Below are positions 1 through 64,000 of a DNA stretch of 64,000 nucleotides, piece by piece. The stretch lies in contig NZ_JAELTU010000025.1 of assembly GCF_016429015.1 (NCBI RefSeq), positions 1 through 64,000 on the forward strand, in the 5' to 3' direction. The translations under genes and the position numbers were made by a program. Source of the DNA: Rhizobium sp. ASV20. GTDB taxonomy: Bacteria > Pseudomonadota > Alphaproteobacteria > Rhizobiales > Rhizobiaceae. The notes under the pieces were generated by a model. The model was not told the DNA's origin and searched no databases. It saw only the letters and a list, made by a program, of their open reading frames with translations. The stretch's first letter is position 1. Every line of letters starts with the position of its first letter.

Positions 1-322
1 AGCCGACGCCCGGATTGGCCACTGCCAACTCCTTGGAGAATTCGAGCGCCTCGTCGAGCGTCTCGAAGTCAACGACATAGAAGCCCAGCAATTGCTCTTT
101 CGTTTCAGCGAAGGGACCGTCGATGACGATCGGCTCATTCTTGCCCTTGCGCAGTGTGGTGGCGGCCGTCGTCGGCATCAAACGCGCGACCGGACCAAGC
201 TTGCCGGCTTCGGCAAGCGGCGTCTGCACGGCAATCAGCCGTGCCATCGTCGCGTCTTCCTGTTCCTTAGACCAGGCAAAGACGGCATCTTCGTCATTGT
301 AGCATAGGATCGCATAAAGCAT
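1..322 (-). CDS. YciI-like (DGPF domain) protein, 3' end cut by window edge
   Basis: Read from an ATG at 322, the frame stays open to base 1, so the C-terminus lies outside the window. The N-terminus reads MLYAILCYNDEDAVFAW and is followed by an IDGPFAETKEQLLGF stretch. That DGPF-ETKE signature is typical of the YciI/DGPF (PhnB-associated) family of small ferredoxin-like-fold proteins, often found with ECF sigma factors in alphaproteobacteria. The exact function of this family is mostly unknown; a sigma-factor partner would lie to the left and cannot be seen here. The family call is firm, the role is not. Confidence 0.8.
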   Translation of the reverse strand, partial: MLYAILCYNDEDAVFAWSKEQEDATMARLIAVQTPLAEAGKLGPVARLMPTTAATTLRKGKNEPIVIDGPFAETKEQLLGFYVVDFETLDEALEFSKELAVANPGVG

Positions 323-386
323 GATGGCTTCCTTCCGTTATAATGACGAAGGAATAGCATCTGCTCCGACAGGTCGCGTCAAAAAA

Positions 387-1436
387 TTATCGTTGGAAAT
401 GACCGGCTTGGCGGATGAGATCGATCAGACCGGCGACCTCGCGTAGCTGCGGCGGCTGAAGTGGCAGATCGCGGTCCGTACGCTCGACGATGACCAGATC
501 GTCATGCGGGATGACGAAGGCGTACTGCCCGCCCGCTCCCCAGGCGAAATAAGAACCTGCCGGAAGGTGAAATACGTTCCTGCCACCATTCCCGGTCGAC
601 GACGCGGCTTCGCTTGTCCACCAGAGATATCCGTAGCCCAACCCCTGATCCGCATCCGAATGAGGCGTCGTGCTCTCACGCACCCATCGCTGGGGAACGA
701 TCTGCTGACCGTCCCAGCGCCCATCATTCAGAAAGAGGAGCGCAAACCGGGCAAGGTCGCGCGCGCTCATTCGGAATATGTAAGCGGCATGGATGGATGC
801 CTCCCCAAGAAACTTGTGCTGGGCACGCGGATCGTAATCCTGCATGTCGATCTTGCGAGCGATTTCGTTTTCAAAAGCGTCATAGATCTGGGTGCCGGTC
901 GCCTTCTCGTAGATGGTTCCGAGGGCGTTGAAATCCCAGTTGTTATAATACCAGAAGGTGCCGGGCGCGTGGCTGAACCGTTGCGGCCGCGCTGCCGCCA
1001 TGGCTGGCGTCTCGTAGAGAGCCGGGTGATAGACGCCGGACCGCGCCTCAAGCAGCATCTGGATCGTCGCCTGCTTTTCCTGCGCCGATAGCGACGGCGG
1101 ATTGTCGTCGATCGCAGCCTGCTGCAGCGTCGCACTAAGATCGATCTTGCGATGTGCAACCGCAATCCCGATCAGCGCATCAAGGAGACTTTTGCGGATG
1201 GAGGCCAATTCCATCGGCTTCTCCGTATCTCCCCACTCGGCAACGACCGCCCCGTGCTGAACGACCACCACGGCGCTGACATCATGCTCGTCCGCAAACG
1301 CTTCCGCCTCAGTCAGTTTTTCCGCCGACCACCCGGATTCCTCCGGTGACAGATACTCCCATTCTGCTGAAGGAACCGTTTGTGCCATCGCTGGAGCCGA
1401 TAGCATTGCAACGAATAGCAGCGACATGAAACGCAT
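387..1436 (-). CDS. Secreted beta-lactamase-family serine hydrolase
   Basis: A 349-aa protein with an N-terminal signal peptide (residues 1-19, ending APAMAQ), so it should act in the periplasm. It belongs to the class C beta-lactamase / penicillin-binding-protein-like hydrolases (Beta-lactamase Pfam family). SIRK near residue 80 supplies the catalytic Ser-x-x-Lys, and a YYNN stretch near residue 165 supplies the Tyr-x-Asn motif. A third motif is less clear; an HLPAGSYFAWGAGGQY segment near residue 290 is the best candidate. Members include esterases, D-aminopeptidases and 6-aminohexanoate-dimer hydrolases, so the substrate cannot be named. It stands alone; the next gene on this strand begins about 1 kb upstream. 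Confidence 0.8.
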   Translation of the reverse strand: MRFMSLLFVAMLSAPAMAQTVPSAEWEYLSPEESGWSAEKLTEAEAFADEHDVSAVVVVQHGAVVAEWGDTEKPMELASIRKSLLDALIGIAVAHRKIDLSATLQQAAIDDNPPSLSAQEKQATIQMLLEARSGVYHPALYETPAMAAARPQRFSHAPGTFWYYNNWDFNALGTIYEKATGTQIYDAFENEIARKIDMQDYDPRAQHKFLGEASIHAAYIFRMSARDLARFALLFLNDGRWDGQQIVPQRWVRESTTPHSDADQGLGYGYLWWTSEAASSTGNGGRNVFHLPAGSYFAWGAGGQYAFVIPHDDLVIVERTDRDLPLQPPQLREVAGLIDLIRQAGHFQR

Positions 1437-1558
1437 AGCCGATGTCCTGTTTCAAAGTTCGTGGTGAGGTTTCAAGGAATGGAGCGTTTTCGGTAACGGA
1501 ACCCGGTACCGCTCATGGTCTCGGAAACACCAGGGTGAATGTTTTGCAGCCATTGCCT

Positions 1559-2506
1559 CTAGGCACCGTTTCGCCGAATGCTCAGAACGCCCGTCTTTGC
1601 ATCAAGCTCTGCGACCGCCCCGATGACAACACTCGCCGGGCTGTTGCCATGCCCGAGCGGCAGCCCGCCAAGTATCGGCACCTCAAGCTCCGCCAGATGT
1701 TCGCGCAGGATATCAATGACCGAAAAGCGGCGATCGAATTCGAAATTGGTGAACTGGCCGATCGCCACTCCCGCCAAGCCGCTCAAATGTCCCGCCTTGC
1801 GCAGCATGGCCATCTGACGGTCGACTTGGCCGCGATACATGCCGACCGCCTCGAGCAGCAGGATCGCGCCACGCAGATCCGGCAGCGCCCAGCCGGCGCA
1901 TGTTGCAACCGTGTCGAGATTGCCGCTGATCAACCGGCCTCGACATTGTCCACTTGTCGTCAGAGCGTAGGTCGGCTCCTCCGGTTCCGCGGCAATAACA
2001 ATGTCCTCAGCTGTCATCATCGCACGGTGCAATAGCTCGCACGTATAATCGCTGACACCCTCGTCATTGGCACCAGCAAAGAATGCTCCGTGAATGCTGG
2101 CCAATTCGCCGTTCTTCAGCACGCTGAGCAGCAAGGCCGTGATGTCGCTGAAGCCGATAACGAACTTGGGATCGCGTCGGACCGCCTCGAAGTCCAATCG
2201 ATCGGCGATGCGATACGAACCTTTGCCGCCGGTTGTAGCGAAAACAGCCCGAACATCGGGATCACGAAACGCGGCGTTGAGATCCGCTAATCGCTCCTCG
2301 TCAGTACCCGCAAGATAATCCCGCTTGCAAAAGGCATGCTCGCCGAAGTCTATGTTCAGCCCCCAGCCTTTCAGGATTTCCGCATGCCGCAGAACCCTAT
2401 CCCGGTCGGGTGAACTTGCGGGCGAAACAAAACGGACCTTGTCGCCCGGCCGCAATGGCGGCGGGATCAGGATCCGATCCGTGCTGGTCCGACTCAATGA
2501 TTCCAT
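1559..2506 (-). CDS. LD-carboxypeptidase family protein (peptidase S66, LdcA/MccF-like)
   Basis: About 315 aa from the ATG at 2506; a GTG at 2521 is an alternative start and neither has a strong ribosome binding site. PPPLRPGDKVRFVSPAS at the N-terminus, the ATTGGKGSYRIADRLD nucleophile-elbow-like segment, and VIGFSDITALLLS are hallmarks of the S66 family. This family contains cytoplasmic LD-carboxypeptidase, which trims murein tetrapeptides during recycling, and the microcin C7 immunity protein MccF. Ser-Glu-His are the known catalytic residues of the family. No microcin genes lie nearby, so murein peptide recycling or detoxification of a peptidyl compound are both possible. Confidence 0.8.
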   Translation of the reverse strand: MESLSRTSTDRILIPPPLRPGDKVRFVSPASSPDRDRVLRHAEILKGWGLNIDFGEHAFCKRDYLAGTDEERLADLNAAFRDPDVRAVFATTGGKGSYRIADRLDFEAVRRDPKFVIGFSDITALLLSVLKNGELASIHGAFFAGANDEGVSDYTCELLHRAMMTAEDIVIAAEPEEPTYALTTSGQCRGRLISGNLDTVATCAGWALPDLRGAILLLEAVGMYRGQVDRQMAMLRKAGHLSGLAGVAIGQFTNFEFDRRFSVIDILREHLAELEVPILGGLPLGHGNSPASVVIGAVAELDAKTGVLSIRRNGA

Positions 2507-2582
2507 GCCGAATTTTTGCACGAAATATCAGCGGGCGTCAGCCCGCGCGAATGCCGGTCCGATCAAGAGTTTCAGCCGCCCC

Positions 2583-4079
2583 CTAACCGCTGGTCAGGGT
2601 CCGCTTCACGGCATTTTTCCAGCCTTTCAGCTTTGCATTTCGGATCTTCTCATCCATATCCGGCTCGAACCGGCGGTCGCGCGCCCAGGCCTTGGCGAAG
2701 CCGTCCCGATCCGGCCAGACACCGGCCCGGCTGCCCGCGAGCCATGCCGCCCCAAGTGCCGTGGTTTCCAGGATGGTCGGGCGGTCGACAGGCGCATCCA
2801 GCAGATCGGCCAGTCGCTGCATCGTCCAGTCGGAGGCGACCATGCCGCCGTCAACACGCAGCACCGTGTCTTCGCCGCTGCCGTTGCGCCAATCCTTGTG
2901 CATCGCATCGAGAAGATCGCGCGATTGATAGCAGACCGCCTCCAGCGCCGCGCGGACAATTTCCTCCGGGCCAGTATTGCGGGTCAGCCCGAAGATCGCA
3001 CCGCGCGCATCCGGATCCCAATGGGGGGCGCCAAGGCCAGTGAAGGCGGGCACCAGATAGACCTCCTGAAGCGGGTCAGCCTTGGCCGCGAGATCGCCGG
3101 AATCGGAGGCGCGCTGGATCGCCTTCAGGCCATCCCGTAGCCACTGCACGGCGGCGCCTGCGATGAAGATCGAGCCTTCGAGCGCGTAGGTCGTCTTGCC
3201 GTTCAGCCGATAGGCAATGGTCGTCAGCAGGCGGTTCTTGGAGCGCACCATATCGGCGCCGGTGTTGAGCAATGCAAAGCAACCCGTGCCATAGGTGGAT
3301 TTCATCATGCCGCGCTCGAAGCAGGCCTGGCCGATCGTCGCCGCCTGCTGATCGCCGGCAACACCGAGGATCGGGATTGCGGCGCCGAAGAGCGATGGAT
3401 CGGTCACGCCGAAATCGGCGGCGCAGTCCTTCACCTCCGGCAGCATAGCCGCCGGCACGCGCAGGATATCCAGCAGCTCCTCGTCCCACTCATTGCTGGC
3501 AATATTGTACATCAATGTTCGCGAGGCATTGGTCGCGTCCGTGGAGAATTTCTTGCCTCCCGTCAGTCGCCAGATGAGGAAGGCATCGATCGTGCCGAAG
3601 CAAAGCTCGCCCTTTTCGGCCCGCGCACGCGCGCCCTTCACATTGGTGAGCAGCCAGGAAAGCTTGGTGCCGGAGAAATAGGGATCGAGCAGCAGACCGG
3701 TGCGGCGGGTGAACAGCTTTTCGAGATCCTGCCGCTTGAGCTTGTCGCAATAGCTCGCCGTGCGGCGATCCTGCCAGACGATGGCATTGTGGATCGGTTT
3801 GCCGGTCTCGCGATCCCAGACGACGACGGTCTCGCGCTGGTTGGTAATGCCGAGTGCCGCGATATCCTTGGCGGTGATGCCGGCTGCTTCGATGGCCTTG
3901 CGAACGGTCGCGAGGACGGTGGACCAGATTTCTTCCGGATCGTGCTCCACCCAGCCCGGCTTCGGGTAATGCTGGGCGAACTCCCGCTGCCCGACACCGG
4001 CAACCTTCATCTTGCCGTCGAAAACGATAGCCCGCGTTGACGTCGTCCCCTGGTCGATCGCCAAGACATAACCGCTCAT
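2583..4079 (-). CDS. glpK: Glycerol kinase
   Basis: A 498-aa FGGY-family kinase that phosphorylates glycerol to glycerol 3-phosphate in the cytoplasm. The start ATG at 4079 gives [20 protein letters not shown] and has a good GGAGG upstream; a longer frame to 4145 lacks support. Typical GlpK signatures follow: [37 protein letters not shown], and the ATP-binding stretch GALEGSIF-like [10 protein letters not shown] and [10 protein letters not shown]. Length fits the family exactly. It is transcribed away from the 3-hydroxybutyrate dehydrogenase gene, with about 230 bp between them holding repeated GCAAAACGAA elements. No glpF or glpD lies in the window. Confidence 0.97.
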
Positions 4080-4119
4080 GCATTCCTCCCGATTTTTCGT
4101 CCGACCAACAGATACGCGA

Positions 4120-4151
4120 GCAAAACGAATGTGAAAAGAAAGCAAAACGAA
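4120..4151. promoter_or_regulatory. Direct repeats GCAAAACGAA upstream of glpK, candidate operator
   Basis: GCAAAACGAA occurs exactly at 4120-4129 and 4142-4151. The start-to-start distance of 22 bp is about two helical turns. An AT-rich inverted repeat (AAATTTT/AAAATTT, 4150-4156 and 4162-4168) overlaps the second copy. Tandem sites on one DNA face suit a DeoR-type regulator such as GlpR, which commonly controls glycerol genes, but the assignment to GlpR is inference. Confidence 0.4.
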
Positions 4152-4308
4152 ATTTTTATCGAAAATTTGCTTTCCTGATCACGCCATCGTGGCCGGCCGC
4201 GCCACAAAAGAACCTGACGGCGATACGATTGCCATGTTCGCGGGTTTGGGACTAGGCTTTAGCGCTTTTGCGTTGCAGCAGAAAGCTGCGCTGTCCAAGG
4301 AGAACATA

Positions 4309-5085
4309 ATGGCAAGAACAGTTGTCGTCACCGGTTCCACCAGCGGTATCGGCCTCGCCATCGCGGCGGCCTTCGCCGCCAAGGGTGATAACGTCGTCAT
4401 CAACGGTTTCGGAAAGCCGGAAGAAATCGACGCGATCAAGGATAGGCTGGAAGCATCGGGCGGCGGCAAGGTGGTCTATCATCCGGCCGACATGACGAAG
4501 CCCGCCGAGATCGCCGATCTGATCGCAACAGCCAACTCCACCTTCGGCGGCGTCGATGTTCTCGTCAACAATGCCGGAATCCAGCATGTCGAGAAGATAG
4601 AGGATTTCCCGATCGAGAAGTGGGATCAGATCATCGCGATCAATCTCTCCAGCTCCTTCCACACCATGCGCGCCGCCATCCCGCTGATGAAGGCGAAGAA
4701 ATACGGCCGCATCATCAACATCGCCTCGGCGCACGGCCTGGTCGCCTCCCCGTTCAAATCAGCCTATGTCGCGGCAAAACATGGTATACTCGGCCTGACC
4801 AAGACGGTGGCGCTCGAGCTTGCCGAATTCGGCGTCACGGTGAACGCCATCTGCCCCGGCTATGTCCTGACCCCGCTCGTCGAAAAGCAGATCCCGGACA
4901 CAGCCAAGGCGCGAGGAATGACCGAGGAGCAGGTAAAGAACGAGGTCATCCTCAAGGCTCAGCCCACGCATGAATTCGTCAAGGCCGAGGAGATCGGCGC
5001 TCTTTCGCTTTACCTTGCAAGCGACGAGGCACGTCAGGTGACCGGCACACACGTCTCGATTGACGGTGGCTGGACCGCGGCATAA
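4309..5085 (+). CDS. bdhA: 3-hydroxybutyrate dehydrogenase (SDR family)
   Basis: A 258-aa short-chain dehydrogenase that interconverts D-3-hydroxybutyrate and acetoacetate with NAD, a step of polyhydroxybutyrate breakdown. The start at 4309 follows AAGGAG by six bases. The N-terminus has the TGSTSGIG cofactor loop, NNAG is near residue 90, the catalytic Ser is in IASAHGLVASPFKSAY, and YVAAKHG carries the Tyr-x-x-x-Lys pair. The C-terminal part, with EQVKNEVILKAQPTHEFV and a VSIDGGWTAA end, is typical of bacterial BdhA and its length is standard. It is divergent from glpK and 71 bp ahead of xdhA; a shared transcript with xdh is possible but not shown. Confidence 0.93.
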   Translation: MARTVVVTGSTSGIGLAIAAAFAAKGDNVVINGFGKPEEIDAIKDRLEASGGGKVVYHPADMTKPAEIADLIATANSTFGGVDVLVNNAGIQHVEKIEDFPIEKWDQIIAINLSSSFHTMRAAIPLMKAKKYGRIINIASAHGLVASPFKSAYVAAKHGILGLTKTVALELAEFGVTVNAICPGYVLTPLVEKQIPDTAKARGMTEEQVKNEVILKAQPTHEFVKAEEIGALSLYLASDEARQVTGTHVSIDGGWTAA

Positions 5086-5156
5086 CCATATGCGGTTAGG
5101 GCCGGATTCGCGTCAGCACCTCCGGCCCCGACAAACGAATAAAAAACGGGAACGAC

Positions 5157-6626
5157 ATGAGCGACAGCATCCGCTTTATCCTCAACGGCGAGGATATCAC
5201 GCTATCCAACCTGCGCCCCACCGAGACGCTGCTCGATTTCCTGCGCCTCCAGCGGCGCTTGACGGGAACCAAGGAAGGATGTGCGGAGGGCGACTGTGGC
5301 GCCTGCACGGTATTGGTTGGCCGCCTCATCGATGGCGGGCTTCAATACGAGTCCGTCAATGCCTGCATCCGCTTTGTCGGCTCCCTGCACGCAACCCATG
5401 TCGTCACCGTCGAGCATCTCGCGGCCCGCAACGGCACGCTGCATCCGGTGCAACAGGCAATGGTCGATTGCCACGGCTCGCAATGCGGCTTCTGCACGCC
5501 GGGCTTCGTCATGTCGCTCTATGGCCTCTGGCTGACGACGGAAAAGCCGAGCCGCGCCCAGATCGAAAAGTCGCTCCAAGGCAACCTCTGTCGATGCACG
5601 GGCTACGAGCCAATCGTCAAGGCGGCCGAGCAGGTCAGCCAGAAGCGGCCAAGCGCCCTCTTCGATCCGCTGGAAATGACGCGGGCAGACATCATCGCCC
5701 GTCTGTGGGCCATGCAGGGCGGCGATACCATTATCATTACCGAGGGTGAGGACCGCCTGATCGTCCCCGGCTCCGTTGCCGCGCTGGCGCAAGTGCTGGC
5801 CGAGGAGCCCAACGCAACCGTCGTCGCTGGTTCCACAGACGTCGGCCTGTGGGTCACCAAGCAGATGCGTCGGCTGAATCCGGTCGTCTTCATCAACCAT
5901 CTGACAGATCTGCAGAAGATTACGGTTGAAGATGCGGGTCTGACCATCGGCGCCGGCGTCAGCTACAGCCGCGCCTTCACCGTGATCGCGGAAAAAATCC
6001 CGGCTCTTGCCAACCTCATTAACCGCATCGGCGGCGAGCAGGTACGCAACATGGGCACCATCGGCGGCAATATCGCCAACGGTTCGCCGATCGGCGATAG
6101 CCCGCCGCCGCTGATCGCCCTTGGCGCCACCGTCAAGCTTCGCTCGGCAGCCGGCACCCGCACCCTGCCGCTGGAAGATTTCTTCATCGACTATGGCAAA
6201 CAGGACCGCAATCCCGGCGAATTCGTCGAGAGCATCTTTGTCCCCTACCCGGCCGACCATGTGCATTTTGCCGTCTACAAGATCACGAAGCGACGCGATG
6301 AGGATATCACCGCCGTGCTCGGCGCTTTCCATCTGACGCTGGACGATGCCGGCAATGTCGCCGATATCCGCATCGCCTTCGGCGGCATGGCCGGCACGCC
6401 GAAGCGCGCCCGCACGGTCGAAGCCGAACTGGTCGGCAAGCCATGGACAGAGGCAATCGTTACCGCCGTTCGCCCCGCTTTCGATGCGGACTACAAACCA
6501 TTGAGCGATTGGCGCGCCACCGCCGAATACAGGCAGCTGACCGCGAAAAATCTGCTCCTTCGCTTCTACCTGGAAACGGCCGGCGCGCCGCAGGAACTGA
6601 AGCGCTTTGCGGCTGAAGAGGCCTGA
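5157..6626 (+). CDS. xdhA: Xanthine dehydrogenase small subunit (2Fe-2S and FAD)
   Basis: A 489-aa subunit of the cytoplasmic XdhAB complex, which oxidises hypoxanthine and xanthine to urate. The N-terminal ferredoxin-like domain shows GCAEGDCGAC (Cys 42, 47, 50), the helical [2Fe-2S] domain shows CGFCTPG and CRCTGY, and the region after about residue 190 is the FAD-binding domain with VVAGSTDVGLWV and GTIGGNIANGSPIGD. The xdhB start is three bases after its stop, so the two are translated as a pair. The usual third gene xdhC (cofactor insertion chaperone) is not in this window. Confidence 0.96.
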   Translation: MSDSIRFILNGEDITLSNLRPTETLLDFLRLQRRLTGTKEGCAEGDCGACTVLVGRLIDGGLQYESVNACIRFVGSLHATHVVTVEHLAARNGTLHPVQQAMVDCHGSQCGFCTPGFVMSLYGLWLTTEKPSRAQIEKSLQGNLCRCTGYEPIVKAAEQVSQKRPSALFDPLEMTRADIIARLWAMQGGDTIIITEGEDRLIVPGSVAALAQVLAEEPNATVVAGSTDVGLWVTKQMRRLNPVVFINHLTDLQKITVEDAGLTIGAGVSYSRAFTVIAEKIPALANLINRIGGEQVRNMGTIGGNIANGSPIGDSPPPLIALGATVKLRSAAGTRTLPLEDFFIDYGKQDRNPGEFVESIFVPYPADHVHFAVYKITKRRDEDITAVLGAFHLTLDDAGNVADIRIAFGGMAGTPKRARTVEAELVGKPWTEAIVTAVRPAFDADYKPLSDWRATAEYRQLTAKNLLLRFYLETAGAPQELKRFAAEEA

Positions 6627-6629
6627 GCC

Positions 6630-8969
6630 ATGGACAAATCAACTCTCGAAGAAACCAAGGTCGTCATCAACGGATCCATGCACGGATCGTTGCGCCATGA
6701 TTCCGCACATAAGCATGTGACCGGAGCCGCCGACTATATCGACGATATTCCCGAGCCCGCAGGATTGCTGCACGGTGCGCTTGGCCTTTCCGACCGCGCC
6801 CATGCTGAGATCGGCGGTATCGACCTTTCTGCCGTCAAAGCCTATCCGGGCGTCGTCTGGGTCTTTACCGGCGCCGATATCCCCGGCGTCAACGACACCA
6901 GTTCCAACGGCATGCATGACGAACCGCTGCTTGCCGAAGCCAAGGCCGAGTTCCACGGCCAGCCGATCTTCGCCGTCATCGCCGAAACCCGCGATGCCGC
7001 CCGCCGCGCGGCCCGGCTTGCCAAGATCGATTATCGCGACTTGCCGCATTGGAGCGATATCGACGGCGCCCTCGCCAATGGCTCACCGCTCGTTTACGAG
7101 CCGATGACCTTGAAGCGCGGCGAGCCCGAGACCGAGATGGCAAACGCCAAGCATCGGATCAAGGCGCAGATGCGCATCGGCGGTCAGGAGCATTTTTATC
7201 TAGAGAGCCATATTGCCCTGGCGATCCCCGGCGAGGACGATGAAGTCGCCGTCTGGTCGTCGACGCAGCATCCGAGCGAAATCCAGCACATCGTCGGCCA
7301 TGTCCTCGGCATTCCCTCCAACGCAGTGACCGTCAACGTCCGCCGCATGGGCGGTGGCTTCGGCGGCAAGGAAACGCAGGGCAACCAGTTTGCAGCGCTC
7401 GCAGCCGTCGCCGCCAAGAAGCTCGGCCGTGCCGTAAAATTCCGGCCCGACCGCGACGAGGACATGAGCGCCACCGGCAAGCGGCACGATTTCCTCGTGG
7501 ATTACGAAGTCGGCTTCGACGACGAAGGCCGCATCCACGCCGTCGATGCCACCTATGCCGCGCGATGCGGCTTCTCGTCCGATCTTTCCGGCCCGGTCAC
7601 CGACCGCGCGCTATTCCATGCGGATTCCAGCTATTTCTACCCGCATGTGCATCTGGTCTCGAAGCCGCTGAAGACGCACACCGTCTCCAACACCGCCTTC
7701 CGCGGCTTTGGCGGTCCGCAGGGCATGGTCGGCGGCGAACGCATGATCGAGGAGATCGCCTATGCGCTCGGCAAGGACCCACTGGAGGTTCGACGCGCCA
7801 ATTTCTACGGCCAGCCGGGCTCCGGCCGGACGCTGACCCCCTACCATCAGGAGGTCACCGACAACATCATCAACCGCATCGTCGATGAACTGGAACAGAC
7901 CTCCGACTATCAGGCGCGGCGCAAGGCCATCATCGAGTTCAACCGCTCCAGCCGCTTCATCCGCAAGGGGATTGCGCTGACGCCAGTGAAATTCGGCATC
8001 TCCTTCACCATGACCGCCTTCAATCAGGCAGGCGCGCTGGTCCATATCTATCAGGATGGCTCCATCCACCTGAACCATGGCGGCACCGAAATGGGGCAAG
8101 GCCTCTATACGAAGGTGGCGCAGGTCTTGGCCGACAGCTTCCAGGTCGATATCGACCGGGTGAAGATCACCGCGACGACAACGGGCAAGGTGCCGAACAC
8201 CTCGGCCACGGCAGCGTCGTCCGGCTCCGACCTGAACGGCATGGCCGCCTATGATGCAGCCCGGCAGCTCAAGGAGCGGCTCGTCGCCTTCGCGGCGGAA
8301 AAATGGGGCGTCGGCGCTGAGCAGGTACAGTTCCTGCCCAACCGCGTGCGCGTCGGCGAGGACGAAATTCCCTTCCCGGATTTCGTCAAGCAGGCCTATT
8401 TCGCCCGCGTCCAGCTGTCGGCTGCCGGCTTCTACAAAACCCCCAAGATCCATTGGGATCGCAAGGCCGGCCGCGGCACGCCCTTCTATTATTTCTCCTA
8501 TGGCGCCGCCTGCTCGGAAGTGTCGATCGATACGCTGACCGGTGAATATCTGATCGACCGGGCCGATATCCTTCATGACGTTGGCCGCTCCCTCAATCCG
8601 GCCATCGATATCGGCCAGGTCGAGGGCGCTTTCGTGCAAGGAATGGGCTGGCTGACCACCGAGGAGCTCTGGTGGGATGCCAAAGGCCGGCTGCGCACCC
8701 ACGCCCCGTCGACCTACAAGATCCCGCTCGCTTCCGACCGGCCGAAGATCTTCAATGTCCGTCTTGCCGAATGGTCGGAAAATACCGAAGCCACCATTGG
8801 TCGCTCCAAAGCTGTCGGCGAGCCGCCTTTCATGCTCCCGATTTCGGTGCTGGAGGCGTTATCGATGGCGGTCGCCAGCGTCGCGGACTACCGCGTCTGC
8901 CCGCGCCTCGATGCGCCGGCAACGCCGGAGCGGGTGCTGATGGCAGTCGAACGGCTCAAAGCCATGTGA
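6630..8969 (+). CDS. xdhB: Xanthine dehydrogenase large subunit (molybdopterin binding)
   Basis: A 779-aa molybdenum subunit. It carries GGGFGGKE near residue 245 (molybdopterin contact), AFRGFGGPQGM near 355 with the substrate-orienting Arg, and VGEPPFML with the catalytic Glu at residue 731. The start ATG is at 6630, directly after xdhA. A hairpin terminator follows about 65 bp downstream, so the xdhAB transcript probably ends there. Partner of xdhA; it supplies urate to PuuD encoded 1.9 kb downstream. Confidence 0.96.
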   Translation: MDKSTLEETKVVINGSMHGSLRHDSAHKHVTGAADYIDDIPEPAGLLHGALGLSDRAHAEIGGIDLSAVKAYPGVVWVFTGADIPGVNDTSSNGMHDEPLLAEAKAEFHGQPIFAVIAETRDAARRAARLAKIDYRDLPHWSDIDGALANGSPLVYEPMTLKRGEPETEMANAKHRIKAQMRIGGQEHFYLESHIALAIPGEDDEVAVWSSTQHPSEIQHIVGHVLGIPSNAVTVNVRRMGGGFGGKETQGNQFAALAAVAAKKLGRAVKFRPDRDEDMSATGKRHDFLVDYEVGFDDEGRIHAVDATYAARCGFSSDLSGPVTDRALFHADSSYFYPHVHLVSKPLKTHTVSNTAFRGFGGPQGMVGGERMIEEIAYALGKDPLEVRRANFYGQPGSGRTLTPYHQEVTDNIINRIVDELEQTSDYQARRKAIIEFNRSSRFIRKGIALTPVKFGISFTMTAFNQAGALVHIYQDGSIHLNHGGTEMGQGLYTKVAQVLADSFQVDIDRVKITATTTGKVPNTSATAASSGSDLNGMAAYDAARQLKERLVAFAAEKWGVGAEQVQFLPNRVRVGEDEIPFPDFVKQAYFARVQLSAAGFYKTPKIHWDRKAGRGTPFYYFSYGAACSEVSIDTLTGEYLIDRADILHDVGRSLNPAIDIGQVEGAFVQGMGWLTTEELWWDAKGRLRTHAPSTYKIPLASDRPKIFNVRLAEWSENTEATIGRSKAVGEPPFMLPISVLEALSMAVASVADYRVCPRLDAPATPERVLMAVERLKAM

Positions 8970-9032
8970 TGCTGTAAGAGCGGCGGCCTCTCAGGCATGT
9001 CGTCGCTCCTATGCATCGAGGTTTGCGACAAT

Positions 9033-9063
9033 AAAAAAGGCGCTCATCCGAGCGCCCTTTATT
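9033..9063. terminator. Bidirectional intrinsic terminator between xdhB and a small convergent gene
   Basis: Stem GGCGCTC (9039-9045), loop ATCC, stem GAGCGCC (9050-9056). An A-run (9033-9038) precedes it and CTTTATT follows it. The uninterrupted T-run appears when read on the minus strand, so it should work best for the gene at 9089-9292, and more weakly for xdhB. Confidence 0.85.
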
Positions 9064-9088
9064 CATAAGCATCCAGTGGTCTTCGCGC

Positions 9089-9292
9089 CTATCGAAGCCG
9101 GTTATCCTCATAACGCGGCTCGCGCCCGTCGAGAAAGCCGATATCGCGCTTCACCCGATCAGGAACCTCATCCAGATCGAGCTCAGGCAACGGCTCGCCC
9201 GAGCGTGCGAAAACCTGCGACAGCGCTTCCAGAATACGCGCCAGAACCGTGGGCCTGGCTACTTCCATTTGCTCCACGACACTGCAATCCAT
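9089..9292 (-). CDS. Small DUF1127-like hypothetical protein
   Basis: A 67-aa protein with an acidic middle and a basic, Arg-rich tail. The segment LDEVPDRVKRDIGFLDG resembles the L-x-D-x-x-x-R-D-I-G core of DUF1127 proteins, small regulators common in rhizobia and sometimes RNA-associated, but the usual N-terminal part differs. It is divergent from the LysR gene, sharing about 100 bp of promoter space, and is followed by an intrinsic terminator, both of which favour a real gene. Function unknown. Confidence 0.6.
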   Translation of the reverse strand: MDCSVVEQMEVARPTVLARILEALSQVFARSGEPLPELDLDEVPDRVKRDIGFLDGREPRYEDNRLR

Positions 9293-9394
9293 AACGACAC
9301 CTCAATTAAATCAACGATATGAATTGCAGTTTGCCGATAAAAGTGCTGATATTCCAATGGAACTATCATCTGCATAGATAAAGAGAGCTTATCC

Positions 9395-10291
9395 ATGAAG
9401 CTGTCAAAGCGCTTCCCGTTAAATGCCCTGCGCGTTTTCGAGGCCGCCGCCCGGCTCGGCAGCTTCACCCGCGCCGGCGACGAACTGGGCATGACACAGA
9501 CGGCGGTGAGCTATCAGATCAAATTGCTGGAAGAGACCGTGGGCGAGCCTCTTTTCCTGCGCCGTCCGCGACAGATCGAGTTGACCGAAACCGGGGAGCA
9601 GCTGGCGCCGAAAGTGGCCGAGGCCTTCGCCATGCTGCAGGACGCCATGGCCTCGATCAGCGGCGACGCGGAGACCACGTTGCATATTCATTCAACCCCG
9701 ACTTTTGCCTCGCAGTGGCTCGCGCGTCATCTCGGCACCTTCCAGCTCAAGCATCCCAATGTTGCCGTTCGCTTGTCCTCATCCGAATCCATCATCGATT
9801 TCGGCCGGGTACCTTCAGACATTGCCATCCGCGCCGGCCGGGGATCCTGGCCCGGATTGCGCACACATCTGCTGATGAAGATGAATTTCACGCCCATGCT
9901 GAGCCCCGCTCTGGCCGCAACCATCGGCGGCGTGAATGAGCCTGCCGATCTTCTGAAGCTGCGTATCATCGATGCGGGCGACCCCTGGTGGGTTCAATGG
10001 TTCGGAGATGCAGGGGTACCTGATCCTGGCCTCCAGGGTAGGCCCCGAAGCAGGCTTGGCGCGCAGTCCTTCGAGGCGGCGGCGGCCATAGCGGGTCAGG
10101 GGGTCGCTGTGCTGACACCGGAATTCTACACGGATGAGGTTGCTGCCGGCCGGCTGATCCAGCCTTTCGACATCCTCTCGACCGATGGCGTGGACTATTG
10201 GATCGTCTATCCTGAAAACAGACGCCATACGCCGCGAATCCGCGCCTTCAGGGACTGGATCCTCGGCGAGTTCGGCCGATCACTCAACTAG
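9395..10291 (+). CDS. LysR-family transcriptional regulator (GcvA type)
   Basis: A 298-aa DNA-binding regulator. The N-terminal winged helix (residues 1-65) reads LNALRVFEAAARLGSFTRAG then TQTAVSYQIKLLE, which is characteristic of the GcvA subgroup; the rest is the periplasmic-binding-like effector domain. The start ATG at 9395 follows an AAGAGAG-type site. It lies between xdhAB and puuD-guaD on the same strand, so control of purine catabolism is a reasonable guess, but regulators of this subgroup also act on unrelated neighbours, here the small divergent gene. Confidence 0.9.
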   Translation: MKLSKRFPLNALRVFEAAARLGSFTRAGDELGMTQTAVSYQIKLLEETVGEPLFLRRPRQIELTETGEQLAPKVAEAFAMLQDAMASISGDAETTLHIHSTPTFASQWLARHLGTFQLKHPNVAVRLSSSESIIDFGRVPSDIAIRAGRGSWPGLRTHLLMKMNFTPMLSPALAATIGGVNEPADLLKLRIIDAGDPWWVQWFGDAGVPDPGLQGRPRSRLGAQSFEAAAAIAGQGVAVLTPEFYTDEVAAGRLIQPFDILSTDGVDYWIVYPENRRHTPRIRAFRDWILGEFGRSLN

Positions 10292-10323
10292 CGCGGCACT
10301 GAAAAGCTCAGTCGGTTCGAGGC

Positions 10324-10659
10324 CTATTCAGACATGTCGGGCGCGTAGAAACAACGCGGCGTGTTCTCATCTGGATACAGACAAAGGTGATAGGCGCCAT
10401 CCGGCGAATGCATCGCCTTCTGCTGTGGCAAGGTAAAGATGTGGCCGCGCGTCACATTATGATGATCACCGGGGTTGATCGTCACCCGATAGCCCCCCGG
10501 TATGATGGTGACCGTGCGCGACGGGATCATTTCACAGTCACCTGTCTCGCCATCGCCATTGCAACAATAGGGGTCATATGACCAGCCGGAAGGCGCATCA
10601 TGCGCCAAGGCGACCCCCGCAAATGAGAGAAGAGAAACGAACGTCAGAATACCACGCAT
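10324..10659 (-). CDS. Secreted hypothetical protein with conserved cysteines
   Basis: A 111-aa protein from the ATG at 10659. Residues 1-19 form a signal peptide (MRGILTFVSLLSFAGVALAH). The mature part opens with GWSYDPYCCNGDGETGDC and ends PRCFYAPDM; its five cysteines suggest disulphides in the periplasm. Conserved small proteins of this kind, with a YDxxCC and a CxxI pattern, are common in rhizobia and lack an assigned function. It lies convergent to the LysR gene and divergent from puuD. Confidence 0.75.
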   Translation of the reverse strand: MRGILTFVSLLSFAGVALAHDAPSGWSYDPYCCNGDGETGDCEMIPSRTVTIIPGGYRVTINPGDHHNVTRGHIFTLPQQKAMHSPDGAYHLCLYPDENTPRCFYAPDMSE

Positions 10660-10873
10660 GGGCGATTCTCCGTCGAAAATGGACGGCCGCCGCGGACACG
10701 GCCCGCTCCAAGCAGCCGAGGGCGTTTTATTAAAAACCACCGTAATCTGATTTAATGCGGACGAAGCGCCGAACAAGACCACGGCTTTTGACCGGCGGAT
10801 GAAACTCTCTCCTTCCCTCCGACCTCAACATTTTGCAAAGTGCCGAGTCGAAGAAGGAAAAAAGGGGACCGGA

Positions 10874-12112
10874 ATGTATGAATACGCCATAGCTTGGGAA
10901 TGGCTGGCCTTTGCCGCGCGTTGGTTCCACGTCATCACCGCCATCGCGTGGATCGGCTCCTCCTTCTATTTCATCGCGCTCGATCTCGGGCTGGTGAAGC
11001 GACCGCATCTTCCGGTCGGCGCCTATGGTGAGGAGTGGCAGGTTCACGGCGGCGGCTTCTATCACATCCAGAAGTATCTCGTCGCACCGGCGCAGATGCC
11101 GGAGCACCTGACCTGGTTCAAGTACGAGAGCTATTTCACCTGGCTTTCCGGCTTCCTGATGATGTGCATCGTCTATTACGGCGGCGCCAATCTCTTCCTG
11201 ATCGACCGGCATGTGCTCGATGTCAGCGTTCCCGTCGCAATCCTGATATCACTGGCATCGCTCGCAGTCGGCTGGATCATCTACGACCTCCTTTGCAAAT
11301 CGCCGCTCGGCAACAATACCTGGGGCCTGATGATCGTGCTCTATGCCGTTCTGGTCTTCATGGCTTGGGGCTACACGCATCTCTTCACCGGCCGCGCCGC
11401 CTTCCTGCATCTCGGTGCTTTCACGGCCACCATCATGTCCGCCAACGTCTTCATGATCATCATCCCCAATCAGAAGATCGTCGTCGCCGACCTCATCGCC
11501 GGCCGCACGCCGGATCCGAAATACGGCCGCATCGCCAAGCAACGCTCGCTGCACAACAACTATCTGACGCTGCCCGTCATCTTCTTCATGTTGTCGAACC
11601 ATTACCCGCTGGCCTTCGGCACGGCCTATAATTGGGTCATCGCGGCGCTGGTGTTCCTGATGGGTGTCACCATCCGCCATTGGTTCAACACGACGCATGC
11701 ACGCCAGGGACGTCCGACCTGGACGTGGATCGTCACGCTTGTCCTCTTCATCGTCATCATATGGCTTTCTACTGTTCCCAAAGTGCTGACCGGCGAGAAA
11801 GAAGCCAATGCCGTCTCGCCTGCCTTCCAGCAATTCGCCTCGGACGCGCATTTCCCGGCCGTCAAGCAGATGGTTTCGACGCGCTGTTCCATGTGCCATG
11901 CGGCCGAGCCCGTTTTTGAGGGAATTGTCCGTGCGCCGAAGGACGTCGTGCTGGAAAATGACGAGCAAATCGCTATGCATGCCCGGGAGATCTATATCCA
12001 GGCCGGTCGCAGCCATGCCATGCCTCCGGGCAATGTCACCGAAGTGACGCCCGAGGAACGCAAGCTGCTGGTCGCCTGGTTCGAAAGCTCCATCGGAGAA
12101 AAAAGCCAATGA
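10874..12112 (+). CDS. puuD: Membrane-bound urate oxidase with cytochrome c tail
   Basis: A 412-aa integral membrane protein that oxidises urate to 5-hydroxyisourate without H2O2, passing electrons to the respiratory chain. The start ATG at 10874 gives MYEYAIAWEWLAFAARWFH. About eight hydrophobic segments span residues 10-310 (the DUF989/urate hydroxylase PuuD domain), and a c-type haem site CSMCH is at residues 338-342, followed by a distal HAMPPGNVT with the axial Met. The stop overlaps the guaD start (ATGA), so the two are translationally coupled. No soluble uricase is present in the window, which fits PuuD doing this step. Confidence 0.95.
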   Translation: MYEYAIAWEWLAFAARWFHVITAIAWIGSSFYFIALDLGLVKRPHLPVGAYGEEWQVHGGGFYHIQKYLVAPAQMPEHLTWFKYESYFTWLSGFLMMCIVYYGGANLFLIDRHVLDVSVPVAILISLASLAVGWIIYDLLCKSPLGNNTWGLMIVLYAVLVFMAWGYTHLFTGRAAFLHLGAFTATIMSANVFMIIIPNQKIVVADLIAGRTPDPKYGRIAKQRSLHNNYLTLPVIFFMLSNHYPLAFGTAYNWVIAALVFLMGVTIRHWFNTTHARQGRPTWTWIVTLVLFIVIIWLSTVPKVLTGEKEANAVSPAFQQFASDAHFPAVKQMVSTRCSMCHAAEPVFEGIVRAPKDVVLENDEQIAMHAREIYIQAGRSHAMPPGNVTEVTPEERKLLVAWFESSIGEKSQ

Positions 12113-13416
12113 CTACCCTTCTGCGCGGCCGCCTGCTTTCCTTCAAGCGTTTGCCTCAAAGCCTCGACGATACCGACAGCTATACCTATGAAAGTGATGG
12201 CGGCCTGCTGATCGAAGACGGCGTAATCGCTGCGACAGGCCCTTATGCCGATATCAAGGCGCAGGCGCCGGAAGGCGTGACTGAAGTCGACCATCGCCCG
12301 CATCTGATCCTGCCTGGCTTCATCGACATGCACCTGCATTTCCCGCAGATGCAGGTGATCGCCTCCTATGCCGCCAACCTTCTGGAATGGCTGAACACCT
12401 ATACCTTCCCCGAGGAATGCCGCTTCGTCGAAAGCGCGCATGCCGAGCGCATCGCTGGGCATTTCTACGACGAGATGATCCGCCACGGCACCACGACCGC
12501 CGTCGCCTATTGCTCTGTGCACAAGACATCGGCCGACGCCTATTTTGCCGAGGCCATGCGGCGCAATATGCGCATGGTCGGCGGCAAGGTGATGATGGAT
12601 CGCCACGCACCGCAGGGCCTGCTCGACACGCCGCAGATGGGTTATGACGAAACCCGGCAGGTGATATCAGACTGGCACGGCAAGGGCCGCAACCACGTCG
12701 CCATCACCCCGCGCTTCGCCATCACCTCGACGCCGGCGCAAATGGAGGCGACAGCAGCGCTTGCCCGCGAATTCCCGGACCTGCACATCCAGACGCATCT
12801 TTCCGAGAACCACGACGAGATCACGTTCACCTGCGAACTCTATCCGGACGCGATCGACTATACCGATATCTATGCACATTACGGCCTGCTTGGCCCCAAG
12901 AGCCTGTTCGGCCATGCGATCCATCTTTCCGAGCGCGAGGCCGACGCCATGAGCGAGTCTGGTGCGGTCGCGGTGCATTGCCCGACCTCGAACCTCTTCC
13001 TCGGCTCCGGTCTCTTCCCGCTGAAGGCGCTGGCGCGCCGTGAGAAACCCGTCCGTATCGGTGTCGCCACCGATATCGGCGGCGGCTCCAGCTATTCGAT
13101 GCTGCGCACCATGGACGAGGCCTACAAGATCCAGCAGCTGCTCGGTGAGCGCCTGAACCCGCTGGAGAGCTATTACTACATGACGCGCGGCAACGCGGAA
13201 TCCCTCTCCCTGGTCGACAAGATCGGCACGCTCGACACCGGCACCGAAGCCGATCTCATCGTCCTCAACGCCGCGGCAACACCGGCCATGGCGTTGAAGA
13301 TGGAAGTCACGAAGAGCCTCACCGAAGAACTGTTCCTGCTGCAGACCATGGGCGACGACCGCGCCGTCGTCGAAACCTATGTGGCCGGAAAGCCGATGAA
13401 ATCGATCCTGCAATAG
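12109..13416 (+). CDS. guaD: Guanine deaminase
   Basis: A 435-aa amidohydrolase that converts guanine to xanthine and ammonia. It has the metal site FIDMHLHFPQMQ (HxH), the guanine-deaminase pattern PRFAITSTPAQM, HLSENHDEI, and GVATDIGGGSSYSM with the metal-binding Asp. Length is usual. It overlaps puuD by four bases, so deamination of guanine and urate oxidation are expressed together; xanthine dehydrogenase between these steps lies just upstream. Confidence 0.95.
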   Translation: MTTLLRGRLLSFKRLPQSLDDTDSYTYESDGGLLIEDGVIAATGPYADIKAQAPEGVTEVDHRPHLILPGFIDMHLHFPQMQVIASYAANLLEWLNTYTFPEECRFVESAHAERIAGHFYDEMIRHGTTTAVAYCSVHKTSADAYFAEAMRRNMRMVGGKVMMDRHAPQGLLDTPQMGYDETRQVISDWHGKGRNHVAITPRFAITSTPAQMEATAALAREFPDLHIQTHLSENHDEITFTCELYPDAIDYTDIYAHYGLLGPKSLFGHAIHLSEREADAMSESGAVAVHCPTSNLFLGSGLFPLKALARREKPVRIGVATDIGGGSSYSMLRTMDEAYKIQQLLGERLNPLESYYYMTRGNAESLSLVDKIGTLDTGTEADLIVLNAAATPAMALKMEVTKSLTEELFLLQTMGDDRAVVETYVAGKPMKSILQ

Positions 13417-13462
13417 GGACCGGCAAACCCACGCAACACGATTATCGAGAAAGCTCGAAGCC

Positions 13463-14602
13463 ATGACCGCGCCGCTGACCATCGCAGAACTGAAGACCCT
13501 TGCTCAGCGGCGCGTGCCGAAAATGTTTTTCCAATATGCCGATTCCGGTTCCTGGACGGAGTCGACCTACCACGCCAACGAGGCTGACTTCGCCAGGATC
13601 AAGCTGCGCCAGCGTGTCCTCGTCGACATGTCCGACCGGTCGCTCGCCACCACCATGGTTGGGCAGAAGGCCTCCATGCCGGTGGCGCTGGCGCCGACCG
13701 GCCTCACCGGCATGCAGCACGCCGATGGCGAGATGCTGGCGGCGCGGGCAGCCGAGGAGTTCGGCATCCCCTTCACACTCTCGACGATGAGCATCTGCTC
13801 CATCGAGGATATTGCCTCGGTCACCAAGCAGCCCTTCTGGTTCCAGCTCTATGTCATGAAGGATCGCGATTTCGTCCTGAACCTGATCCAGCGCGCCAAG
13901 GCGGCGAAATGCTCGGCGCTGGTGTTGACGGCCGACCTGCAGATCCTCGGCCAGCGCCATAATGACATCCGCAACGGGCTGTCGGCGCCGCCGAAAATGA
14001 CTGTCAGGAATCTCTGGCAGATGGCGACGCGGCCAAGCTGGTGCATGAACATGCTGAAGACCAAGCGCCATTCCTTCGGCAATATCATCGGCCATGCCAA
14101 AGATATTTCCAACATGACGACACTGTCGCACTGGACGCATTCGCAGTTCGATCCCAAGCTTTCCTGGAGCGATGTCGCCTGGATCAAGGAGCAGTGGGGC
14201 GGCCCACTCATCATCAAGGGCATCTTGGATGTCGAAGACGCGAAGGCCGCAGTCGATACCGGCGCCGATGCCATTATCGTCTCCAATCATGGCGGCCGGC
14301 AGCTCGATGGCGCCCTCTCCTCCATCAGCATGCTGCCCCGGATCGTCGATGCCGTCGGTGACAGGATCGAGGTGCATATGGATGGCGGTATCCGCTCGGG
14401 CCAGGATGTGCTGAAAGCGGTGGCACTCGGCGCCAAAGGCACTTTCATCGGTCGCCCCTTCCTCTATGGCCTTGGTGCGATGGGCAAGGAAGGCGTTACG
14501 CTGGCACTCGAGATTATCCGCAAGGAGCTGGATATCTCCATGGCGCTCTGCGGCAAGAGGGATATCAAGACGGTGGATCGGTCGATCCTGGCTGATCTTT
14601 GA
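13463..14602 (+). CDS. FMN-dependent alpha-hydroxy-acid dehydrogenase (LldD-like)
   Basis: A 379-aa protein of the L-lactate dehydrogenase / glycolate oxidase family. Key signs are FFQYADSGSWTE near the start, LAPTGLTGMQHADGE, WFQLYVMKD, LVLTADLQILGQR, LIIKGILD (Lys at the flavin), SNHGGRQLDGA with the catalytic His, and DGGIRSGQDVLKA near the C-terminus. Such enzymes oxidise L-lactate, glycolate or related acids. It lies 46 bp after guaD on the same strand; glycolate or glyoxylate from ureidoglycolate would be a natural link to the purine genes, but the substrate is not readable from sequence. Confidence 0.88.
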   Translation: MTAPLTIAELKTLAQRRVPKMFFQYADSGSWTESTYHANEADFARIKLRQRVLVDMSDRSLATTMVGQKASMPVALAPTGLTGMQHADGEMLAARAAEEFGIPFTLSTMSICSIEDIASVTKQPFWFQLYVMKDRDFVLNLIQRAKAAKCSALVLTADLQILGQRHNDIRNGLSAPPKMTVRNLWQMATRPSWCMNMLKTKRHSFGNIIGHAKDISNMTTLSHWTHSQFDPKLSWSDVAWIKEQWGGPLIIKGILDVEDAKAAVDTGADAIIVSNHGGRQLDGALSSISMLPRIVDAVGDRIEVHMDGGIRSGQDVLKAVALGAKGTFIGRPFLYGLGAMGKEGVTLALEIIRKELDISMALCGKRDIKTVDRSILADL

Positions 14603-14603
14603 A

Positions 14604-14653
14604 GCGCATGTCGTTGCCGCAAAACCGCTGCACACTTTTGCGCGACATGCTCT
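14604..14653. repeat. Rhizobial intergenic palindromic repeat
   Basis: Arms GCATGTCG (14606-14613) and CGACATGC (14643-14650) enclose a second complementary pair CGCAAAA / TTTTGCG with a 4-base bulge. Imperfect palindromes built on this GCATGTCG...CGCAAAACCGCTGCACACTTTTGCG pattern are frequent between genes in Rhizobium; only this copy was seen in the window. It sits exactly between two convergent stops and may also act as a transcription end. Confidence 0.7.
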
Positions 14654-15392
14654 AGCGCAGCCAGCCTGTCGCCAGACCCCTCGCCCACTCGGCGCGCCCA
14701 TTCTCAGCCGCAAGCTTTGCCATCGCCATGTGATCATAGGCGACCTGTCGGAACACCGGCAGCCAAATCTCACCTTGCTTTTCCAGAATGGCGTAGGAGG
14801 CGAAGGGGTGACCGGCCTCCACCTTGTGATAGTGGGGCAAATCGTCGTCATAGGCGGGGCAGCCGACGCTGCCGGGATTGACGATCAGGCGGCCATCGGA
14901 AAGCCTGACGATACGGGGAATATGCGTGTGTCCGCACAGGATCAGCGGAAAATCGATGCCCTCAGCCAGCGCCTCTATATCTTCGATCGGCTTTTGAAAG
15001 ACATGGCCATCCACCGAGACGGACTGCAGCCAATAGACATTGTCGGCCGCCGGCGTGGCGTGGCAGAGATAGACAGCGTCCCGGTAGACGGCGCTAAAGG
15101 GCAAGCCGCGCAGCCAATCGAGATGGCGCTCGCCCAGTTGCGCATGGGCCACCTTGTCGGAGGGATGCATCACTTCCGGCGCCTGCTCGATCAGATACCG
15201 GTCGTGATTGCCGCGCACGGTCAGTGCATTCAGCGCCAGCAGCATGTCTGCCGTCTTGCCCGAGGTCAGCGGGCCGCTGAAGCAATCGCCAAGATTGACG
15301 ATCTCGGTAATGCCCTGCGCATGTATGTCCTCGAGCACCGCCTCAAGTGCCAGATGATTGCCGTGGACATCCGCAATGGCAGCAAACCGCAA
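14652..15392 (-). CDS. Metallophosphoesterase (calcineurin-like, YfcE/MJ0936 type)
   Basis: A 246-aa phosphoesterase with all dimetal motifs: ADVHGN at residues 7-12, LGDCFSG, RGNHDRY and CGHTHIP, ending with NPGSVG. Substrates of such proteins include cyclic nucleotides and other phosphodiesters, so this one is undefined. It begins with TTG at 15392, three bases after the uraH stop, with GGGAG upstream inside the end of uraH; this makes it the last gene of the puuE-uraD-allA-uraH operon. A role linked to ureide breakdown is not established. Confidence 0.85.
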   Translation of the reverse strand: MRFAAIADVHGNHLALEAVLEDIHAQGITEIVNLGDCFSGPLTSGKTADMLLALNALTVRGNHDRYLIEQAPEVMHPSDKVAHAQLGERHLDWLRGLPFSAVYRDAVYLCHATPAADNVYWLQSVSVDGHVFQKPIEDIEALAEGIDFPLILCGHTHIPRIVRLSDGRLIVNPGSVGCPAYDDDLPHYHKVEAGHPFASYAILEKQGEIWLPVFRQVAYDHMAMAKLAAENGRAEWARGLATGWLR

Positions 15393-15395
15393 GCC

Positions 15396-15752
15396 TCAGC
15401 TCCCGCGATAGGTGGAGTAGCTGTAGGGCGAAATCAGCAAGGGCACATGATAATGCGCCGTCGTATCGGCAATGCCGAAGCGGATCGGCACGAGGTCGAG
15501 AAAGGCGGGTTCGGCCAACTTGACACCGCTCGCGCGCAGATAGTCGCCCGCGCGGAACAGTAGCTCATAGGTGCCGGCGACAAAGCTGTCGCCGATCAGT
15601 ATGGGACCACCATCCACGCGCCCGTCGGAATTGGTCACGACCGTCTTCAGATGGGTACGGAGTTCGCCCTCGATCTTGAAAAGCTCGATGGTCAGGCCTT
15701 CGGCCGGCTTGCCGAGAGCAGTGTCGAGCACATGGGTGGTCAGTCCGGTCAT
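15396..15752 (-). CDS. uraH: 5-hydroxyisourate hydrolase (transthyretin-like)
   Basis: A 118-aa enzyme that hydrolyses the product of PuuD, 5-hydroxyisourate, to OHCU. It starts [17 protein letters not shown] (containing the first conserved His) and ends with the diagnostic C-terminal YRGS tetrapeptide. Length is standard for HiuH. It overlaps the stop of allA by four bases (ATGA), so it is coupled to that gene. Confidence 0.95.
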
Positions 15753-16249
15753 AGCGCTGGCGCTCCGATGGTGAAGGGAATATCGAAGAAATACTCCTCG
15801 AGATTGCTTCCCGGCCCGTCACGATCGACGACGAGGAAATCGCTCTGCTCGCCAAGCGCCATCAGCGGATAGTGCCAGGCATTGACGCGGTAATTCACGC
15901 CCTGATCGCCGCGCGCCAGGAAAACCTGCGGCTTGCCGGGCTTGCCGTCATCATCCTGCGAGACGACGACGAGAAACGGCCTGCCGTTCAGCGGGATGAA
16001 ACACTGGCTGCCGAAGGGATGACGCTCCATCATCTCGATCGCAAAGGGAAAGGCCCGCGGCTGGCCGCGGAAGATGTTCAGGATAACCCGAGCGCCCTCG
16101 CCAATGGCTTCGGCGCTGGAAAGCGCATGGAAGCGTTCGGTCGTCCCGCCATTGATGAAGCGCATCGTTGCCGGATCGGCCTCGATCACATCGCCGAACG
16201 GTGCGAATGCGGCCTTTGTCAAAGGTTTGATGTCTAGATGCTGTGTCAT
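15749..16249 (-). CDS. allA: Ureidoglycolate lyase
   Basis: A 166-aa enzyme that splits ureidoglycolate to glyoxylate and urea, the last ureide step. It shows the family pattern [16 protein letters not shown] at the start, [23 protein letters not shown] and the C-terminal [16 protein letters not shown], with the catalytic His/Lys region in the cupin-like fold. It is seven bases downstream of the HepT-like gene and overlaps uraH by four bases. Confidence 0.95.
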
Positions 16250-16256
16250 TGAATGA

Positions 16257-16619
16257 TTATTCGCCTTCCGCTCGCCAGTGGCGAATGGAGTCCAGTTGCA
16301 AGAGCAACCCAGGAAGAGATTTGTGGGCGAGATCCCAAAGGGCGGTCAACTCGATGTCGAAATACCCTTGCGCAATCCGATTCCTGAAGTCGCGCATCAC
16401 ATGCCAAGGTAGATCCGGATGGTCAACGACAAACTCCGGATATTCCTCCGCAATGCGCGCCGCCGCCTCTCCGATCATCATCAGGTTCATGCCGACGGCA
16501 CGCTGCTTTTCGACCGCGCCGAAAAACGCGTCCCTGTCGGTCCCCTGCAGAAACCGGCCGATTTCGGATCCGGCTCGTTGCATGTAGTCAAGATGGGTAA
16601 TCAACCGGTCCAGGCTCAT
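16257..16619 (-). CDS. HepT-like HEPN (DUF86) protein, catalytic His replaced
   Basis: About 120 aa from the ATG at 16619, which has GGGAGG eleven bases upstream; a TTG at 16643 is an alternative. The all-helical sequence with [18 protein letters not shown] and [16 protein letters not shown] matches the HepT/DUF86 group of HEPN proteins. In active HepT toxins the motif is R-x4-H-x-Y; here it reads RNRIAQGY, so Gln stands in place of His. No MntA nucleotidyltransferase antitoxin gene is adjacent. It lies tightly between uraD and allA in the ureide operon. A toxin role is doubtful; a degraded or repurposed HEPN protein fits better. Confidence 0.8.
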
Positions 16620-16696
16620 GTCACACGGCGCCTCCCAGGCCAATTCTCAAATGGCAGCCGCAGGCCTGACCGAGAGAACGAAACGCCGGTTGCAAA

Positions 16697-17194
16697 TCAG
16701 TTCTCCGGAAGCATGGATTGCAATCGCAGCAGCGCAATCTTTTCTACCTGTGCCGTTGCCGTCGCAAACTCGGCATCGCGATCATTGCCGATGCGCGTCT
16801 CGAAGGCGGTGAGAATATCGTCCTTGCCGAGACCCTTCACCGCAATGATGAAGGGAAAGCCGAACTTGGCCACATAGGCGCTATTGAGCTCCGTGAAGCG
16901 GGCATGCTCGGCCGGGCTTAACCTATCGAGCCCAGCACCTGCCTGTTCCTTGCGGCTGTCTTCGGTAAGCTCGCCGGTGATGGCGAGCCGACCGGCCAGA
17001 TCCGGGTGCGCCTGCAGGACGCCGAGCCGCTCATCGGCGCTCGCCGCGCGAAAAACCTCGACCAGAGCGCCATGCAAACCACCGGAGGTCACCGGCTCGA
17101 TGACTGCGCCGTTGTCAAAGGCACGCTCGGCGATGAAGGGAGAATGTTCGAAGACGCCGCCGAAGCGGCTCACGAATTCGTCACGCGCCATCAT
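16697..17194 (-). CDS. uraD: OHCU decarboxylase
   Basis: A 165-aa enzyme that decarboxylates 2-oxo-4-hydroxy-4-carboxy-5-ureidoimidazoline to S-allantoin. The ATG at 17194, one base after the puuE stop, was chosen because the family begins MMxRxxFVxRFGGxFEHSP; the frame itself extends to 17251 inside puuE. LQAHPDLAGRL carries the catalytic His of the HPDL motif and ELNSAYVAKFGFPFIIAVKG is the conserved C-terminal block. With puuE and uraH it converts 5-hydroxyisourate onward. Confidence 0.94.
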   Translation of the reverse strand: MMARDEFVSRFGGVFEHSPFIAERAFDNGAVIEPVTSGGLHGALVEVFRAASADERLGVLQAHPDLAGRLAITGELTEDSRKEQAGAGLDRLSPAEHARFTELNSAYVAKFGFPFIIAVKGLGKDDILTAFETRIGNDRDAEFATATAQVEKIALLRLQSMLPEN

Positions 17195-17195
17195 C

Positions 17196-18119
17196 TCAAC
17201 GTCCGCCGGCCGGAAGATGATGCTGATGCCAATGCTTGGCGATCTCGACACGCTGGGGGATCCAGACCTTGTCGTGCTTCAGCACATATTCCATGAACCG
17301 CCGCAGGGCTGCAGCGCGGCCGGGACGGCCGACAAGGCGGCAATGCAGGCCGATCGACATCATCTTCGGGCTGCCTTCCTTGCCTTCCTCATAAAGCGTG
17401 TCGAACGCATCCTTGAGGTAGGTGAAGAACTGGTCGCCGGAATTGAATCCCTGCGGTGTGGCAAATCGCATGTCGTTGGTTTCAAGCGTATAGGGAATGA
17501 TCAGAAACGGCTTGCCGTTCAGACCGTCGACCCAGAAGGGCAGATCGTCCGCGTAGGAATCTGAGGAGTATAGGAAGCCGCCCTCCTCCATGACCAGCCG
17601 CAGCGTATTGTCGGACGGCTTGCCCTGATACATGCCGTAGGGTCGCTCGCCAGTCAGTTCGGTGTGCAGACGCACCGCTTCCTGGATGTGCTTGCGCTCC
17701 AGATCCTCGGAAAAATCCTTGTATTCCAGCCAGCGATAGCCGTGGCTGGCGATTTCCCATCCGGCTTCCTTCATCGCAGCAACCGCTTCGGGGTTACGTG
17801 CCATGGCAAGCGTCACGCCATAGACCGTCGCCTGAACCTTGAGTTCGGTGAACAAGCGCCACAAGCGCCAGAAGCCGGCGCGTGAACCATACTCATAGAT
17901 GGATTCCATGTTGAGGTTACGCTGGTTCGGCCAGGATGCAGCACCAACGATCTCGGACAGCAGGTTTTCCGAGCCCGCATCGCCATCAAGAATGCAGCTT
18001 TCGCCGCCCTCTTCATAGTTGATCACGAACTGTACCGCGACGCGGGCGTCGCCCGGCCATTTCGGATCGGGTGTGTTGCGGCCGTAGCCGATGAGATTGC
18101 GCGCGTAATTTTCCGACAT
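17196..18119 (-). CDS. puuE: Allantoinase (polysaccharide-deacetylase-like, PuuE)
   Basis: A 307-aa enzyme that opens allantoin to allantoate; it belongs to the polysaccharide deacetylase fold rather than the amidohydrolases. The N-terminus NLIGYGRNTPDPKWPG and the INYEEGGE, EIASHGYRWLEYKD (metal-binding His) and GLHCRLVGRPGRAAAL stretches are diagnostic. An AAAAGG-type site precedes the start. It is the first gene of the minus-strand ureide operon puuE-uraD-hepT-like-allA-uraH-phosphoesterase. Confidence 0.95.
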   Translation of the reverse strand: MSENYARNLIGYGRNTPDPKWPGDARVAVQFVINYEEGGESCILDGDAGSENLLSEIVGAASWPNQRNLNMESIYEYGSRAGFWRLWRLFTELKVQATVYGVTLAMARNPEAVAAMKEAGWEIASHGYRWLEYKDFSEDLERKHIQEAVRLHTELTGERPYGMYQGKPSDNTLRLVMEEGGFLYSSDSYADDLPFWVDGLNGKPFLIIPYTLETNDMRFATPQGFNSGDQFFTYLKDAFDTLYEEGKEGSPKMMSIGLHCRLVGRPGRAAALRRFMEYVLKHDKVWIPQRVEIAKHWHQHHLPAGGR

Positions 18120-18235
18120 TGAACCACCTTTTCTAGTGGGGGAACGGTAGCACCCATGCCACGAAAGTCGAGATGGAATGTGGGAAAATCACTTTCTCTT
18201 CAATGGCAAGCCACCAGGATAAGGTTGCCGCCTGA

Positions 18236-18943
18236 CTAGGCGATCTTGCGTGCGCTCACCTTGCCCATGGGATGGAGGGAATGGACCCGGAAAGGTCCGC
18301 CGGACCCTTCTTCCACCATCAGCGCAATATTGGAGACCGCGACAGGTGCCACGAGCGACGGCTCGAAGAAATCGCGCATCGCATGTTCCATCCGCTGCAT
18401 GTCGGCAGGATTGACGGTGCCGGTGAGCATCATCTGGAAGCGGAACTCGTCCATCACATGCGGGTGGCCCCAACGATGCAGATTGGCGAATTGTGTGGCG
18501 GACAGACCATCGGGATCGATACGTTCGATCTCCGCCTCCGTGAGCGGGGCGCGATAGAGATCAAAGGCTTGAACCAGAGAAGCCGCAAGAAAATGCATCT
18601 GCTGGCTGGGGGCGGACGGGACAAGGCCTAACGCGCCGCCGAGCCGCGCAACTTCCAGCCGCGGAATCTCAAAGGGTGTGACCGAGCCGGAAAAACGCAT
18701 GAGATCGCGTAGCAACGCCGCTTCGGACATCTCCTCCGCCAATCTGAAAGGCGCCTTCAGCAGGCCCATGAAGCCATAGCGACGGGGGACTGCGGTATAG
18801 AAGGCGATTTCGTGAATCCCGAGACCGCGGATAGCAGGCGGATCGACCATCTCGCCGGAATAGACGTTGCGGCCCAACCAATTTGCGGCCACGAGCGTCA
18901 GCGGATCGCTCGCAGGCGGCGTGAAGCAAATGGCATAGCGCAT
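18236..18943 (-). CDS. DUF1045 (2H-phosphoesterase-like) protein lacking both HxT motifs
   Basis: A 235-aa protein with a good GGAGG before the start. It aligns with the DUF1045 family, whose members near phn genes resemble 2H phosphodiesterases and carry RYGFHATLK and FRFHMTLTG. Here the same places read RYGFMGLLK (about residue 54) and FRFQMMLTG (about residue 167): both His and both Thr are gone while flanking residues are kept. No phosphonate genes are nearby. It is probably catalytically dead as a phosphodiesterase, and might bind a ligand or protein instead. Confidence 0.8.
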   Translation of the reverse strand: MRYAICFTPPASDPLTLVAANWLGRNVYSGEMVDPPAIRGLGIHEIAFYTAVPRRYGFMGLLKAPFRLAEEMSEAALLRDLMRFSGSVTPFEIPRLEVARLGGALGLVPSAPSQQMHFLAASLVQAFDLYRAPLTEAEIERIDPDGLSATQFANLHRWGHPHVMDEFRFQMMLTGTVNPADMQRMEHAMRDFFEPSLVAPVAVSNIALMVEEGSGGPFRVHSLHPMGKVSARKIA

Positions 18944-19048
18944 AAGATCTCCTCCAGATCACAGCCGGCCGGCTGACCAAGCCGGGTTCCGACGGCCAAG
19001 GAGATAGGTGATTTGCGTGACAGATTGACGACCCGAAGGGGCGTATAT

Positions 19049-20233
19049 TCACGTTTTATGTGATACGACTGCAATATGACTTGCGAGTGTGAAACTCTGC
19101 GGCAAGTTGAAGCGACAGGCCACCCCCGCGGCCTCGCAGACCGCGGCTTCGGCCAGCCGATGCGCCAATCCGAAGCTGACCTTGAAGCCGCCGGTCAGGG
19201 CGATCAGCGAGTGGTGGTCGGGGTGCGCGCCCACCATCGGATCCCGGTCAACGGCCTTTGGCCGCAAGCCGGCCCAGCGCTCGACTACCTCGGCTTCAGC
19301 CAAAACCGGCGCCATGCCACGGGCTGCAATCAGCAGATCGTCAAGCTGACGATCGGTGGATACCGGATCTTCGAAGCGGTTCTCGCTGGTGCTGCCGACA
19401 GCAACAAGGCCACCCTCATGCGGAACGATGTAGAGACCGTCGCGGAAGATGACCGGAAGCGTATCGTCGACATCCGCCTTCAGCAGCGCCGCTTGCCCCT
19501 TGACCGGCTGCCCCAGTGCCGATTTTCGATCGCGCGTCAGTTCGTCCAGCGTCGGAAAGGATCTGTATCCGGCGGCCAGAATGCAGCGGCTGAAACGGAT
19601 ATCGCCGTCACTTGCCGTCGCAACACCTCTGTCAGGGTCGATACGATCGATGGTCAAGCCTTCGACAAGACGCACATGCCTGGCTGCACCAAGAAACCTC
19701 CGCAGCGCGGTCAGCAAGGCGCGCGGAGCAACGCGCGCCGCCAGCGTATCGAACACGAAACCACTCTCGCCGGCAGCAGGATCGATCCAGTTCGAAGCGG
19801 GCGCGGCATCAAGCACTCGCCAGTGAAATTCGTGGCCGCCCTGATGCCAATGGGTTGCGGCATCCCGCTCATGTCCGAGCGCGATCTGTCGAAGATGTGG
19901 CTTCGGCAGTGGGATCAAACGGCCTGCGCGCCTGTAGCCTGCAGAAAGCCCGGTCGCAGCCTCCAGTACCGCGATCTCTTTCTCCAGAGATACGAGCGCA
20001 TCGAACTGAAACTGCTTCTTCTCCGACCATTTGTCCGGCATATGCGGCATCAGCGCTCCAAGCAGGCCGCCGCTCGCGCCATGCCCGAATTCGCCGGAAT
20101 CAACCAGCAGCGCTTGAATGCCGAGACGCTCGGCATGAACGGCAGCCCATAAGCCCATGATACCGCCGCCGACGATCAGCAGATCGACGGACGATTGACC
20201 GGCAGGTCGCGGAGGATTATCGGCTTTTTCCAT
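19049..20233 (-). CDS. FAD-dependent oxidoreductase (DAO family), probable MnmC1-like partner
   Basis: About 394 aa from the ATG at 20233. The N-terminus has the dinucleotide fold LLIVGGGIMGLWAAVHAE; GASGGLLGALMPH follows, similar to the GASG-x-QGALYP segment of the MnmC oxidase domain; GLYIVPHEGGLVAVGSTSE and a C-terminal ALTGGFKVSFGLAHRLAE close the flavin site. In E. coli MnmC the oxidase removes the carboxymethyl group from cmnm5s2U34 of tRNA and a fused methyltransferase then methylates it. Here the methyltransferase is a separate divergent gene starting at the same CATG, which supports this role, but a generic amino-acid oxidase is not excluded. Confidence 0.75.
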   Translation of the reverse strand: MEKADNPPRPAGQSSVDLLIVGGGIMGLWAAVHAERLGIQALLVDSGEFGHGASGGLLGALMPHMPDKWSEKKQFQFDALVSLEKEIAVLEAATGLSAGYRRAGRLIPLPKPHLRQIALGHERDAATHWHQGGHEFHWRVLDAAPASNWIDPAAGESGFVFDTLAARVAPRALLTALRRFLGAARHVRLVEGLTIDRIDPDRGVATASDGDIRFSRCILAAGYRSFPTLDELTRDRKSALGQPVKGQAALLKADVDDTLPVIFRDGLYIVPHEGGLVAVGSTSENRFEDPVSTDRQLDDLLIAARGMAPVLAEAEVVERWAGLRPKAVDRDPMVGAHPDHHSLIALTGGFKVSFGLAHRLAEAAVCEAAGVACRFNLPQSFTLASHIAVVSHKT

Positions 20234-20966
20234 GACAGATCCAGTTTCAGATCGGACCAACGCGTCCGAAACCAATGCGGCAAGCCCGGAGCTCGAATGG
20301 CGCGACGGCGATATGCCCTATTCGCCGGCCTTTGGCGACCATTTTTATTGCCAGACCGATGGAAGGCTGGAATGCGGCCATGTCTTCCTGGCCGGCAATG
20401 GCCTACCCGCAAGTTGGGAAGAGCAGCGGCATTTCCTTATCGGTGAGCTCGGCTTCGGCACCGGCCTGAATTTCTGCGAAACATGGCGCCAGTGGCGGCA
20501 GCAGGCAACCCCAGGCTCGGAACTGCACTTCATGTCCTTCGAGCTTTACCCTATGCGCGCCGAAGAGATCGATCGCGCCCTATCGCACTGGCCCGAGATC
20601 AACGACCAACGCAAGGCTTTGGTCGCCGCGTGGCCGAGCAACCCGCAAGGTATCGTGTCTCTCAGGCTTGACGACCATACGCGTCTCACCGTCGTCTGCG
20701 GCCCCGCATTGGAAGGCGTGAGCAACGCGCAGCCTGGGTTCGACGCCTGGTATCTCGATGGCTTCGCGCCATCGCGCAATGCCGACATGTGGTCGCTGGA
20801 TCTGATGCAGACACTGTTCGAAAAGACCGTTCCGGGCGGCACCTTCGCCACCTACGCGGCCGCCGGCTTCGTGCGCCGAAATCTGCAGGCGGCGGGATTC
20901 ACCGTCGAGCGACGTCAAGGTTTCGCCGGCAAGCGGGAAATGCTCTGCGGCATCAAGCAGGGCTAG
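20232..20966 (+). CDS. mnmD: tRNA (5-methylaminomethyl-2-thiouridine) methyltransferase domain protein
   Basis: A 244-aa stand-alone MnmC methyltransferase domain (MnmD). It reads PYSPAFGDHFYC near the start, then the SAM motif IGELGFGTGLNF, ELYPMRAEEIDRAL, and the diagnostic AWYLDGFAPSRNADMWS. It transfers a methyl group to nm5s2U at the wobble position of certain tRNAs. The start ATG at 20232 shares the palindromic CATG with the divergent oxidoreductase gene, so the two 5' ends overlap by two bases. It is convergent with the hybrid kinase gene, overlapping by four bases. Confidence 0.9.
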   Translation: MTDPVSDRTNASETNAASPELEWRDGDMPYSPAFGDHFYCQTDGRLECGHVFLAGNGLPASWEEQRHFLIGELGFGTGLNFCETWRQWRQQATPGSELHFMSFELYPMRAEEIDRALSHWPEINDQRKALVAAWPSNPQGIVSLRLDDHTRLTVVCGPALEGVSNAQPGFDAWYLDGFAPSRNADMWSLDLMQTLFEKTVPGGTFATYAAAGFVRRNLQAAGFTVERRQGFAGKREMLCGIKQG

Positions 20967-23900
20967 GTGTTGGATCGGTCGGCCTGCATTGCAGCATCGC
21001 CGAGCCAGCGCTGGATCTTTCCTTCAAGAAGCTCGGGGCTGATCGGCTTCGACAGACAATCATCCATGCCCGCTTCCATGCACATGACGCGATCCACCTC
21101 CAGCGCCTGCGCCGTTACGCCAATGATGGGCACATGCCGGCCCTGCCCCGCCTGCGCCTCGAATTGGCGGATCATCCGCGTCGCCTGATGACCATTCATG
21201 ACCGGCATCGAAACATCCATCAGGATCACCGACGGCCGTAACTGTCGCCACGCGTCTACAGCTTCCTGTCCATTCTCGACGACAAGGAAACGCAGGTTCG
21301 TGGCCTGCAAAATCTGCGTGAAGACGATCTGGTTTACCTGGTTATCCTCAGCCACGAGAACGTCTATGGTTTTGGCGGAGCCTGTTGAAGCCATATCCTC
21401 GACCGCCTGGATGGCGGCCGCAGCCTCGACTTCGATCGGCATATGCTGGACGCCTGCGCCCTGTTGATGGCTCGCTCTTCGCCGTCGCGAGGTACGCACC
21501 ACTTCGATGATCGTATTCCGCAGCACATTGGCACGCACCGGCTTCATCAGATGCGCCTGGCCGTTGATTGCCGTGAATTCCTTGTCCCAACCGACCGTTC
21601 CCATCGACGTCAGGAACATCACTGGCAAGGCATCGAAACGCTGATCTGCTCGAATGGCTCGCGCGAGCTGATAGCCGTTCTGATCGGGCATATTGCAGTC
21701 GATGACTAATGCGTCGACCGGTACGCCCATGTCGAAGGCCGTGTTCAAAATGGCAAGCGCGGCCATGCCATCCTCGGCGACATGGCCATCAAAGCCCCAT
21801 TGCGCCAATTGTTCGCTGGAGATGCGCCGGTGGATTTCACCGTCCTCGACGGTCAGGATGCGCGCACCCTTGACGTCGGCGGGCAATTCCGGCGCCCGAC
21901 CGCGCTCGGCAACCAGCGGCAACGGTAGATGAACCGTGAAGGCCGATCCCTTGCCCCATTCGCTTTCCACAGACAGCGAGCCGCCGAAAAGATCGACTAG
22001 GCCGGCGGTGATGGCGAGTCCGAGACCGGAGCCTTCGAGGCGCCGTGCAAAAGACGAATCCGCAAGCGAAAACTTGTCAAAGATGCTGCCGAGCTTTTCT
22101 TCCGGGATACCGATGCCCGTATCTGCGATACGCAGCATCAGCAAAACATCTTCCCCGATATCGGGCTGGCTATCCAGCTCCACGAGGACATGCCCGCGCT
22201 CGGTGAACTTTATCGCGTTGCCGACAAGATTGGTCACGATCTGACGAAAGCGCCCGGCATCGCCAAGTACAGCCGCCGGCACGCCTTGAGCAGCACGCAC
22301 GATCAGCTCGATGTTCTTTTCAGATGCCGCAGCCGCCAGCAGTGCGGCTATATCCTCAACCGCTTCGACCGGATCGAACGCCATCTTGCGCAGATGCATC
22401 TCGCCAGTATCGATCCGCGAGAAGTCGAGAATATCGTTGATGATGGTCAGAAGCGCGTTGGCGGATTTGACGATGATATCGACAAAGGTCTTCTGACGTG
22501 CGTCGAGACCGGTTTTTGCAAGCAGTTCCGCCATGCCGAGAACCCCGTTCATCGGCGTGCGGATCTCATGGCTCATATGGGTGAGAAATTCGGATTTCGC
22601 CCGGTCGGCCGCATTGCTGCGAGCCAGCAGAAGCTGCAGATCGGCTTCACGCTCCTTCATTTCGGTGACATCGGTCAGGACGACGGTCCATCGGCGATGC
22701 TCGCCGATCGCCGCATCGAGCTGCATCCAACGGTCGCCGACGACCTGGAACACATGATGGATCGGCTTGCCGGCCGTGATACTCTCGCCCCAGGAGCGCC
22801 GCACGGTCTCCGCATCGTCACCGAAATCGCCACGCGCCGCACAATAATCGAAAGCGGCCGACCACTTCTTGTCTGCTTCCAGAAGTGCGGCCGGCAGCTT
22901 GAGCATGTGCTGCATGGTGTCGTTTGCCAGCATGATCGTGCCGTCCTGCACGATCAGCAAACCTTGCGACATGGCCTGCAGCGCGTCCGCCATCAGTTCG
23001 CCAAGACGCTCCAGCGCCAGTCGCGTCTCGGTTATCTCCAGTGATTGCTGCTTCACGGATGAGATGTCCGTGTAGGACATCAATGTCCTGCCATTGGATA
23101 TTCGGCGTGCATCGATGATGACGGACTTGCCATCAGCAAAATTCACTTCCGTCTGCAGATGCGACCCCGCCTTGCGCAAGGCAGCCAGACGCGCCTGATA
23201 GATATCCTCGACGCTTCGGCTGTTGTCCGGACCGAAACGCTCCAGGGCGAAATGTCTCGCGATCAGATCGCGATAGGGCCGGCCCTCGAAACGCTCGTCC
23301 TTGGAGAAATCCCAAATCTCGTACCAGGCATCGTTGACGTATTCGACGATGTAGTCGCTATCGTGGATCAGAACCCCGATCGGCATCGAACGAAGAATAT
23401 TGTCGAGATCATGGTGCAGAGCCTCGGCACGAGCCTGCGCCTCGATGATCTGCATTTCCCGCAGCTTCAAAGCCGAGATATCGGTAACAGAGCCGATTGT
23501 GTAGTGACTGCCGTCATCCGTCGTCGCCCGGTTCAGGCGAATTTTCACCGGCCGCCTCACCTGCTGTCGGTCGACGATTTCGCTCTCGAACTCGTGTCCA
23601 CGCCCCTCCCTGAGGGCATCCTCGTTTGCGGCGAAGAAGTCATCGGCACCGACGTCGAACATCTCGTGCTCGGTCTTGCCGACCATTTCCGCGCGATCGA
23701 GCCCGATGATGTCGGCATGGGCGCTGTTGGAATAGACGAGCCGATGGTTCGCATCGCGCACGAAGGTCGCGACCGGCAAATCTTCCAGAACGGTCCGAAA
23801 AAAGCTTGCCCGATCGATCTTCTCTTGAGAACGGCCAGAAGCTGAGGCGACACCGAAGACTGTCGGTGCATCAAGAAACACGCCGAAGATATAGACGCGA

Positions 23901-24214
23901 TCCTCCGAGGGAGAGAAGCTTTCGATCTGTATGCGCGATCTTTGGCGGCCAGCAGCATCGAAACACAGCGCCATCTCTTCCGAAGAGAAAACCAGCGCGC
24001 GGCGCTCTTTGTCTTCCCTCTCGGCGCTCTCGCCCGCATCGAGAATTTCGTGGCTTCGATTGCCGATGAAATCGGAGATGTCGCGCCCGAAAAAGCGCGC
24101 ATAGGCGTCATTGACCGCGACGTAGCGCAGCTCGCTGTTCTTGATGTAGGCAGGCCTATCCAGATTGGCGATCCGGCGGCATGCTATGTCAAGCAGTTCA
24201 CCGTCCAAGGTCAA
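20963..24214 (-). CDS. Multi-PAS hybrid sensor histidine kinase with two receiver domains
   Basis: A 1083-aa cytoplasmic-looking kinase without clear membrane segments. Order: PAS (about 15-120), PAS with PAC (135-255), two more PAS-like domains (265-520), HisKA with HEIRTPMNG (phosphorylated His549), HATPase with NAIKF near 665 and DTGIGI and GSGLGLAI glycine boxes, REC1 with Asp839 in VIDCNMPD, REC2 with Asp1000 in LMDVSMPVMNG. The TTG start at 24214 has AGAGG six bases upstream; there is no early ATG. The double receiver suggests internal phosphorelay to an external Hpt protein. Neither a cognate regulator nor a ligand can be read from context. Confidence 0.93.
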   Translation of the reverse strand: MTLDGELLDIACRRIANLDRPAYIKNSELRYVAVNDAYARFFGRDISDFIGNRSHEILDAGESAEREDKERRALVFSSEEMALCFDAAGRQRSRIQIESFSPSEDRVYIFGVFLDAPTVFGVASASGRSQEKIDRASFFRTVLEDLPVATFVRDANHRLVYSNSAHADIIGLDRAEMVGKTEHEMFDVGADDFFAANEDALREGRGHEFESEIVDRQQVRRPVKIRLNRATTDDGSHYTIGSVTDISALKLREMQIIEAQARAEALHHDLDNILRSMPIGVLIHDSDYIVEYVNDAWYEIWDFSKDERFEGRPYRDLIARHFALERFGPDNSRSVEDIYQARLAALRKAGSHLQTEVNFADGKSVIIDARRISNGRTLMSYTDISSVKQQSLEITETRLALERLGELMADALQAMSQGLLIVQDGTIMLANDTMQHMLKLPAALLEADKKWSAAFDYCAARGDFGDDAETVRRSWGESITAGKPIHHVFQVVGDRWMQLDAAIGEHRRWTVVLTDVTEMKEREADLQLLLARSNAADRAKSEFLTHMSHEIRTPMNGVLGMAELLAKTGLDARQKTFVDIIVKSANALLTIINDILDFSRIDTGEMHLRKMAFDPVEAVEDIAALLAAAASEKNIELIVRAAQGVPAAVLGDAGRFRQIVTNLVGNAIKFTERGHVLVELDSQPDIGEDVLLMLRIADTGIGIPEEKLGSIFDKFSLADSSFARRLEGSGLGLAITAGLVDLFGGSLSVESEWGKGSAFTVHLPLPLVAERGRAPELPADVKGARILTVEDGEIHRRISSEQLAQWGFDGHVAEDGMAALAILNTAFDMGVPVDALVIDCNMPDQNGYQLARAIRADQRFDALPVMFLTSMGTVGWDKEFTAINGQAHLMKPVRANVLRNTIIEVVRTSRRRRASHQQGAGVQHMPIEVEAAAAIQAVEDMASTGSAKTIDVLVAEDNQVNQIVFTQILQATNLRFLVVENGQEAVDAWRQLRPSVILMDVSMPVMNGHQATRMIRQFEAQAGQGRHVPIIGVTAQALEVDRVMCMEAGMDDCLSKPISPELLEGKIQRWLGDAAMQADRSNT

Positions 24215-24556
24215 ACAAAGCCTCTCTTCTCACCACACATGGTAGTTCATCAAGCGACGCTCTATCATAAATCGCTTTAAAAAGATGTTAACCATGTTTA
24301 GCCGGCACCATGCGGTAGCGCTCGGGCCATGGATGAGAGCAGTTCTCGTCCGTCGCACTTGGCATGGTCGCCAACCGCGAAAAATGAGGCGGCACACGCA
24401 GAGATTTTAGAAGCAAAATCAACTGCTTTCGCCTATTCTATAATGAACAAAATTTAATGCGGCCGCCCATTTTTCAGCCGCGACTTCGCCCCGTTTCGCG
24501 CGCACCTTCAAGCTCGGCTTCGGCTGGGAGGCCTTTGTTTTGGGAAAGGGATTTCA
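24215..24556. other. Intergenic region between hybrid kinase and small secreted protein
   Basis: 342 bp, AT-rich in parts (24270-24300 and 24410-24460), presumably holding divergent promoters for both neighbours. No clear -35/-10 pair, RNA gene or further reading frame was recognised. Confidence 0.5.
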
Positions 24557-24880
24557 ATGTCTGTGCTTCGCAGCTTAACGACGGCCGGCTTGATCGCGCT
24601 GACGCTCGGCAGTGCTACCGTCGTAACCACTACCAATGCCAGCGCCTCAGAGCGCGGCGCCTTTTTCGGCGGCCTTGCTGCCGGTGTCGTCGGCGGGGCT
24701 CTCGTCGCCGGAGCGGTACGCCCGGCATACCCCGCTTATTATCCTGCCTACCCCGCCTATCCTGCCTACTACGCCGGCCCCGCCTATGAGCGGGTCTATG
24801 TGCGCCCCTATCCAAGCTGCTATTGGGCCTGGCGTCACGATGGCTGGGGCCGCCCATATCGTGTCGAGGTCTGCCGCTAA
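24557..24880 (+). CDS. Secreted or membrane-anchored Tyr/Pro-rich small protein
   Basis: A 107-aa protein. Residues 1-30 look like a signal peptide ending ASAS. A glycine-rich hydrophobic segment (FFGGLAAGVVGGALVAGAV) resembles a glycine-zipper membrane helix. Then comes a PAYPAY/YPAY repeat, followed by a basic aromatic tail with two Cys (CYWAWRHDGWGRPYRVEVC). Similar GAFFGGLAxGxxGG proteins are common unannotated envelope proteins in rhizobia. Function unknown; the signal peptide and tail suggest the periplasmic side. Confidence 0.75.
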   Translation: MSVLRSLTTAGLIALTLGSATVVTTTNASASERGAFFGGLAAGVVGGALVAGAVRPAYPAYYPAYPAYPAYYAGPAYERVYVRPYPSCYWAWRHDGWGRPYRVEVCR

Positions 24881-25259
24881 GGCTTGAAACACAGCAACTG
24901 CTGGCGCGCATTTCAGAGTTACATGATCAGGGATGCCGCCCGATTTTGGCGGCATCCTTCTTTGTCCATTGAAAAGCTTTTGCCTGTGCCCCTTGACTTT
25001 GGGCGCAAATAAGACCAAATGCGCCTCAGCTTTCACCTTCCGGCCGCCGCGTGAGCGTGCCCTGCGGGACTAGACGTACGCAAGAGAAGGACAAAAGCGC
25101 TTTAGATAATGAGACCGCACCCAAGGCGGTCAGATGCGCTGGAAAGCTTTTTCCAACTTACAAGTTCCCACTTCACGCGGGGTTCTTGACGCCAGAGACA
25201 GACCGGACCGCATGGTGCGACCCGGCCTTTTTGCTTTGGCGCCCCCGAAAGGTATTGAA
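24881..25259 (+). promoter_or_regulatory. Long structured leader of the RNA helicase gene, with terminator-like hairpin
   Basis: 379 bp without a gene. GGCGCA (24998-25003) and TGCGCC (25020-25025 area) could form a hairpin. Nearer the gene, nested arms CCGG (25203-25206)/CCGG (25222-25225) and CGCA (25209-25212)/TGCG (25216-25219) are followed by TTTTT (25228-25232), which looks like an intrinsic terminator about 27 bp before the start codon. A terminator inside a leader suggests attenuation. DEAD-box helicase genes in other bacteria often carry long regulated leaders. Confidence 0.5.
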
Positions 25260-26924
25260 TTGACCGATTTTCACTCGCTTGGTCTCTCCAAGCAGATCGT
25301 CGATACGCTGTCGCAGAACAACTTCGCCACCCCGACTCCGATCCAGGCACAGGCTATCCCGCTGGTTCTCCAGGGCCGCGATCTGATCGGCCTCGCCCAG
25401 ACCGGCACCGGCAAGACGGCCGCTTTCGGCCTGCCGATCATCGAAATGCTGCTGAAGGATCCCAAGCGCCCGGACAACCGCACCGTCCGCACGCTGATCC
25501 TCGCCCCGACCCGCGAACTGGTAAACCAGATCGCCGACAACCTGAAGCTCTTCGTGCGCAAGACGCACCTGCGGATCAACCTCGTCGTCGGTGGCGCCTC
25601 GATCAATAAGCAGCAGCTTCAGCTGGAGCGCGGCACCGATATTCTCGTCGCCACGCCTGGCCGCCTGCTCGATCTCATCAGCCGCCGCGCCCTGTCGCTC
25701 GGCCACGTCACCCATCTCGTCCTCGACGAGGCCGACCAGATGCTTGACCTCGGCTTCATCCACGACCTGCGCAAGATCGCCAAGCTCGTCCCGGCCAAGC
25801 GCCAGACCCTGCTGTTCTCGGCCACTATGCCGAAGGCGATTGCCGATCTCGCTTCGGATTACCTGAGCAATCCCGTCAAGGTCGAAGTCTCGCCTCCGGG
25901 CAAGGCAGCCGACAAGGTGGAGCAGTACGTTCACTTCGTCGCCGGCCAGAACCACAAGACCGAAATCCTCAAGGAAACGATCTCCGCCAACCCGGATGGC
26001 CGCGCCATCGTCTTCCTGCGTACCAAGCATGGCGCCGAGAAGCTGATGAAGCATCTCGACCATGTCGGCTTCGCCGCCGCCTCCATCCACGGCAACAAGA
26101 GCCAGGGCCAGCGCGAACGCGCACTCAAGGGCTTCCGCGATGGTGAAGTCCGCGTTCTCGTCGCCACCGACGTTGCTGCGCGCGGCATCGACATTCCCGG
26201 CGTTTCGCATGTCTACAACTTCGACCTGCCAGAAGTGCCGGACGCCTACGTCCACCGCATCGGCCGTACCGCCCGCGCCGGTCGCGACGGCATTGCCATC
26301 GCGTTCTGCGCTCCGGACGAAATCCGCCTGCTTCGCGATATCGAGCGCCTGATGGGCATCGAAATCGCCGTTGCCAGCGGCGAGGCTCCGGCCGACCGCG
26401 GCCGTCCGGCTCGCGGCAACAATCGCGGCGGCGGCGCCCGTGGTGGCCAGAGCCAAGGCCAGGGTCGTGGCGCCGGTCAGGGTCGTGCTGAAGGTCGTCC
26501 GGCTCGCCCGGCTCGTCGTCCTTTCTTCGACAAGGAAAATGGGGACGCACGCGGCCAGGCTGGCGAACGTCAGGAACGCCGTCCGCGCGAAGATCGTCCG
26601 CAGCGCGAAAACAACCGCAACGCCGATTTCCGTGGCCAGCGCCGCAACGAGCAGACGCCGCGTCCGGAAATCGACAACGATCTGGTGTCGACCTCCGATT
26701 TCCGTCCGGCGCGCAAGCCGCAGCATGGCAATCCTGCGAATGGTAACGCCGGTGCGCACGAAGCCGGCGCACATCGCGGTCAGCGCCATTCGCACGGCCG
26801 CCCGGCGGGTCGTCACAATGACGACCGCAACCAGAATGGACAGGGCGAACAGCGCAACGGCGGTAACGGCCGCATGAAGCGCCGCGGCCCCGGCAATGGC
26901 GGCCAGCGTCGCGAACGCGCCTGA
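25260..26924 (+). CDS. rhlE: DEAD-box ATP-dependent RNA helicase (RhlE type)
   Basis: A 554-aa helicase. The TTG at 25260 was chosen because the protein family begins TDFHSLGLSKQIV and GAAAGG lies eight bases before it; the frame extends further up without support. Motifs: Q-motif TPIQAQAIP, AQTGTGKTAAF (Walker A), PTRELVNQI, TPGRLLDL, VLDEADQMLD (DEAD), SATMPK, ARGIDIPGVSHVYNFD, HRIGRTARAG. After residue 385 the tail is a long low-complexity region rich in Arg, Gly, Gln and Asn, typical of RhlE-like proteins that condense with RNA. Likely roles are ribosome assembly, RNA decay and cold growth. A strong terminator follows. Confidence 0.93.
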   Translation: MTDFHSLGLSKQIVDTLSQNNFATPTPIQAQAIPLVLQGRDLIGLAQTGTGKTAAFGLPIIEMLLKDPKRPDNRTVRTLILAPTRELVNQIADNLKLFVRKTHLRINLVVGGASINKQQLQLERGTDILVATPGRLLDLISRRALSLGHVTHLVLDEADQMLDLGFIHDLRKIAKLVPAKRQTLLFSATMPKAIADLASDYLSNPVKVEVSPPGKAADKVEQYVHFVAGQNHKTEILKETISANPDGRAIVFLRTKHGAEKLMKHLDHVGFAAASIHGNKSQGQRERALKGFRDGEVRVLVATDVAARGIDIPGVSHVYNFDLPEVPDAYVHRIGRTARAGRDGIAIAFCAPDEIRLLRDIERLMGIEIAVASGEAPADRGRPARGNNRGGGARGGQSQGQGRGAGQGRAEGRPARPARRPFFDKENGDARGQAGERQERRPREDRPQRENNRNADFRGQRRNEQTPRPEIDNDLVSTSDFRPARKPQHGNPANGNAGAHEAGAHRGQRHSHGRPAGRHNDDRNQNGQGEQRNGGNGRMKRRGPGNGGQRRERA

Positions 26925-26933
26925 TGCAAGATC

Positions 26934-26966
26934 AAAAAAAGGGGGCCAACCGGCCCCCTTTTCTTT
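26934..26966. terminator. Bidirectional intrinsic terminator after rhlE
   Basis: A7, GGGGGCC (26941-26947), loop AACC, GGCCCCC (26952-26958), TTTTCTTT. It sits between two convergent genes and should stop both transcripts. Confidence 0.93.
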
Positions 26967-26983
26967 ATCCCGTCATTTCATTT

Positions 26984-27877
26984 CTATTCCGGCACGACAT
27001 CAGCCGTGCGCCGATTGGTCAGATAAACCCCCACGACCACGATAACCGTGCCGATGATGATCGGCAGTGTCAGCGGCTCGCCAAAGGCGATCGCCGCTTC
27101 GATGGCGACGGCCGGCGGCATAAGGTAGATCAGCGATGCCGCGCGTGAGACTTGTCCTCGGCGGATGAGATAGAGCAGCAGACCGACCGCCCCCATCGAC
27201 AGGCCGAACACCGACCAGAGGAGCGAGAGAATCGCCGTCTGCGTGCCGTCGAAATGCAGATCTTCGAACGTGAAAGCCAATGGCACCGTGACGATCAATG
27301 CGCCGACATACTGCAAGGTTGCGATAGTGCGCAGATCACCGGTTTGAAGATGCCGCTTCTGGTAGAGCGTCCCATAAGTCACCGATACCATCGCCAGGAG
27401 ATTGACGACGAGCGGGATCGCGGACTGCCATAGATCGGCCGTGCCCGACGACAGCAGCTTCGGCGATATGGCAATGGCGATGCCGAGAAAGCCGAGCAGC
27501 AAGCCAAGACGCTGGATCGGCTGAATACGCTCGCCGACGAGGAATGGCGCCGCCATGGCTGTCATCAGCGGCTGCAAGGCTGCGATGATACCGGAAATAC
27601 CGGCCGGCACGCCTTCGGCGATCGCCCACCAAAGACCGGCCAGATAGATGCCATGCAGGAACATGCCGGAGTATATGGCCCGATAGACGCTCGACCAGTC
27701 ACGCGGCCAGCGGGCGCCGGTGAAAGAACAGAGCAGCACGAAGGCAAGCGCCGATAGGCTGTAGCGCATCATCAGGAACGTGAACGGGCCTGAATGCAGT
27801 GAGGCATATTTGGCAACGATCCAGCCGGTGGACCAGAGAAGAACGAAGATCGCTGGTGCAAGTCTATCGAGGGACAT
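26984..27877 (-). CDS. EamA/DMT-family transporter
   Basis: About 297 aa, ten hydrophobic segments in two EamA repeats (LAPAIFVLLWSTGWIVAKYA at the start, GISGIIAALQPLMTAMAAPFL in the first repeat, MPPAVAIEAAIAFGEPLTLP in the second). Proteins of the drug/metabolite transporter superfamily export amino acids, purines or other small molecules, or act as permeases; the substrate is unknown. The start at 27877 is preferred for similarity of the N-terminus; an ATG at 27907 is possible and neither has a strong binding site. Confidence 0.88.
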   Translation of the reverse strand: MSLDRLAPAIFVLLWSTGWIVAKYASLHSGPFTFLMMRYSLSALAFVLLCSFTGARWPRDWSSVYRAIYSGMFLHGIYLAGLWWAIAEGVPAGISGIIAALQPLMTAMAAPFLVGERIQPIQRLGLLLGFLGIAIAISPKLLSSGTADLWQSAIPLVVNLLAMVSVTYGTLYQKRHLQTGDLRTIATLQYVGALIVTVPLAFTFEDLHFDGTQTAILSLLWSVFGLSMGAVGLLLYLIRRGQVSRAASLIYLMPPAVAIEAAIAFGEPLTLPIIIGTVIVVVGVYLTNRRTADVVPE

Positions 27878-27907
27878 GGAATTGGAACCGATATGTGTTT
27901 TGCGCAT

Positions 27908-28230
27908 CGGAGCTCAAATCAAAGGCGAACTCAGAATGCTGCGCGAAGGGGGTTGCAGGCTGATAGCCGATGCCGCCGGAACGGTCAAAATCCATCTGCT
28001 GAAAACAGCGATCAATTTTTCTTCACCGTTGGTGAACCGCAGCCGCCAATCAGTTGTTCGGTCTGCAAATCGGTCAAATGCTCAAATTTTGAGCCGAGTA
28101 ATGCCACAAGATCGGACCAGCAACGGCTGCTCTATTCTTAACTGCCTGCAAATCCGGCATTTTTCGATATTTCGAAATTCGTATCGGCAACTGCGCATAC
28201 TTCTTGCATTGTAAAAATCATTGTATTCAA
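27908..28230. other. Intergenic region upstream of the ATP-grasp operon
   Basis: About 320 bp between divergent genes. It contains a small palindrome TTCACC-GTT-GGTGAA at 28022-28036 and is AT-rich from 28070 to 28230. Promoters for both sides are expected here, but none is clear enough to place. Confidence 0.4.
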
Positions 28231-29667
28231 ATGGGTGAAAACACGGGGACCGCGCCTTTGGCATTTGATGAAATGATGACTGCGGATGAAAGTCCGCGCG
28301 CACCTTATGAGAAATACTTCGAGTGGTACTCCGGCCAGGACAGAGGCCACTTGATTTCCAAGTCCCGAGATGCGGAAACCATCTTCCGAAAAACGGGAAT
28401 TACCTTTGCGGTCTACGGACACGCAGACTCCTCCGAAAAGCTCATCCCCTTCGACATCATTCCCCGCATCATATCAGGCCGCGAATGGCGCAAGCTTGCT
28501 CAGGGCATCGAACAGCGGGTCATCGCCCTCAACGCCTTCCTCGATGACATCTACCATAAGCAGGAAATCATCCGTGCCGGGCGTATCCCGCGCGAGCTGA
28601 TCGAAAAGAACGATGCCTTCTTGCCTGAGATGATCGGTTTCCGTCCGCCGGGCGGCGTCTACACCCACATCGTCGGCACCGATATCGTCCGCACGGGCGA
28701 AGACCAGTTCTATGTGCTTGAGGATAATGCCCGCACGCCTTCCGGTGTCAGCTACATGCTCGAAAACCGCGAAACGATGATGCAGATGTTCCCCGAGCTG
28801 TTTCACCAGAACAAGGTGCAGCGCGTCGAGGACTACCCATTACAGCTGCGCCAGAGCCTGGCTTCGCTTGCCCCTCCCGGCTGCAAGGGCAAGCCGCGCG
28901 TCGCGGTGCTGACACCTGGCATTTACAACTCCGCTTACTACGAGCACTCGTTCCTCGCCGACATGATGGGTGTCGAACTGGTAGAGGGTTCGGATCTTCG
29001 GGTTATCGACGGCAAGGTCAAAATGCGCACGACACGCGGCTATGAGGCCATCGACGTCCTCTATCGCCGCGTCGATGACGACTTCCTCGACCCCCTCACC
29101 TTCCGACCGGATTCCGCGCTCGGCATTCCCGGCATCATGGATGTTTACCGCGCTGGCCATATTACCATCGCCAACGCGCCCGGCACCGGCATCTCGGACG
29201 ACAAGGCGATCTATTCCTACATGCCGGAGATCGTCGAATTCTACACCGGCCGCAAACCGATCCTCGAAAACGTACCGACCTGGCGCTGTTCGGAACCCGA
29301 CAGCCTGAAATATGTGCTCGAGAATCTAGCGGATCTCGTCGTCAAGGAAGTTCACGGTTCCGGCGGCTACGGCATGCTCGTTGGACCGACCGCCTCGAAG
29401 AAGGAGCGCATTGCCTTTGCGGAGAAACTGAAGAGCAAGCCGAACAACTACATCGCGCAGCCAACCCTTTCGCTGTCGACAGTGCCGATCATGGTGAACA
29501 AGGGCATTGCGCCCAGGCATGTCGATCTACGGCCTTATGTCCTCGTCTCCAACAAGGTGCGGATCATTCCCGGCGGGCTCACCCGCGTGGCGCTGAAGGA
29601 AGGCTCGCTGGTGGTCAATTCCAGCCAGGGCGGCGGCACCAAAGACACCTGGGTTCTGGAGGACTGA
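28231..29667 (+). CDS. Circularly permuted ATP-grasp protein (DUF404/DUF407)
   Basis: About 478 aa from the ATG at 28231 (an ATG cluster near 28270 is possible). FHGSGGYG-like KEVHGSGGYGMLVGP and the surrounding RVDDDFLDPLTF, VLEDNARTPSGVSYMLENR, and NKVRIIPGGLTRVALKEGSLVVNSSQGGGTKDTWVLED are the conserved blocks of the CP-ATP-grasp type 2 family. Such enzymes are thought to ligate carboxyl and amino groups, perhaps forming small peptides. It is followed after six bases by the alpha-E gene and then a transglutaminase, the well-known three-gene set; the product is unknown. Confidence 0.93.
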   Translation: MGENTGTAPLAFDEMMTADESPRAPYEKYFEWYSGQDRGHLISKSRDAETIFRKTGITFAVYGHADSSEKLIPFDIIPRIISGREWRKLAQGIEQRVIALNAFLDDIYHKQEIIRAGRIPRELIEKNDAFLPEMIGFRPPGGVYTHIVGTDIVRTGEDQFYVLEDNARTPSGVSYMLENRETMMQMFPELFHQNKVQRVEDYPLQLRQSLASLAPPGCKGKPRVAVLTPGIYNSAYYEHSFLADMMGVELVEGSDLRVIDGKVKMRTTRGYEAIDVLYRRVDDDFLDPLTFRPDSALGIPGIMDVYRAGHITIANAPGTGISDDKAIYSYMPEIVEFYTGRKPILENVPTWRCSEPDSLKYVLENLADLVVKEVHGSGGYGMLVGPTASKKERIAFAEKLKSKPNNYIAQPTLSLSTVPIMVNKGIAPRHVDLRPYVLVSNKVRIIPGGLTRVALKEGSLVVNSSQGGGTKDTWVLED

Positions 29668-29673
29668 TCGGAC

Positions 29674-30615
29674 ATGCTGGGAAGAACCGCGAATGGCCTC
29701 TACTGGATGTTCCGTTACATCGAGCGCGCCGAAAACATTGCCCGCCTCGTCGATGCCGGTCAGCGCATGTCGCTGACTCGCAGCGATGCCGCCGATGACG
29801 ATTGGGACGGCGTTCTGCAAAGCGCCGGGGTGCGCGAAGCCTATGGCCAAGTGCACGACAAGATGACCGGTGCCGACGCCATCGACTACCTGATGCGCGA
29901 CCGGGCCAATCCCTCGAGCGTGATGTCCTGTATCGAGTACGGACGCAACAATGCCCGTATGGTGCGCACGGCGCTGACCCGTGACACCTGGGAAGCGACC
30001 AACGAATGCTGGATCGAGCTGAAATCGCTGCTCGGCAAGAAACTGAAGACCGCCGAACTGCCCGAGACGATCGACGTCATCAAGCAGCGTGCGGGGTTGA
30101 TCCGCGGCGCCTTTCACGGCTCGATGCTGCGCAATGAGCTCTATAATTTCGCTCGCATCGGCACCTTCATCGAACGCGCAGACAACACGGCCCGCATCCT
30201 CGACGTGAAATACTATGTGCTTCTCCCCTCCGTGTCGCATGTCGGCTCCTCGCTCGACAATGCGCAGTGGGAATCAATCCTGCGATCGGTGTCGGCGCAC
30301 CGGGCCTACAAATGGGCCTACGATCCCGAATACAAGCCGGCCAACATCGCTGACTTCCTGATCCTCAACGGCCAGATGCCACGTTCCCTTGCCTATTGCT
30401 ACGACAAGATCGTCAGCAACATGGGCTATCTTGGCGCAGAATACGAAAAGCGGTTGCCAGCACACGACACGGCCGAAGCCATTCGCCAGTCACTGCAAAA
30501 GCTGACGATCAAGCGCATCATGGATCAAGGCCTCCATGAGTTCCTGGAGGATTTCGTCGCCCGCAACAACAAGCTGGGCGCGGAGATTTCCGATGGCTAT
30601 CGGTTCTATGAGTAG
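29674..30615 (+). CDS. Alpha-E domain protein (DUF403)
   Basis: A 313-aa, almost fully helical protein. It starts LGRTANGLYWMFRYIERAENIARLVDAGQRM and has HGSMLRNELYNFARIGTFIERADNTARILDVKYYVLLP, both strongly conserved in the alpha-E family, with repeated ER-A-N/D-x-AR motifs. It is always encoded with the CP-ATP-grasp protein and is thought to form part of the same amidoligase pathway, perhaps as a second catalytic or carrier component. Expressed as the second gene of the operon. Confidence 0.93.
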   Translation: MLGRTANGLYWMFRYIERAENIARLVDAGQRMSLTRSDAADDDWDGVLQSAGVREAYGQVHDKMTGADAIDYLMRDRANPSSVMSCIEYGRNNARMVRTALTRDTWEATNECWIELKSLLGKKLKTAELPETIDVIKQRAGLIRGAFHGSMLRNELYNFARIGTFIERADNTARILDVKYYVLLPSVSHVGSSLDNAQWESILRSVSAHRAYKWAYDPEYKPANIADFLILNGQMPRSLAYCYDKIVSNMGYLGAEYEKRLPAHDTAEAIRQSLQKLTIKRIMDQGLHEFLEDFVARNNKLGAEISDGYRFYE

Positions 30616-30627
30616 GCGGGCGACATA

Positions 30628-31452
30628 ATGAAACTGACGATCAGCCATATTACGGAATATCGCTACCACCAACCGTCGCAGTTTTCGCTGCAGCGCCTGC
30701 GCCTGACGCCGCTCACCGGCACCGGGCAAACGGTCTCGAACTGGAAACTATCTGTCGAGGGCGCCAGTCCCGAAGTGGAATATGACGACCAGTTCGGCAA
30801 TCGCGTTACCCTCGTCTCGCTCGACGGACAGCAGGAAACGACGAGGATCGTCGCAACGGGCGAAGTGGAAACGCAGGATCTCAATGGCGTGGTGGGGCCG
30901 CATGCCGGCTTCGCGCCCCTCTGGCTCTTCCTGCGGGAATCGCCGCGTACGAAGGCCGGAAAGCTGACAAGGGAGTTGACGCGAGGGCTGTCCGGGGACA
31001 GCGACCTCGCCAGAATGCACGCACTGATGAGTGCGATCCATCAATCCGTGGAATACAAGCCTGGCACCAGCGACACGGAGACAACCGCCGAACAGGCTCT
31101 GGAGGCAAAAAGCGGCGTCTGTCAGGACCACGCGCATATCTTCATCGCCGGCGCTCGCGCACTCCAGATTCCGGCACGCTACGTCTCTGGTTACCTGATG
31201 ATGGAAGGCAAGAACGAGCAAGCTGCAACGCATGCCTGGGCCGAGGCGCATATCCCCGGCCTCGGCTGGGTCGGCTTCGATCCGGCCAACGACGTCTGTC
31301 CCGATGCCCGCTATGTCCGCATTGCGACGGGCCTGTGCTATCGGGACGCCGCGCCCGTTTCCGGCATGCGGGTCGGCACACCGGGCGAAACCCTTACCGT
31401 CAAGGTAACGGTTGCGAACCAAAGTCAAAGCCAGAGCCAAAGTCAGAGCTGA
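30628..31452 (+). CDS. Transglutaminase-like cysteine protease family protein
   Basis: A 274-aa protein with an N-terminal beta-sandwich domain (bacterial transglutaminase-like N, residues 1-80) and a papain-like core with Cys165 (GVCQDHAH), His202 (THAWAEAH) and Asp218 (GFDPAND), all intact. Its family partners the ATP-grasp and alpha-E proteins, possibly as a peptidase or cross-linker of the product. The C-terminus ends in a run of alternating Ser-Gln written by a hexanucleotide-like repeat (about 31420-31449), which is unusual and may be length-variable. Confidence 0.9.
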   Translation: MKLTISHITEYRYHQPSQFSLQRLRLTPLTGTGQTVSNWKLSVEGASPEVEYDDQFGNRVTLVSLDGQQETTRIVATGEVETQDLNGVVGPHAGFAPLWLFLRESPRTKAGKLTRELTRGLSGDSDLARMHALMSAIHQSVEYKPGTSDTETTAEQALEAKSGVCQDHAHIFIAGARALQIPARYVSGYLMMEGKNEQAATHAWAEAHIPGLGWVGFDPANDVCPDARYVRIATGLCYRDAAPVSGMRVGTPGETLTVKVTVANQSQSQSQSQS

Positions 31453-31587
31453 TAGAGGCAAGCACAGCCTGTCCCGTTCACCAGAACGCCTTCGCGCTGG
31501 TCCGGACTGGCCGCAGGATCTCGAGATCGAGAGTCCCTGCGGCCAACCGTGCTGACTGCAAGCGGGCATCAGTTGCCCGCTTCAAGA

Positions 31588-32223
31588 TCAGTCAGATTTC
31601 ACAGCGCATCGCCAATGGCGATGAAGGGCTTCTACGTCACCGCTGGTGATGATCGGCATCGCTGCCTTCAGCTGGTCGTCGGACCAATCCCACCACTTCA
31701 TCTCGAGAAGCAGCCTCACGCGATCGTCGTCAAACCGCTTGCGGATCGTGCGGGCGGGATTGCCGCCAACGACGGCGTAGGGTTCGACATCGCGTGTCAC
31801 CAGAGCGCGCGTGCCTATGATCGCACCGTCGCCGATTTGGACGCCCGGCATCACCATCGCCTCGGAACCGATCCAGACGTCATTGCCGATCACGGTGTCC
31901 CCTGCCGGCAGATAGCCGTTCTCCGCCTCCGCAAAGGCGGAAACTTCCGACATCCAATAGAAGGGAAAGGTGCTGATCCAATCGTGCCGATGGCCCTGGT
32001 TCCCGCACATGATGAAGGCGGCCCCCGACCCGATCGAGCAGAAACTGCCGACGATCAATCGGTCGACACCCTTCGCTGGAGGAAGGAACCGCGCGCAATC
32101 GTCGAAGCCATGACCGTGATAATAGCCCGAATAGTAGCTGTAACGTCCGACGATGATATTGGGGTGAGTGACCTGCTCAACGAGGGTCTTGCCCTTGAAA
32201 GGGCTTTCGAAAAAATTGTCCAT
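31588..32223 (-). CDS. CatB/Vat-type xenobiotic O-acetyltransferase
   Basis: A 211-aa left-handed beta-helix acetyltransferase (type B chloramphenicol / streptogramin acetyltransferase family). The ATG at 32223 gives [14 protein letters not shown], the family's usual N-terminus. Hexapeptide repeats run from about residue 85 ([15 protein letters not shown], then [20 protein letters not shown]). The catalytic His is in the GNQGHRHDW segment and WWDWSDD is the conserved C-terminal block. Chromosomal CatB proteins are common in Rhizobium and Agrobacterium and may act on unknown hydroxylated compounds as well as chloramphenicol. It stands alone. Confidence 0.9.
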
Positions 32224-32464
32224 TGTAGAACTCACTGCATGAGAAAATGCGCTTGCGGAACGGCAAGCGACAACGCCACGAGCGACTTGACCATCGCTCG
32301 CGCTCACGCTCTCCACGCATTTAGCGCGAGAGCCTCATGCAGCTGATACTTCGACAAAGTTTCATGCCGCCCTCATACCCCGCGAAGACCGGCAAGACAA
32401 GAACATCCGTCTTCAACACATCCCTTGGTTGCTTCACTCACCTTGCATCCAGTACACGCCATAG

Positions 32465-32489
32465 AAAAAGGCGGGATTTTCATCCCGCC
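32465..32489 (-). terminator. Intrinsic terminator ending the chvE-ggu-arabinonate operon
   Basis: Read on the minus strand: GGCGGGAT, loop GAAA, ATCCCGCC, then TTTTT. It lies 26 bp past the stop of the dehydratase gene, the last gene of the operon. Confidence 0.92.
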
Positions 32490-32514
32490 CCTGGCTGTAC
32501 ATGAAAGCACCAAC

Positions 32515-34260
32515 TTAATGGCTGTCGCGGTTGTTCGGGATTTCCGAGCCGCGCGGGCCGACGAGGAAGTCGAGGTCGGCGCCGGTATCGGCCTGCATGA
32601 CAGTGTTCACATAGAGACCGCCGTAGCCGCCAGTGAGCGGCTTGACCGGGGACACCCAGGCAGCGCGGCGCTTTGCCATTTCCTCGTCTGAAATCTCGAG
32701 CTGGATCGTGCGGGCCGGAACGTCGACGGCAATGATGTCGCCATTTTGGACCAGCGCCAGCGGCCCGCCATCAGCGGCTTCCGGCGCTGTGTGCAGAATG
32801 ACGGTGCCGTAAGCCGTACCGGACATGCGCGCATCGGAGATGCGGATCATGTCGGTGATGCCCTTCTTCAGCACTTTCGGCGGCAAGCCCATATTGCCGA
32901 CTTCCGCCATGCCCGGATAACCCTTCGGGCCGCAATACTTCAGCACCATGATGCAGTTCTCGTCGATGTCGAGATCGTCGCGGTTGATGCGGGCGTGATA
33001 ATCCTCGATGCTTTCGAAGACGACCGCACGACCCTTGTGCTGCATCAGATGCGGCGACGCGGCGGATGGCTTCAGGACAGCGCCCTTCGGCGCGAGATTG
33101 CCGCGCAGAACGGCAATGCCGCCCGACTGCGTCAGCGCCTTCTCACGCGGCACGATGACGTCGTCATTGTAGTTGACCACATCCTTGACGCCGGCCCAGA
33201 TGCTTTCGCCCGTCACGGTGATCGCGTCCTTGTGCAGCAGGCCCATTTCGCCGACCGCCTTGATGACGACGGGCAGACCGCCGGCATAGTAGAACTCTTC
33301 CATCAGGTGCTTGCCCGACGGCTGCAGATTGACGATCGTCGGCACTTCGCGGCCGAGACGATCCCAATCATCGAGCGACAACTCGACGCCGACGCGGCCG
33401 GCGAGTGCCAAAAGGTGCAAGACGGCGTTGGTCGAGCCACCGACGGCACCATTGACGCGGATCGCGTTCTCGAACGCTTCCTTCGTCAGAATGTCCGATG
33501 GTTTCAGGTCTTCCTTGACCATGTCGACGATGCGGCGGCCAGAGAGCTGCGAGATGACACGGCGGCGTGCATCGACAGCGGGGATAGCGGCATTGCCCGG
33601 CAGCGTCATGCCGAGCGCTTCGGCCATCGAGGCCATGGTCGAGGCCGTCCCCATGGTCATACAGCTGCCGGCCGAGCGGGCCATGCCCTGCTCTGCATCC
33701 ATGAATTCATCCAGCGACATCTCGCCGGACTTCACCATTTCCGAGAACTGCCAGATCGCCGTGCCGGAGCCGACATCCTTGCCGCGCCACTTGCCGTTCA
33801 GCATCGGGCCGCCGGAAACGAGGATGACCGGGATGTCGACCGAGGCAGCGCCCATCAGCAGGCTCGGCGTGGTCTTGTCGCAGCCGCCGAGCAGCACGAC
33901 GCCATCGACCGGATTGCCGCGGATCGCTTCTTCGACGTCCATGGCCGCCAGGTTGCGGAACATCATCGCCGTCGGGCGCAGCGTGCTTTCGCCGACGGAG
34001 AAGACCGGGAATTCGACAGGAAAGCCGCCGGCTTCGTAAACACCACGCTTCACGCGCTCTGCAAGGTCGCGCAGATGCGCGTTGCAAGGCGTCAGCTCCG
34101 ACCAGGTGTTACAGATGCCGATGATCGGGCGACCATCGAACGTGTCGGCCGGCAGGCCCTGGTTCTTCATCCAGGAGCGATGCATGATCGCATTCTTGCC
34201 GGTGCCGCCGAACCAGTCGTAGGAGCGCAACTTGCGCGGCCATTCAGTTTTCTTTTTCAT
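32515..34260 (-). CDS. L-arabinonate dehydratase (IlvD/EDD family)
   Basis: A 581-aa Fe-S dehydratase that turns L-arabinonate into 2-keto-3-deoxy-L-arabinonate in the cytoplasm. Cys59 (LTPCNAH), Cys127 (GGCDKTTPS) with Lys129, and Cys200 (SAGSCMTMGTAST) are the cluster ligands and the carbamylated lysine known from the R. leguminosarum enzyme, and numbering agrees. SDARMSGTAYG near 480 carries the catalytic Ser. It is the last gene of the chvE-gguABC operon, 63 bp after the aldehyde dehydrogenase gene. Related sugar acids (D-fuconate, D-galactonate) may also be substrates. Confidence 0.9.
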   Translation of the reverse strand: MKKKTEWPRKLRSYDWFGGTGKNAIMHRSWMKNQGLPADTFDGRPIIGICNTWSELTPCNAHLRDLAERVKRGVYEAGGFPVEFPVFSVGESTLRPTAMMFRNLAAMDVEEAIRGNPVDGVVLLGGCDKTTPSLLMGAASVDIPVILVSGGPMLNGKWRGKDVGSGTAIWQFSEMVKSGEMSLDEFMDAEQGMARSAGSCMTMGTASTMASMAEALGMTLPGNAAIPAVDARRRVISQLSGRRIVDMVKEDLKPSDILTKEAFENAIRVNGAVGGSTNAVLHLLALAGRVGVELSLDDWDRLGREVPTIVNLQPSGKHLMEEFYYAGGLPVVIKAVGEMGLLHKDAITVTGESIWAGVKDVVNYNDDVIVPREKALTQSGGIAVLRGNLAPKGAVLKPSAASPHLMQHKGRAVVFESIEDYHARINRDDLDIDENCIMVLKYCGPKGYPGMAEVGNMGLPPKVLKKGITDMIRISDARMSGTAYGTVILHTAPEAADGGPLALVQNGDIIAVDVPARTIQLEISDEEMAKRRAAWVSPVKPLTGGYGGLYVNTVMQADTGADLDFLVGPRGSEIPNNRDSH

Positions 34261-34323
34261 AGTCTCAGTACCTTTTGCGCCACCCGGGCCGCCTCGTTCG
34301 CGCCCGGGCCTTGAAATCGATGG

Positions 34324-35757
34324 TCAGGCCAGCGTGTAGGCGGTCTTGACCGTGGTGAAGAACTCGGCGGCATATTTGCCCTGCTCGCGCGGACCGAAGG
34401 ACGAGCCCTTGCGGCCACCGAACGGCACGTGGAAGTCAACACCCGCCGTCGGCAGGTTGACCATCACCATGCCCGCCTCAGCATTGCGCTTGAAATGCGT
34501 CGCATGCTTCAGGCTCGTGGTGGCAATGCCGGAGGACAGGCCGAACGGCGTGTCGTTGGCAACAGCGAGCGCCTCGTCGTAATCCCTGACGCGAATGACC
34601 GAGGCCACCGGCCCGAAGATCTCTTCGCGGCTGATGCGCATCTGGTTCGTTGCCTCGGTGAACAGCGTCGGCTGCAGGTAGAAGCCGGGCGTGTCGCGGC
34701 TGACGAGTTCGCCGCCGAAGGCAAGCTTTGCGCCTTCTTGGCGGCCAATCTCGATATAGTCGGTGTCGGTCTTCAGCTGCTTGGCATCGACGACGGGACC
34801 GATATGCGTGCCGGACTTCAAGGCATTGTCGACGTTGAGCGTCTTCAGCTTCTCGGTCAGCGCCGCCACGAACTTGTCGTGAATGCCTTCGGTGACGATC
34901 AGGCGCGACGAGGCCGTGCAGCGCTGGCCGGTCGAGAAGAAGGCGGAATTGGCGGCGGCCTCGACGGCAACCGTCAGGTCGGCATCGTCAAGCACGACCA
35001 TCGGGTTCTTGCCACCCATTTCGAGCTGATACTTGCGGCCGTGCTCGACGGAGGACAGCGCCACGCGCTTGCCGGTGCCGACCGAGCCGGTGAAGGTGAG
35101 ACCCGACAGAACCGGGCTGTCGAGCATGGCCTGGCCGACGACCGAGCCCTTGCCCATGACAAGGTTCATCACCCCCTTCGGCAAGCCGGCGCGATGGAGG
35201 ATATCGACGATCGCCCAGGAGCAGCCCGGCACGAGATCGGCCGGCTTGAAGACGATGGTGTTGCCGTAGCAAAGCGCCGGCGCGATCTTCCAGGCCGGAA
35301 TGGCGATCGGGAAGTTCCAGGGCGTGATGATGCCGATGACGCCGAGCGGCTCGCGGGTGATTTCGACGCCGATATTCGGACGCACCGAGGGCAGCACCTC
35401 ACCCGCCAGGCGCAGCGCCTCGCCGGCAAAGAAGTCGAAAATCTGCGCGGCGCGGATCGTCTCGCCGATCGCTTCGGGAAGCGTCTTGCCTTCCTCCCGG
35501 GCAAGCAGAGCGCCGAGCTCTTCCTTGCGTGCCAGGATTTCCTCACCTGTCTTCTTCAGGATCGTGTGGCGCTCGAGAATGCCGGACCGCGACCAGGCTG
35601 GAAAGGCAGCCCTGGCTGCAGCGATCGCGTCCGTGACATCCTGCGCATTCGCGCTCGCATAGAGGCCGACGACCTCGTTCGTATCCGACGGGTTGATGTT
35701 CTCGGTACCGGCGGTTCCGGTCCACTCGCCGGCGATCAGGTTCTGATGAATGGTCAT
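34324..35757 (-). CDS. Aldehyde dehydrogenase, probable alpha-ketoglutaric semialdehyde dehydrogenase
   Basis: A 477-aa NAD(P)-dependent aldehyde dehydrogenase. It shows ITPWNFPIAIPAWKIAPAL (cofactor), FTGSVGTGKRV, LEMGGKNPMVV with the general-base Glu, and TGQRCTASSRL with the nucleophilic Cys. Being between gguC and an arabinonate dehydratase, the likely reaction is oxidation of 2-oxoglutarate semialdehyde to 2-oxoglutarate, the last step of the non-phosphorylating arabinose route. The context supports this; the sequence family alone would allow other semialdehydes. Confidence 0.88.
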   Translation of the reverse strand: MTIHQNLIAGEWTGTAGTENINPSDTNEVVGLYASANAQDVTDAIAAARAAFPAWSRSGILERHTILKKTGEEILARKEELGALLAREEGKTLPEAIGETIRAAQIFDFFAGEALRLAGEVLPSVRPNIGVEITREPLGVIGIITPWNFPIAIPAWKIAPALCYGNTIVFKPADLVPGCSWAIVDILHRAGLPKGVMNLVMGKGSVVGQAMLDSPVLSGLTFTGSVGTGKRVALSSVEHGRKYQLEMGGKNPMVVLDDADLTVAVEAAANSAFFSTGQRCTASSRLIVTEGIHDKFVAALTEKLKTLNVDNALKSGTHIGPVVDAKQLKTDTDYIEIGRQEGAKLAFGGELVSRDTPGFYLQPTLFTEATNQMRISREEIFGPVASVIRVRDYDEALAVANDTPFGLSSGIATTSLKHATHFKRNAEAGMVMVNLPTAGVDFHVPFGGRKGSSFGPREQGKYAAEFFTTVKTAYTLA

Positions 35758-35822
35758 CGCGTCATGCCTTCCTGGTTCGTATTGGAGATGCCCGGCCGAG
35801 CCTAGCAGCCGGGCTCGACGAA

Positions 35823-36821
35823 TTACAGCTGGCGAACAGCCACATTCTCTTCGGCGGCAACCGCCAGCGGATTGCGCAGCGGCAGGCCGAATTCAGCAAC
35901 TTCGATCTCAAAGACGTCGCCTGCTTCCGGCTTGATACCCTCGGCAAAGGAAAGCGTCGCCGTACCGAACATGTGCACATGCACATCGCCGGGGGCGCGG
36001 AAGAGGCCGTATTTGAAATGGTGATACTCGAGGTTGGCGAAAGTGTGCGACATGTTCGCTTCACCAGACAGGAATGGCTTTTCGAAGATTACCTTGTCGC
36101 CGCGCTTGATGCGGGACGTGCCGCGAATGTCCTCAGGCGCTGCGCCGACGCGGATTTCCGGCCCGAAGCTTGCCGGGCGCAGCTTGGAATGGGCGAGATA
36201 GAGGTAGTTGATCCGCTCGGTGACGTGATCGGAGAATTCATTCGACAGTGCGAAGCCGATACGGAATGGCGAACCATCCTTGGCGATGACGTAGATGCCC
36301 GCCATCTCAGGCTCCTCGCCGCCGTCGAGCGCGAAGGACGGAGACACCAGCGCCGCACCCGGGGCTGAGGCGCCATGACCGTTGCCCTTGTAGAACCACT
36401 CAGGCTGCACGCCCTTTTCGCCCGCCTTCGGCTTGCCGCCCTCGATGCCCATCCTGAACATCTTCATGGAGTCGGTCAGCGTCTCTTCAGCCGCTTCCGT
36501 CGTCTTCTTGTGCATGGAATCGCGCGTGGCAGCCGAGCCGAGATGCGTGAGACCCGTGCCGGTCAGATGTAGATGAGCCGCGTCCGGATGGGTGATCGGC
36601 GGCAGGAAACGGCCTTCGGCATAGGCCTTGTCCAGATCGATCGCCTCTCCAAGACCATGCGCCTCGATGACTGAAGCAAGCGATTTGCCGCTGTCGGCGG
36701 CTTCCATCGCGAGCTTGTAAACGCTGTCGCCATTGACGACGGCCTTGGCGGCTTCACCGGGACCGTTGCGGACGGCAACGACGATCTCGCCGTTCGAACC
36801 CTTGATCTGCGAGATGAGCAT
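35823..36821 (-). CDS. gguC: GguC, FAH-fold AraD1-type 2-keto-3-deoxy-sugar-acid dehydratase
   Basis: About 332 aa from the ATG at 36821, which has AAGGA eight bases upstream; an ATG at 36830 is only a base after the same AAGG and is less likely. The C-terminal half has the FAH fold signs RIKRGDKVIFEKPF, HMFGTATLSF and FGLPLRNPLAV. GguC is the third gene of the Agrobacterium ggu operon, and proteins of this AraD1 group are proposed to dehydrate 2-keto-3-deoxy-L-arabinonate to 2-oxoglutarate semialdehyde, which would exactly join its two downstream neighbours. The catalytic claim is inference. Confidence 0.88.
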   Translation of the reverse strand: MLISQIKGSNGEIVVAVRNGPGEAAKAVVNGDSVYKLAMEAADSGKSLASVIEAHGLGEAIDLDKAYAEGRFLPPITHPDAAHLHLTGTGLTHLGSAATRDSMHKKTTEAAEETLTDSMKMFRMGIEGGKPKAGEKGVQPEWFYKGNGHGASAPGAALVSPSFALDGGEEPEMAGIYVIAKDGSPFRIGFALSNEFSDHVTERINYLYLAHSKLRPASFGPEIRVGAAPEDIRGTSRIKRGDKVIFEKPFLSGEANMSHTFANLEYHHFKYGLFRAPGDVHVHMFGTATLSFAEGIKPEAGDVFEIEVAEFGLPLRNPLAVAAEENVAVRQL

Positions 36822-36869
36822 GTCTTTCATCCTTTCCGAATAGACAGAGCTCGGATGCAGTTTCCCGCT

Positions 36870-36946
36870 CCGGCTCTCAACGAGAGCCGGACTCTGTCAT
36901 GGATTTGGTTTTAAAAGCCTGGGTTGATCGCTCGTGCGATCAACCC
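36870..36946 (-). promoter_or_regulatory. Two intercistronic hairpins between gguB and gguC
   Basis: Hairpin 1: GGGTTGATCG/CGATCAACCC with a 6-base loop (36921-36946); its 5' arm on the mRNA includes the gguB stop codon. It is followed by AGGCTTTTAAAA, a weak terminator-like run. Hairpin 2: CCGGCTCTC/GAGAGCCGG with a 3-base loop (36870-36890), 40 bp before gguC. They probably set mRNA decay or partial termination so that transport and catabolic genes are expressed at different levels. Confidence 0.65.
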
Positions 36947-38148
36947 TTGTTCTTGTTGTAGACGTCGATGAAGACGGCGGCGAGAAGGACCGCGCCCTTG
37001 ATCATCTTCTGGGAGTCCGTCTGGTATCCGAGGATCGACATACCCTGGTTCAGCACGCCCATGATCAGAGCGCCGATAACGGCACCCGTGACCTTGCCGA
37101 CGCCGCCGGAAGCCGAAGCGCCGCCGATGAAGCAGGCCGCGATCACGTCGAGCTCCAGACCGTCACCACCCTTGGCAGTTGCCGAGTTCAGTCGCGTGGC
37201 GATGATGATGCCGGCGATGCTGGCAAGAATGCCCATGTTGATGAAGGTGTAGAATGTCAGGCGGCGGGTATCGATACCCGAAAGCTTGGTCGCCTTCTCA
37301 TTCCCGCCCATAGCGTAGATGCGACGGCCGATCGTGGTGCGCTGCGTGGCGAAAGCGTAGAGCGCAATCAGCAGCAGCATGAGGATCAGAACATTCGGCA
37401 GACCTCTGTAGGAAGAAATCTGGTAGCCGATGAAGATGGTCGCAGCCGCAACCACCAGATTCTGACCGACAAAGAAGCTGAATGGCTCGACATCGATGCC
37501 GTGCTTCTCGTTGACGCTACGGCGACGCCACGAGAGGAAGAACATGACAATCGGGATGGCGACAGTCAGCAGGATCGACGTCGAATGGATGCCGCCCATA
37601 TCGGCAAAATCAGGAATGAAGCCCGTTGCGACGATCTGGAATGCCGGCGGAAACGGACCGATGCTGCTGCCGTTGCCTGTCGTATTGATGATCGCATAGG
37701 TCAGGCCGCGGAAAACCAGCATACCCGACAGCGTCACGATGAAAGACGGTATGCGATGATAGGCGATGAAGTATCCATGCCAGGCGCCGACCGCGGCGCC
37801 CATCAGCAGACAAATGACCGTCGCGAGCGCCAGGTTCATGTGCATCTGCACGACCAGAACGCCCGCCACCGCACCGACAAAGCCGACGACGGAACCGACC
37901 GATAGGTCGATGTGCCCGGCTACGATGACAAGCAGCATGCCGAGCGCCATGATGACGATGAACGAGTTCTGCAGAACGATGTTGGTCAGGTTTTGCGGCC
38001 TGAACAGAACGCCGTTGGTGAGATACTGGAACAGCAGCATGATGACCACGAGCGCGATCAACATGCCGTATTCGCGGATGTTGTTGCGGATATGGTCGCC
38101 GATGGAAACGACGTGGCTGCTTTCCGTGGCTGGGTTGGCCGAACTCAT
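36940..38148 (-). CDS. gguB: Multiple-sugar ABC transporter permease GguB
   Basis: A 402-aa inner-membrane permease of the ribose/xylose/galactose type (BPD_transp_2), with about ten hydrophobic segments. [32 protein letters not shown] and [38 protein letters not shown] are the conserved family blocks. It forms the channel for ChvE-delivered sugars with GguA. Its start overlaps the gguA stop by four bases (ATGA), so the pair is coupled. Confidence 0.95.
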
Positions 38149-39683
38149 TGATGCTTCTCCCCTGAGCGCATGATAGCGCGCATGATGCTCTCCTGACTCG
38201 CCTCTGCTTTTGACAGTTCGGCGACGATACGCCCTTCGTTCATGACGTAGATGCGGTCACAGGTGCCGAGAAGCTCGGGCATTTCCGATGAGATCATCAG
38301 AACGCCCTTTCCGTCGGCGGCAAGCTGGTTGATGATGGAATAGATTTCATATTTGGCACCGACGTCGATGCCGCGCGTCGGCTCGTCGAGGATCAGGACG
38401 TCCGGATCGGAGAACAGCCACTTCGACAGCACCACTTTCTGCTGGTTGCCGCCGGAGAGATTGCCCGCCTCCTGGAAGACGCCGGCCGAGCGGATGCGCA
38501 GCTTGGCGCGATAATTGGTCGCCACCTGCAGCTCGCGAACATCGTCGATAACGGTCGCTTTGGAGACGCCGAGCAGGTTGGCCAGCGTGGTGTTGTGAAG
38601 GATGCTGTTCGACAGGACGAGACCCAGCTGCTTCCGGTCCTCGGTCACGTAGGCGAGACCGGCATCGATTGCCTTGCGCACCGTGGTGGTGTCGACCTGC
38701 TTGCCTTCGACGAAGACTTCGCCAGTGATCTTGTGGCCGTAGGACTTACCGAAGACGCTCATGGCGAATTCGGTGCGACCGGCGCCCATCAGGCCCGCGA
38801 TACCGACGACTTCGCCCTTGCGGACATTGACGTTGATATCGTGCAGAACCTGGCGGTCACGATGCTGCTGGTGAAAGGCATTCCAATTCTTGACTTCGAA
38901 GATCGTCTCGCCGATCGGCACCGAACGCGGCGGATAACGATCGGCAAGCTCGCGGCCGACCATATTGCGAATGATGATATCTTCGCTGATCTCTTCCTCG
39001 TGACAGTTCAGCGTCTTGACGGCCATGCCGTCGCGCAGAACCGTGATCTCGTCGGCCACCTTGCGCACTTCGTTGAGCTTGTGCGTAATGATGATCGACG
39101 TGATGCCCTGGTTGCGGAACTCCATGAGGAGGTTGAGCAATGCGTCCGAATCGCTTTCGTTGAGCGATGCCGTCGGCTCGTCGAGAATAAGCAGCTTCAC
39201 GCTTTTCGACAGAGCCTTGGCGATCTCGACGAGCTGCTGCTTACCGACGCCGATGTCGGTCACGAGCGTATTCGGAGATTCCTTGAGGCCGACCTTGTCG
39301 AGCAGCTTTTTGGTGCGGGTAAAGGTTTCCTGCCAATTGATCATGCCATTGGCGACGACCTCATTACCCAGGAAGATGTTCTCGGCGATCGACAGAAGCG
39401 GCACGAGCGCCAGCTCCTGATGGATGATGATAATGCCGATATCTTCGGAGTCCCGGATCGTCCTGAACTGACGAACCGCGCCATCGTAATAGATGTCGCC
39501 TTCGTACGTGCCGGCGGGATAGACGCCCGAGAGCACCTTCATCAGGGTTGACTTGCCGGCTCCATTTTCACCGACCAGCGCGTGAATCTCGCCCTGACGG
39601 ACTTTCAGATTGACATTTTCCAAGGCGTTCACACCGGGGAACGACTTGGTGATGTTCCGCATTTCGAGAATGGTATCGTCCAT
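38145..39683 (-). CDS. gguA: Multiple-sugar ABC transporter ATPase GguA
   Basis: A 512-aa cytoplasmic ATPase with two ABC domains. Domain 1: Walker [24 protein letters not shown] in place of a full signature, [11 protein letters not shown]. Domain 2: degenerate Walker [10 protein letters not shown], signature [21 protein letters not shown]. Such asymmetric tandem ATPases are typical of the MglA/XylG/AraG group. It follows chvE after about 105 bp that contain a stem-loop and couples to gguB. Confidence 0.95.
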
Positions 39684-39745
39684 AGTCCAAATCCAACGCC
39701 GCGATCGAACATAGCAGACCGCGCGATCGTCTTAAATATCAAAGC

Positions 39746-39771
39746 CAGGGCCCGCCCTCGAGCGAGCCCTG
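39746..39771 (-). promoter_or_regulatory. Stem-loop between chvE and gguA
   Basis: CAGGGC / GCCCTG arms with further GC pairing inside, just after the chvE stop, with no long T-run. Binding-protein genes that head ABC operons often carry such a structure, giving much more binding protein than ATPase by mRNA protection or partial termination. Confidence 0.6.
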
Positions 39772-39788
39772 ACCGCTATACCGGAAGA

Positions 39789-40853
39789 TTACTTCAGCTG
39801 GTCAGCCTTGTAGTAACCGCCCTCGACGAGGATCTTCTCGTAGTTGGACTTGTCGACTGCGACCGGGGTCAGCAGGTAGGACGGAACAACCTTGACGCCG
39901 TTGTCGTAGGTCTTGGTGTCGTTGACTTCAGGCGTCTTGCCTTCCATCAGGGCGTTGACCATGTTGACGGTGACCTTTGCAAGGTCACGGGTGTCCTTGA
40001 AGATCGTGGAGTGCTGCTCGCCAGCGATGATGGACTTGACCGACGGAATTTCGGAGTCCTGGCCCGTAACGACCGGGAGCTTCACGCCACCGGTGCCGTA
40101 GCCGACGCCCTTGAGCGAGGACAGGATACCGATCGACAGGCCATCATAAGGAGACAGAACTGCGTCGACATGAGCGTCGGTGTAGTAGGCCGACAGCAGG
40201 TTATCCATGCGGGCCTGGGCCGTTGCCGGATCCCAACGCAGCGTGCCGACCTTGTCCATGCCCATCTGACCGGACTTGACGACCAGCTTGCCGCTGTCGA
40301 TGTACGGCTTCAGGACCGACATTGCGCCGTCATAGAAGAAGAAGGCGTTGTTGTCGTCCGGAGAACCACCGAACAGTTCGATGTTGAACGGGCCCTTGCC
40401 ATCCTTGAGGCCGAGAGCGTCAACGATCGAGCCAGCCTGAAGAACGCCGACCTTGAAGTTGTCGAACGTGGCGTAGTAGTCGACATTGCCGCTGTTGCGG
40501 ATCAGACGGTCGTAAGCGATGACCTTGATGCCGGCATCATGAGCCTTTTGCAGAACGTCGGACAGCGTGGTGCCGTCGATCGAAGCGATGACCAGAACCT
40601 TGTCGCCCTTGGTAACCATGTTCTCGATCTGCGAGAGCTGGTTCGGAATGTCGTCATCGCCGTACTGCAGGTCGGTGCCGTAACCGGCTGCCTGGAGCTG
40701 CTTGACGATGTTGTTGCCGTCGTCGATCCAGCGAGCCGATGCCTTGGTCGGCATAGCGATACCGACAGTGCCCTTGTCCGCCGCGAAGGCAGGTGCGACC
40801 AGCGTAGCGACGCCGAGCGCAGCGCCGGCCATCAATGAGATAATGGATTTCAT
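39789..40853 (-). CDS. chvE: Periplasmic multiple-sugar-binding protein ChvE
   Basis: A 354-aa binding protein with a signal peptide (residues 1-24, ending APAFAAD) and AGAGAGAG-rich SD (GGGAGAGAG) before ATG 40853. [60 protein letters not shown], and [12 protein letters not shown] match ChvE of Agrobacterium and its Rhizobium counterparts. It binds arabinose, glucose, galactose, xylose and acidic sugars. In Agrobacterium it also signals to VirA; no vir genes are seen here, so import and chemotaxis are its expected roles. Divergent from gbpR. Confidence 0.96.
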
Positions 40854-41015
40854 TACTCTCTCCCTTGTTGATAAAATGACGGACAAAAAGCCCGCCCGAA
40901 ACTGCAGCAGGTTCCGTAGAAGGAATGGTTTACTTCCAATTGTGAGAAACGAAGCAGGTCTCCTCCACGCCCTCACGTCTTGTGAACTGCAACCAGCGCA
41001 CGATCGGCAAACTCG

Positions 41016-41075
41016 TACGATTTCGTATAACTGTCAAATAGAATAACTGGCTAAACATATACCATGTTTGGTATA
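41016..41075. promoter_or_regulatory. Palindromes in the gbpR-chvE control region
   Basis: A perfect inverted repeat TATACC-ATGTTT-GGTATA (41058-41075) lies 50 bp before gbpR, and a second one TACGA-TT-TCGTA lies at 41016-41027. Both are in the 271-bp divergent region. The first has the size and AT-rich core expected for a LysR-type site and is the best candidate for GbpR binding, controlling itself and chvE. Assignment to GbpR is inference. Confidence 0.55.
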
Positions 41076-41124
41076 ATCATAAAAAATAGTACTTTTTTGC
41101 CGACGAACAGGAAATTTGGCCGTT

Positions 41125-42132
41125 ATGGAGAAAATATATAACGATTATGTCAGCGAAGGCATCGAGATTCATTCCGATAGTTTTCGCGACGACACGTTGC
41201 TCAAGGCCGGTCTGAAGCTCAATCACCTGCGCATGATCGTCACAATCGAGGATCACGGCCAGATCTCCGCCGCCGCCGAGTCCATGAACATGTCACAACC
41301 TGCGGCTTCACGCATGCTCTCGGAAATGGAGTCCATCGTCAAAAGTCCGCTTTACGAGCGCGTCGCGCGAGGCGTGGTGTTGACCCCTTTCGGGCTCGCA
41401 CTGGCCAAGAGAGCGCGAAAGATCCTGCTCGAGCTGCGTGAGGCGAGCCGCGAACTCGGCGCTCTGCGGACAGGACGAGGCGGATCGGTCTTCCTGGGGG
41501 CTGTCACCGCTCCGGCCATCAGCCTCGTCGTCCCGGCCATCCAGCGGGTCACGCGCGCCTATCCGGGCATCGAAATCAATATCGAGGTCGAGAACAGCAA
41601 CGTTCTGGCACGGGAGCTTTTGGCAGCGCGTCATGACTTCATTATCAGCCGCATCCCCGACGATCTCGACCCACGCCTGTTCCTGGCTCATGAAATCGGC
41701 GTGGAGAAAGCTTGTCTCGTCGTCCGCAACGGGCATCCGCTGCTCGAAAAAGGGCCTGCCAGCCTTGAGGATCTTGGCCGCTACGATTGGGTCTTCCAGC
41801 CGCCAGGAACCTTGTTGCGCCGTAAAGTGGAGGACATATTCCTTGCCGCCGGCGTGCCGCTGCCGGAAAATGTGGTCAACACCTCCTCGCTGCTGTTGAC
41901 CCTCGCCGTCGTCTGCAAGACGGATGCGATCGCGCCAATCGCACTCGATATGGCGCAATTCATATGCGGGCAATCGTCGCAAGCCGGCGAGTCCTGCATA
42001 TTGCCGACCGATTTCGATATCGACGTCAGACCCTATAGCCTCATCACCGCACGCGAACGGGCCATGCCGCCGAGCGCCCGCTTGCTGCACGATATGATCC
42101 TGGAAGAGAGCAAGACCCTCTCGCTGACATAG
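41125..42132 (+). CDS. gbpR: LysR-family regulator GbpR
   Basis: A 335-aa LysR regulator from the ATG at 41125 (AGGAAA ten bases upstream; the frame extends to a TTG at 41116). An unusual N-terminal extension of about 35 residues precedes the winged helix (LKLNHLRMIVTIEDHGQISAAAESMNMSQPAASRMLSEME). The effector domain follows. In Agrobacterium GbpR senses arabinose, fucose or galactose and switches on chvE. The divergent arrangement to chvE is conserved, which secures the identification. Confidence 0.93.
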   Translation: MEKIYNDYVSEGIEIHSDSFRDDTLLKAGLKLNHLRMIVTIEDHGQISAAAESMNMSQPAASRMLSEMESIVKSPLYERVARGVVLTPFGLALAKRARKILLELREASRELGALRTGRGGSVFLGAVTAPAISLVVPAIQRVTRAYPGIEINIEVENSNVLARELLAARHDFIISRIPDDLDPRLFLAHEIGVEKACLVVRNGHPLLEKGPASLEDLGRYDWVFQPPGTLLRRKVEDIFLAAGVPLPENVVNTSSLLLTLAVVCKTDAIAPIALDMAQFICGQSSQAGESCILPTDFDIDVRPYSLITARERAMPPSARLLHDMILEESKTLSLT

Positions 42133-42148
42133 AGGCAGCGCCGCACGC

Positions 42149-42192
42149 CATAAGCTCCACGCCAACTTCCTCTCTTATGGAGATGGCGTGGA
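42149..42192 (+). promoter_or_regulatory. Alternative helices overlapping the ribosome site of the J-domain-like gene
   Basis: Helix A: TCCACGCCA (42156-42164) with TGGCGTGGA (42184-42192). Helix B: CATAAG (42149-42154) with CTTATG (42174-42179). The two cross, so they exclude each other or form a pseudoknot. Helix A covers three bases of the GGAGG site (42190-42194) six bases before the start codon. Confidence 0.5.
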
Positions 42193-42199
42193 GGCCCGC

Positions 42200-42667
42200 A
42201 TGCTGTTCAGGCAATCATTGTTTCAATCCGTGCTCGACCGTCTCGATACGGAAGAGGAAGCCTTGGAAAAGGAAGAGGTCACACATCGCATTCGTGGACT
42301 GAATGTCAGCTTTGCTGCGACCGTGCTTGGCGGCGAGACGCCGGAGGCCCATCGCACCGATGACGCCTATCGCGACAATCTCGGTGATCCGATCATCACC
42401 CCCCCACCGGAGCCTGAATCCGCACCAAAGGAGCCGGAGCCACCAGTCATGCCGGAGCATCTGGCTCGAGTCTCGCGGGAGGAGGTTGCGGCGGAGCTGG
42501 CGATAACGTCGGACACTACGCTCCATACTCTTCATGAAAAGCGTCGCAGCTTCGCCAAGGCCAATCATCCCGACAGTGTTGCCGCACCCTTTCGCGAACA
42601 GGCAACGACCCGCATGACACTCGCCAACCAATTGATCGACGAGGCGATACGCCGCCTCTCCCGATGA
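42200..42667 (+). CDS. J-domain-like protein with HPD motif
   Basis: About 155 aa from the ATG at 42200 (GGAGG upstream; a GTG at 42188 is an in-frame alternative). The N-terminal 60 residues are helical and acidic. A Pro/Glu-rich linker (PPPEPESAPKEPEPP, residues 70-88) follows. The last 65 residues look like a compact J domain: EEVAAELAITSDTTLHTLHEKRRSFAKANHPD, with the HPD tripeptide that contacts Hsp70, then RMTLANQLIDEAIRRL. This would be a co-chaperone with C-terminal J domain. Homologous small proteins are annotated as hypothetical in rhizobia. Confidence 0.7.
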   Translation: MLFRQSLFQSVLDRLDTEEEALEKEEVTHRIRGLNVSFAATVLGGETPEAHRTDDAYRDNLGDPIITPPPEPESAPKEPEPPVMPEHLARVSREEVAAELAITSDTTLHTLHEKRRSFAKANHPDSVAAPFREQATTRMTLANQLIDEAIRRLSR

Positions 42668-42928
42668 CTACTTCTTGTCGTCCGCAGGCGTCTCGTCTTC
42701 ATCGGCGTCACCCTGAGGCGCGGCTTCGGTATTGGCAGCGGGTGGCTCCGGTTTAAAATTCAGCAGAAGCATCCAGGCCGAATAGGCTCCGAGCGCGCCC
42801 GAAAGCATGGCCCAGAACGGCTGTGAGCCGAGGGTTTCGACTGCGGACCACCCGAAGCAGACAGCAACAATCAGGATCCGCACCCAAAGCGGCTTGTAGA
42901 TGGGATGGGTCGGATCGATCAGTTGCAT
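42668..42928 (-). CDS. Small two-TM membrane protein, hypothetical
   Basis: An 86-aa protein. PIYKPLWVRILIVAVCFGWSAVE and PFWAMLSGALGAYSAWMLLL form two hydrophobic helices, and the C-terminal 30 residues are highly acidic and lack structure (DADEDETPADDKK). The gene is convergent with the J-domain-like gene, their stops abutting at 42667/42668. Its conserved layout suggests a real protein, but no function is recognised. Confidence 0.75.
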   Translation of the reverse strand: MQLIDPTHPIYKPLWVRILIVAVCFGWSAVETLGSQPFWAMLSGALGAYSAWMLLLNFKPEPPAANTEAAPQGDADEDETPADDKK

Positions 42929-43097
42929 GGGTCTCGTTCACCTGTTCAGGAAGATTTGTCTTTAGCGCATCGGCGGGAAAGCTGTGAAGCGGTTTGAATG
43001 AAATTAGCTCGCACAGGCAAATTTCGGATATCGCAGTATGGTACGGCGGTTTTCGCAATTGTGAAGAACTGGCGGCTTGACGCCGCCACCGGAAAAT

Positions 43098-43111
43098 GGA
43101 ATAAAAATTCC
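43098..43111. promoter_or_regulatory. IolR-type operator GGAA-N6-TTCC upstream of iolG
   Basis: GGAA (43098-43101), six bases, TTCC (43108-43111), embedded in the longer palindrome TGGAAT-AAAA-ATTCCA. GGAA-N6-TTCC is the motif described for the RpiR-type repressor IolR in Sinorhizobium meliloti inositol promoters. It is 49 bp before iolG. Confidence 0.75.
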
Positions 43112-43159
43112 ATATTGATCATTATTCGGTTCATTTGTTCCGAATTCAGGGAGGTAAAA

Positions 43160-44152
43160 ATGACTGTCAGATTTGGTCTGCTCGGTGCCGGACGTATCGG
43201 CAAGGTGCATGCGAAGGCCGTCAGCGGCGATGCCAATGCCAAGCTCGTGGCTGTTGCGGATGCGTTTCCGGCTGCCGCCGAAGCCATCTCCGCCGCTTAC
43301 GGCTGCGAAGTTCGCACCATCGAGGCGATCGAGGCCGCCAAGGATATCGATGCGGTCGTGATCTGCACGCCGACCGATACCCATGCCGACCTCATCGAGC
43401 GCTTCTCCCGCGCCGGCAAGGCCGTCTTCTGCGAAAAGCCCGTCGATCTCGACCTCGCCCGCGTGAAAGCCTGCATCAAGGTCGTGGATGAGACCAAGGG
43501 CAAGCTGATGGTTGGCTTCAACCGCCGCTTCGACCCGCATTTCATGGCCGTGAAGAAGGCCATCGACGAAGGCCGCATCGGCACCGTCGAAATGGTGACG
43601 ATCACCTCGCGCGACCCGGGCGCCCCGCCCGTCGACTACATCAAGCGCTCCGGCGGCATCTTCCGCGACATGACCATCCATGACTTCGACATGGCGCGCT
43701 TCCTGCTCGGCGAAGAGCCCGTCGCCGTCACCGCGACCGCTGCCGTCCTGGTCGACAAGGCGATCGGCGAAGCCGGCGACTACGACAGCGTTTCCGTCAT
43801 CCTCCAGACGGCATCGGGCAAGCAGGCGATCATCTCCAATTCACGCCGCGCCACCTACGGCTACGATCAGCGCATCGAAATCCACGGCTCGAAGGGTATG
43901 GTCGCGGCCGAAAACCAGCGCCCCTTCTCCATCGAAGTCGCCAATGGCGATGGCTATACCCGCCCGCCGCTGCATGATTTCTTCATGACGCGCTACACCG
44001 AGGCCTATGCCAACGAGATCGCGAGCTTCATCGCCGCGATCGAAAAGGGCGCCGCCATCACGCCGTCAGGTGCCGATGGCCTCGCCGCGTTGAAGCTGGC
44101 GGATGCCGCCCTGCAGTCGGTCAAGGAAGGCCGCTTGATCAAGGTCGACTGA
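43160..44152 (+). CDS. iolG: myo-Inositol 2-dehydrogenase
   Basis: A 330-aa Gfo/Idh/MocA-family dehydrogenase that oxidises myo-inositol to scyllo-inosose with NAD. The start follows GGGAGGT by six bases. VRFGLLGAGRIGKVHAKAV is the cofactor fold, CEKPVDLDL holds the catalytic Lys, and GGIFRDMTIHDFDMARFLLGEEP holds the Asp/His of the active site. The length and the Rhizobium idhA pattern fit. The rest of the iol pathway (iolBCDE, iolR) is not in this window. A terminator follows 40 bp downstream, so it is a single-gene unit. Confidence 0.93.
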   Translation: MTVRFGLLGAGRIGKVHAKAVSGDANAKLVAVADAFPAAAEAISAAYGCEVRTIEAIEAAKDIDAVVICTPTDTHADLIERFSRAGKAVFCEKPVDLDLARVKACIKVVDETKGKLMVGFNRRFDPHFMAVKKAIDEGRIGTVEMVTITSRDPGAPPVDYIKRSGGIFRDMTIHDFDMARFLLGEEPVAVTATAAVLVDKAIGEAGDYDSVSVILQTASGKQAIISNSRRATYGYDQRIEIHGSKGMVAAENQRPFSIEVANGDGYTRPPLHDFFMTRYTEAYANEIASFIAAIEKGAAITPSGADGLAALKLADAALQSVKEGRLIKVD

Positions 44153-44190
44153 GCAGCTCCGTTCCCACACGGACTATGATCCTCCCTAAG

Positions 44191-44224
44191 GTCCGTCGCG
44201 AATCGCTTCGCGGCGGACTTTTTT
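44191..44224 (+). terminator. Intrinsic terminator after iolG
   Basis: GTCCGTCGCGAA, loop TCGC, TTCGCGGCGGAC (one G-T wobble), then TTTTTT. A strong hairpin and U-run. Confidence 0.93.
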
Positions 44225-44301
44225 CTTTGGCGCCCGCTACGGGTCCCATCCCCCAACAAAAGCCTCTTGCGAATAACATAAGTCCATGCTTATCTGTTTC
44301 C

Positions 44302-44616
44302 ATGATAGAGAACGAGATATTCCGGGCTTTGGCGGACCCGACGCGTCGCGCCATTTTCGAAAAGCTGTCGACGGGCGGGATGAACGCCAGCGCTCTGCGT
44401 GAAGGCATCGAGATCAGCCAGCCGGCGATGTCGCAACATCTCGCGGTCCTGAGGAGCGCCGGGCTGGTCAGGGAGGAACGACAGGGGCGTTTCGTGAATT
44501 ACGAAGTCGATCCGGAAGGACTTGCCCTTATCGCCGAGTGGCTGGCGAAATACCGCGCCTACTGGCCGGCCCGCATGGAATCTCTCAAGCTCTTGTTGAA
44601 GGATATGGACCAATGA
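44302..44616 (+). CDS. ArsR-family transcriptional regulator
   Basis: A 104-aa winged-helix repressor. IFRALADPTRRAIFEKLSTGGMNASALREG and ISQPAMSQHLAVLRSAGLV are the ArsR core, with the recognition helix SQPAMSQHL. No metal-binding CVC motif is present, so it is of the SRPBCC-partner (SdpR-like) type rather than a metal sensor. Its stop overlaps the ATG of the following SRPBCC gene (ATGA). The pair is a common self-contained module in alphaproteobacteria, in which the repressor controls its own operon. Confidence 0.92.
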   Translation: MIENEIFRALADPTRRAIFEKLSTGGMNASALREGIEISQPAMSQHLAVLRSAGLVREERQGRFVNYEVDPEGLALIAEWLAKYRAYWPARMESLKLLLKDMDQ

Positions 44617-44972
44617 GCCGTCAGAAGATGCCGGGGCAAAAGAACGCGATCGAGCTGGAATACGAGTTCAGCGAGCCACCGCAAAAGGTCTGGCGCGCAG
44701 TCAGCACCCCCGAGCTTCGGGAAAACTGGCTGCCGAAGGAAGCCTTGGCCGACCCGGAGGCGATCTCGGTCACGCCCGGCGAGGAGGTGCGCTACCGGTT
44801 GCGCGACGATACACCGCCGTTTCTCGAAAGCATCGTGACGTTCAGGATAAGTGCCAACGCACACGGCGGCACCAGCCTGCGCATCATCCATGAGCTTGAT
44901 GATGTCAGGCTTCGCAAGGCTGAGAAGGCCGCGGCAAACACCAACGGCTTCTGCGTCATGCGCGCCGCGTAA
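44613..44972 (+). CDS. SRPBCC (AHSA1/START-like) domain protein
   Basis: A 119-aa protein. Residues 12-80 have the SRPBCC start [28 protein letters not shown], which forms a hydrophobic ligand pocket, and [13 protein letters not shown] is the later strand. It is shorter than many AHSA1 proteins, and the C-terminus ([11 protein letters not shown]) departs from the usual ending, which may indicate slight truncation. It is coupled to the ArsR gene by a four-base overlap, so ligand sensing or turnover linked to that repressor is likely. Confidence 0.85.
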
Positions 44973-45015
44973 CAACGCCAAAACCGTCAACAATTTCAAT
45001 GATTGGAGTTCGCCG

Positions 45016-45639
45016 ATGAGCGAAGCGATGCAACTCGTCCCTATGGTCGTGGAACAATCCAGCAGAGGGGAACGGTCTTTCGACATCTATTCCCGTCTGC
45101 TGCGCGAGAGAATCATCTTTCTGAATGGCGAGGTGAACGATACCGTCTCCGCTCTCGTCTGCGCACAACTGTTGTTTCTTGAGGCGGAGAGCCCGAAAAA
45201 GCCGATCAGCCTCTACATCAATTCGCCGGGCGGTGTCGTGACCAGCGGCCTCGCAATGTACGATACCATGCGTTACATCCGCGCGCCGGTGCATACACTC
45301 TGCATGGGAACGGCCCGCTCGATGGGATCCTTCCTGCTGATGTCGGGCGAGCCCGGCCAGCGCGCCGCGCTGCCCAATGCCAGCATTCATATCCATCAGC
45401 CCTTGGGCGGCTTCCAGGGCCAGGCTTCCGACATGCTCATCCACGCCGAGGAAATCAAGCGAACGAAACACCGCATGACACGCCTCTATGCCGAGCATTG
45501 CGGCCGCTCCTACGAGGAATTCGAACGCGCCATGGATCGCGATTACTTCATGACTGCCGAAGAAGCACTGGAATGGGGATTGATAGACCGCATTCTGCAG
45601 ATTCGCGACCTAGGTCAACACCTTGAGACGACGGAGTGA
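45016..45639 (+). CDS. clpP: ClpP-family serine protease subunit (paralogue)
   Basis: A 207-aa ClpP. The triad is intact: Ser102 in ARSMGSFLL, His127 in IHIHQPLGG, Asp176 in [38 protein letters not shown] is the oxyanion/substrate strand. The housekeeping ClpP of rhizobia sits next to clpX; this copy has no Clp ATPase beside it and is one of the additional ClpPs that rhizobia carry. It would assemble into tetradecamers, perhaps mixed with other ClpPs. It lies 43 bp after the SRPBCC gene on the same strand. Confidence 0.92.
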
Positions 45640-45734
45640 TCTCAATTGCGCCTGCCGAAATTGGCAGCTTTGATTGAAGGAGCCGTGGCCCGCCGCCGCG
45701 GCACCCATTATCGCGACCCTCTTCATCGTCAACG

Positions 45735-46976
45735 TCAACCGGCCTGAGCACGCAACTCGATGCTCGAACCGACCCTCTTTACGATATCATTGTCGATGAT
45801 TGAGAAGGCGCGGTTGATGTGCCCATCGAAGACCAGCGTCGGTTCGTCGACAGCGACACGCAGTTCCGGCATGCCTTCCATGCGCACGACATGCGATTCC
45901 GCCAGCCCTTCCGTTATGCCCTCGATCAACAAGTCGTAGTAGCGCACACCCGGCCCTGTGATGACGATGGGCATGCGCTCGTGCAGGCTGAGTACGCGAG
46001 AAAGACCGTTGCCGAGCGCCAGGCCGGCCTGACGGAAAGCAAGGACATTGCGGCGGCCGCCATTACGGGCGCTGACCGCGATCTTGTCCAGCTCAGCAAT
46101 GGGAACGAACTTCGCCGGGATGGTATCGAGCGGCACGTCGAAGGCGGTGCGCAGCATGGCATAGAAGCCGGCATAGGCTTCGATGCAGCCCCGCGCGCCG
46201 CAACGACACAGGCCACCGCCGGGCACATGCATCATGTGACCGAAATTCGGGGCCGAGACCTGATGCTCGCCCTCTTCTTCCCGGCGCACGATGCCGAGGC
46301 CGATACTATGCCCCAGCGATAGCGCCGCCATGGCGCGGAAGCCGGAACCCTTGTTGTTTTCTTCCTGCCTGCCGAGAGCGGCAGCCACGAGCAGGGTCTC
46401 GTTGCCGAGAACGATCTTTGCCGACCATTCGTCGGCAAGCACGGCAGCGAAGTCGATTTCGTCGCGCCCGAAAATCGGCGACCAGCGCAGCACCGTCTCG
46501 GAGTTGTCGACCAGACCTTTGCTGCTGATCGAGATCATTAGTACCTTGTCGTGATCAAGCTGCGAACGGGCAGCGATACGCCGCAAGGCATCACGCAGAG
46601 CCGCAACGAATGGGCCGACACCTGACACCTCCTGCTGCCGTTCCTCGCTGAAACGATCGATCAGACGGCCGGCATAATCCACCAGCGAATATTGGACGGC
46701 ATCGGAAGAGATGACGACGATGATGAGATAGCCGCAATCCCGCCGCTGTGAGAACAGAACCCGTGGCCGTCCGCGACCGCTGGCGGCCTGCTGCTCCGCC
46801 TTCTCGATAATCTGCGCCCGTTCCAGATCGGCGGTGATGACCGAAACCGTTGCGGATGAAAGCTTGGTGAAATCAGAAAGTTCGGTATGTGCAAGCGGGC
46901 CGTGCCGGCGCAACGCCGACAGAACCAAGGTACTGTTCTTCTGACGGACCAATTCGGTACTCGATTTGGCCAGCAT
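45735..46976 (-). CDS. xylR: ROK-family repressor, XylR-like
   Basis: A 413-aa regulator. The N-terminal helix-turn-helix (residues 10-70) reads LVLSALRRHGPLAHTELSDFTKLSSATVSVITADLE. The ROK sugar-kinase-like domain follows with the zinc motif CRCGARGCIEAY at about 255. It is divergent from xylF, with 223 bp between them containing a strong palindrome. The arrangement suggests a xylose-responsive repressor of xylFHG; the symbol rests on context. Confidence 0.8.
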   Translation of the reverse strand: MLAKSSTELVRQKNSTLVLSALRRHGPLAHTELSDFTKLSSATVSVITADLERAQIIEKAEQQAASGRGRPRVLFSQRRDCGYLIIVVISSDAVQYSLVDYAGRLIDRFSEERQQEVSGVGPFVAALRDALRRIAARSQLDHDKVLMISISSKGLVDNSETVLRWSPIFGRDEIDFAAVLADEWSAKIVLGNETLLVAAALGRQEENNKGSGFRAMAALSLGHSIGLGIVRREEEGEHQVSAPNFGHMMHVPGGGLCRCGARGCIEAYAGFYAMLRTAFDVPLDTIPAKFVPIAELDKIAVSARNGGRRNVLAFRQAGLALGNGLSRVLSLHERMPIVITGPGVRYYDLLIEGITEGLAESHVVRMEGMPELRVAVDEPTLVFDGHINRAFSIIDNDIVKRVGSSIELRAQAG

Positions 46977-47063
46977 CGGTAACTCTCCCGCTCATTCCAC
47001 CCTCTCCTCCGCATCTACGGACGACTCTTATCGGGCAACCGATTTAGCCTGACAATGCGGGTG

Positions 47064-47112
47064 TTGACAGTTGAAAAAATCTCTGACAGTTAATTTCTCG
47101 ACTGTCGAGAAA
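47064..47112 (+). promoter_or_regulatory. xylF promoter region and operator palindrome
   Basis: A TTGACA (-35-like) at 47064-47069 precedes a perfect palindrome TTTCTCGA-CTG-TCGAGAAA (47094-47112), which would sit near the transcription start. The -10 element (CAGTTA at 47087-47092 or nearby) is poor. Position over the start fits a repressor site for the divergent ROK protein. Confidence 0.55.
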
Positions 47113-47199
47113 AAAATCAAAACCTTTTCTCGTCAGCATTATCGTGGCGGTCGGCGGGAGTTCAGGATACGCCCGGCCGCGTTCACTCGGGAGGATAAT

Positions 47200-48240
47200 A
47201 TGAAAGCTTTTGTTAAGCTGGCTGCGGGCGCGGCCATCGTTTTGACCATGCAGACGGCAGCCTTCGCAAAGGATCTCGTCGTCGGCGTTTCCTGGTCCAA
47301 CTTCCAGGAAGAGCGTTGGAAGACCGACGAAGCTGCCATCAAGAAGGCACTCGCAGCCGTTGGCGCCAAGTATATTTCCGCTGACGCACAGTCATCCGCT
47401 TCCAAGCAGCTGACCGACGTTGAATCCCTGATTTCCCAGGGTGCCAATGCCCTCATCATTCTCGCTCAGGACTCCGACGCCATCGGCCCGGCCGTTGAAA
47501 AGGCTGCCGACGAAGGCATTCCGGTTGTCGGTTACGACCGCCTGATCGAAAACCCGGCCGCCTTCTACATCACCTTCGACAACAAGGAAGTGGGCCGCAT
47601 GCAGGCGCGCGAAGTGCTGAAGGCAAAGCCGGCAGGCAACTATGTGTTCATCAAGGGCTCGTCTTCCGACCCGAACGCAGACTTCCTCTTCTCGGGCCAG
47701 ATGGAAGTGCTGAAGCCTGCCATCGACGCCGGCAAGATCAAGAACGTCGGCGAAGCCTATACGGATGGCTGGCTGCCGCAGAACGCACAGCGCAACATGG
47801 AGCAGTTCCTGACCGCCAACAACAACAAGGTTGACGCGGTCGTCGCTTCCAACGACGGCACGGCCGGCGGCGCAGTCGCAGCTCTCGACGCACAAGGCCT
47901 CGCAGGCTCCGTGCCGGTGTCCGGCCAGGATGCCGACAAGGCTGCTCTGAACCGCATCGCTCTCGGCACGCAGACCGTCTCGGTCTGGAAGGACTCGCGC
48001 GAACTCGGCAAGCGCGCCGCGGAAATCGCCATCGACCTCGCCAAGGGCAAGAAGCTCGCTGAGATCGCCGGCGTACAGACCTTCAACGGCGGTCCGAAGC
48101 ATGTTGCGATGCAGTCGGTCTTCCTGACGCCGATCCCGGTCACCAAGGACAATCTGAACGTCGTCATCGACGCCGGCTGGATTTCCAAGGCTGAAGCCTG
48201 CCAGGGCGTAAAGGCCGGCGCTGTCGCTGCTTGCAAGTAA
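47200..48240 (+). CDS. xylF: Periplasmic D-xylose-binding protein
   Basis: A 346-aa binding protein with a signal peptide (residues 1-23, ending TAAFAKD) and a GGGAGGA site. [53 protein letters not shown], and [14 protein letters not shown] are XylF hallmarks, including Trp and Arg/Asp residues of the sugar pocket. It delivers xylose to XylH-XylG. It is followed by a long hairpin before xylH. Confidence 0.95.
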
Positions 48241-48277
48241 GCACGAGACGCTGACGGGTTGACCCGAATATAATGAC

Positions 48278-48308
48278 GGCGCCGCAAGGGATTTTCCATT
48301 GCGGCGCC
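48278..48308 (+). promoter_or_regulatory. Strong stem-loop between xylF and xylH
   Basis: GGCGCCGCAA, 11-base loop, TTGCGGCGCC: a perfect 10-bp stem 37 bp after the xylF stop with no T-run. The place and shape parallel the chvE-gguA stem-loop, and it likely stabilises the xylF part of the message. The rest of the 293-bp gap shows nothing else. Confidence 0.7.
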
Positions 48309-48533
48309 GAATGCGGATAATGAGCCTGCAACTCCACCCAGAATGGAGAGAAAGGCTTCCCGCATGTGTTGCGTCATCGCATATCCGATCGGCCCGCCGG
48401 ACGGCGGTCGTGGAACCGGGGCAACCCGGATGGGCGAGCGATGACGTCTATTGTGATCAGCGCGGATACTGCCCAGCGATAAACAGAGAGCATTCGCGGG
48501 CCTGCGCCCAACAAGTGGGAGAACGGCAAAGCG

Positions 48534-49847
48534 ATGGCCGACATGACACATTCCACAACATCGAGCGGTCCGCGCAATGCAGAGGAAGGCGCCTTGACGC
48601 GCTTCCTGCGCGCCACCGAAATCGATACCCGCCTGATTGGCATGATCGGCGCGCTGCTGATCATCTGGATCGGCTTCGACGTCTATACAGGCGGCCTGTT
48701 CCTGACACCCAGAAATCTCTGGAACCTTTCCGTTCAGACCTGCGAAATCGCCGTTCTGGCGACCGGCATGGTGCTTGTCATCGTCACCCGCAACATCGAC
48801 CTGTCAGTCGGTTCGCTGCTGGGTTTCGTCGCCATGATCATGGGCGTCATCCAGGCTAAATGGCTGCCGCAATATCTTGGCTTCGACAGCTCGTGGACCT
48901 GGGTCATCACGCTGATCTGCGGTCTTGCCATCGGCACGCTGCTCGGCATGTTCCAGGGCGTCATCATCGCTTTCCTGAATGTCCCCTCCTTCATCGTCAC
49001 CCTTGGCGGGCTTCTCGCCTGGCGCGGCCTTGCCTGGTATGTCACCAGCGGCCAGACGGTCGCCCCGCTCGACGCCACCTTTCGCATCATGGGCGGCGGC
49101 GCCGAAGGCTCTATCGGCGCGACCTGGAGCTGGATCCTCGGCGTGCTCGCCTGTGTGATGATCATTCTCGGCATCATCGGCGAGCGTCACCAGCGCAAGC
49201 GCTTCAATTTCCCGCGCCGGCCGCTTTGGGCAGAATACTTCCTCGCCATCCTCGGCTCGGCGCTGGTGCTCGGCACGATCTACGTTTTCAGCATCTATTA
49301 CTGGCCCGTCGGCATCGCGAAGAAATACGCAACCGAACATAATATCCCCTGGCCGGAAAATGGTCTCGATATCCCCTATGGCATTGCCGTGCCCGTGCTC
49401 ATCGCCGTCGGCATCGGCATCGTCATGACCTTCATCGCCACGCGTCTGCGTTTCGGCCGCTATGTCTTCGCCATCGGCGGCAACCCGGAAGCCGCTGAAC
49501 TCGCCGGCATCAAGACCCGCTGGGTGACGGTACGGATCTTCGCGCTGATGGGCCTGCTCGCAGCCGTCGCCGCGGCCATCTCCACCGCCCGCCTGAACGC
49601 CGCTGCCAACTCGCAGGGCACCACCTACGAACTCTTCACCATCGCAGCGGCCGTCATCGGCGGCACGTCGCTTGCCGGCGGCAGCGGCACGATCGCCGGC
49701 GCCATGCTCGGCGCCCTGGTCATGCAGTCGCTGCAGTCGGGCATGGGCCTCGCCAATGTCGACACGCCGATCCAGAACGTCGTCGTCGGCGTCGTCCTGG
49801 TCATCGCCGTCTGGCTCGACATCGTCTACCGCTCGCGCGCCAAGTAA
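48534..49847 (+). CDS. xylH: D-xylose ABC transporter permease
   Basis: A 437-aa permease of the BPD_transp_2 family with about 11 hydrophobic segments. [29 protein letters not shown] and [41 protein letters not shown] are the conserved blocks. It is longer than simple ribose-type permeases, as is usual for XylH. The start at 48534 has a distant GGGAG; an ATG four codons in is possible. Fifteen bases separate it from xylG. Confidence 0.95.
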
Positions 49848-49862
49848 AAGGAATTCTGAACC

Positions 49863-50645
49863 ATGACGGATCAAACCACTCCGCTTGTGGAAATGAAGAA
49901 CATTTCCATCGCCTTCGGCGGCATCCACGCGGTCGACAACGCCTCGGTGGACCTCTATCCCGGCGAAGTCGTCGCCCTTCTCGGCCATAATGGCGCCGGC
50001 AAGTCGACCCTGATCAAGATCCTCTCCGGCGCCTACAAGCGCGACAGCGGCGATATTCTGATCAACGGCGAGCCAGCCGATATCCGCAGCCCCCGCGACG
50101 CCAAGAAATACGGCATCGAGACGATCTATCAGACGCTCGCCGTCGCCGACAATGTCGACGCCGCCGCCAACCTCTATCTCGGCCGCGAGCTGCAGACCCG
50201 CTGGGGTACGCTCGACGATGTCGCCATGGAAGCCAAGGCCCGCGAAGTGATGGGGCGCCTCAACCCGAACTTCAAGCGCTTCAAGGAGCCGGTGAAGGCG
50301 CTTTCGGGCGGCCAGCGCCAGTCCGTGGCGATCGCCCGCGCTATCCTCTTCGACGCCCGCATCCTGATCATGGACGAGCCGACGGCAGCGCTTGGCCCGC
50401 AGGAAACGGCGCAGGTCGGCGAGCTGATCAAGCAGCTGAAGAAGGAAGGCATCGGCATCTTCCTCATCAGCCACGACATTCACGACGTCTTCGACCTCGC
50501 CGATCGCGTCTCGGTCATGAAGAACGGCCAGGTCGTCGGCCACGCCCGCACCGAGGACGTCACCAAGGACGAAGTCCTCGGCATGATCATCCTCGGCAAA
50601 GTCCCGCCAAAGGCCATCCCCGGCCCCGGCGCGATGAAAGAATAG
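49863..50645 (+). CDS. xylG: ABC transporter ATPase for xylose, single-domain XylG
   Basis: A 260-aa ATPase with one ABC domain: Walker [10 protein letters not shown], signature LSGGQRQSV, Walker [12 protein letters not shown], and His in LISHDIHD. E. coli XylG and the GguA of this window carry two ABC domains, so this half-size protein must dimerise. AGGAAT precedes the start. The last gene of xylFHG; no intrinsic terminator is clear afterwards, though GCGGCC-CAAAA-GGCCGC makes a small hairpin near 50670. Confidence 0.92.
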
Positions 50646-50806
50646 ACGCAAACGCCACCCAAGAACCAAGGCCGCGGCCCAAAAGGCCGCGACCCGCCCT
50701 AACAAAATGACCGATATGCGTTTTCCTGAATTTTCCGCATTGAAGCCAAGCGCTTCCTAGGCTAAGAACCAGCCATCGGACAGGCGATTCAACCCGCCTA
50801 AGGCAT

Positions 50807-50883
50807 GCACCCGTAGCTCAGCTGGATAGAGTGTTGGATTCCGATTCCAAAGGTCACAGGTTCGAATCCTGTCGGGTGCGCCA
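50807..50883 (+). tRNA. tRNA-Arg (anticodon CCG)
   Basis: A 77-base cloverleaf with encoded CCA. Acceptor GCACCCG / CGGGTGC, D arm around GCTCAGCTGGATAGAGT, anticodon stem TTGGA/TCCAA with loop TTCCGAT giving anticodon CCG, T arm with GGTTCGAATCC. Everything downstream looks accessory, so the 3' half is the likely integration site of the island. Confidence 0.96.
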
Positions 50884-51268
50884 ACAATTTCAAGCACTTA
50901 TTTATGCTTCCACCTTTTTCTTCCAAGGCTTAGGAAGCATATAGGAAGCAAACCGTTCGAGCCAAAAATGCGACGCGACGTGATCGTGGTGAGAGACCGG
51001 GCGAAATGTGGCGCAGCAACGCGGGCTTCGCTAGCGATTGGCACCCACGAACAGGCGATGGAAAGCTAAATGCGGCGCCAAAGGCCCTCCCTTGCTGGCC
51101 GAATTAGCCTGCGATACGCGTTTTCGACGCCGTTATACGCCTCCCCTGCAATAGGCCCGTTGTGTTTGCACGCATAACGACATTACTTTAGATCTCGGAT
51201 CGAACAGTTCGCAGGCAATGCTCTGGAACAGAAGTTAATCCAAAACATCTGCGTCGAAGGATAGCGCT
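50884..51268. other. Left edge of the genomic island, no gene
   Basis: 385 bp right after the tRNA. It contains TGCTTCC (50905-50911) and two inverted copies GGAAGCA (50933-50939 and 50944-50950), which resemble arm-type sites near att regions. The rest, to about 51230, has no recognisable reading frame or RNA. No integrase fragment was identified. Confidence 0.45.
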
Positions 51269-52006
51269 GTGGCAGTAATAAAATACATTCTTTCTGCAAT
51301 ATTCGGCGGCCTTCTGTTCAATAAGTTGGTCGATATTTTACTCGAACAGTTTTTGACGAGATTGCTATCGGCGTGGAAAATTGATGGTGCTAACTGGGTC
51401 GATCCAGTCCTTCGCAGCCTTGACAATCCAATCGCAACAGCTCTGGTCGGCGCTGTTATTGGCATCTCAATAGCATTTGTTTTTCTTCGATCGAAGCACC
51501 CCAAGAACGAGCCATTGGGGGCCCGTCCTGTAGCCGTCGCAGGTGCCGGAGGCAGTGTGACTGTCGCCAAGGGATTTGGACAAGGAGGTCCAGGCGGGTC
51601 TGTATTCGGCGATTCTGGCTTAGGTGGAGCCGGGGGAAACGCTCACGTTGGCGAAGGCATTGGACTCGGCGGAGAAGGTGGCTCGGTCGGAAGTGACCGC
51701 GTCTGGCCTGCACCGGCAAGAAATGGCCTTCACGTGCTGAAGAATTCGCGTGGCTTACCTGTTGCAATTCACGAAGTTATGCCGGGTCGCGGAGGGGCTG
51801 AGCCCGGATACATAGAGAGGCTGGCCATAGTGCGACGTATTTTGCAACAAGACGTGCAGGCGAGCAATGAAGTCAATGTTGAATTGCTTCTGCACAATCC
51901 GACTGATGACCTGATTGCCATCGTAAATCATCGTCTAAAGGCCGAGGGCTTTGACTGGAAAGCTCGTATCAGAGAGCACCAAATTGAATTTTTCGCTCAT
52001 GATTGA
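51269..52006 (+). CDS. Two-TM glycine-rich repeat protein of unknown function
   Basis: A 245-aa protein from a GTG at 51269 with AAGGA nine bases upstream. TM1 covers about residues 4-25 and TM2 about 55-75. Residues 88-138 are a glycine-rich array of roughly 15-residue units of GGxGGSVxxxxGxGxG type. The last 100 residues form a soluble mixed alpha/beta region (MPGRGGAEPGYIERLAIVR, then KAEGFDWKARIREHQIEFF). Codon use is AT-richer than the core genome. It faces the CBASS-like operon tail to tail. Similar GG-repeat membrane proteins occur in accessory regions without known role. Confidence 0.7.
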   Translation: MAVIKYILSAIFGGLLFNKLVDILLEQFLTRLLSAWKIDGANWVDPVLRSLDNPIATALVGAVIGISIAFVFLRSKHPKNEPLGARPVAVAGAGGSVTVAKGFGQGGPGGSVFGDSGLGGAGGNAHVGEGIGLGGEGGSVGSDRVWPAPARNGLHVLKNSRGLPVAIHEVMPGRGGAEPGYIERLAIVRRILQQDVQASNEVNVELLLHNPTDDLIAIVNHRLKAEGFDWKARIREHQIEFFAHD

Positions 52007-52199
52007 ACTCGCAAGTATTCGGTGATGGATGAACCGGCATCTTTGAGACAAGCCAATGGATGCTTCCCCCGGTCGTCAACGGATGTTTCAATCTCCGCGA
52101 CCATATCAATTCATCCGCTATGTCACCCACTCCGCGTGAATCATTAGCTCGCTCGATGTCCGTTCCATTTCAGCCAATAACTATATGCTGACTTCAGTG

Positions 52200-52982
52200 T
52201 TATTCAGGAATTAGTTTCTTGACTTCAGCCTCAGCCAGAAAACCATACAAAGTTTCAAGTTCTCGTACTTTCGCGACGATACCCTTGGCTCGCCGAATTC
52301 TTTCATTTCGCCAAGCGGCATAATTGTATGATTCATTGAGACCATCGAAAATCTTGAATAGGTAATCACGCAGATTATGACAAAACCAGAATGACCGCTC
52401 GGCTATCCACTTTTCAAAAGAGTAAGAGTCAAACACATCTCCGTTAGACGAATTCCAGATTTTTGCGAGCCGTATGGCCGGCTTCACAAGATAGTTGTTC
52501 GCCTTATTTACGGTCTCTAGCGAACGGTTAAAATCGTTTGGGGTTGTGTCGCGCCATTCCTTCGATCCCTTTGGGATGCGGTACTCCGCACCCCAATATC
52601 CACTGAGAGCCGGAACCAAATCGAACTTGATGTGGTTGAGTTCAAGAACAATCGTGGGGCTCGATTGATATATCTCGGACGTAGAGTAGCGCTTCTCAAC
52701 GAACCTTTTCAAACGATCGAGATAGCTCTGTGGTGCCAAGCCGCCCTTCTCAAATACAATCATATAGTCGACGTCGGACGAGCTATCATCCCTTCGGGGC
52801 AGAATCGTACCGCGCGTAAATGATCCGAACGGAAAGTGGCTAGTTAGGCCATCCCCATCAAGTACAAAGTAGCTAGCTAGCCGATTCTGAAGGGTAGTGA
52901 GGGAGACCGAAATGCTTGCCTTCTCCGCCCCCGAAAGAACAGCCGACGAAGCGCGGTTGACGAGATAAGAATTGACGCTCAC
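52200..52982 (-). CDS. SMODS/CD-NTase family nucleotidyltransferase (CBASS-like cyclase)
   Basis: A 260-aa nucleotidyltransferase of the OAS/cGAS-like fold. GSFTRGT at residues 53-59 and SDVDYMIVF with Asp70 and Asp72, plus Asp121 in HIKFDLVPAL, make a complete catalytic triad. LDRLKRFVEKRYSTSEI and WNSSNGDVFDSYSFEKWIAE are typical SMODS helices. Such enzymes make cyclic oligonucleotides on phage infection to activate a partner effector. It starts with GTG inside the stop of the SLATT gene (GTGA), so the two are coupled. No Cap2/Cap3 or HORMA gene adjoins, so it would be a minimal (type I-like) CBASS. Confidence 0.9.
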   Translation of the reverse strand: MSVNSYLVNRASSAVLSGAEKASISVSLTTLQNRLASYFVLDGDGLTSHFPFGSFTRGTILPRRDDSSSDVDYMIVFEKGGLAPQSYLDRLKRFVEKRYSTSEIYQSSPTIVLELNHIKFDLVPALSGYWGAEYRIPKGSKEWRDTTPNDFNRSLETVNKANNYLVKPAIRLAKIWNSSNGDVFDSYSFEKWIAERSFWFCHNLRDYLFKIFDGLNESYNYAAWRNERIRRAKGIVAKVRELETLYGFLAEAEVKKLIPE

Positions 52983-53491
52983 CGCGGCTTCTGATCGACC
53001 GCGTGCCTTGCTTGGCCCGCATCGATTCCTCTTTTGGCCCGCTTAAAATCCCGGTCTGAAAATAGAGGACTCGCTTGATTTAGCTCATTGCGACGCTTAG
53101 TGAGCCCCTCCATTCCTTCCACCGCTGCGCCCTCAGCGAGATCCTGCAGAAGACTTACTTCGCGAAAGACCCGCGAGTCGTTTCGGAGGGAAAGATATTG
53201 ATCACCGGAGTTCTTATGTGAGTTTGATTTTTCGGCTGGCTTCAGAAATGTCATGAGCCCGCTCAAAATTGCCACCGTCGAGGCCATTATTCCAGCAACA
53301 AGCGTGTAGTCTTTGAAGAAGGCCGTGCCAGCTGCTGTGCTCAATACAACCGATGGAATACCAAACCAGTAATTCCAGCGGTTCCATCGGGCACTTGCGT
53401 TGAAATGAGACTTGCCTGAATGTATGCAATCTTCTTCCATCCGGAGAAGTTCATCGCTTATTGAACGTTTCAAAGAATCAGGAATAGCCAT
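52979..53491 (-). CDS. SLATT-domain two-TM effector protein
   Basis: A 170-aa membrane protein. Residues 1-35 form an amphipathic helix region, TM1 is WFGIPSVVLSTAAGTAFF (about 42-59), TM2 is LVAGIMASTVAILSGLMTFL (about 65-84), and the C-terminal helical part (SNSHKNSGDQYLSLRNDSRVF) is the SLATT core. SLATT proteins are predicted pore-forming effectors partnered with SMODS nucleotidyltransferases. First gene of the operon. No Shine-Dalgarno site is clear before the ATG at 53491, and the upstream bases are AT-rich. Confidence 0.9.
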   Translation of the reverse strand: MAIPDSLKRSISDELLRMEEDCIHSGKSHFNASARWNRWNYWFGIPSVVLSTAAGTAFFKDYTLVAGIMASTVAILSGLMTFLKPAEKSNSHKNSGDQYLSLRNDSRVFREVSLLQDLAEGAAVEGMEGLTKRRNELNQASPLFSDRDFKRAKRGIDAGQARHAVDQKPR

Positions 53492-53828
53492 TCGCGCAAG
53501 ATATAGTGAACAATACTAGACGCAAGCTTTCCGCGAAATTACCTAAAAATATTAACAACCTTCGCGCCTGCGAAAATCTCCAATGCTTTAGGTGAGCTGT
53601 CTCAGCATCAGCTTGGGAAGCTCGATCTATCCTAGCGATATCAATGGGTTGCGGGTAAAACTCCGCTCCAGGCGTTCGATTTTCCTCAATGTTTTCAATA
53701 GCGCCGTAAAACTTTTGATCCCCGAAATTCAGCAGAACGCATGCGGATTGCCAACCATCTTGACTCAAATACCGACAAGAACATAATAGGAACGATCAGG
53801 CGGCGGTTATGGAAAACGAGGAACATTT
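53492..53828. other. Intergenic region between SLATT gene and a divergent orphan
   Basis: 337 bp, AT-rich next to the SLATT gene (53525-53560), where its promoter should lie. A minus-strand frame crosses it from a TTG but lacks a binding site and known similarity, so it is not called. Confidence 0.4.
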
Positions 53829-54557
53829 ATGCCGCGCGATATCCGCATCATTACGCCCGCTTATGAAGCCATAAGCTTTGTCATCAGCGCCTGCATGAGC
53901 AGAACAAGCAGGCAAACACGACGCGACTTTGCAGGCTGTGCCGTGGGGAAGCGCCGCAAGTTATCAGTGGTGCCCTATGTCGCGAGGGACATGGCGAAAG
54001 AACTTGTACGCTCGGTGCAGGTTGCCAGCGAAGGACAGGCCGTCGCACCGGAAGAGATCGCCGGAAAGATTGAGGCGATCTTGCTTGGCATTGATGAGGC
54101 GACGGCTTTCAATCTGGCCAGCCATTCGACCGAAGAAAAGGGAGAGGTTATTGAGCTGATCATTGATCAGGTCCGCGCCATGATGCTTTCTGATTACACC
54201 GTGACGGAAATCGAGAAAGAGCCGGAGCCGCCGAAAGAGGTTGAAGGCAACGGGTGGCAGAGTTTTGAATCGATAAAGTCCCACGAAAAGCCTCAGTACA
54301 AATGGCGGCACACATGGGCAGACCGAAGCGGCAATGACTTTGTCGGCTACAAAGACGGCGCGTGTATCGGGCGCGTGTTCAAGCTGGACTATACCACTCA
54401 ATCCAAGAAATGGTTTTGGCTGGTCGAACACATGCCCCTTGAACGCCCGGAGCGCGAAAGCCGTTCGGCAGGATGGGAATGGTCAGCCCGCGAAGCAGCG
54501 TGCCGGGCTGAAAAGTGTTTTGATGCCATCATGAGACTAAACGGAAAGCAGGCTTAG
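53829..54557 (+). CDS. Hypothetical protein, island orphan
   Basis: A 242-aa protein; AGGAA lies seven bases before the ATG. The N-terminal third is basic (MSRTSRQTRRDFAGCAVGKRR), the middle is helical with an acidic linker (EIEKEPEPPKEVEG at about 130), and the C-terminal 90 residues are aromatic-rich (YKWRHTWADRSG, WFWLVEHM, GWEWSAREAACRAEKCFDAIM). That last domain recurs in phage- and island-encoded rhizobial proteins without known function. It is 13 bp ahead of the SRAP gene and probably co-transcribed with it. Confidence 0.65.
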   Translation: MPRDIRIITPAYEAISFVISACMSRTSRQTRRDFAGCAVGKRRKLSVVPYVARDMAKELVRSVQVASEGQAVAPEEIAGKIEAILLGIDEATAFNLASHSTEEKGEVIELIIDQVRAMMLSDYTVTEIEKEPEPPKEVEGNGWQSFESIKSHEKPQYKWRHTWADRSGNDFVGYKDGACIGRVFKLDYTTQSKKWFWLVEHMPLERPERESRSAGWEWSAREAACRAEKCFDAIMRLNGKQA

Positions 54558-54570
54558 GGAGAGAGCAAGC

Positions 54571-55299
54571 ATGTGCGGTCGCATCTACATCAAAGCATCA
54601 TTGCGCGAACTATTGACAAACTTTTCGTTTGCCCGGCCCGGCGATGTCGAGCCGCTTTCGAACAGCTTTCCGAATTACAACGGAGCGCCGACGCAATCCT
54701 ATCCCGTCATCGTCAGGGATATTGTCCAAGAGCCTGATATCACCGGCCCAATCTTCGTTTCGGGCCGATGGGGCTTCGTTCCCGAATGGGCCAAGGATGA
54801 CGGCATAGCGAGACTCGCGCCGATCAATGCCAGGGCGGAAGGCATCCAGACGCATCGCATGTTCCGGCAGGCTTACAAGTCAAAGCGTTGCCTTGTACCG
54901 ATCAATGGTTTCTTCGAGTGGAAGGACATTCACGGGACCGGCAAAAACAAGCAGCCCTATGCCATCGCCATGAAAGACGGCAGCCCCTATGTGCTTGCCG
55001 GCATCTGGTCGCGCCGCCGCGACCCAGAGACCGGCCTAGACAAGCAGACGTTTGCAATCGTGACCTGCGCACCAAACGAGATGATGAGCGAAATTCACGA
55101 CCGAATGCCGGTCATCCTGCACCCGGAAGACTATGATCGCTGGCTATCGCCAGAGCCGGACCCCGCTGACCTTATGAAGCCCTTCCCATCCGAGCTAATG
55201 ACCATGTGGAAAATCGGCAGGGACGTAGGCAACGTGAGGAACAACCGGCCCGATATCATCGACCCCATGCCCGAAGACCCGGAGCCGCCATTGCTATGA
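54571..55299 (+). CDS. SRAP protein (SOS-response-associated peptidase, YedK/HMCES family)
   Basis: A 242-aa protein that forms a DNA-protein crosslink with abasic sites in single-stranded DNA through Cys2. MCGRIYI begins the protein after removal of Met; NYNGAPTQ supplies the conserved Asn, INARAEGI the Glu-containing loop, CLVPINGFFEWK the second block, and MMSEIHDRMPVIL the catalytic His. All key residues are present. Copies in islands and prophages are common. Its stop overlaps the start of the following small gene (ATGA). Confidence 0.94.
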   Translation: MCGRIYIKASLRELLTNFSFARPGDVEPLSNSFPNYNGAPTQSYPVIVRDIVQEPDITGPIFVSGRWGFVPEWAKDDGIARLAPINARAEGIQTHRMFRQAYKSKRCLVPINGFFEWKDIHGTGKNKQPYAIAMKDGSPYVLAGIWSRRRDPETGLDKQTFAIVTCAPNEMMSEIHDRMPVILHPEDYDRWLSPEPDPADLMKPFPSELMTMWKIGRDVGNVRNNRPDIIDPMPEDPEPPLL

Positions 55300-55511
55300 G
55301 CGACGAAACACGCACGCCCACCCATCCATTCCCGCCGACATACCTCGAGCATTTTTGCGAGCATCCCGGCTGCAACCAATGGGGCTTGCTCGGGTACGAA
55401 CCGGCTAAAGGGAAAAACAGCTTTTGGTGCTGGCCTCATTTTCCAGACGAGGAATGGAAAGCAGACAGGCGTAAAGAGAGGGAGGCGCGGGATGGACGCC
55501 AAGCAGTCTAG
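55296..55511 (+). CDS. Small Cys/His protein coupled to SRAP
   Basis: A 71-aa protein from an ATG overlapping the SRAP stop. HFCEHPGCNQWG and FWCWPHF give a C-x4-C ... C-x2-H pattern, likely one zinc site. The C-terminus is strongly basic (EEWKADRRKEREARDGRQ), suggesting nucleic acid contact. Coupling to SRAP hints at a partner in handling damaged DNA, but no family name is recognised. Confidence 0.7.
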   Translation: MSDETRTPTHPFPPTYLEHFCEHPGCNQWGLLGYEPAKGKNSFWCWPHFPDEEWKADRRKEREARDGRQAV

Positions 55512-55547
55512 CGAAACCTATCTCTGGACGCTTTTTAGTTGCCGAAT

Positions 55548-55763
55548 TTAATGCCATCCTCGCGAACTTGAAGGGACGATAAACTCTCCCGATGGGTCGA
55601 GCAATGCCCAGAGGTCCCCTACGGCCTGACGCGCGAGAGATATCCCTATATGCAGGGCTATCACATGGTCTTCATCGTCGAGCGATACTGACGCTGCCTC
55701 AACCAAGCGCAGTCTGTCTTGCAGCACGCATAGCTGATCAATCACCTTGCTACTGACTTCCAT
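55548..55763 (-). CDS. Small helical hypothetical protein
   Basis: About 71 aa from the ATG at 55763 with GGAG ten bases upstream. It is helical and acidic (KVIDQLCVLQDRLRLVEAAS, then GISLARQAVGDLWALLD). A short orphan convergent with the SRAP operon; composition resembles small phage or rhizobial DUF proteins, but none is named. Confidence 0.5.
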   Translation of the reverse strand: MEVSSKVIDQLCVLQDRLRLVEAASVSLDDEDHVIALHIGISLARQAVGDLWALLDPSGEFIVPSSSRGWH

Positions 55764-55928
55764 CGTTGTTCTCCGCGTTCGATGGCTCATCAGGCCGGAG
55801 ATGCCTCCGAGTGTCCACTCGCAAAAGTGTTAGTTGCTTGCGCCTTCAAACGGCCAGGTGCGAATGCGCACGGCGGCAGTCTGGAACCATTGGTCCCGTT
55901 GGGGGTTATGTCTTAGAGGAGTACTCCG

Positions 55929-56150
55929 ATGAGTAACGACATCAATAGACCGAGCCCCGATCTCAAAGCGACAACGACACGCCAGCAGCCCGCGATTCCG
56001 TGGACCGCAATACTTGTGGCTGTTCTCGTGGGGGCCTTTACCTGGAATTTCTGGCCGCATGCCAGCACCACGACCCCTATCCAAACCTACACGACCACAC
56101 AGCAGCCTTCGACTACAACCATGCCTGCGGCTGCCCCCGCGCAGAAATAG
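55929..56150 (+). CDS. Small single-TM protein with Thr-rich tail
   Basis: A 73-aa protein; AGAGGAG lies eight bases before the ATG. Residues 1-22 are polar, 23-42 (IPWTAILVAVLVGAFTWNFW) form one membrane helix, and the rest is Thr/Pro-rich (STTTPIQTYTTTQQPSTTT). No function recognised. The next small gene starts 28 bp on with its own strong site. Confidence 0.6.
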   Translation: MSNDINRPSPDLKATTTRQQPAIPWTAILVAVLVGAFTWNFWPHASTTTPIQTYTTTQQPSTTTMPAAAPAQK

Positions 56151-56178
56151 GAACGGTCTTCGAGAGGAGGATAAGCCT

Positions 56179-56400
56179 ATGGTCAAACATGACAAACTGC
56201 CTAAATCGAGCAAATCGAGTGCGAAGGACGCTCGCAAGAGCAATGCTTCCGCGTATGAGCGAGGCGCGGAAGCCGGTAAACAAAAATATCCCAAAGAAGG
56301 TAACCCCTATCCCGAGGGCAGTGGGGCCGCAAAATCGTTCGAACACGGACAGCTAGACGCCCAAAAGGTCAGATGCAGCGATAAACCGCCGGGACGATAG
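56179..56400 (+). CDS. Small basic hypothetical protein
   Basis: A 73-aa, lysine- and serine-rich, probably disordered protein (HDKLPKSSKSSAKDARKSNASAYERGAEAG). GAGGAGG is seven bases before the ATG at 56179, one of the best binding sites in this region. Function unknown; it may bind nucleic acid. Confidence 0.55.
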   Translation: MVKHDKLPKSSKSSAKDARKSNASAYERGAEAGKQKYPKEGNPYPEGSGAAKSFEHGQLDAQKVRCSDKPPGR

Positions 56401-56513
56401 TTGACGACACCGATAAGCAGCAGCGTAGTGCCACGGTTCTAGTAGACTTCTCACCAGCGATATTTTCGGGCGCCATTCGAAATCGTTCAGGATTATGTCA
56501 GACACGTCCTATA

Positions 56514-56608
56514 GGGCGCCCTTGCGAAATTGGCGCCCCAATCGACGTTTCGCATGAAGCGCCCGAAAGCGCTTCAGCTCTGCCTCCGCAAAGGGGCAGA
56601 GCTTTTTT
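56514..56608 (+). ncRNA. Candidate structured small RNA with intrinsic terminator
   Basis: Three consecutive stem-loops in a 392-bp gap (56401-56792): GGGCGCC/GGCGCCC (56514-56520 and 56532-56538), GAAGCGC/GCGCTTC (56556-56562 and 56569-56575), and AGCTCTGCC/GGCAGAGCT (56576-56584 and 56595-56603) followed by TTTTTT. The last is a textbook terminator. No gene ends close before it (nearest stop 56400), which favours a separate short transcript; a CTATAG near 56509 could be a -10. It may instead be the terminator of the upstream small genes. Confidence 0.5.
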
Positions 56609-56792
56609 GTCTATTTCCTTCCAACATTGATCTTCGACGCCTTCTTCGAATGGACGCGATGCCTTCAGCCGCCTATGCCAATTCGAGATGAATTATCGCG
56701 CGATCTCGTCACGCTCGATAAAGTCCCCCTAAAATTTGAATGCCGCTCACCCCATCTATGTATCTGCGAGGTCGCAACACAGGGGTTTCATC

Positions 56793-56975
56793 ATGCAGAC
56801 GGTCATCAGTCCCGAGGCGAGAAAGAAACTCAATGAGCTGCATGCGAGCCATTCGAAGGCCAAAGCACGTGCAAACCATGTTCTGGAGAAGTCCGGCGTG
56901 GAATCTGAGGCCTTTCGAAAAGCGGACGAAGAGATGAAACGACTTTGGCGCCTCATGCTGGAGATTACGGATTAG
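56793..56975 (+). CDS. Small helical hypothetical protein
   Basis: A 60-aa protein from the ATG at 56793, AGGGG upstream. It is one long charged helix (SPEARKKLNELHASHSKAKARANHVLEKSG, then EEMKRLWRLMLEI). Convergent with the phage lysis genes. No family recognised. Confidence 0.5.
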   Translation: MQTVISPEARKKLNELHASHSKAKARANHVLEKSGVESEAFRKADEEMKRLWRLMLEITD

Positions 56976-57056
56976 CCTGCCAACGCCACAAACCAAAGGC
57001 GCTCCGAAAACGCAAAAAGCCGCCCGGCATACGCGAGGCGGCGTTTAGTTTGCGAT

Positions 57057-57383
57057 CTATTGGCCCGTCATGCGCCGGGAAAACCATTTCTGAAATAGCA
57101 CCTCAGTCCCGCGCGGCCCGAGATAGGCAAGCCCGGCAATAAGGCCCGTCGTTGCCGGCTGCCCTACATTTAAATAGGAGGCTATCCCCTCCCCGATGAA
57201 CGCCATGCCAAGAGCAACGGGAGCTTCCCAAAGCAATTCGAGGCCGAAGAACTTCCGCCGGCCCTTGCGCGCCTCGTTGGTGTGCCACATTGCCCGGCCC
57301 ATCATGGCCCCGACGATGGTCGACAACGCTCCGCCACCCCAGGCATTCAGCAGCTCGTAGAGCGAGTTGTATTTGTCAGACAT
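57057..57383 (-). CDS. LydA-like phage holin
   Basis: A 108-aa protein with three hydrophobic segments (GGALSTIVGAMMGRAMW, WEAPVALGMAFIGEGIASYL, TTGLIAGLAYLGPRG). KGRRKFFGLELLWE and LAYLGPRGTE resemble the phage LydA/holin family. It should make the inner-membrane lesions that release the endolysin. Its ATG overlaps the stop of the Rz1-like gene (TGATG). Last gene of the lysis cassette. Confidence 0.75.
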   Translation of the reverse strand: MSDKYNSLYELLNAWGGGALSTIVGAMMGRAMWHTNEARKGRRKFFGLELLWEAPVALGMAFIGEGIASYLNVGQPATTGLIAGLAYLGPRGTEVLFQKWFSRRMTGQ

Positions 57384-57604
57384 CAGCCGGGCTTTCCGCA
57401 TTTGTATTGGGCATAGCGCCCACGATGTCGCGCGATGTTGACAGCAACCGGCCTGTCGTGGCCGACCAGATATGTGTTCGTTTCAGGTGCCGGGTCGATG
57501 GGCACCAGAACATCGCACGGTTCAATTCCCTTTGCTGTCGGGCTGCAAGCAGCCGCCGAGCAGCAAGCACAAATCAGCGTCATCAGCCTGAAAAGCGTTC
57601 GCAT
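57383..57604 (-). CDS. Rz1-like outer-membrane lipoprotein (o-spanin candidate)
   Basis: A 73-aa protein whose first 20 residues end in CSAAAC, a plausible lipoprotein signal; the lipidated Cys would be the one before SPTAKG. The mature part contains PIDPAPETNTYL and RHRGRYAQYKC. It starts inside the Rz-like gene in another frame, the classical Rz/Rz1 nesting, and its stop overlaps the holin start. Role: fusing inner and outer membranes during host lysis. Identification rests mainly on architecture. Confidence 0.65.
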   Translation of the reverse strand: MRTLFRLMTLICACCSAAACSPTAKGIEPCDVLVPIDPAPETNTYLVGHDRPVAVNIARHRGRYAQYKCGKPG

Positions 57605-57767
57605 CGATCTTCTGTCCGTCTTTGAGGATGGTAACGCGGCTTGCCTGTAGGCTTGCCGCAATCTCGGTTTTGGCCGCGCGTTTGCCGACCAGATAGGCCG
57701 GCGTCATCGCCAAGGCGGCACCGATCACGATGCCGCCTCCAATCTTGATAGCGTCGAAGGGCATCAT
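57522..57767 (-). CDS. Rz-like inner-membrane protein (i-spanin candidate)
   Basis: An 81-aa protein with one N-terminal membrane helix (KIGGGIVIGAALAMTPAYLVG) and a short periplasmic helical part (RAAKTEIAASLQASRVTIL). It starts at the stop of the endolysin gene (ATGA) and its last 83 bases encode the start of the Rz1-like lipoprotein in another frame. It is shorter than lambda Rz, but the layout is typical. Some phages have such a protein with other names (LysB). Confidence 0.65.
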   Translation of the reverse strand: MMPFDAIKIGGGIVIGAALAMTPAYLVGKRAAKTEIAASLQASRVTILKDGQKIDANAFQADDADLCLLLGGCLQPDSKGN

Positions 57768-58408
57768 GCGAGCTTCCGCCACGCCACATAGAGCGTGAGT
57801 CCCACGACGACGACCGCGAGACCCATCCGCAGCCACTCGCCGGAAGAGAGATCGCCCTGTTGCTGCGAGATGACTTCGACAGCCTTCGAAAGCGGCTCTT
57901 GCGCGACGGTTGCCGACGCGCCGACGCCGCTCGCAACGATGGCGACGGCCTTGGACTTGGCTTGCGTCTCGGTCTCCGCCGTGTATTTCGCGCCGGCAAC
58001 CGGACCCTTTGACGGGTATTGCTTCCAAGGCAACTGCCAGTGCGGGCCATCCTTGAAGCCCTTCCAGTCGCCGCCCCACTCGACGGCAATTCCAAGCTCG
58101 TTTGCCGCCTGCTTCATGGCCTTGGCGATCTTGTGATAGAGCGGCCAATCCCAAGACACTTCGCCATTGATGACCGGCGCGACATCGACCGCGTGGCCGT
58201 AGCCGTTCTCAGCCTTCAGATGGCGCGAATTCATCGTCTTCGACGCGCCCGACGCGACAAGCTGCTTCTGTCGTTCGACGGTGCGCAGCCCCTCAAGCAC
58301 CGTGAAATCAACTTCGGTGATCTGGATAGCACGCTTCACGATGCGCACGAGATCGGGATGCACTCCATTCAGGCGCGAAACGCTCCGCGCCGATAGCGTG
58401 TAGCTCAT
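57764..58408 (-). CDS. Phage endolysin, M15-type peptidase with C-terminal membrane anchor
   Basis: A 214-aa protein. The start ATG at 58408 gives YTLSARSVSRLNGVHPDLV. VLEGLRTVERQKQL, SRHLKAENGYGHAVDVAP (zinc His and Asp) and WGGDWKGFKDGPHWQLP (second His) are the L-alanyl-D-glutamate / VanY-like peptidase motifs that cut peptidoglycan peptides. A TM helix is at the C-terminus (RMGLAVVVVGLTLYVAW). It heads the lysis cassette endolysin, Rz-like, Rz1-like, holin. The anchor at the C-terminus is unusual for soluble endolysins and may delay release. Confidence 0.88.
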   Translation of the reverse strand: MSYTLSARSVSRLNGVHPDLVRIVKRAIQITEVDFTVLEGLRTVERQKQLVASGASKTMNSRHLKAENGYGHAVDVAPVINGEVSWDWPLYHKIAKAMKQAANELGIAVEWGGDWKGFKDGPHWQLPWKQYPSKGPVAGAKYTAETETQAKSKAVAIVASGVGASATVAQEPLSKAVEVISQQQGDLSSGEWLRMGLAVVVVGLTLYVAWRKLA

Positions 58409-58465
58409 TATGTAACTCCTATGTTTTGGAAAAACGCCGCTAGGGCGGGTCACAGCATCAAAAAC

Positions 58466-58519
58466 GTATCGTTTAGTGATACCATCTCGTTGACTTCCCG
58501 ACGTATCACTGTATGATAC
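58466..58519 (+). promoter_or_regulatory. higBA promoter with two operator palindromes
   Basis: TTGACT (58490-58495), 16 bp, TATGAT (58512-58517) form a good promoter 22 bp before higB. Two copies of GTATCR-N5-TGATAC (58466-58482 and 58503-58519) flank or cover it, the second over the -10. This fits autorepression by HigA. Confidence 0.8.
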
Positions 58520-58538
58520 CAAATATCAGGAGGCCGAT

Positions 58539-58820
58539 ATGATCCGTTCGTTCAAAGACAAGCTCACCGCATCGATCGATGACGGATCAATCAAGAAGGG
58601 TTTTCCGGCTGATCTGGTACGCCGCGCTCAACAACTGCTCTATGTGCTGAACGCAGCAACCAGCGTTGAAGACCTGCGGTCCCCGCCCGGCAATCGTCTG
58701 GAAAAGCTGTCGGGCGACCGTGCAGGTCAGCATTCGATTAGGATCAACAAGCAATGGCGCATCTGCTTCATCTGGACGGAAGCAGGGCCGGAGCAAGTCG
58801 AAATCACGGACTACCATTGA
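58539..58820 (+). CDS. higB: HigB-type toxin (RelE/ParE superfamily)
   Basis: A 93-aa toxin. IRSFKDKLTASIDDGS, LRSPPGNRLEKLSGDRAGQHSIRINKQWRICFIW and the EITDYH end match the plasmid maintenance killer (HigB) family, a ribosome-dependent mRNA endonuclease. AGGAGG is five bases upstream. It precedes its antitoxin, the usual HigBA order, and sits on the strand opposite to the prophage lysis and tail genes on both sides. Confidence 0.94.
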   Translation: MIRSFKDKLTASIDDGSIKKGFPADLVRRAQQLLYVLNAATSVEDLRSPPGNRLEKLSGDRAGQHSIRINKQWRICFIWTEAGPEQVEITDYH

Positions 58821-58872
58821 CCCGAAAGGGCATGGTAGCCATCATGACAACAGCCAAGGAGGGCAAGCGATC

Positions 58873-59169
58873 ATGACAGTTAGCAAACTCCCCGCGATCC
58901 ATCCGGGCGAAATCCTGCGGGAACTGTACCTCGAACCGCTCGACATGACGCCCTATGCGCTGGCGAAGCACATCAACGTGCCGCGCACCCGCGTTGAGCG
59001 CATCATCGCCGAAAAGACCGGCATCACCACAGACACGGCTATGCGGCTGGCGAAATTCTTCAAGACAGCCCCTGAATTCTGGCTGAACTTGCAGAATGCC
59101 TATGACATCAAGATCGCCGCCCGAGTGATGGAAAGCGACCTTGCGCAGATCAAAGAGATTGCCGCCTAG
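58873..59169 (+). CDS. higA: HigA-type antitoxin (XRE helix-turn-helix)
   Basis: A 98-aa antitoxin with AAGGAGGG upstream. IHPGEILRELYLEPLDMTPYALAKHINVPRTRVERII is the VapI/HigA helix-turn-helix and LAKFFKTAPEFWLNLQNAYDI is the conserved end. It neutralises HigB and represses the operon. The last two codons and stop fall inside a 22-bp sequence repeated exactly at 59817-59838. Confidence 0.95.
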   Translation: MTVSKLPAIHPGEILRELYLEPLDMTPYALAKHINVPRTRVERIIAEKTGITTDTAMRLAKFFKTAPEFWLNLQNAYDIKIAARVMESDLAQIKEIAA

Positions 59170-59838
59170 TTCTCATCCGTCCATCGACATTGGGGGGCCA
59201 TGAGCAACGAAGCTGGTAAAAAAGGCTAAGGGACCGGGAGACCTTACATCATGATACGCCGCCTATTCGCATTCTTTAGATCTGCCGTTACCAGTTCCTC
59301 TTCGGCGGCAACGGATGATCGGCCAGCAAGTGAACCGGCGCGCTTGGAGGACGATATCCAAACCGCCGCTCAGTGGATTTCCATGGCATTGCAAAGCTCA
59401 GGCTATGACGCCGATTTTACGCCTCAGAGCATGCGAGAGGTGGAACGGTTCTTCGATGAGCAAACGAACGAGGGCAAGCCGATAGCCGGCGGCCTCTTGT
59501 CACAAGACTACGGGCGGCGCTTGTTCGCGCTAGGCAGCTATTGCGGCGAGGTCCTTCGCAGAGAGCTGGGCGGCAACTGGGTAACAGATGATAGCGACCC
59601 GAATGGAGAAATCAATGTGGCTGTCAAACTGGGAAATAACGTTACCTGTTGGCCAGTTCAGCGGGTCATGAAACGGGCGAACAGTCGCGAAAATAGCTTA
59701 GTGCATTGGGCCATTTCACTAAGAGCCTGACCCATCAAGAGTTAAGTGGAACCAATCCCTTGTGGGTCTGCTTGTTTCCTTAGTCGAGAACAAGGCTGTA
59801 TTTCACCTTAGCTTCCGCCGCCTAGTTCTCATCCGTCC
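59161..59838. repeat. Exact 22-bp direct repeats flanking a 634-bp cassette
   Basis: The sequence starting GCCGCCTAGTTCTCATC occurs at 59161-59182 and again at 59817-59838, identical for 22 bases and diverging on both sides. The left copy encodes the end of higA, the right copy encodes (on the other strand) the last codons of gpD. Between them lies the 159-aa orphan gene. Confidence 0.9.
59251..59730 (+). CDS. Hypothetical protein in repeat-flanked cassette
   Basis: A 159-aa protein with GGGAG upstream of the ATG. The N-terminus is basic with a short hydrophobic stretch (IRRLFAFFRSAVTSSSS), then a soluble helical domain (FTPQSMREVERFFDEQ, GGLLSQDYGRRLFALGSYCGEVLRRELGGNWV) and a strand-rich end (INVAVKLGNNVTCWPVQRVMKR). 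The domain resembles small proteins of unknown function that occur singly in many bacteria. It probably belongs to the inserted segment rather than to the phage tail operon. Confidence 0.65.
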   Translation: MIRRLFAFFRSAVTSSSSAATDDRPASEPARLEDDIQTAAQWISMALQSSGYDADFTPQSMREVERFFDEQTNEGKPIAGGLLSQDYGRRLFALGSYCGEVLRRELGGNWVTDDSDPNGEINVAVKLGNNVTCWPVQRVMKRANSRENSLVHWAISLRA

Positions 59839-60985
59839 GCCCGAACCGGCGAGGGGTGAGGAAAGCCGAAGGCGTGGCGGGCGTGCCCGGCGCGCTGTTT
59901 GGCGCGACCTTGCCGCCGGCATCCGAGGCACCGGAGGATCCGCCGGCCTCCCCCTTCCCGCCGCCCTCGCTCTCGTCTTCCGTCGCCGACTTGCCGTCAT
60001 AGAGCCGCCCGGAAACGTCAACCTCAAAGCCCGATGTCTTGGTGTATTTGGAGCGCGCCGTCTTGATGATGTAGGGCACGCCGTCCAGTCCAGGGCGAAC
60101 ATCGGCGAAGAGAAGCGGCAAGCCCGCCTCAATCGTCTCGTCACCGATGACAGTCACCGAAACAGCGCCCTCGCCCCGCGCAAGCTCTTTCGCCTTGGCG
60201 CGAGCCGCCTTGTCGGCTTCGGCAGGCGATGAAAAGGCTTCGGGAATGCGGTAGACGCTGTCGCCGTCCGCATCCGATTCCGCCTCGATTTCGACCCGCT
60301 TCGCCTTGTCGGCATCCTGATAGTAGGACACAACCTTGCTGTATTTCGTGCGGTCGTTGATGTCGACTTTCAGCGTGCCGGTTTTGATCACCGAAGGCGT
60401 GAGGATGATTGAACCGAGCGACGAACCGGAGGCTGACAGGCCGGAGCCGCGCCGGGCAAACAATAGCCGCCGCTGCTTGATCGCGAACAGGGCATTATGC
60501 CGGTCAGCCAGCCGCCGCAGGAAATGGATGTTCGTTTCGTCCTGTTGCCCTATCCACTCATATTCATGCGCGGCGAGATCGCTATCCACGGCAGGCGTCA
60601 AGCCGCTCTCGCTTGCGATTTCGGATATGATGTCGCCGAGCTTGCTTTTGTCCCATGCCCGTTCCTGCCGCTCTTTCAGCTTGCCGGCGCGCAGGTCCGC
60701 CGCCTTGCCTGAAATCGACATCTTATAAGGCAGGCAATCGAGGCTGATCTTGTCAGCCGTGAATTGACCCTTCGACACGAGGTTGTTGCCGTATCCAATT
60801 TTGACCGAGATGATGGCACCCTTGCGCGGCAAAGCGAGGAAATTCGGCGGGCCGTCGTTCAGCTCGATATCGACCGTATCAGACTTCAAGCCCTCTTCAT
60901 CCGTCACGGTGACGGATATCAAGCGCTCATAGAATTGGCCCGCGACGGGAACACCGTCGACGGTGATTTCAACACGAGGATGCAT
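59822..60985 (-). CDS. D: Phage late control protein D (tail hub/spike, P2 gpD-like)
   Basis: A 387-aa baseplate hub protein. The ATG at 60985 is two bases after the gpX stop. HPRVEITVDGVPVAGQFYERLISVTVTDEEG at the start, ILPRKGAIISVKIGYG-type LALPRKGAIISVKIGYG, QQDETNIHFLRRLADRHNALFAIK and GTLKVDINDRTKYSKVVSYYQD are gpD features (VgrG-like fold). The tail end is a low-complexity Gly/Ser/Ala region. It is a late gene of a contractile P2-type tail. Confidence 0.93.
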   Translation of the reverse strand: MHPRVEITVDGVPVAGQFYERLISVTVTDEEGLKSDTVDIELNDGPPNFLALPRKGAIISVKIGYGNNLVSKGQFTADKISLDCLPYKMSISGKAADLRAGKLKERQERAWDKSKLGDIISEIASESGLTPAVDSDLAAHEYEWIGQQDETNIHFLRRLADRHNALFAIKQRRLLFARRGSGLSASGSSLGSIILTPSVIKTGTLKVDINDRTKYSKVVSYYQDADKAKRVEIEAESDADGDSVYRIPEAFSSPAEADKAARAKAKELARGEGAVSVTVIGDETIEAGLPLLFADVRPGLDGVPYIIKTARSKYTKTSGFEVDVSGRLYDGKSATEDESEGGGKGEAGGSSGASDAGGKVAPNSAPGTPATPSAFLTPRRFGRTDEN

Positions 60986-60987
60986 GA

Positions 60988-61200
60988 TCAATCCCAAAGG
61001 CTGACAAGCCGACGCTCCGCGCTAACGCTCGGCAGGTCGGGCATGAAGATTTCAGTGCCGAGTGGAAGAACCGGGCCAAGGGCAGCAAGGCCACGATTGG
61101 CCGAAAGCACCGCCTCAACTGCGCCCGCCGTTCGTCCGTAGTGATTGAAACAGGCAGTATCGACCGTTTCACCCTGTCGGGTTGTGTATGTCTTAGCCAT
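60988..61200 (-). CDS. X: Phage tail protein X (LysM-like)
   Basis: A 70-aa protein, the usual size of P2 gpX. KTYTTRQGETVDTACFNHYGR and NRGLAALGPVLPLGTEIFMPDLP make a LysM-like fold. It is part of the tail tube end or baseplate. Start ATG at 61200, five bases after gpU; stop next to gpD. Confidence 0.92.
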   Translation of the reverse strand: MAKTYTTRQGETVDTACFNHYGRTAGAVEAVLSANRGLAALGPVLPLGTEIFMPDLPSVSAERRLVSLWD

Positions 61201-61204
61201 GGGA

Positions 61205-61669
61205 TCACCGGAAAAGATTGGAGAGGAAAGAACTTGCGCTATCGCGCAAGCCGCCGGCACCCGCCGCCGCTTCGGTCGGCAACCGCTTGAGCGAGATCAC
61301 ATAGGCATTCCGGCGAGCGACCCCGCTGGCGTCGTGGAAAGACATGTCTTCCTCGACTGACTGCACTGTGAACATGCCGCGAATGATGCCCTCGACGGCA
61401 TCGCCGCTCACCAGCATCATTTCCATGCCGGCCAGTGATGCGGCAATGATGCCGTCAAGTTGCGACTGCCCGCCGAACTCTTCGGGAAACAAGACGCCCT
61501 GAATCGTCACTTCGTCGGACGTTGGGCCTGTCCACTGTTGCGGATTGAGGGTTTGGCCCACGGGTATCTCAACCCAAGGCGTATTCACCTTGCGTTTGAC
61601 ACCCTGATAGCCAAAGCCCAACGCCTCGAAGGCGTAGCCTCCGAGCATCATCGATGTTACACCCGTCAT
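61205..61669 (-). CDS. U: Phage tail protein U (tail terminator-like)
   Basis: A 154-aa gpU protein. The ATG at 61669 gives MLGGYAFEALGFGYQGVKR; PTSDEVTIQGVLFPEEFGG and MFTVQSVEEDMSFHDASG are the conserved blocks of the P2 gpU family. The minus-strand operon is broken just upstream by a plus-strand gene (61730-62053). Confidence 0.92.
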   Translation of the reverse strand: MTGVTSMMLGGYAFEALGFGYQGVKRKVNTPWVEIPVGQTLNPQQWTGPTSDEVTIQGVLFPEEFGGQSQLDGIIAASLAGMEMMLVSGDAVEGIIRGMFTVQSVEEDMSFHDASGVARRNAYVISLKRLPTEAAAGAGGLRDSASSFLSNLFR

Positions 61670-61729
61670 GGGGACTCCGTTGCTGCTGAACAAACGGCGG
61701 TTGCGGCGCCGCCATTCGATGGGGGGAAA

Positions 61730-62053
61730 ATGAGCGAGAATGAATTTGCCGTGGTGCTTTTGCTGGTCGGCGCGGCGGGTGGCGCGTGGGGCGCGCGCAG
61801 TTCTGGAACGCAGGCTTGGCGCGGTGCCGTCGTAATCGCTTCGTCTATGCTGATTACGCTCGCAATATTCGTCGCGTTCGCAGTCAACAATCAATACCTA
61901 GCCGCAGCATGCAATCTCGCACTCGTTGCGATAATTGGCGGTGCATTGAAAATGACGCCGCGACAGATCGCGACGGCAACGATGGGCGCCATAATACTTG
62001 GTGCAGTCGGCGGCGTGATTGTCGGCATCACGAACCCGAAGCTATTGGGCTAG
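61730..62053 (+). CDS. Small multi-TM protein inside the tail operon (moron)
   Basis: A 107-aa, highly hydrophobic protein with about four membrane segments (FAVVLLLVGAAGGAWGA, AVVIASSMLITLAIFVAFAV, LAAACNLALVAIIGGAL, ATMGAIILGAVGGVIVGI). GGGGGGAAAA precedes the ATG. It runs against the tail genes, between tape measure and gpU, and its stop shares the palindromic CTAG with the stop of the tape measure gene. Such opposite-strand membrane genes in prophages are often superinfection-exclusion or lysogenic conversion genes, but no family is recognised. Confidence 0.7.
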   Translation: MSENEFAVVLLLVGAAGGAWGARSSGTQAWRGAVVIASSMLITLAIFVAFAVNNQYLAAACNLALVAIIGGALKMTPRQIATATMGAIILGAVGGVIVGITNPKLLG

Positions 62054-64000
62054 TCGCTGAACTGCGAATCCACGGCTGTTTTCACAGAAGCGCCAAGTTG
62101 GTTCGCGGCGGCTGTGGCGGCAGCTTGTGGGTCTGTAACACCAGTGATTGAGAATTGAGCGTGAACCGTCACATTAGGCGGCTGCTGATTGACAACCCGC
62201 ACATCTTGCGTCCCGCTTGGCCTAACCATCTCGGCAATAGAAGACGCATCGATACGGGTCGTTTTAATTCCGAGATCGTCCGCCGTCTTTCCGGGTAGCG
62301 TTTCGGTTGTCGACCCGCCAATGCCGGCGGCGCGAGCTGCACGCGCACTATCCATCGCAGATTGCGCGTAGACGCCAGCAGGAGCCGGCCCGTTTTCAGA
62401 CAAGGCGAACGACTTAAGATATGCCCCTATGGCATGCAGAGCATCTTCCGGGCCGGGCAACCACGCCTTTCCCTGCTTGTAGAAGGTGTCACCGGTATAA
62501 CTTTGCCGGCCAAACTCGACACCCCCCGCCGCCGCCCCACCAATGGTGAAGAGACGGGCAAAACCTAACGCCATCGTCGAAAGACGACCAAGCAAGGTCC
62601 CGCCGGCAACTTGTGCGGCAGGGTTGGTTGCAACTTTCGTCACGATATCCGTGCCACCGCCCCCGCCGAGGATCGTCGCAAGCGTGCCCACGGTTTTCAG
62701 TGCCCCAATTAGGGTACTTGCACCAGACAATAAAAACATAGCGCTGGCGAGCTTGCGAACGGTGCCGGCGAGAAAGGCAATGCCAGTACCCCACAAAACA
62801 AGCTTGAGGCCATAGCCGGACATTTCCGCGAAGAACTTGGCAATCGGGTTTTCGCGGATGGCATCCGTCAACTCGCGCACCGACGCGCCCCATTCCTTCG
62901 CCTTCATGAAAAACCGGCCAAGGTTCTCGCCGGCATTCGGGTCGACCTTTCCAAGCATGAGGTCGCTTATGTCGTTGACCAGTTCGCGAATGCCGCCGTC
63001 ATAGCCAAATCCCTTTGCAAAGCCCTGCACCCCGACTGTCATTTTGTCGAAGATCGTCGCCCGGCTTCCAAGGGTGTCCAAGACATCGCTGATCGCCTGC
63101 GCGCCCTCTCGGATCGTCGGCAACATGCGGTCGCCCACATCCCAAAAGATGTTGGATACCTTGTTGCCCAACAGCTCAAGCGCGTTGCCCGTGGTGCTGG
63201 CACGCTGCTTGTACTCATTCATGGCGGAACCGGCATACTTCGTGCGGTCGCTGACACTGGCAAGCGCGTCGTCCAAAAGCTTGACGTTGCCGAGTAGCGG
63301 AATGAACGCCTTGGCCTCATCACCGAAGAAATCCGACACGATGGATATCTGTTGATCCTTCGGAGCCTTCGCGATTGCGGCAAGAACCTTTTTCAGCGCT
63401 GCCGGCGCATCCTTCTGCATCTGCTTGGCGATCTGCGGCAAATCAAGCCCAAGCCGTTCAGCGGCTGCGCGCTGGCTCTTCTTTGCCGACGCGCCGCGCG
63501 TGAGGGCCTTCGTCACGTTCTGCATGGCGGTCGCCGCCACTTCCGGCTCCGCACCGGCTGCAATCATGGCACTGCCGATGCCGGCAACCTGCTCTTTGGT
63601 GAAACCGGCGATCTTGCCGAGCGCGCCGACGCGCAGCATGAAATCCGTGATTTCGGACGCCTTGCTTGCCATATTGTTCGACAGGTAGTTCATGACATCG
63701 GCAAGGTCGCCAGTCTCGGCAACCGTCAAGCCAAACTGCGTTTTCAGTTTAGCCAGGCTAGAGCCTGCCTTTTCCGCCGTGATGTCGAAGGCGATGCCGA
63801 CACGAGACGCCATCTCCGCGAAACTCTGCAAATCCTGCGTTGCGATGCCGGACTCGCCGGCAGCAGCGAACAGCGCAGCAATGTTATTGGCAGACATCGG
63901 GATTTCGCCAGACATGCGCCGAATATTCCGGCGCATGTTTTCGAACTGCTCGCTGGACGCGTCGACCACCTTTTTGACATCGGCAAAGGCGGATTCGAAT
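62050..64000 (-). CDS. T: Phage tail tape measure protein, 5' end cut by window edge
   Basis: At least 650 residues; the frame is open to the last base, so the N-terminus lies beyond the window (a GTG at 63969 is internal, not a start). IPMSANNIAALFAAAGESGIATQDLQSFAEMASRVGIAFDI and GNALELLGNKVSNIFWDVGDRMLPTI are TP901/P2-type tape measure features. Hydrophobic helices near GLKLVLWGTGIAFLAGTVRKLASAMFLL fit membrane contact during DNA injection. Its stop overlaps that of the convergent small membrane gene. Confidence 0.93.
   Translation of the reverse strand, partial: FESAFADVKKVVDASSEQFENMRRNIRRMSGEIPMSANNIAALFAAAGESGIATQDLQSFAEMASRVGIAFDITAEKAGSSLAKLKTQFGLTVAETGDLADVMNYLSNNMASKASEITDFMLRVGALGKIAGFTKEQVAGIGSAMIAAGAEPEVAATAMQNVTKALTRGASAKKSQRAAAERLGLDLPQIAKQMQKDAPAALKKVLAAIAKAPKDQQISIVSDFFGDEAKAFIPLLGNVKLLDDALASVSDRTKYAGSAMNEYKQRASTTGNALELLGNKVSNIFWDVGDRMLPTIREGAQAISDVLDTLGSRATIFDKMTVGVQGFAKGFGYDGGIRELVNDISDLMLGKVDPNAGENLGRFFMKAKEWGASVRELTDAIRENPIAKFFAEMSGYGLKLVLWGTGIAFLAGTVRKLASAMFLLSGASTLIGALKTVGTLATILGGGGGTDIVTKVATNPAAQVAGGTLLGRLSTMALGFARLFTIGGAAAGGVEFGRQSYTGDTFYKQGKAWLPGPEDALHAIGAYLKSFALSENGPAPAGVYAQSAMDSARAARAAGIGGSTTETLPGKTADDLGIKTTRIDASSIAEMVRPSGTQDVRVVNQQPPNVTVHAQFSITGVTDPQAAATAAANQLGASVKTAVDSQFSD

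Follow-up and report, generated by a model that had tools for sequence, protein, structure and literature searches.

The question raised by this locus is how an exact 22-bp direct repeat came to mark the ends of two prophage genes, the antitoxin gene higA and the tail gene gpD, and whether the DNA between the two copies is a cassette that moves by means of them. The window, i.e., the whole stretch that was analysed, comprises 64,000 nucleotides of Rhizobium sp. ASV20 (contig NZ_JAELTU010000025.1, positions 1 to 64,000). The prophage is termed P2-like on the basis of gpD and its neighbours only, and its right end lies outside the contig, which stops at 65269. The features concerned are as follows.

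57764..58408, minus strand: M15-type endolysin, far border of the slot discussed below (PF13539, 1.1e-10; phrog_465, 3e-71)
58539..58820, plus strand: higB toxin, likely established earlier in the slot (PF05015, 5.9e-17; relatives in L035, L042, L048 and L105)
58873..59169, plus strand: higA antitoxin, C-terminal end altered, stop from R1 (TIGR02607, 2.3e-31)
59161..59182, plus strand: repeat copy R1, covering the final Ala-Ala-TAG of higA and 13 nt beyond it; a derived copy of the gpD tail
59251..59730, plus strand: 159-aa gene, its last codons and stop running into the IS end; homologue in L108
59723..59783, plus strand: left-end remnant of an IS5-family element, 61 bp, with TAA before it; ~76-82% identity to IS copies
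59784..59816, no strand: 33 bp separating the IS remnant from R2; the IS-end matches listed all stop at 59783 (query position 601)
59817..59838, minus strand: repeat copy R2, the native gpD 3' end, 17 nt coding including the stop and 5 nt downstream
59822..60985, minus strand: gpD, phage tail/baseplate hub protein, intact ORF (PF05954, 1.9e-11; phrog_52, 9.7e-93)

The repeat, GCCGCCTAGTTCTCATCCGTCC, is present twice in identical form, at 59161-59182 and 59817-59838, with a start-to-start spacing of 656 bp. No other exact direct repeat in the 64-kb window is as long (the runner-up has 18 bp), and 22 bp exceeds the longest repeats of all 60 first-order Markov simulations (14-19 bp). The first-pass annotation had reported such a repeat and called chance identity negligible, and both statements hold. 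It had also taken the 22 bases to encode both gene ends; they do mark both, but are coding only in part, with 9 nt in higA (Ala-Ala-stop; the other 13 bases of R1 lie beyond the higA stop) and 17 nt in gpD. When up to 3 mismatches were allowed, the draft genome (8.29 Mb) contained the 22-mer exactly at two places and with 3 mismatches at a third, which lies within an unrelated ORF on contig C293. A search of viral contigs for the exact 22-mer gave no match.

Misjoining of short-read contigs at the 22-mer would be a trivial explanation, and one for which the assembly gives some grounds, being a draft in 1068 contigs, with contamination estimated at 5.38% and a second gpD fragment on contig C378. 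However, R1 and R2 lie inside one 65-kb contig, the C378 fragment spans gpD residues 1-55 only, and a misjoin would still require a real molecule with the repeat to the left of the 159-aa gene. An assembly artefact is accordingly given very little credence.

An attachment site was considered and rejected, given that the only tRNA gene found in the window, tRNA-Arg(CCG) at 50807-50883 (plus strand), lies 8 kb away and that the 22-mer stands at just two exact places in the genome. This tRNA gene is found close to where host-like genes give way to the phage-like region and is a possible integration site; the other end lies beyond the contig. A CBASS-like pair (52200-53491, minus strand) lies towards the left end of the prophage region and consists of a nucleotidyltransferase (SMODS, PF18144, 1.3e-36; PADLOC cyclase, 2.4e-104) and a SLATT/2TM effector (PADLOC, 5.8e-68; Pfam SLATT_4 below cut-off). 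Elsewhere in the same genome, contig C378 (695-1563, L113) holds a decayed relative of the prophage, in which a gpD match limited to residues 1-55 is followed by sequence resembling, by eye, the GNAT gene that adjoins gpD in L036.

The two copies can be ordered by comparing each with its relatives. On the gpD side, 28 viral loci were gathered with bait peptides that do not include the tail; two of them (L057 and L060) end at contig ends, and all 26 that reach the gpD end carry the C-terminus R[T/I]DEN-stop (RTDEN in 23, RIDEN in 3). Six genome loci labelled Rhizobium or Rhizobiales, several of them the same contigs, are further gpD relatives. On the HigA side, DNA similarity to the window ends within or at the repeat, at 59166 against L042 and L035 and at 59161 against L183. 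The L183 match shows 93% DNA identity over 517 bp and a HigA protein 96% identical; its source, genus genome G100, falls outside the set of 17 genomes, out of 148 of the genus, that have a gpD match. In all three loci, higA ends GCATGA or GCATAA and the next ORF begins 15 bases on, whereas the window frame ends GCC GCC TAG, its TAG being the gpD end read in antisense, and the downstream ORF is missing, the 159-aa gene and the IS end being found instead. That ORF is presumably DUF2442-like; a Pfam scan of its L042 copy gave no match, while for the longer relatives found in L036 and L043 the only matches were weak Xre-like HTH ones below the curated cut-off. Since all 26 viral loci keep the tail and the three nearest HigA relatives lack it, the gpD copy is taken as the original: R2 is, on this comparison, the native or ancestral copy and R1 the derived one. 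The reverse order is rejected on the same grounds. The earlier suggestion that an insertion next to gpD duplicated its 3' end is thus upheld.

At its first six bases the repeat takes the place of native higA codons, which puts the join within a stretch that both parents could share. More distant HigA relatives (L048, L105 and L106) likewise differ from the repeat. In L106, the higA stop region is TAGTTGTCA, which matches TAGTTCTCA at 8 of 9 bases. This likeness is regarded as coincidence, yet it counts slightly against reading the repeat as a scar, as some higA lineage could possess a few bases of R1 natively.

The first-pass annotation had further supposed that higBA perhaps arrived together with the repeat. 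This is not needed: L035, L042 and L048 have HigBA in this slot, and L105 has it next to a partial gpD on a plasmid of Agrobacterium, in each case without the repeat. The presence of HigBA in such slots is, as far as these loci go, independent of the 22 bp, and higB is likely an older resident. The L105 locus (Agrobacterium tumefaciens plasmid pAtK224a, 3500-6400) is a prophage remnant with endolysin pieces, HigBA and partial gpD, and adjoins acyl-homoserine-lactone synthase and LuxR-type genes.

The interval into which these genes fall varies among relatives. Endolysins of the window type, whose profile scores come from a longer ORF (57764-58522) and whose 57764..58408 form has a start set by comparison with relatives, were found in 12 of the 28 viral gpD loci. 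In five of these (L050, L051, L053, L055 and L058), gpD stop and endolysin start are separated by 43-44 bp, so that the window genes stand between phage genes that are adjacent in these relatives; in the remaining seven, the interval measures 1069-4021 bp. A total of 57 ORFs were listed over 18 chosen loci, with some intervals extending to the holin and including lysis genes. Ten ORFs were scanned, giving GNAT (L042, L036), DUF4145 (L037), DUF6615 with DUF4160 (L043), YaaC (L039), YfbU with RHH (L040) and FRG (L056), and two without a match. Judged by this gene content, the interval from gpD to the endolysin is a variable cargo slot that holds different genes in relatives, as the earlier proposal of recurrent cargo at the gpD end had anticipated. 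The check proposed there, an alignment with related prophages, yielded single-copy versions free of cargo (the five loci with 43-44 bp); relatives that lack the cassette and carry both repeats, the finding named as contrary, were not encountered among those compared. HigBA recurs as cargo in different phages (the three viral slots and the plasmid remnant named above). For the 159-aa gene, by contrast with HigBA, seven stretches in viral contigs fitted the search pattern, none was confirmed, and phage records contained no match.

Base composition differs little across the region (GC 55.0% in the 159-aa gene, 55.9% in higBA, 60.8% in gpD and 58.8% in 60986-64000). By consensus scan, promoter-like sites precede higB (58490-58517) and higA (58817-58845), none was found on the plus strand ahead of the 159-aa gene, and the sole terminator-like site (58582-58564) is away from that gene. 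The slots of L036, L037, L038, L041, L043 and L077 share a recurring small ORF that contains MDMPRIES on the lysis-gene side, at the place held by HigBA in the window. It adjoins a DUF4160 ORF in L043, with similar starts in L037 and L077, and the two are possibly an alternative two-gene module.

The enclosed DNA had been described as a one-gene cassette. The 159-aa gene is indeed enclosed, but the piece, going by its matches, is composite and no clean cassette: the 159-aa gene is followed by a 61-bp IS end (59723-59783) and then by 33 bp. The last codons and TGA of the 159-aa frame come from the IS end. The only good homologue found, in L108, is 43-49% identical and runs just five residues further, so the truncation is small. 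Four weak matches to Streptomyces plasmid proteins were also obtained, including one annotated DUF3806 (E 2e-3, 28.8%), and no Pfam, PHROG, NCBIfam or PADLOC profile matched at E<=1. The predicted fold is poor (mean pLDDT 50.4). Matches to the protein are confined to the own genome among 148 of the genus and to three genomes, own included, among 397 of the order.

The IS end is much more widespread. Besides the own genome, 17 of 148 genus genomes have IS ends that match the stretch 59719-59783; for the whole 634-bp piece, any match at all is found in 22 of 148 including the own, four of them with only other short matches. Among plasmids, 43 records match the piece (Rhizobium, Sinorhizobium, Neorhizobium, Agrobacterium and Ensifer), and the best 30 of the 43 all do so at the IS end. 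The 33 bp ahead of R2 (59784-59816) are covered by none of the matches listed for genus genomes and plasmids. The element, which we take to belong to the IS427-like group, encodes an IS4/5-type DDE transposase in its L020 copy (PF01609/PF13340). TNA precedes GAGCC at 24 of 24 filtered IS ends (26 loci given), as TAA precedes GAGCC in the window. Both ends were found in nine full copies, five of which share one flank; the flanking triplet is the same on both sides in seven and different in two (L021 and L107).

Exact direct repeats around foreign DNA that holds an IS end are also what a target-site duplication left by an inserting transposable element would look like. However, the insert has no terminal inverted repeats (score 8, a value reached by 33% of 500 shuffles) and contains no transposase or recombinase, the 159-aa protein being the main enclosed ORF and lacking any profile match at E<=1. 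The IS end is internal, with the customary TNA of that element before it. Furthermore, such a duplication presupposes that higA was already fused to gpD. It is scarcely probable as the source of the 22 bp.

A different possibility is that cargo docks repeatedly at the gpD 3' end, or that this end serves site-specific recombination, with cargo moving as circles or by exchange through a phage recombinase. Similarity to the window does break off near the gpD stop in the 26 viral loci that reach it (at 59815-59824, no more than 7 bp from the stop), and two identical copies would fit a recent exchange. The first-pass annotation had seen here a repeated insertion point for cargo at the gpD end. Second copies were sought in 92 non-own loci with a match reaching gpD residue 385 or beyond, reduced to 52 by merging identical gpD ends; this set is no proof of tail conservation, as the tail pattern served to collect some of its members and all were required to reach the end. 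No second tail, whether the own or that of the window, was present downstream of gpD in any of the 52 distinct loci (up to 4 mismatches, 372-6000 bases per locus). The single 5-mismatch site, in L075, lies inside a DUF4160 gene, and we estimate that chance alone would give ~0.3 such sites across the set. The tail 22-mers of the 52 loci differ from that of the window by 2-10 bases, hence no fixed site is kept. Similarly, each of 48 viral stretches, which overlap with the 52 loci, has one exact match to a degenerate RTDEN-stop pattern, although such a pattern would miss a drifted second copy. A repeat pair with other cargo between its copies was found in none of these loci and stretches. The slot recurs, yet the 22-mer itself is, on these counts, not a recurrent insertion site, and the claim of a repeated insertion point is not supported; a dedicated recombination site appears highly improbable. 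The other option raised in that annotation, an arrival of the 159-aa gene through recombination at the 22-mer, is no more than a possibility. The gpD 3' end may also be conceived as a general docking seam, with crossovers in the last codons and an incoming piece that restores the gpD end, usually without a scar, so that the old tail left here would be the rare case. This too is rather improbable.

The reading we consider probable is that recombination left the repeat as a scar in a slot for variable cargo (morons), which separates gpD from the lysis genes in this P2-like Rhizobium prophage. The polarity of the copies, the altered end and missing neighbour of higA, the composite insert and the variable slot are observed by comparison, and from them we infer a join and an acquisition. 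A non-homologous join would have fused the last codons of higA to the antisense of the gpD end, probably aided by a shared GCCGCC microhomology. In the same or a later event, 59183-59816 would have been joined in from another phage along with an intact gpD end. The outcome would be ~16 nt of gpD tail on both sides (22 bp counting shared bases) and replacement of the downstream neighbours of higA. The intermediate, with higA joined straight to gpD through one copy, and a donor phage with the 159-aa gene were not found in the collections searched, so the order of events is unseen. In a study of phage mosaics, those of Escherichia coli phages are described as mainly homology-driven and illegitimate recombination as probably much rarer (PMC3945230), which counts against a non-homologous join.

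One-step template switching in replication, whereby 16-22 nt of gpD tail were copied onto higA before a jump to donor DNA, could account for the short copied tract and for the up to six shared bases at the higA junction. Only a donor or an intermediate would distinguish it from two successive crossovers; the latter seem likelier, and a single switch is unlikely. Under the scar reading, the event would be recent, as is suggested by exact copies set against a gpD DNA identity of ~88% between the window and its nearest relatives, although 22 bases date little. On the same reading, the repeat is without a role of its own; it may permit loss of the cassette at low frequency.

The locus is a clean, polarised case of cargo replacement in a phage slot, with one border legible to the base: an antitoxin gene, higA, now closes in the antisense of the stop of the tail gene gpD. 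It also carries a caution, in that a short exact repeat should not be read as an attachment site without comparison of relatives.

Among known systems, the 61-bp end resembles the IS5-family element in the TNA before it and in its ~76-82% identity to Rhizobium and Sinorhizobium copies. However, unlike a full element, it has one end only, lacks the transposase and is not the source of the 22-bp repeat. Morons, as PMC2920897 describes them, are extra genes, including toxin-antitoxin pairs, that lie between two conserved phage genes and differ among related phages. The slot is like such cargo hot spots in holding a toxin-antitoxin pair and varied genes at the same place, and unlike them in that one junction bears a duplicated gene end of 22 bp and that a consensus scan found no promoter for the 159-aa gene. 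For temperate phage mosaics, PMC3945230 gives traces of homology at the borders of ~30% of mosaics, leaves open the origin of the other ~70%, and puts the Red-beta minimum at 30 bp. Small fragments are exchanged in both cases, but the exchanges in that account are mainly homology-driven, whereas here a duplicated tail was left and its 22 bp fall short of the 30-bp minimum. The locus is probably a product of ordinary phage mosaicism and not of a new mobile-element system.
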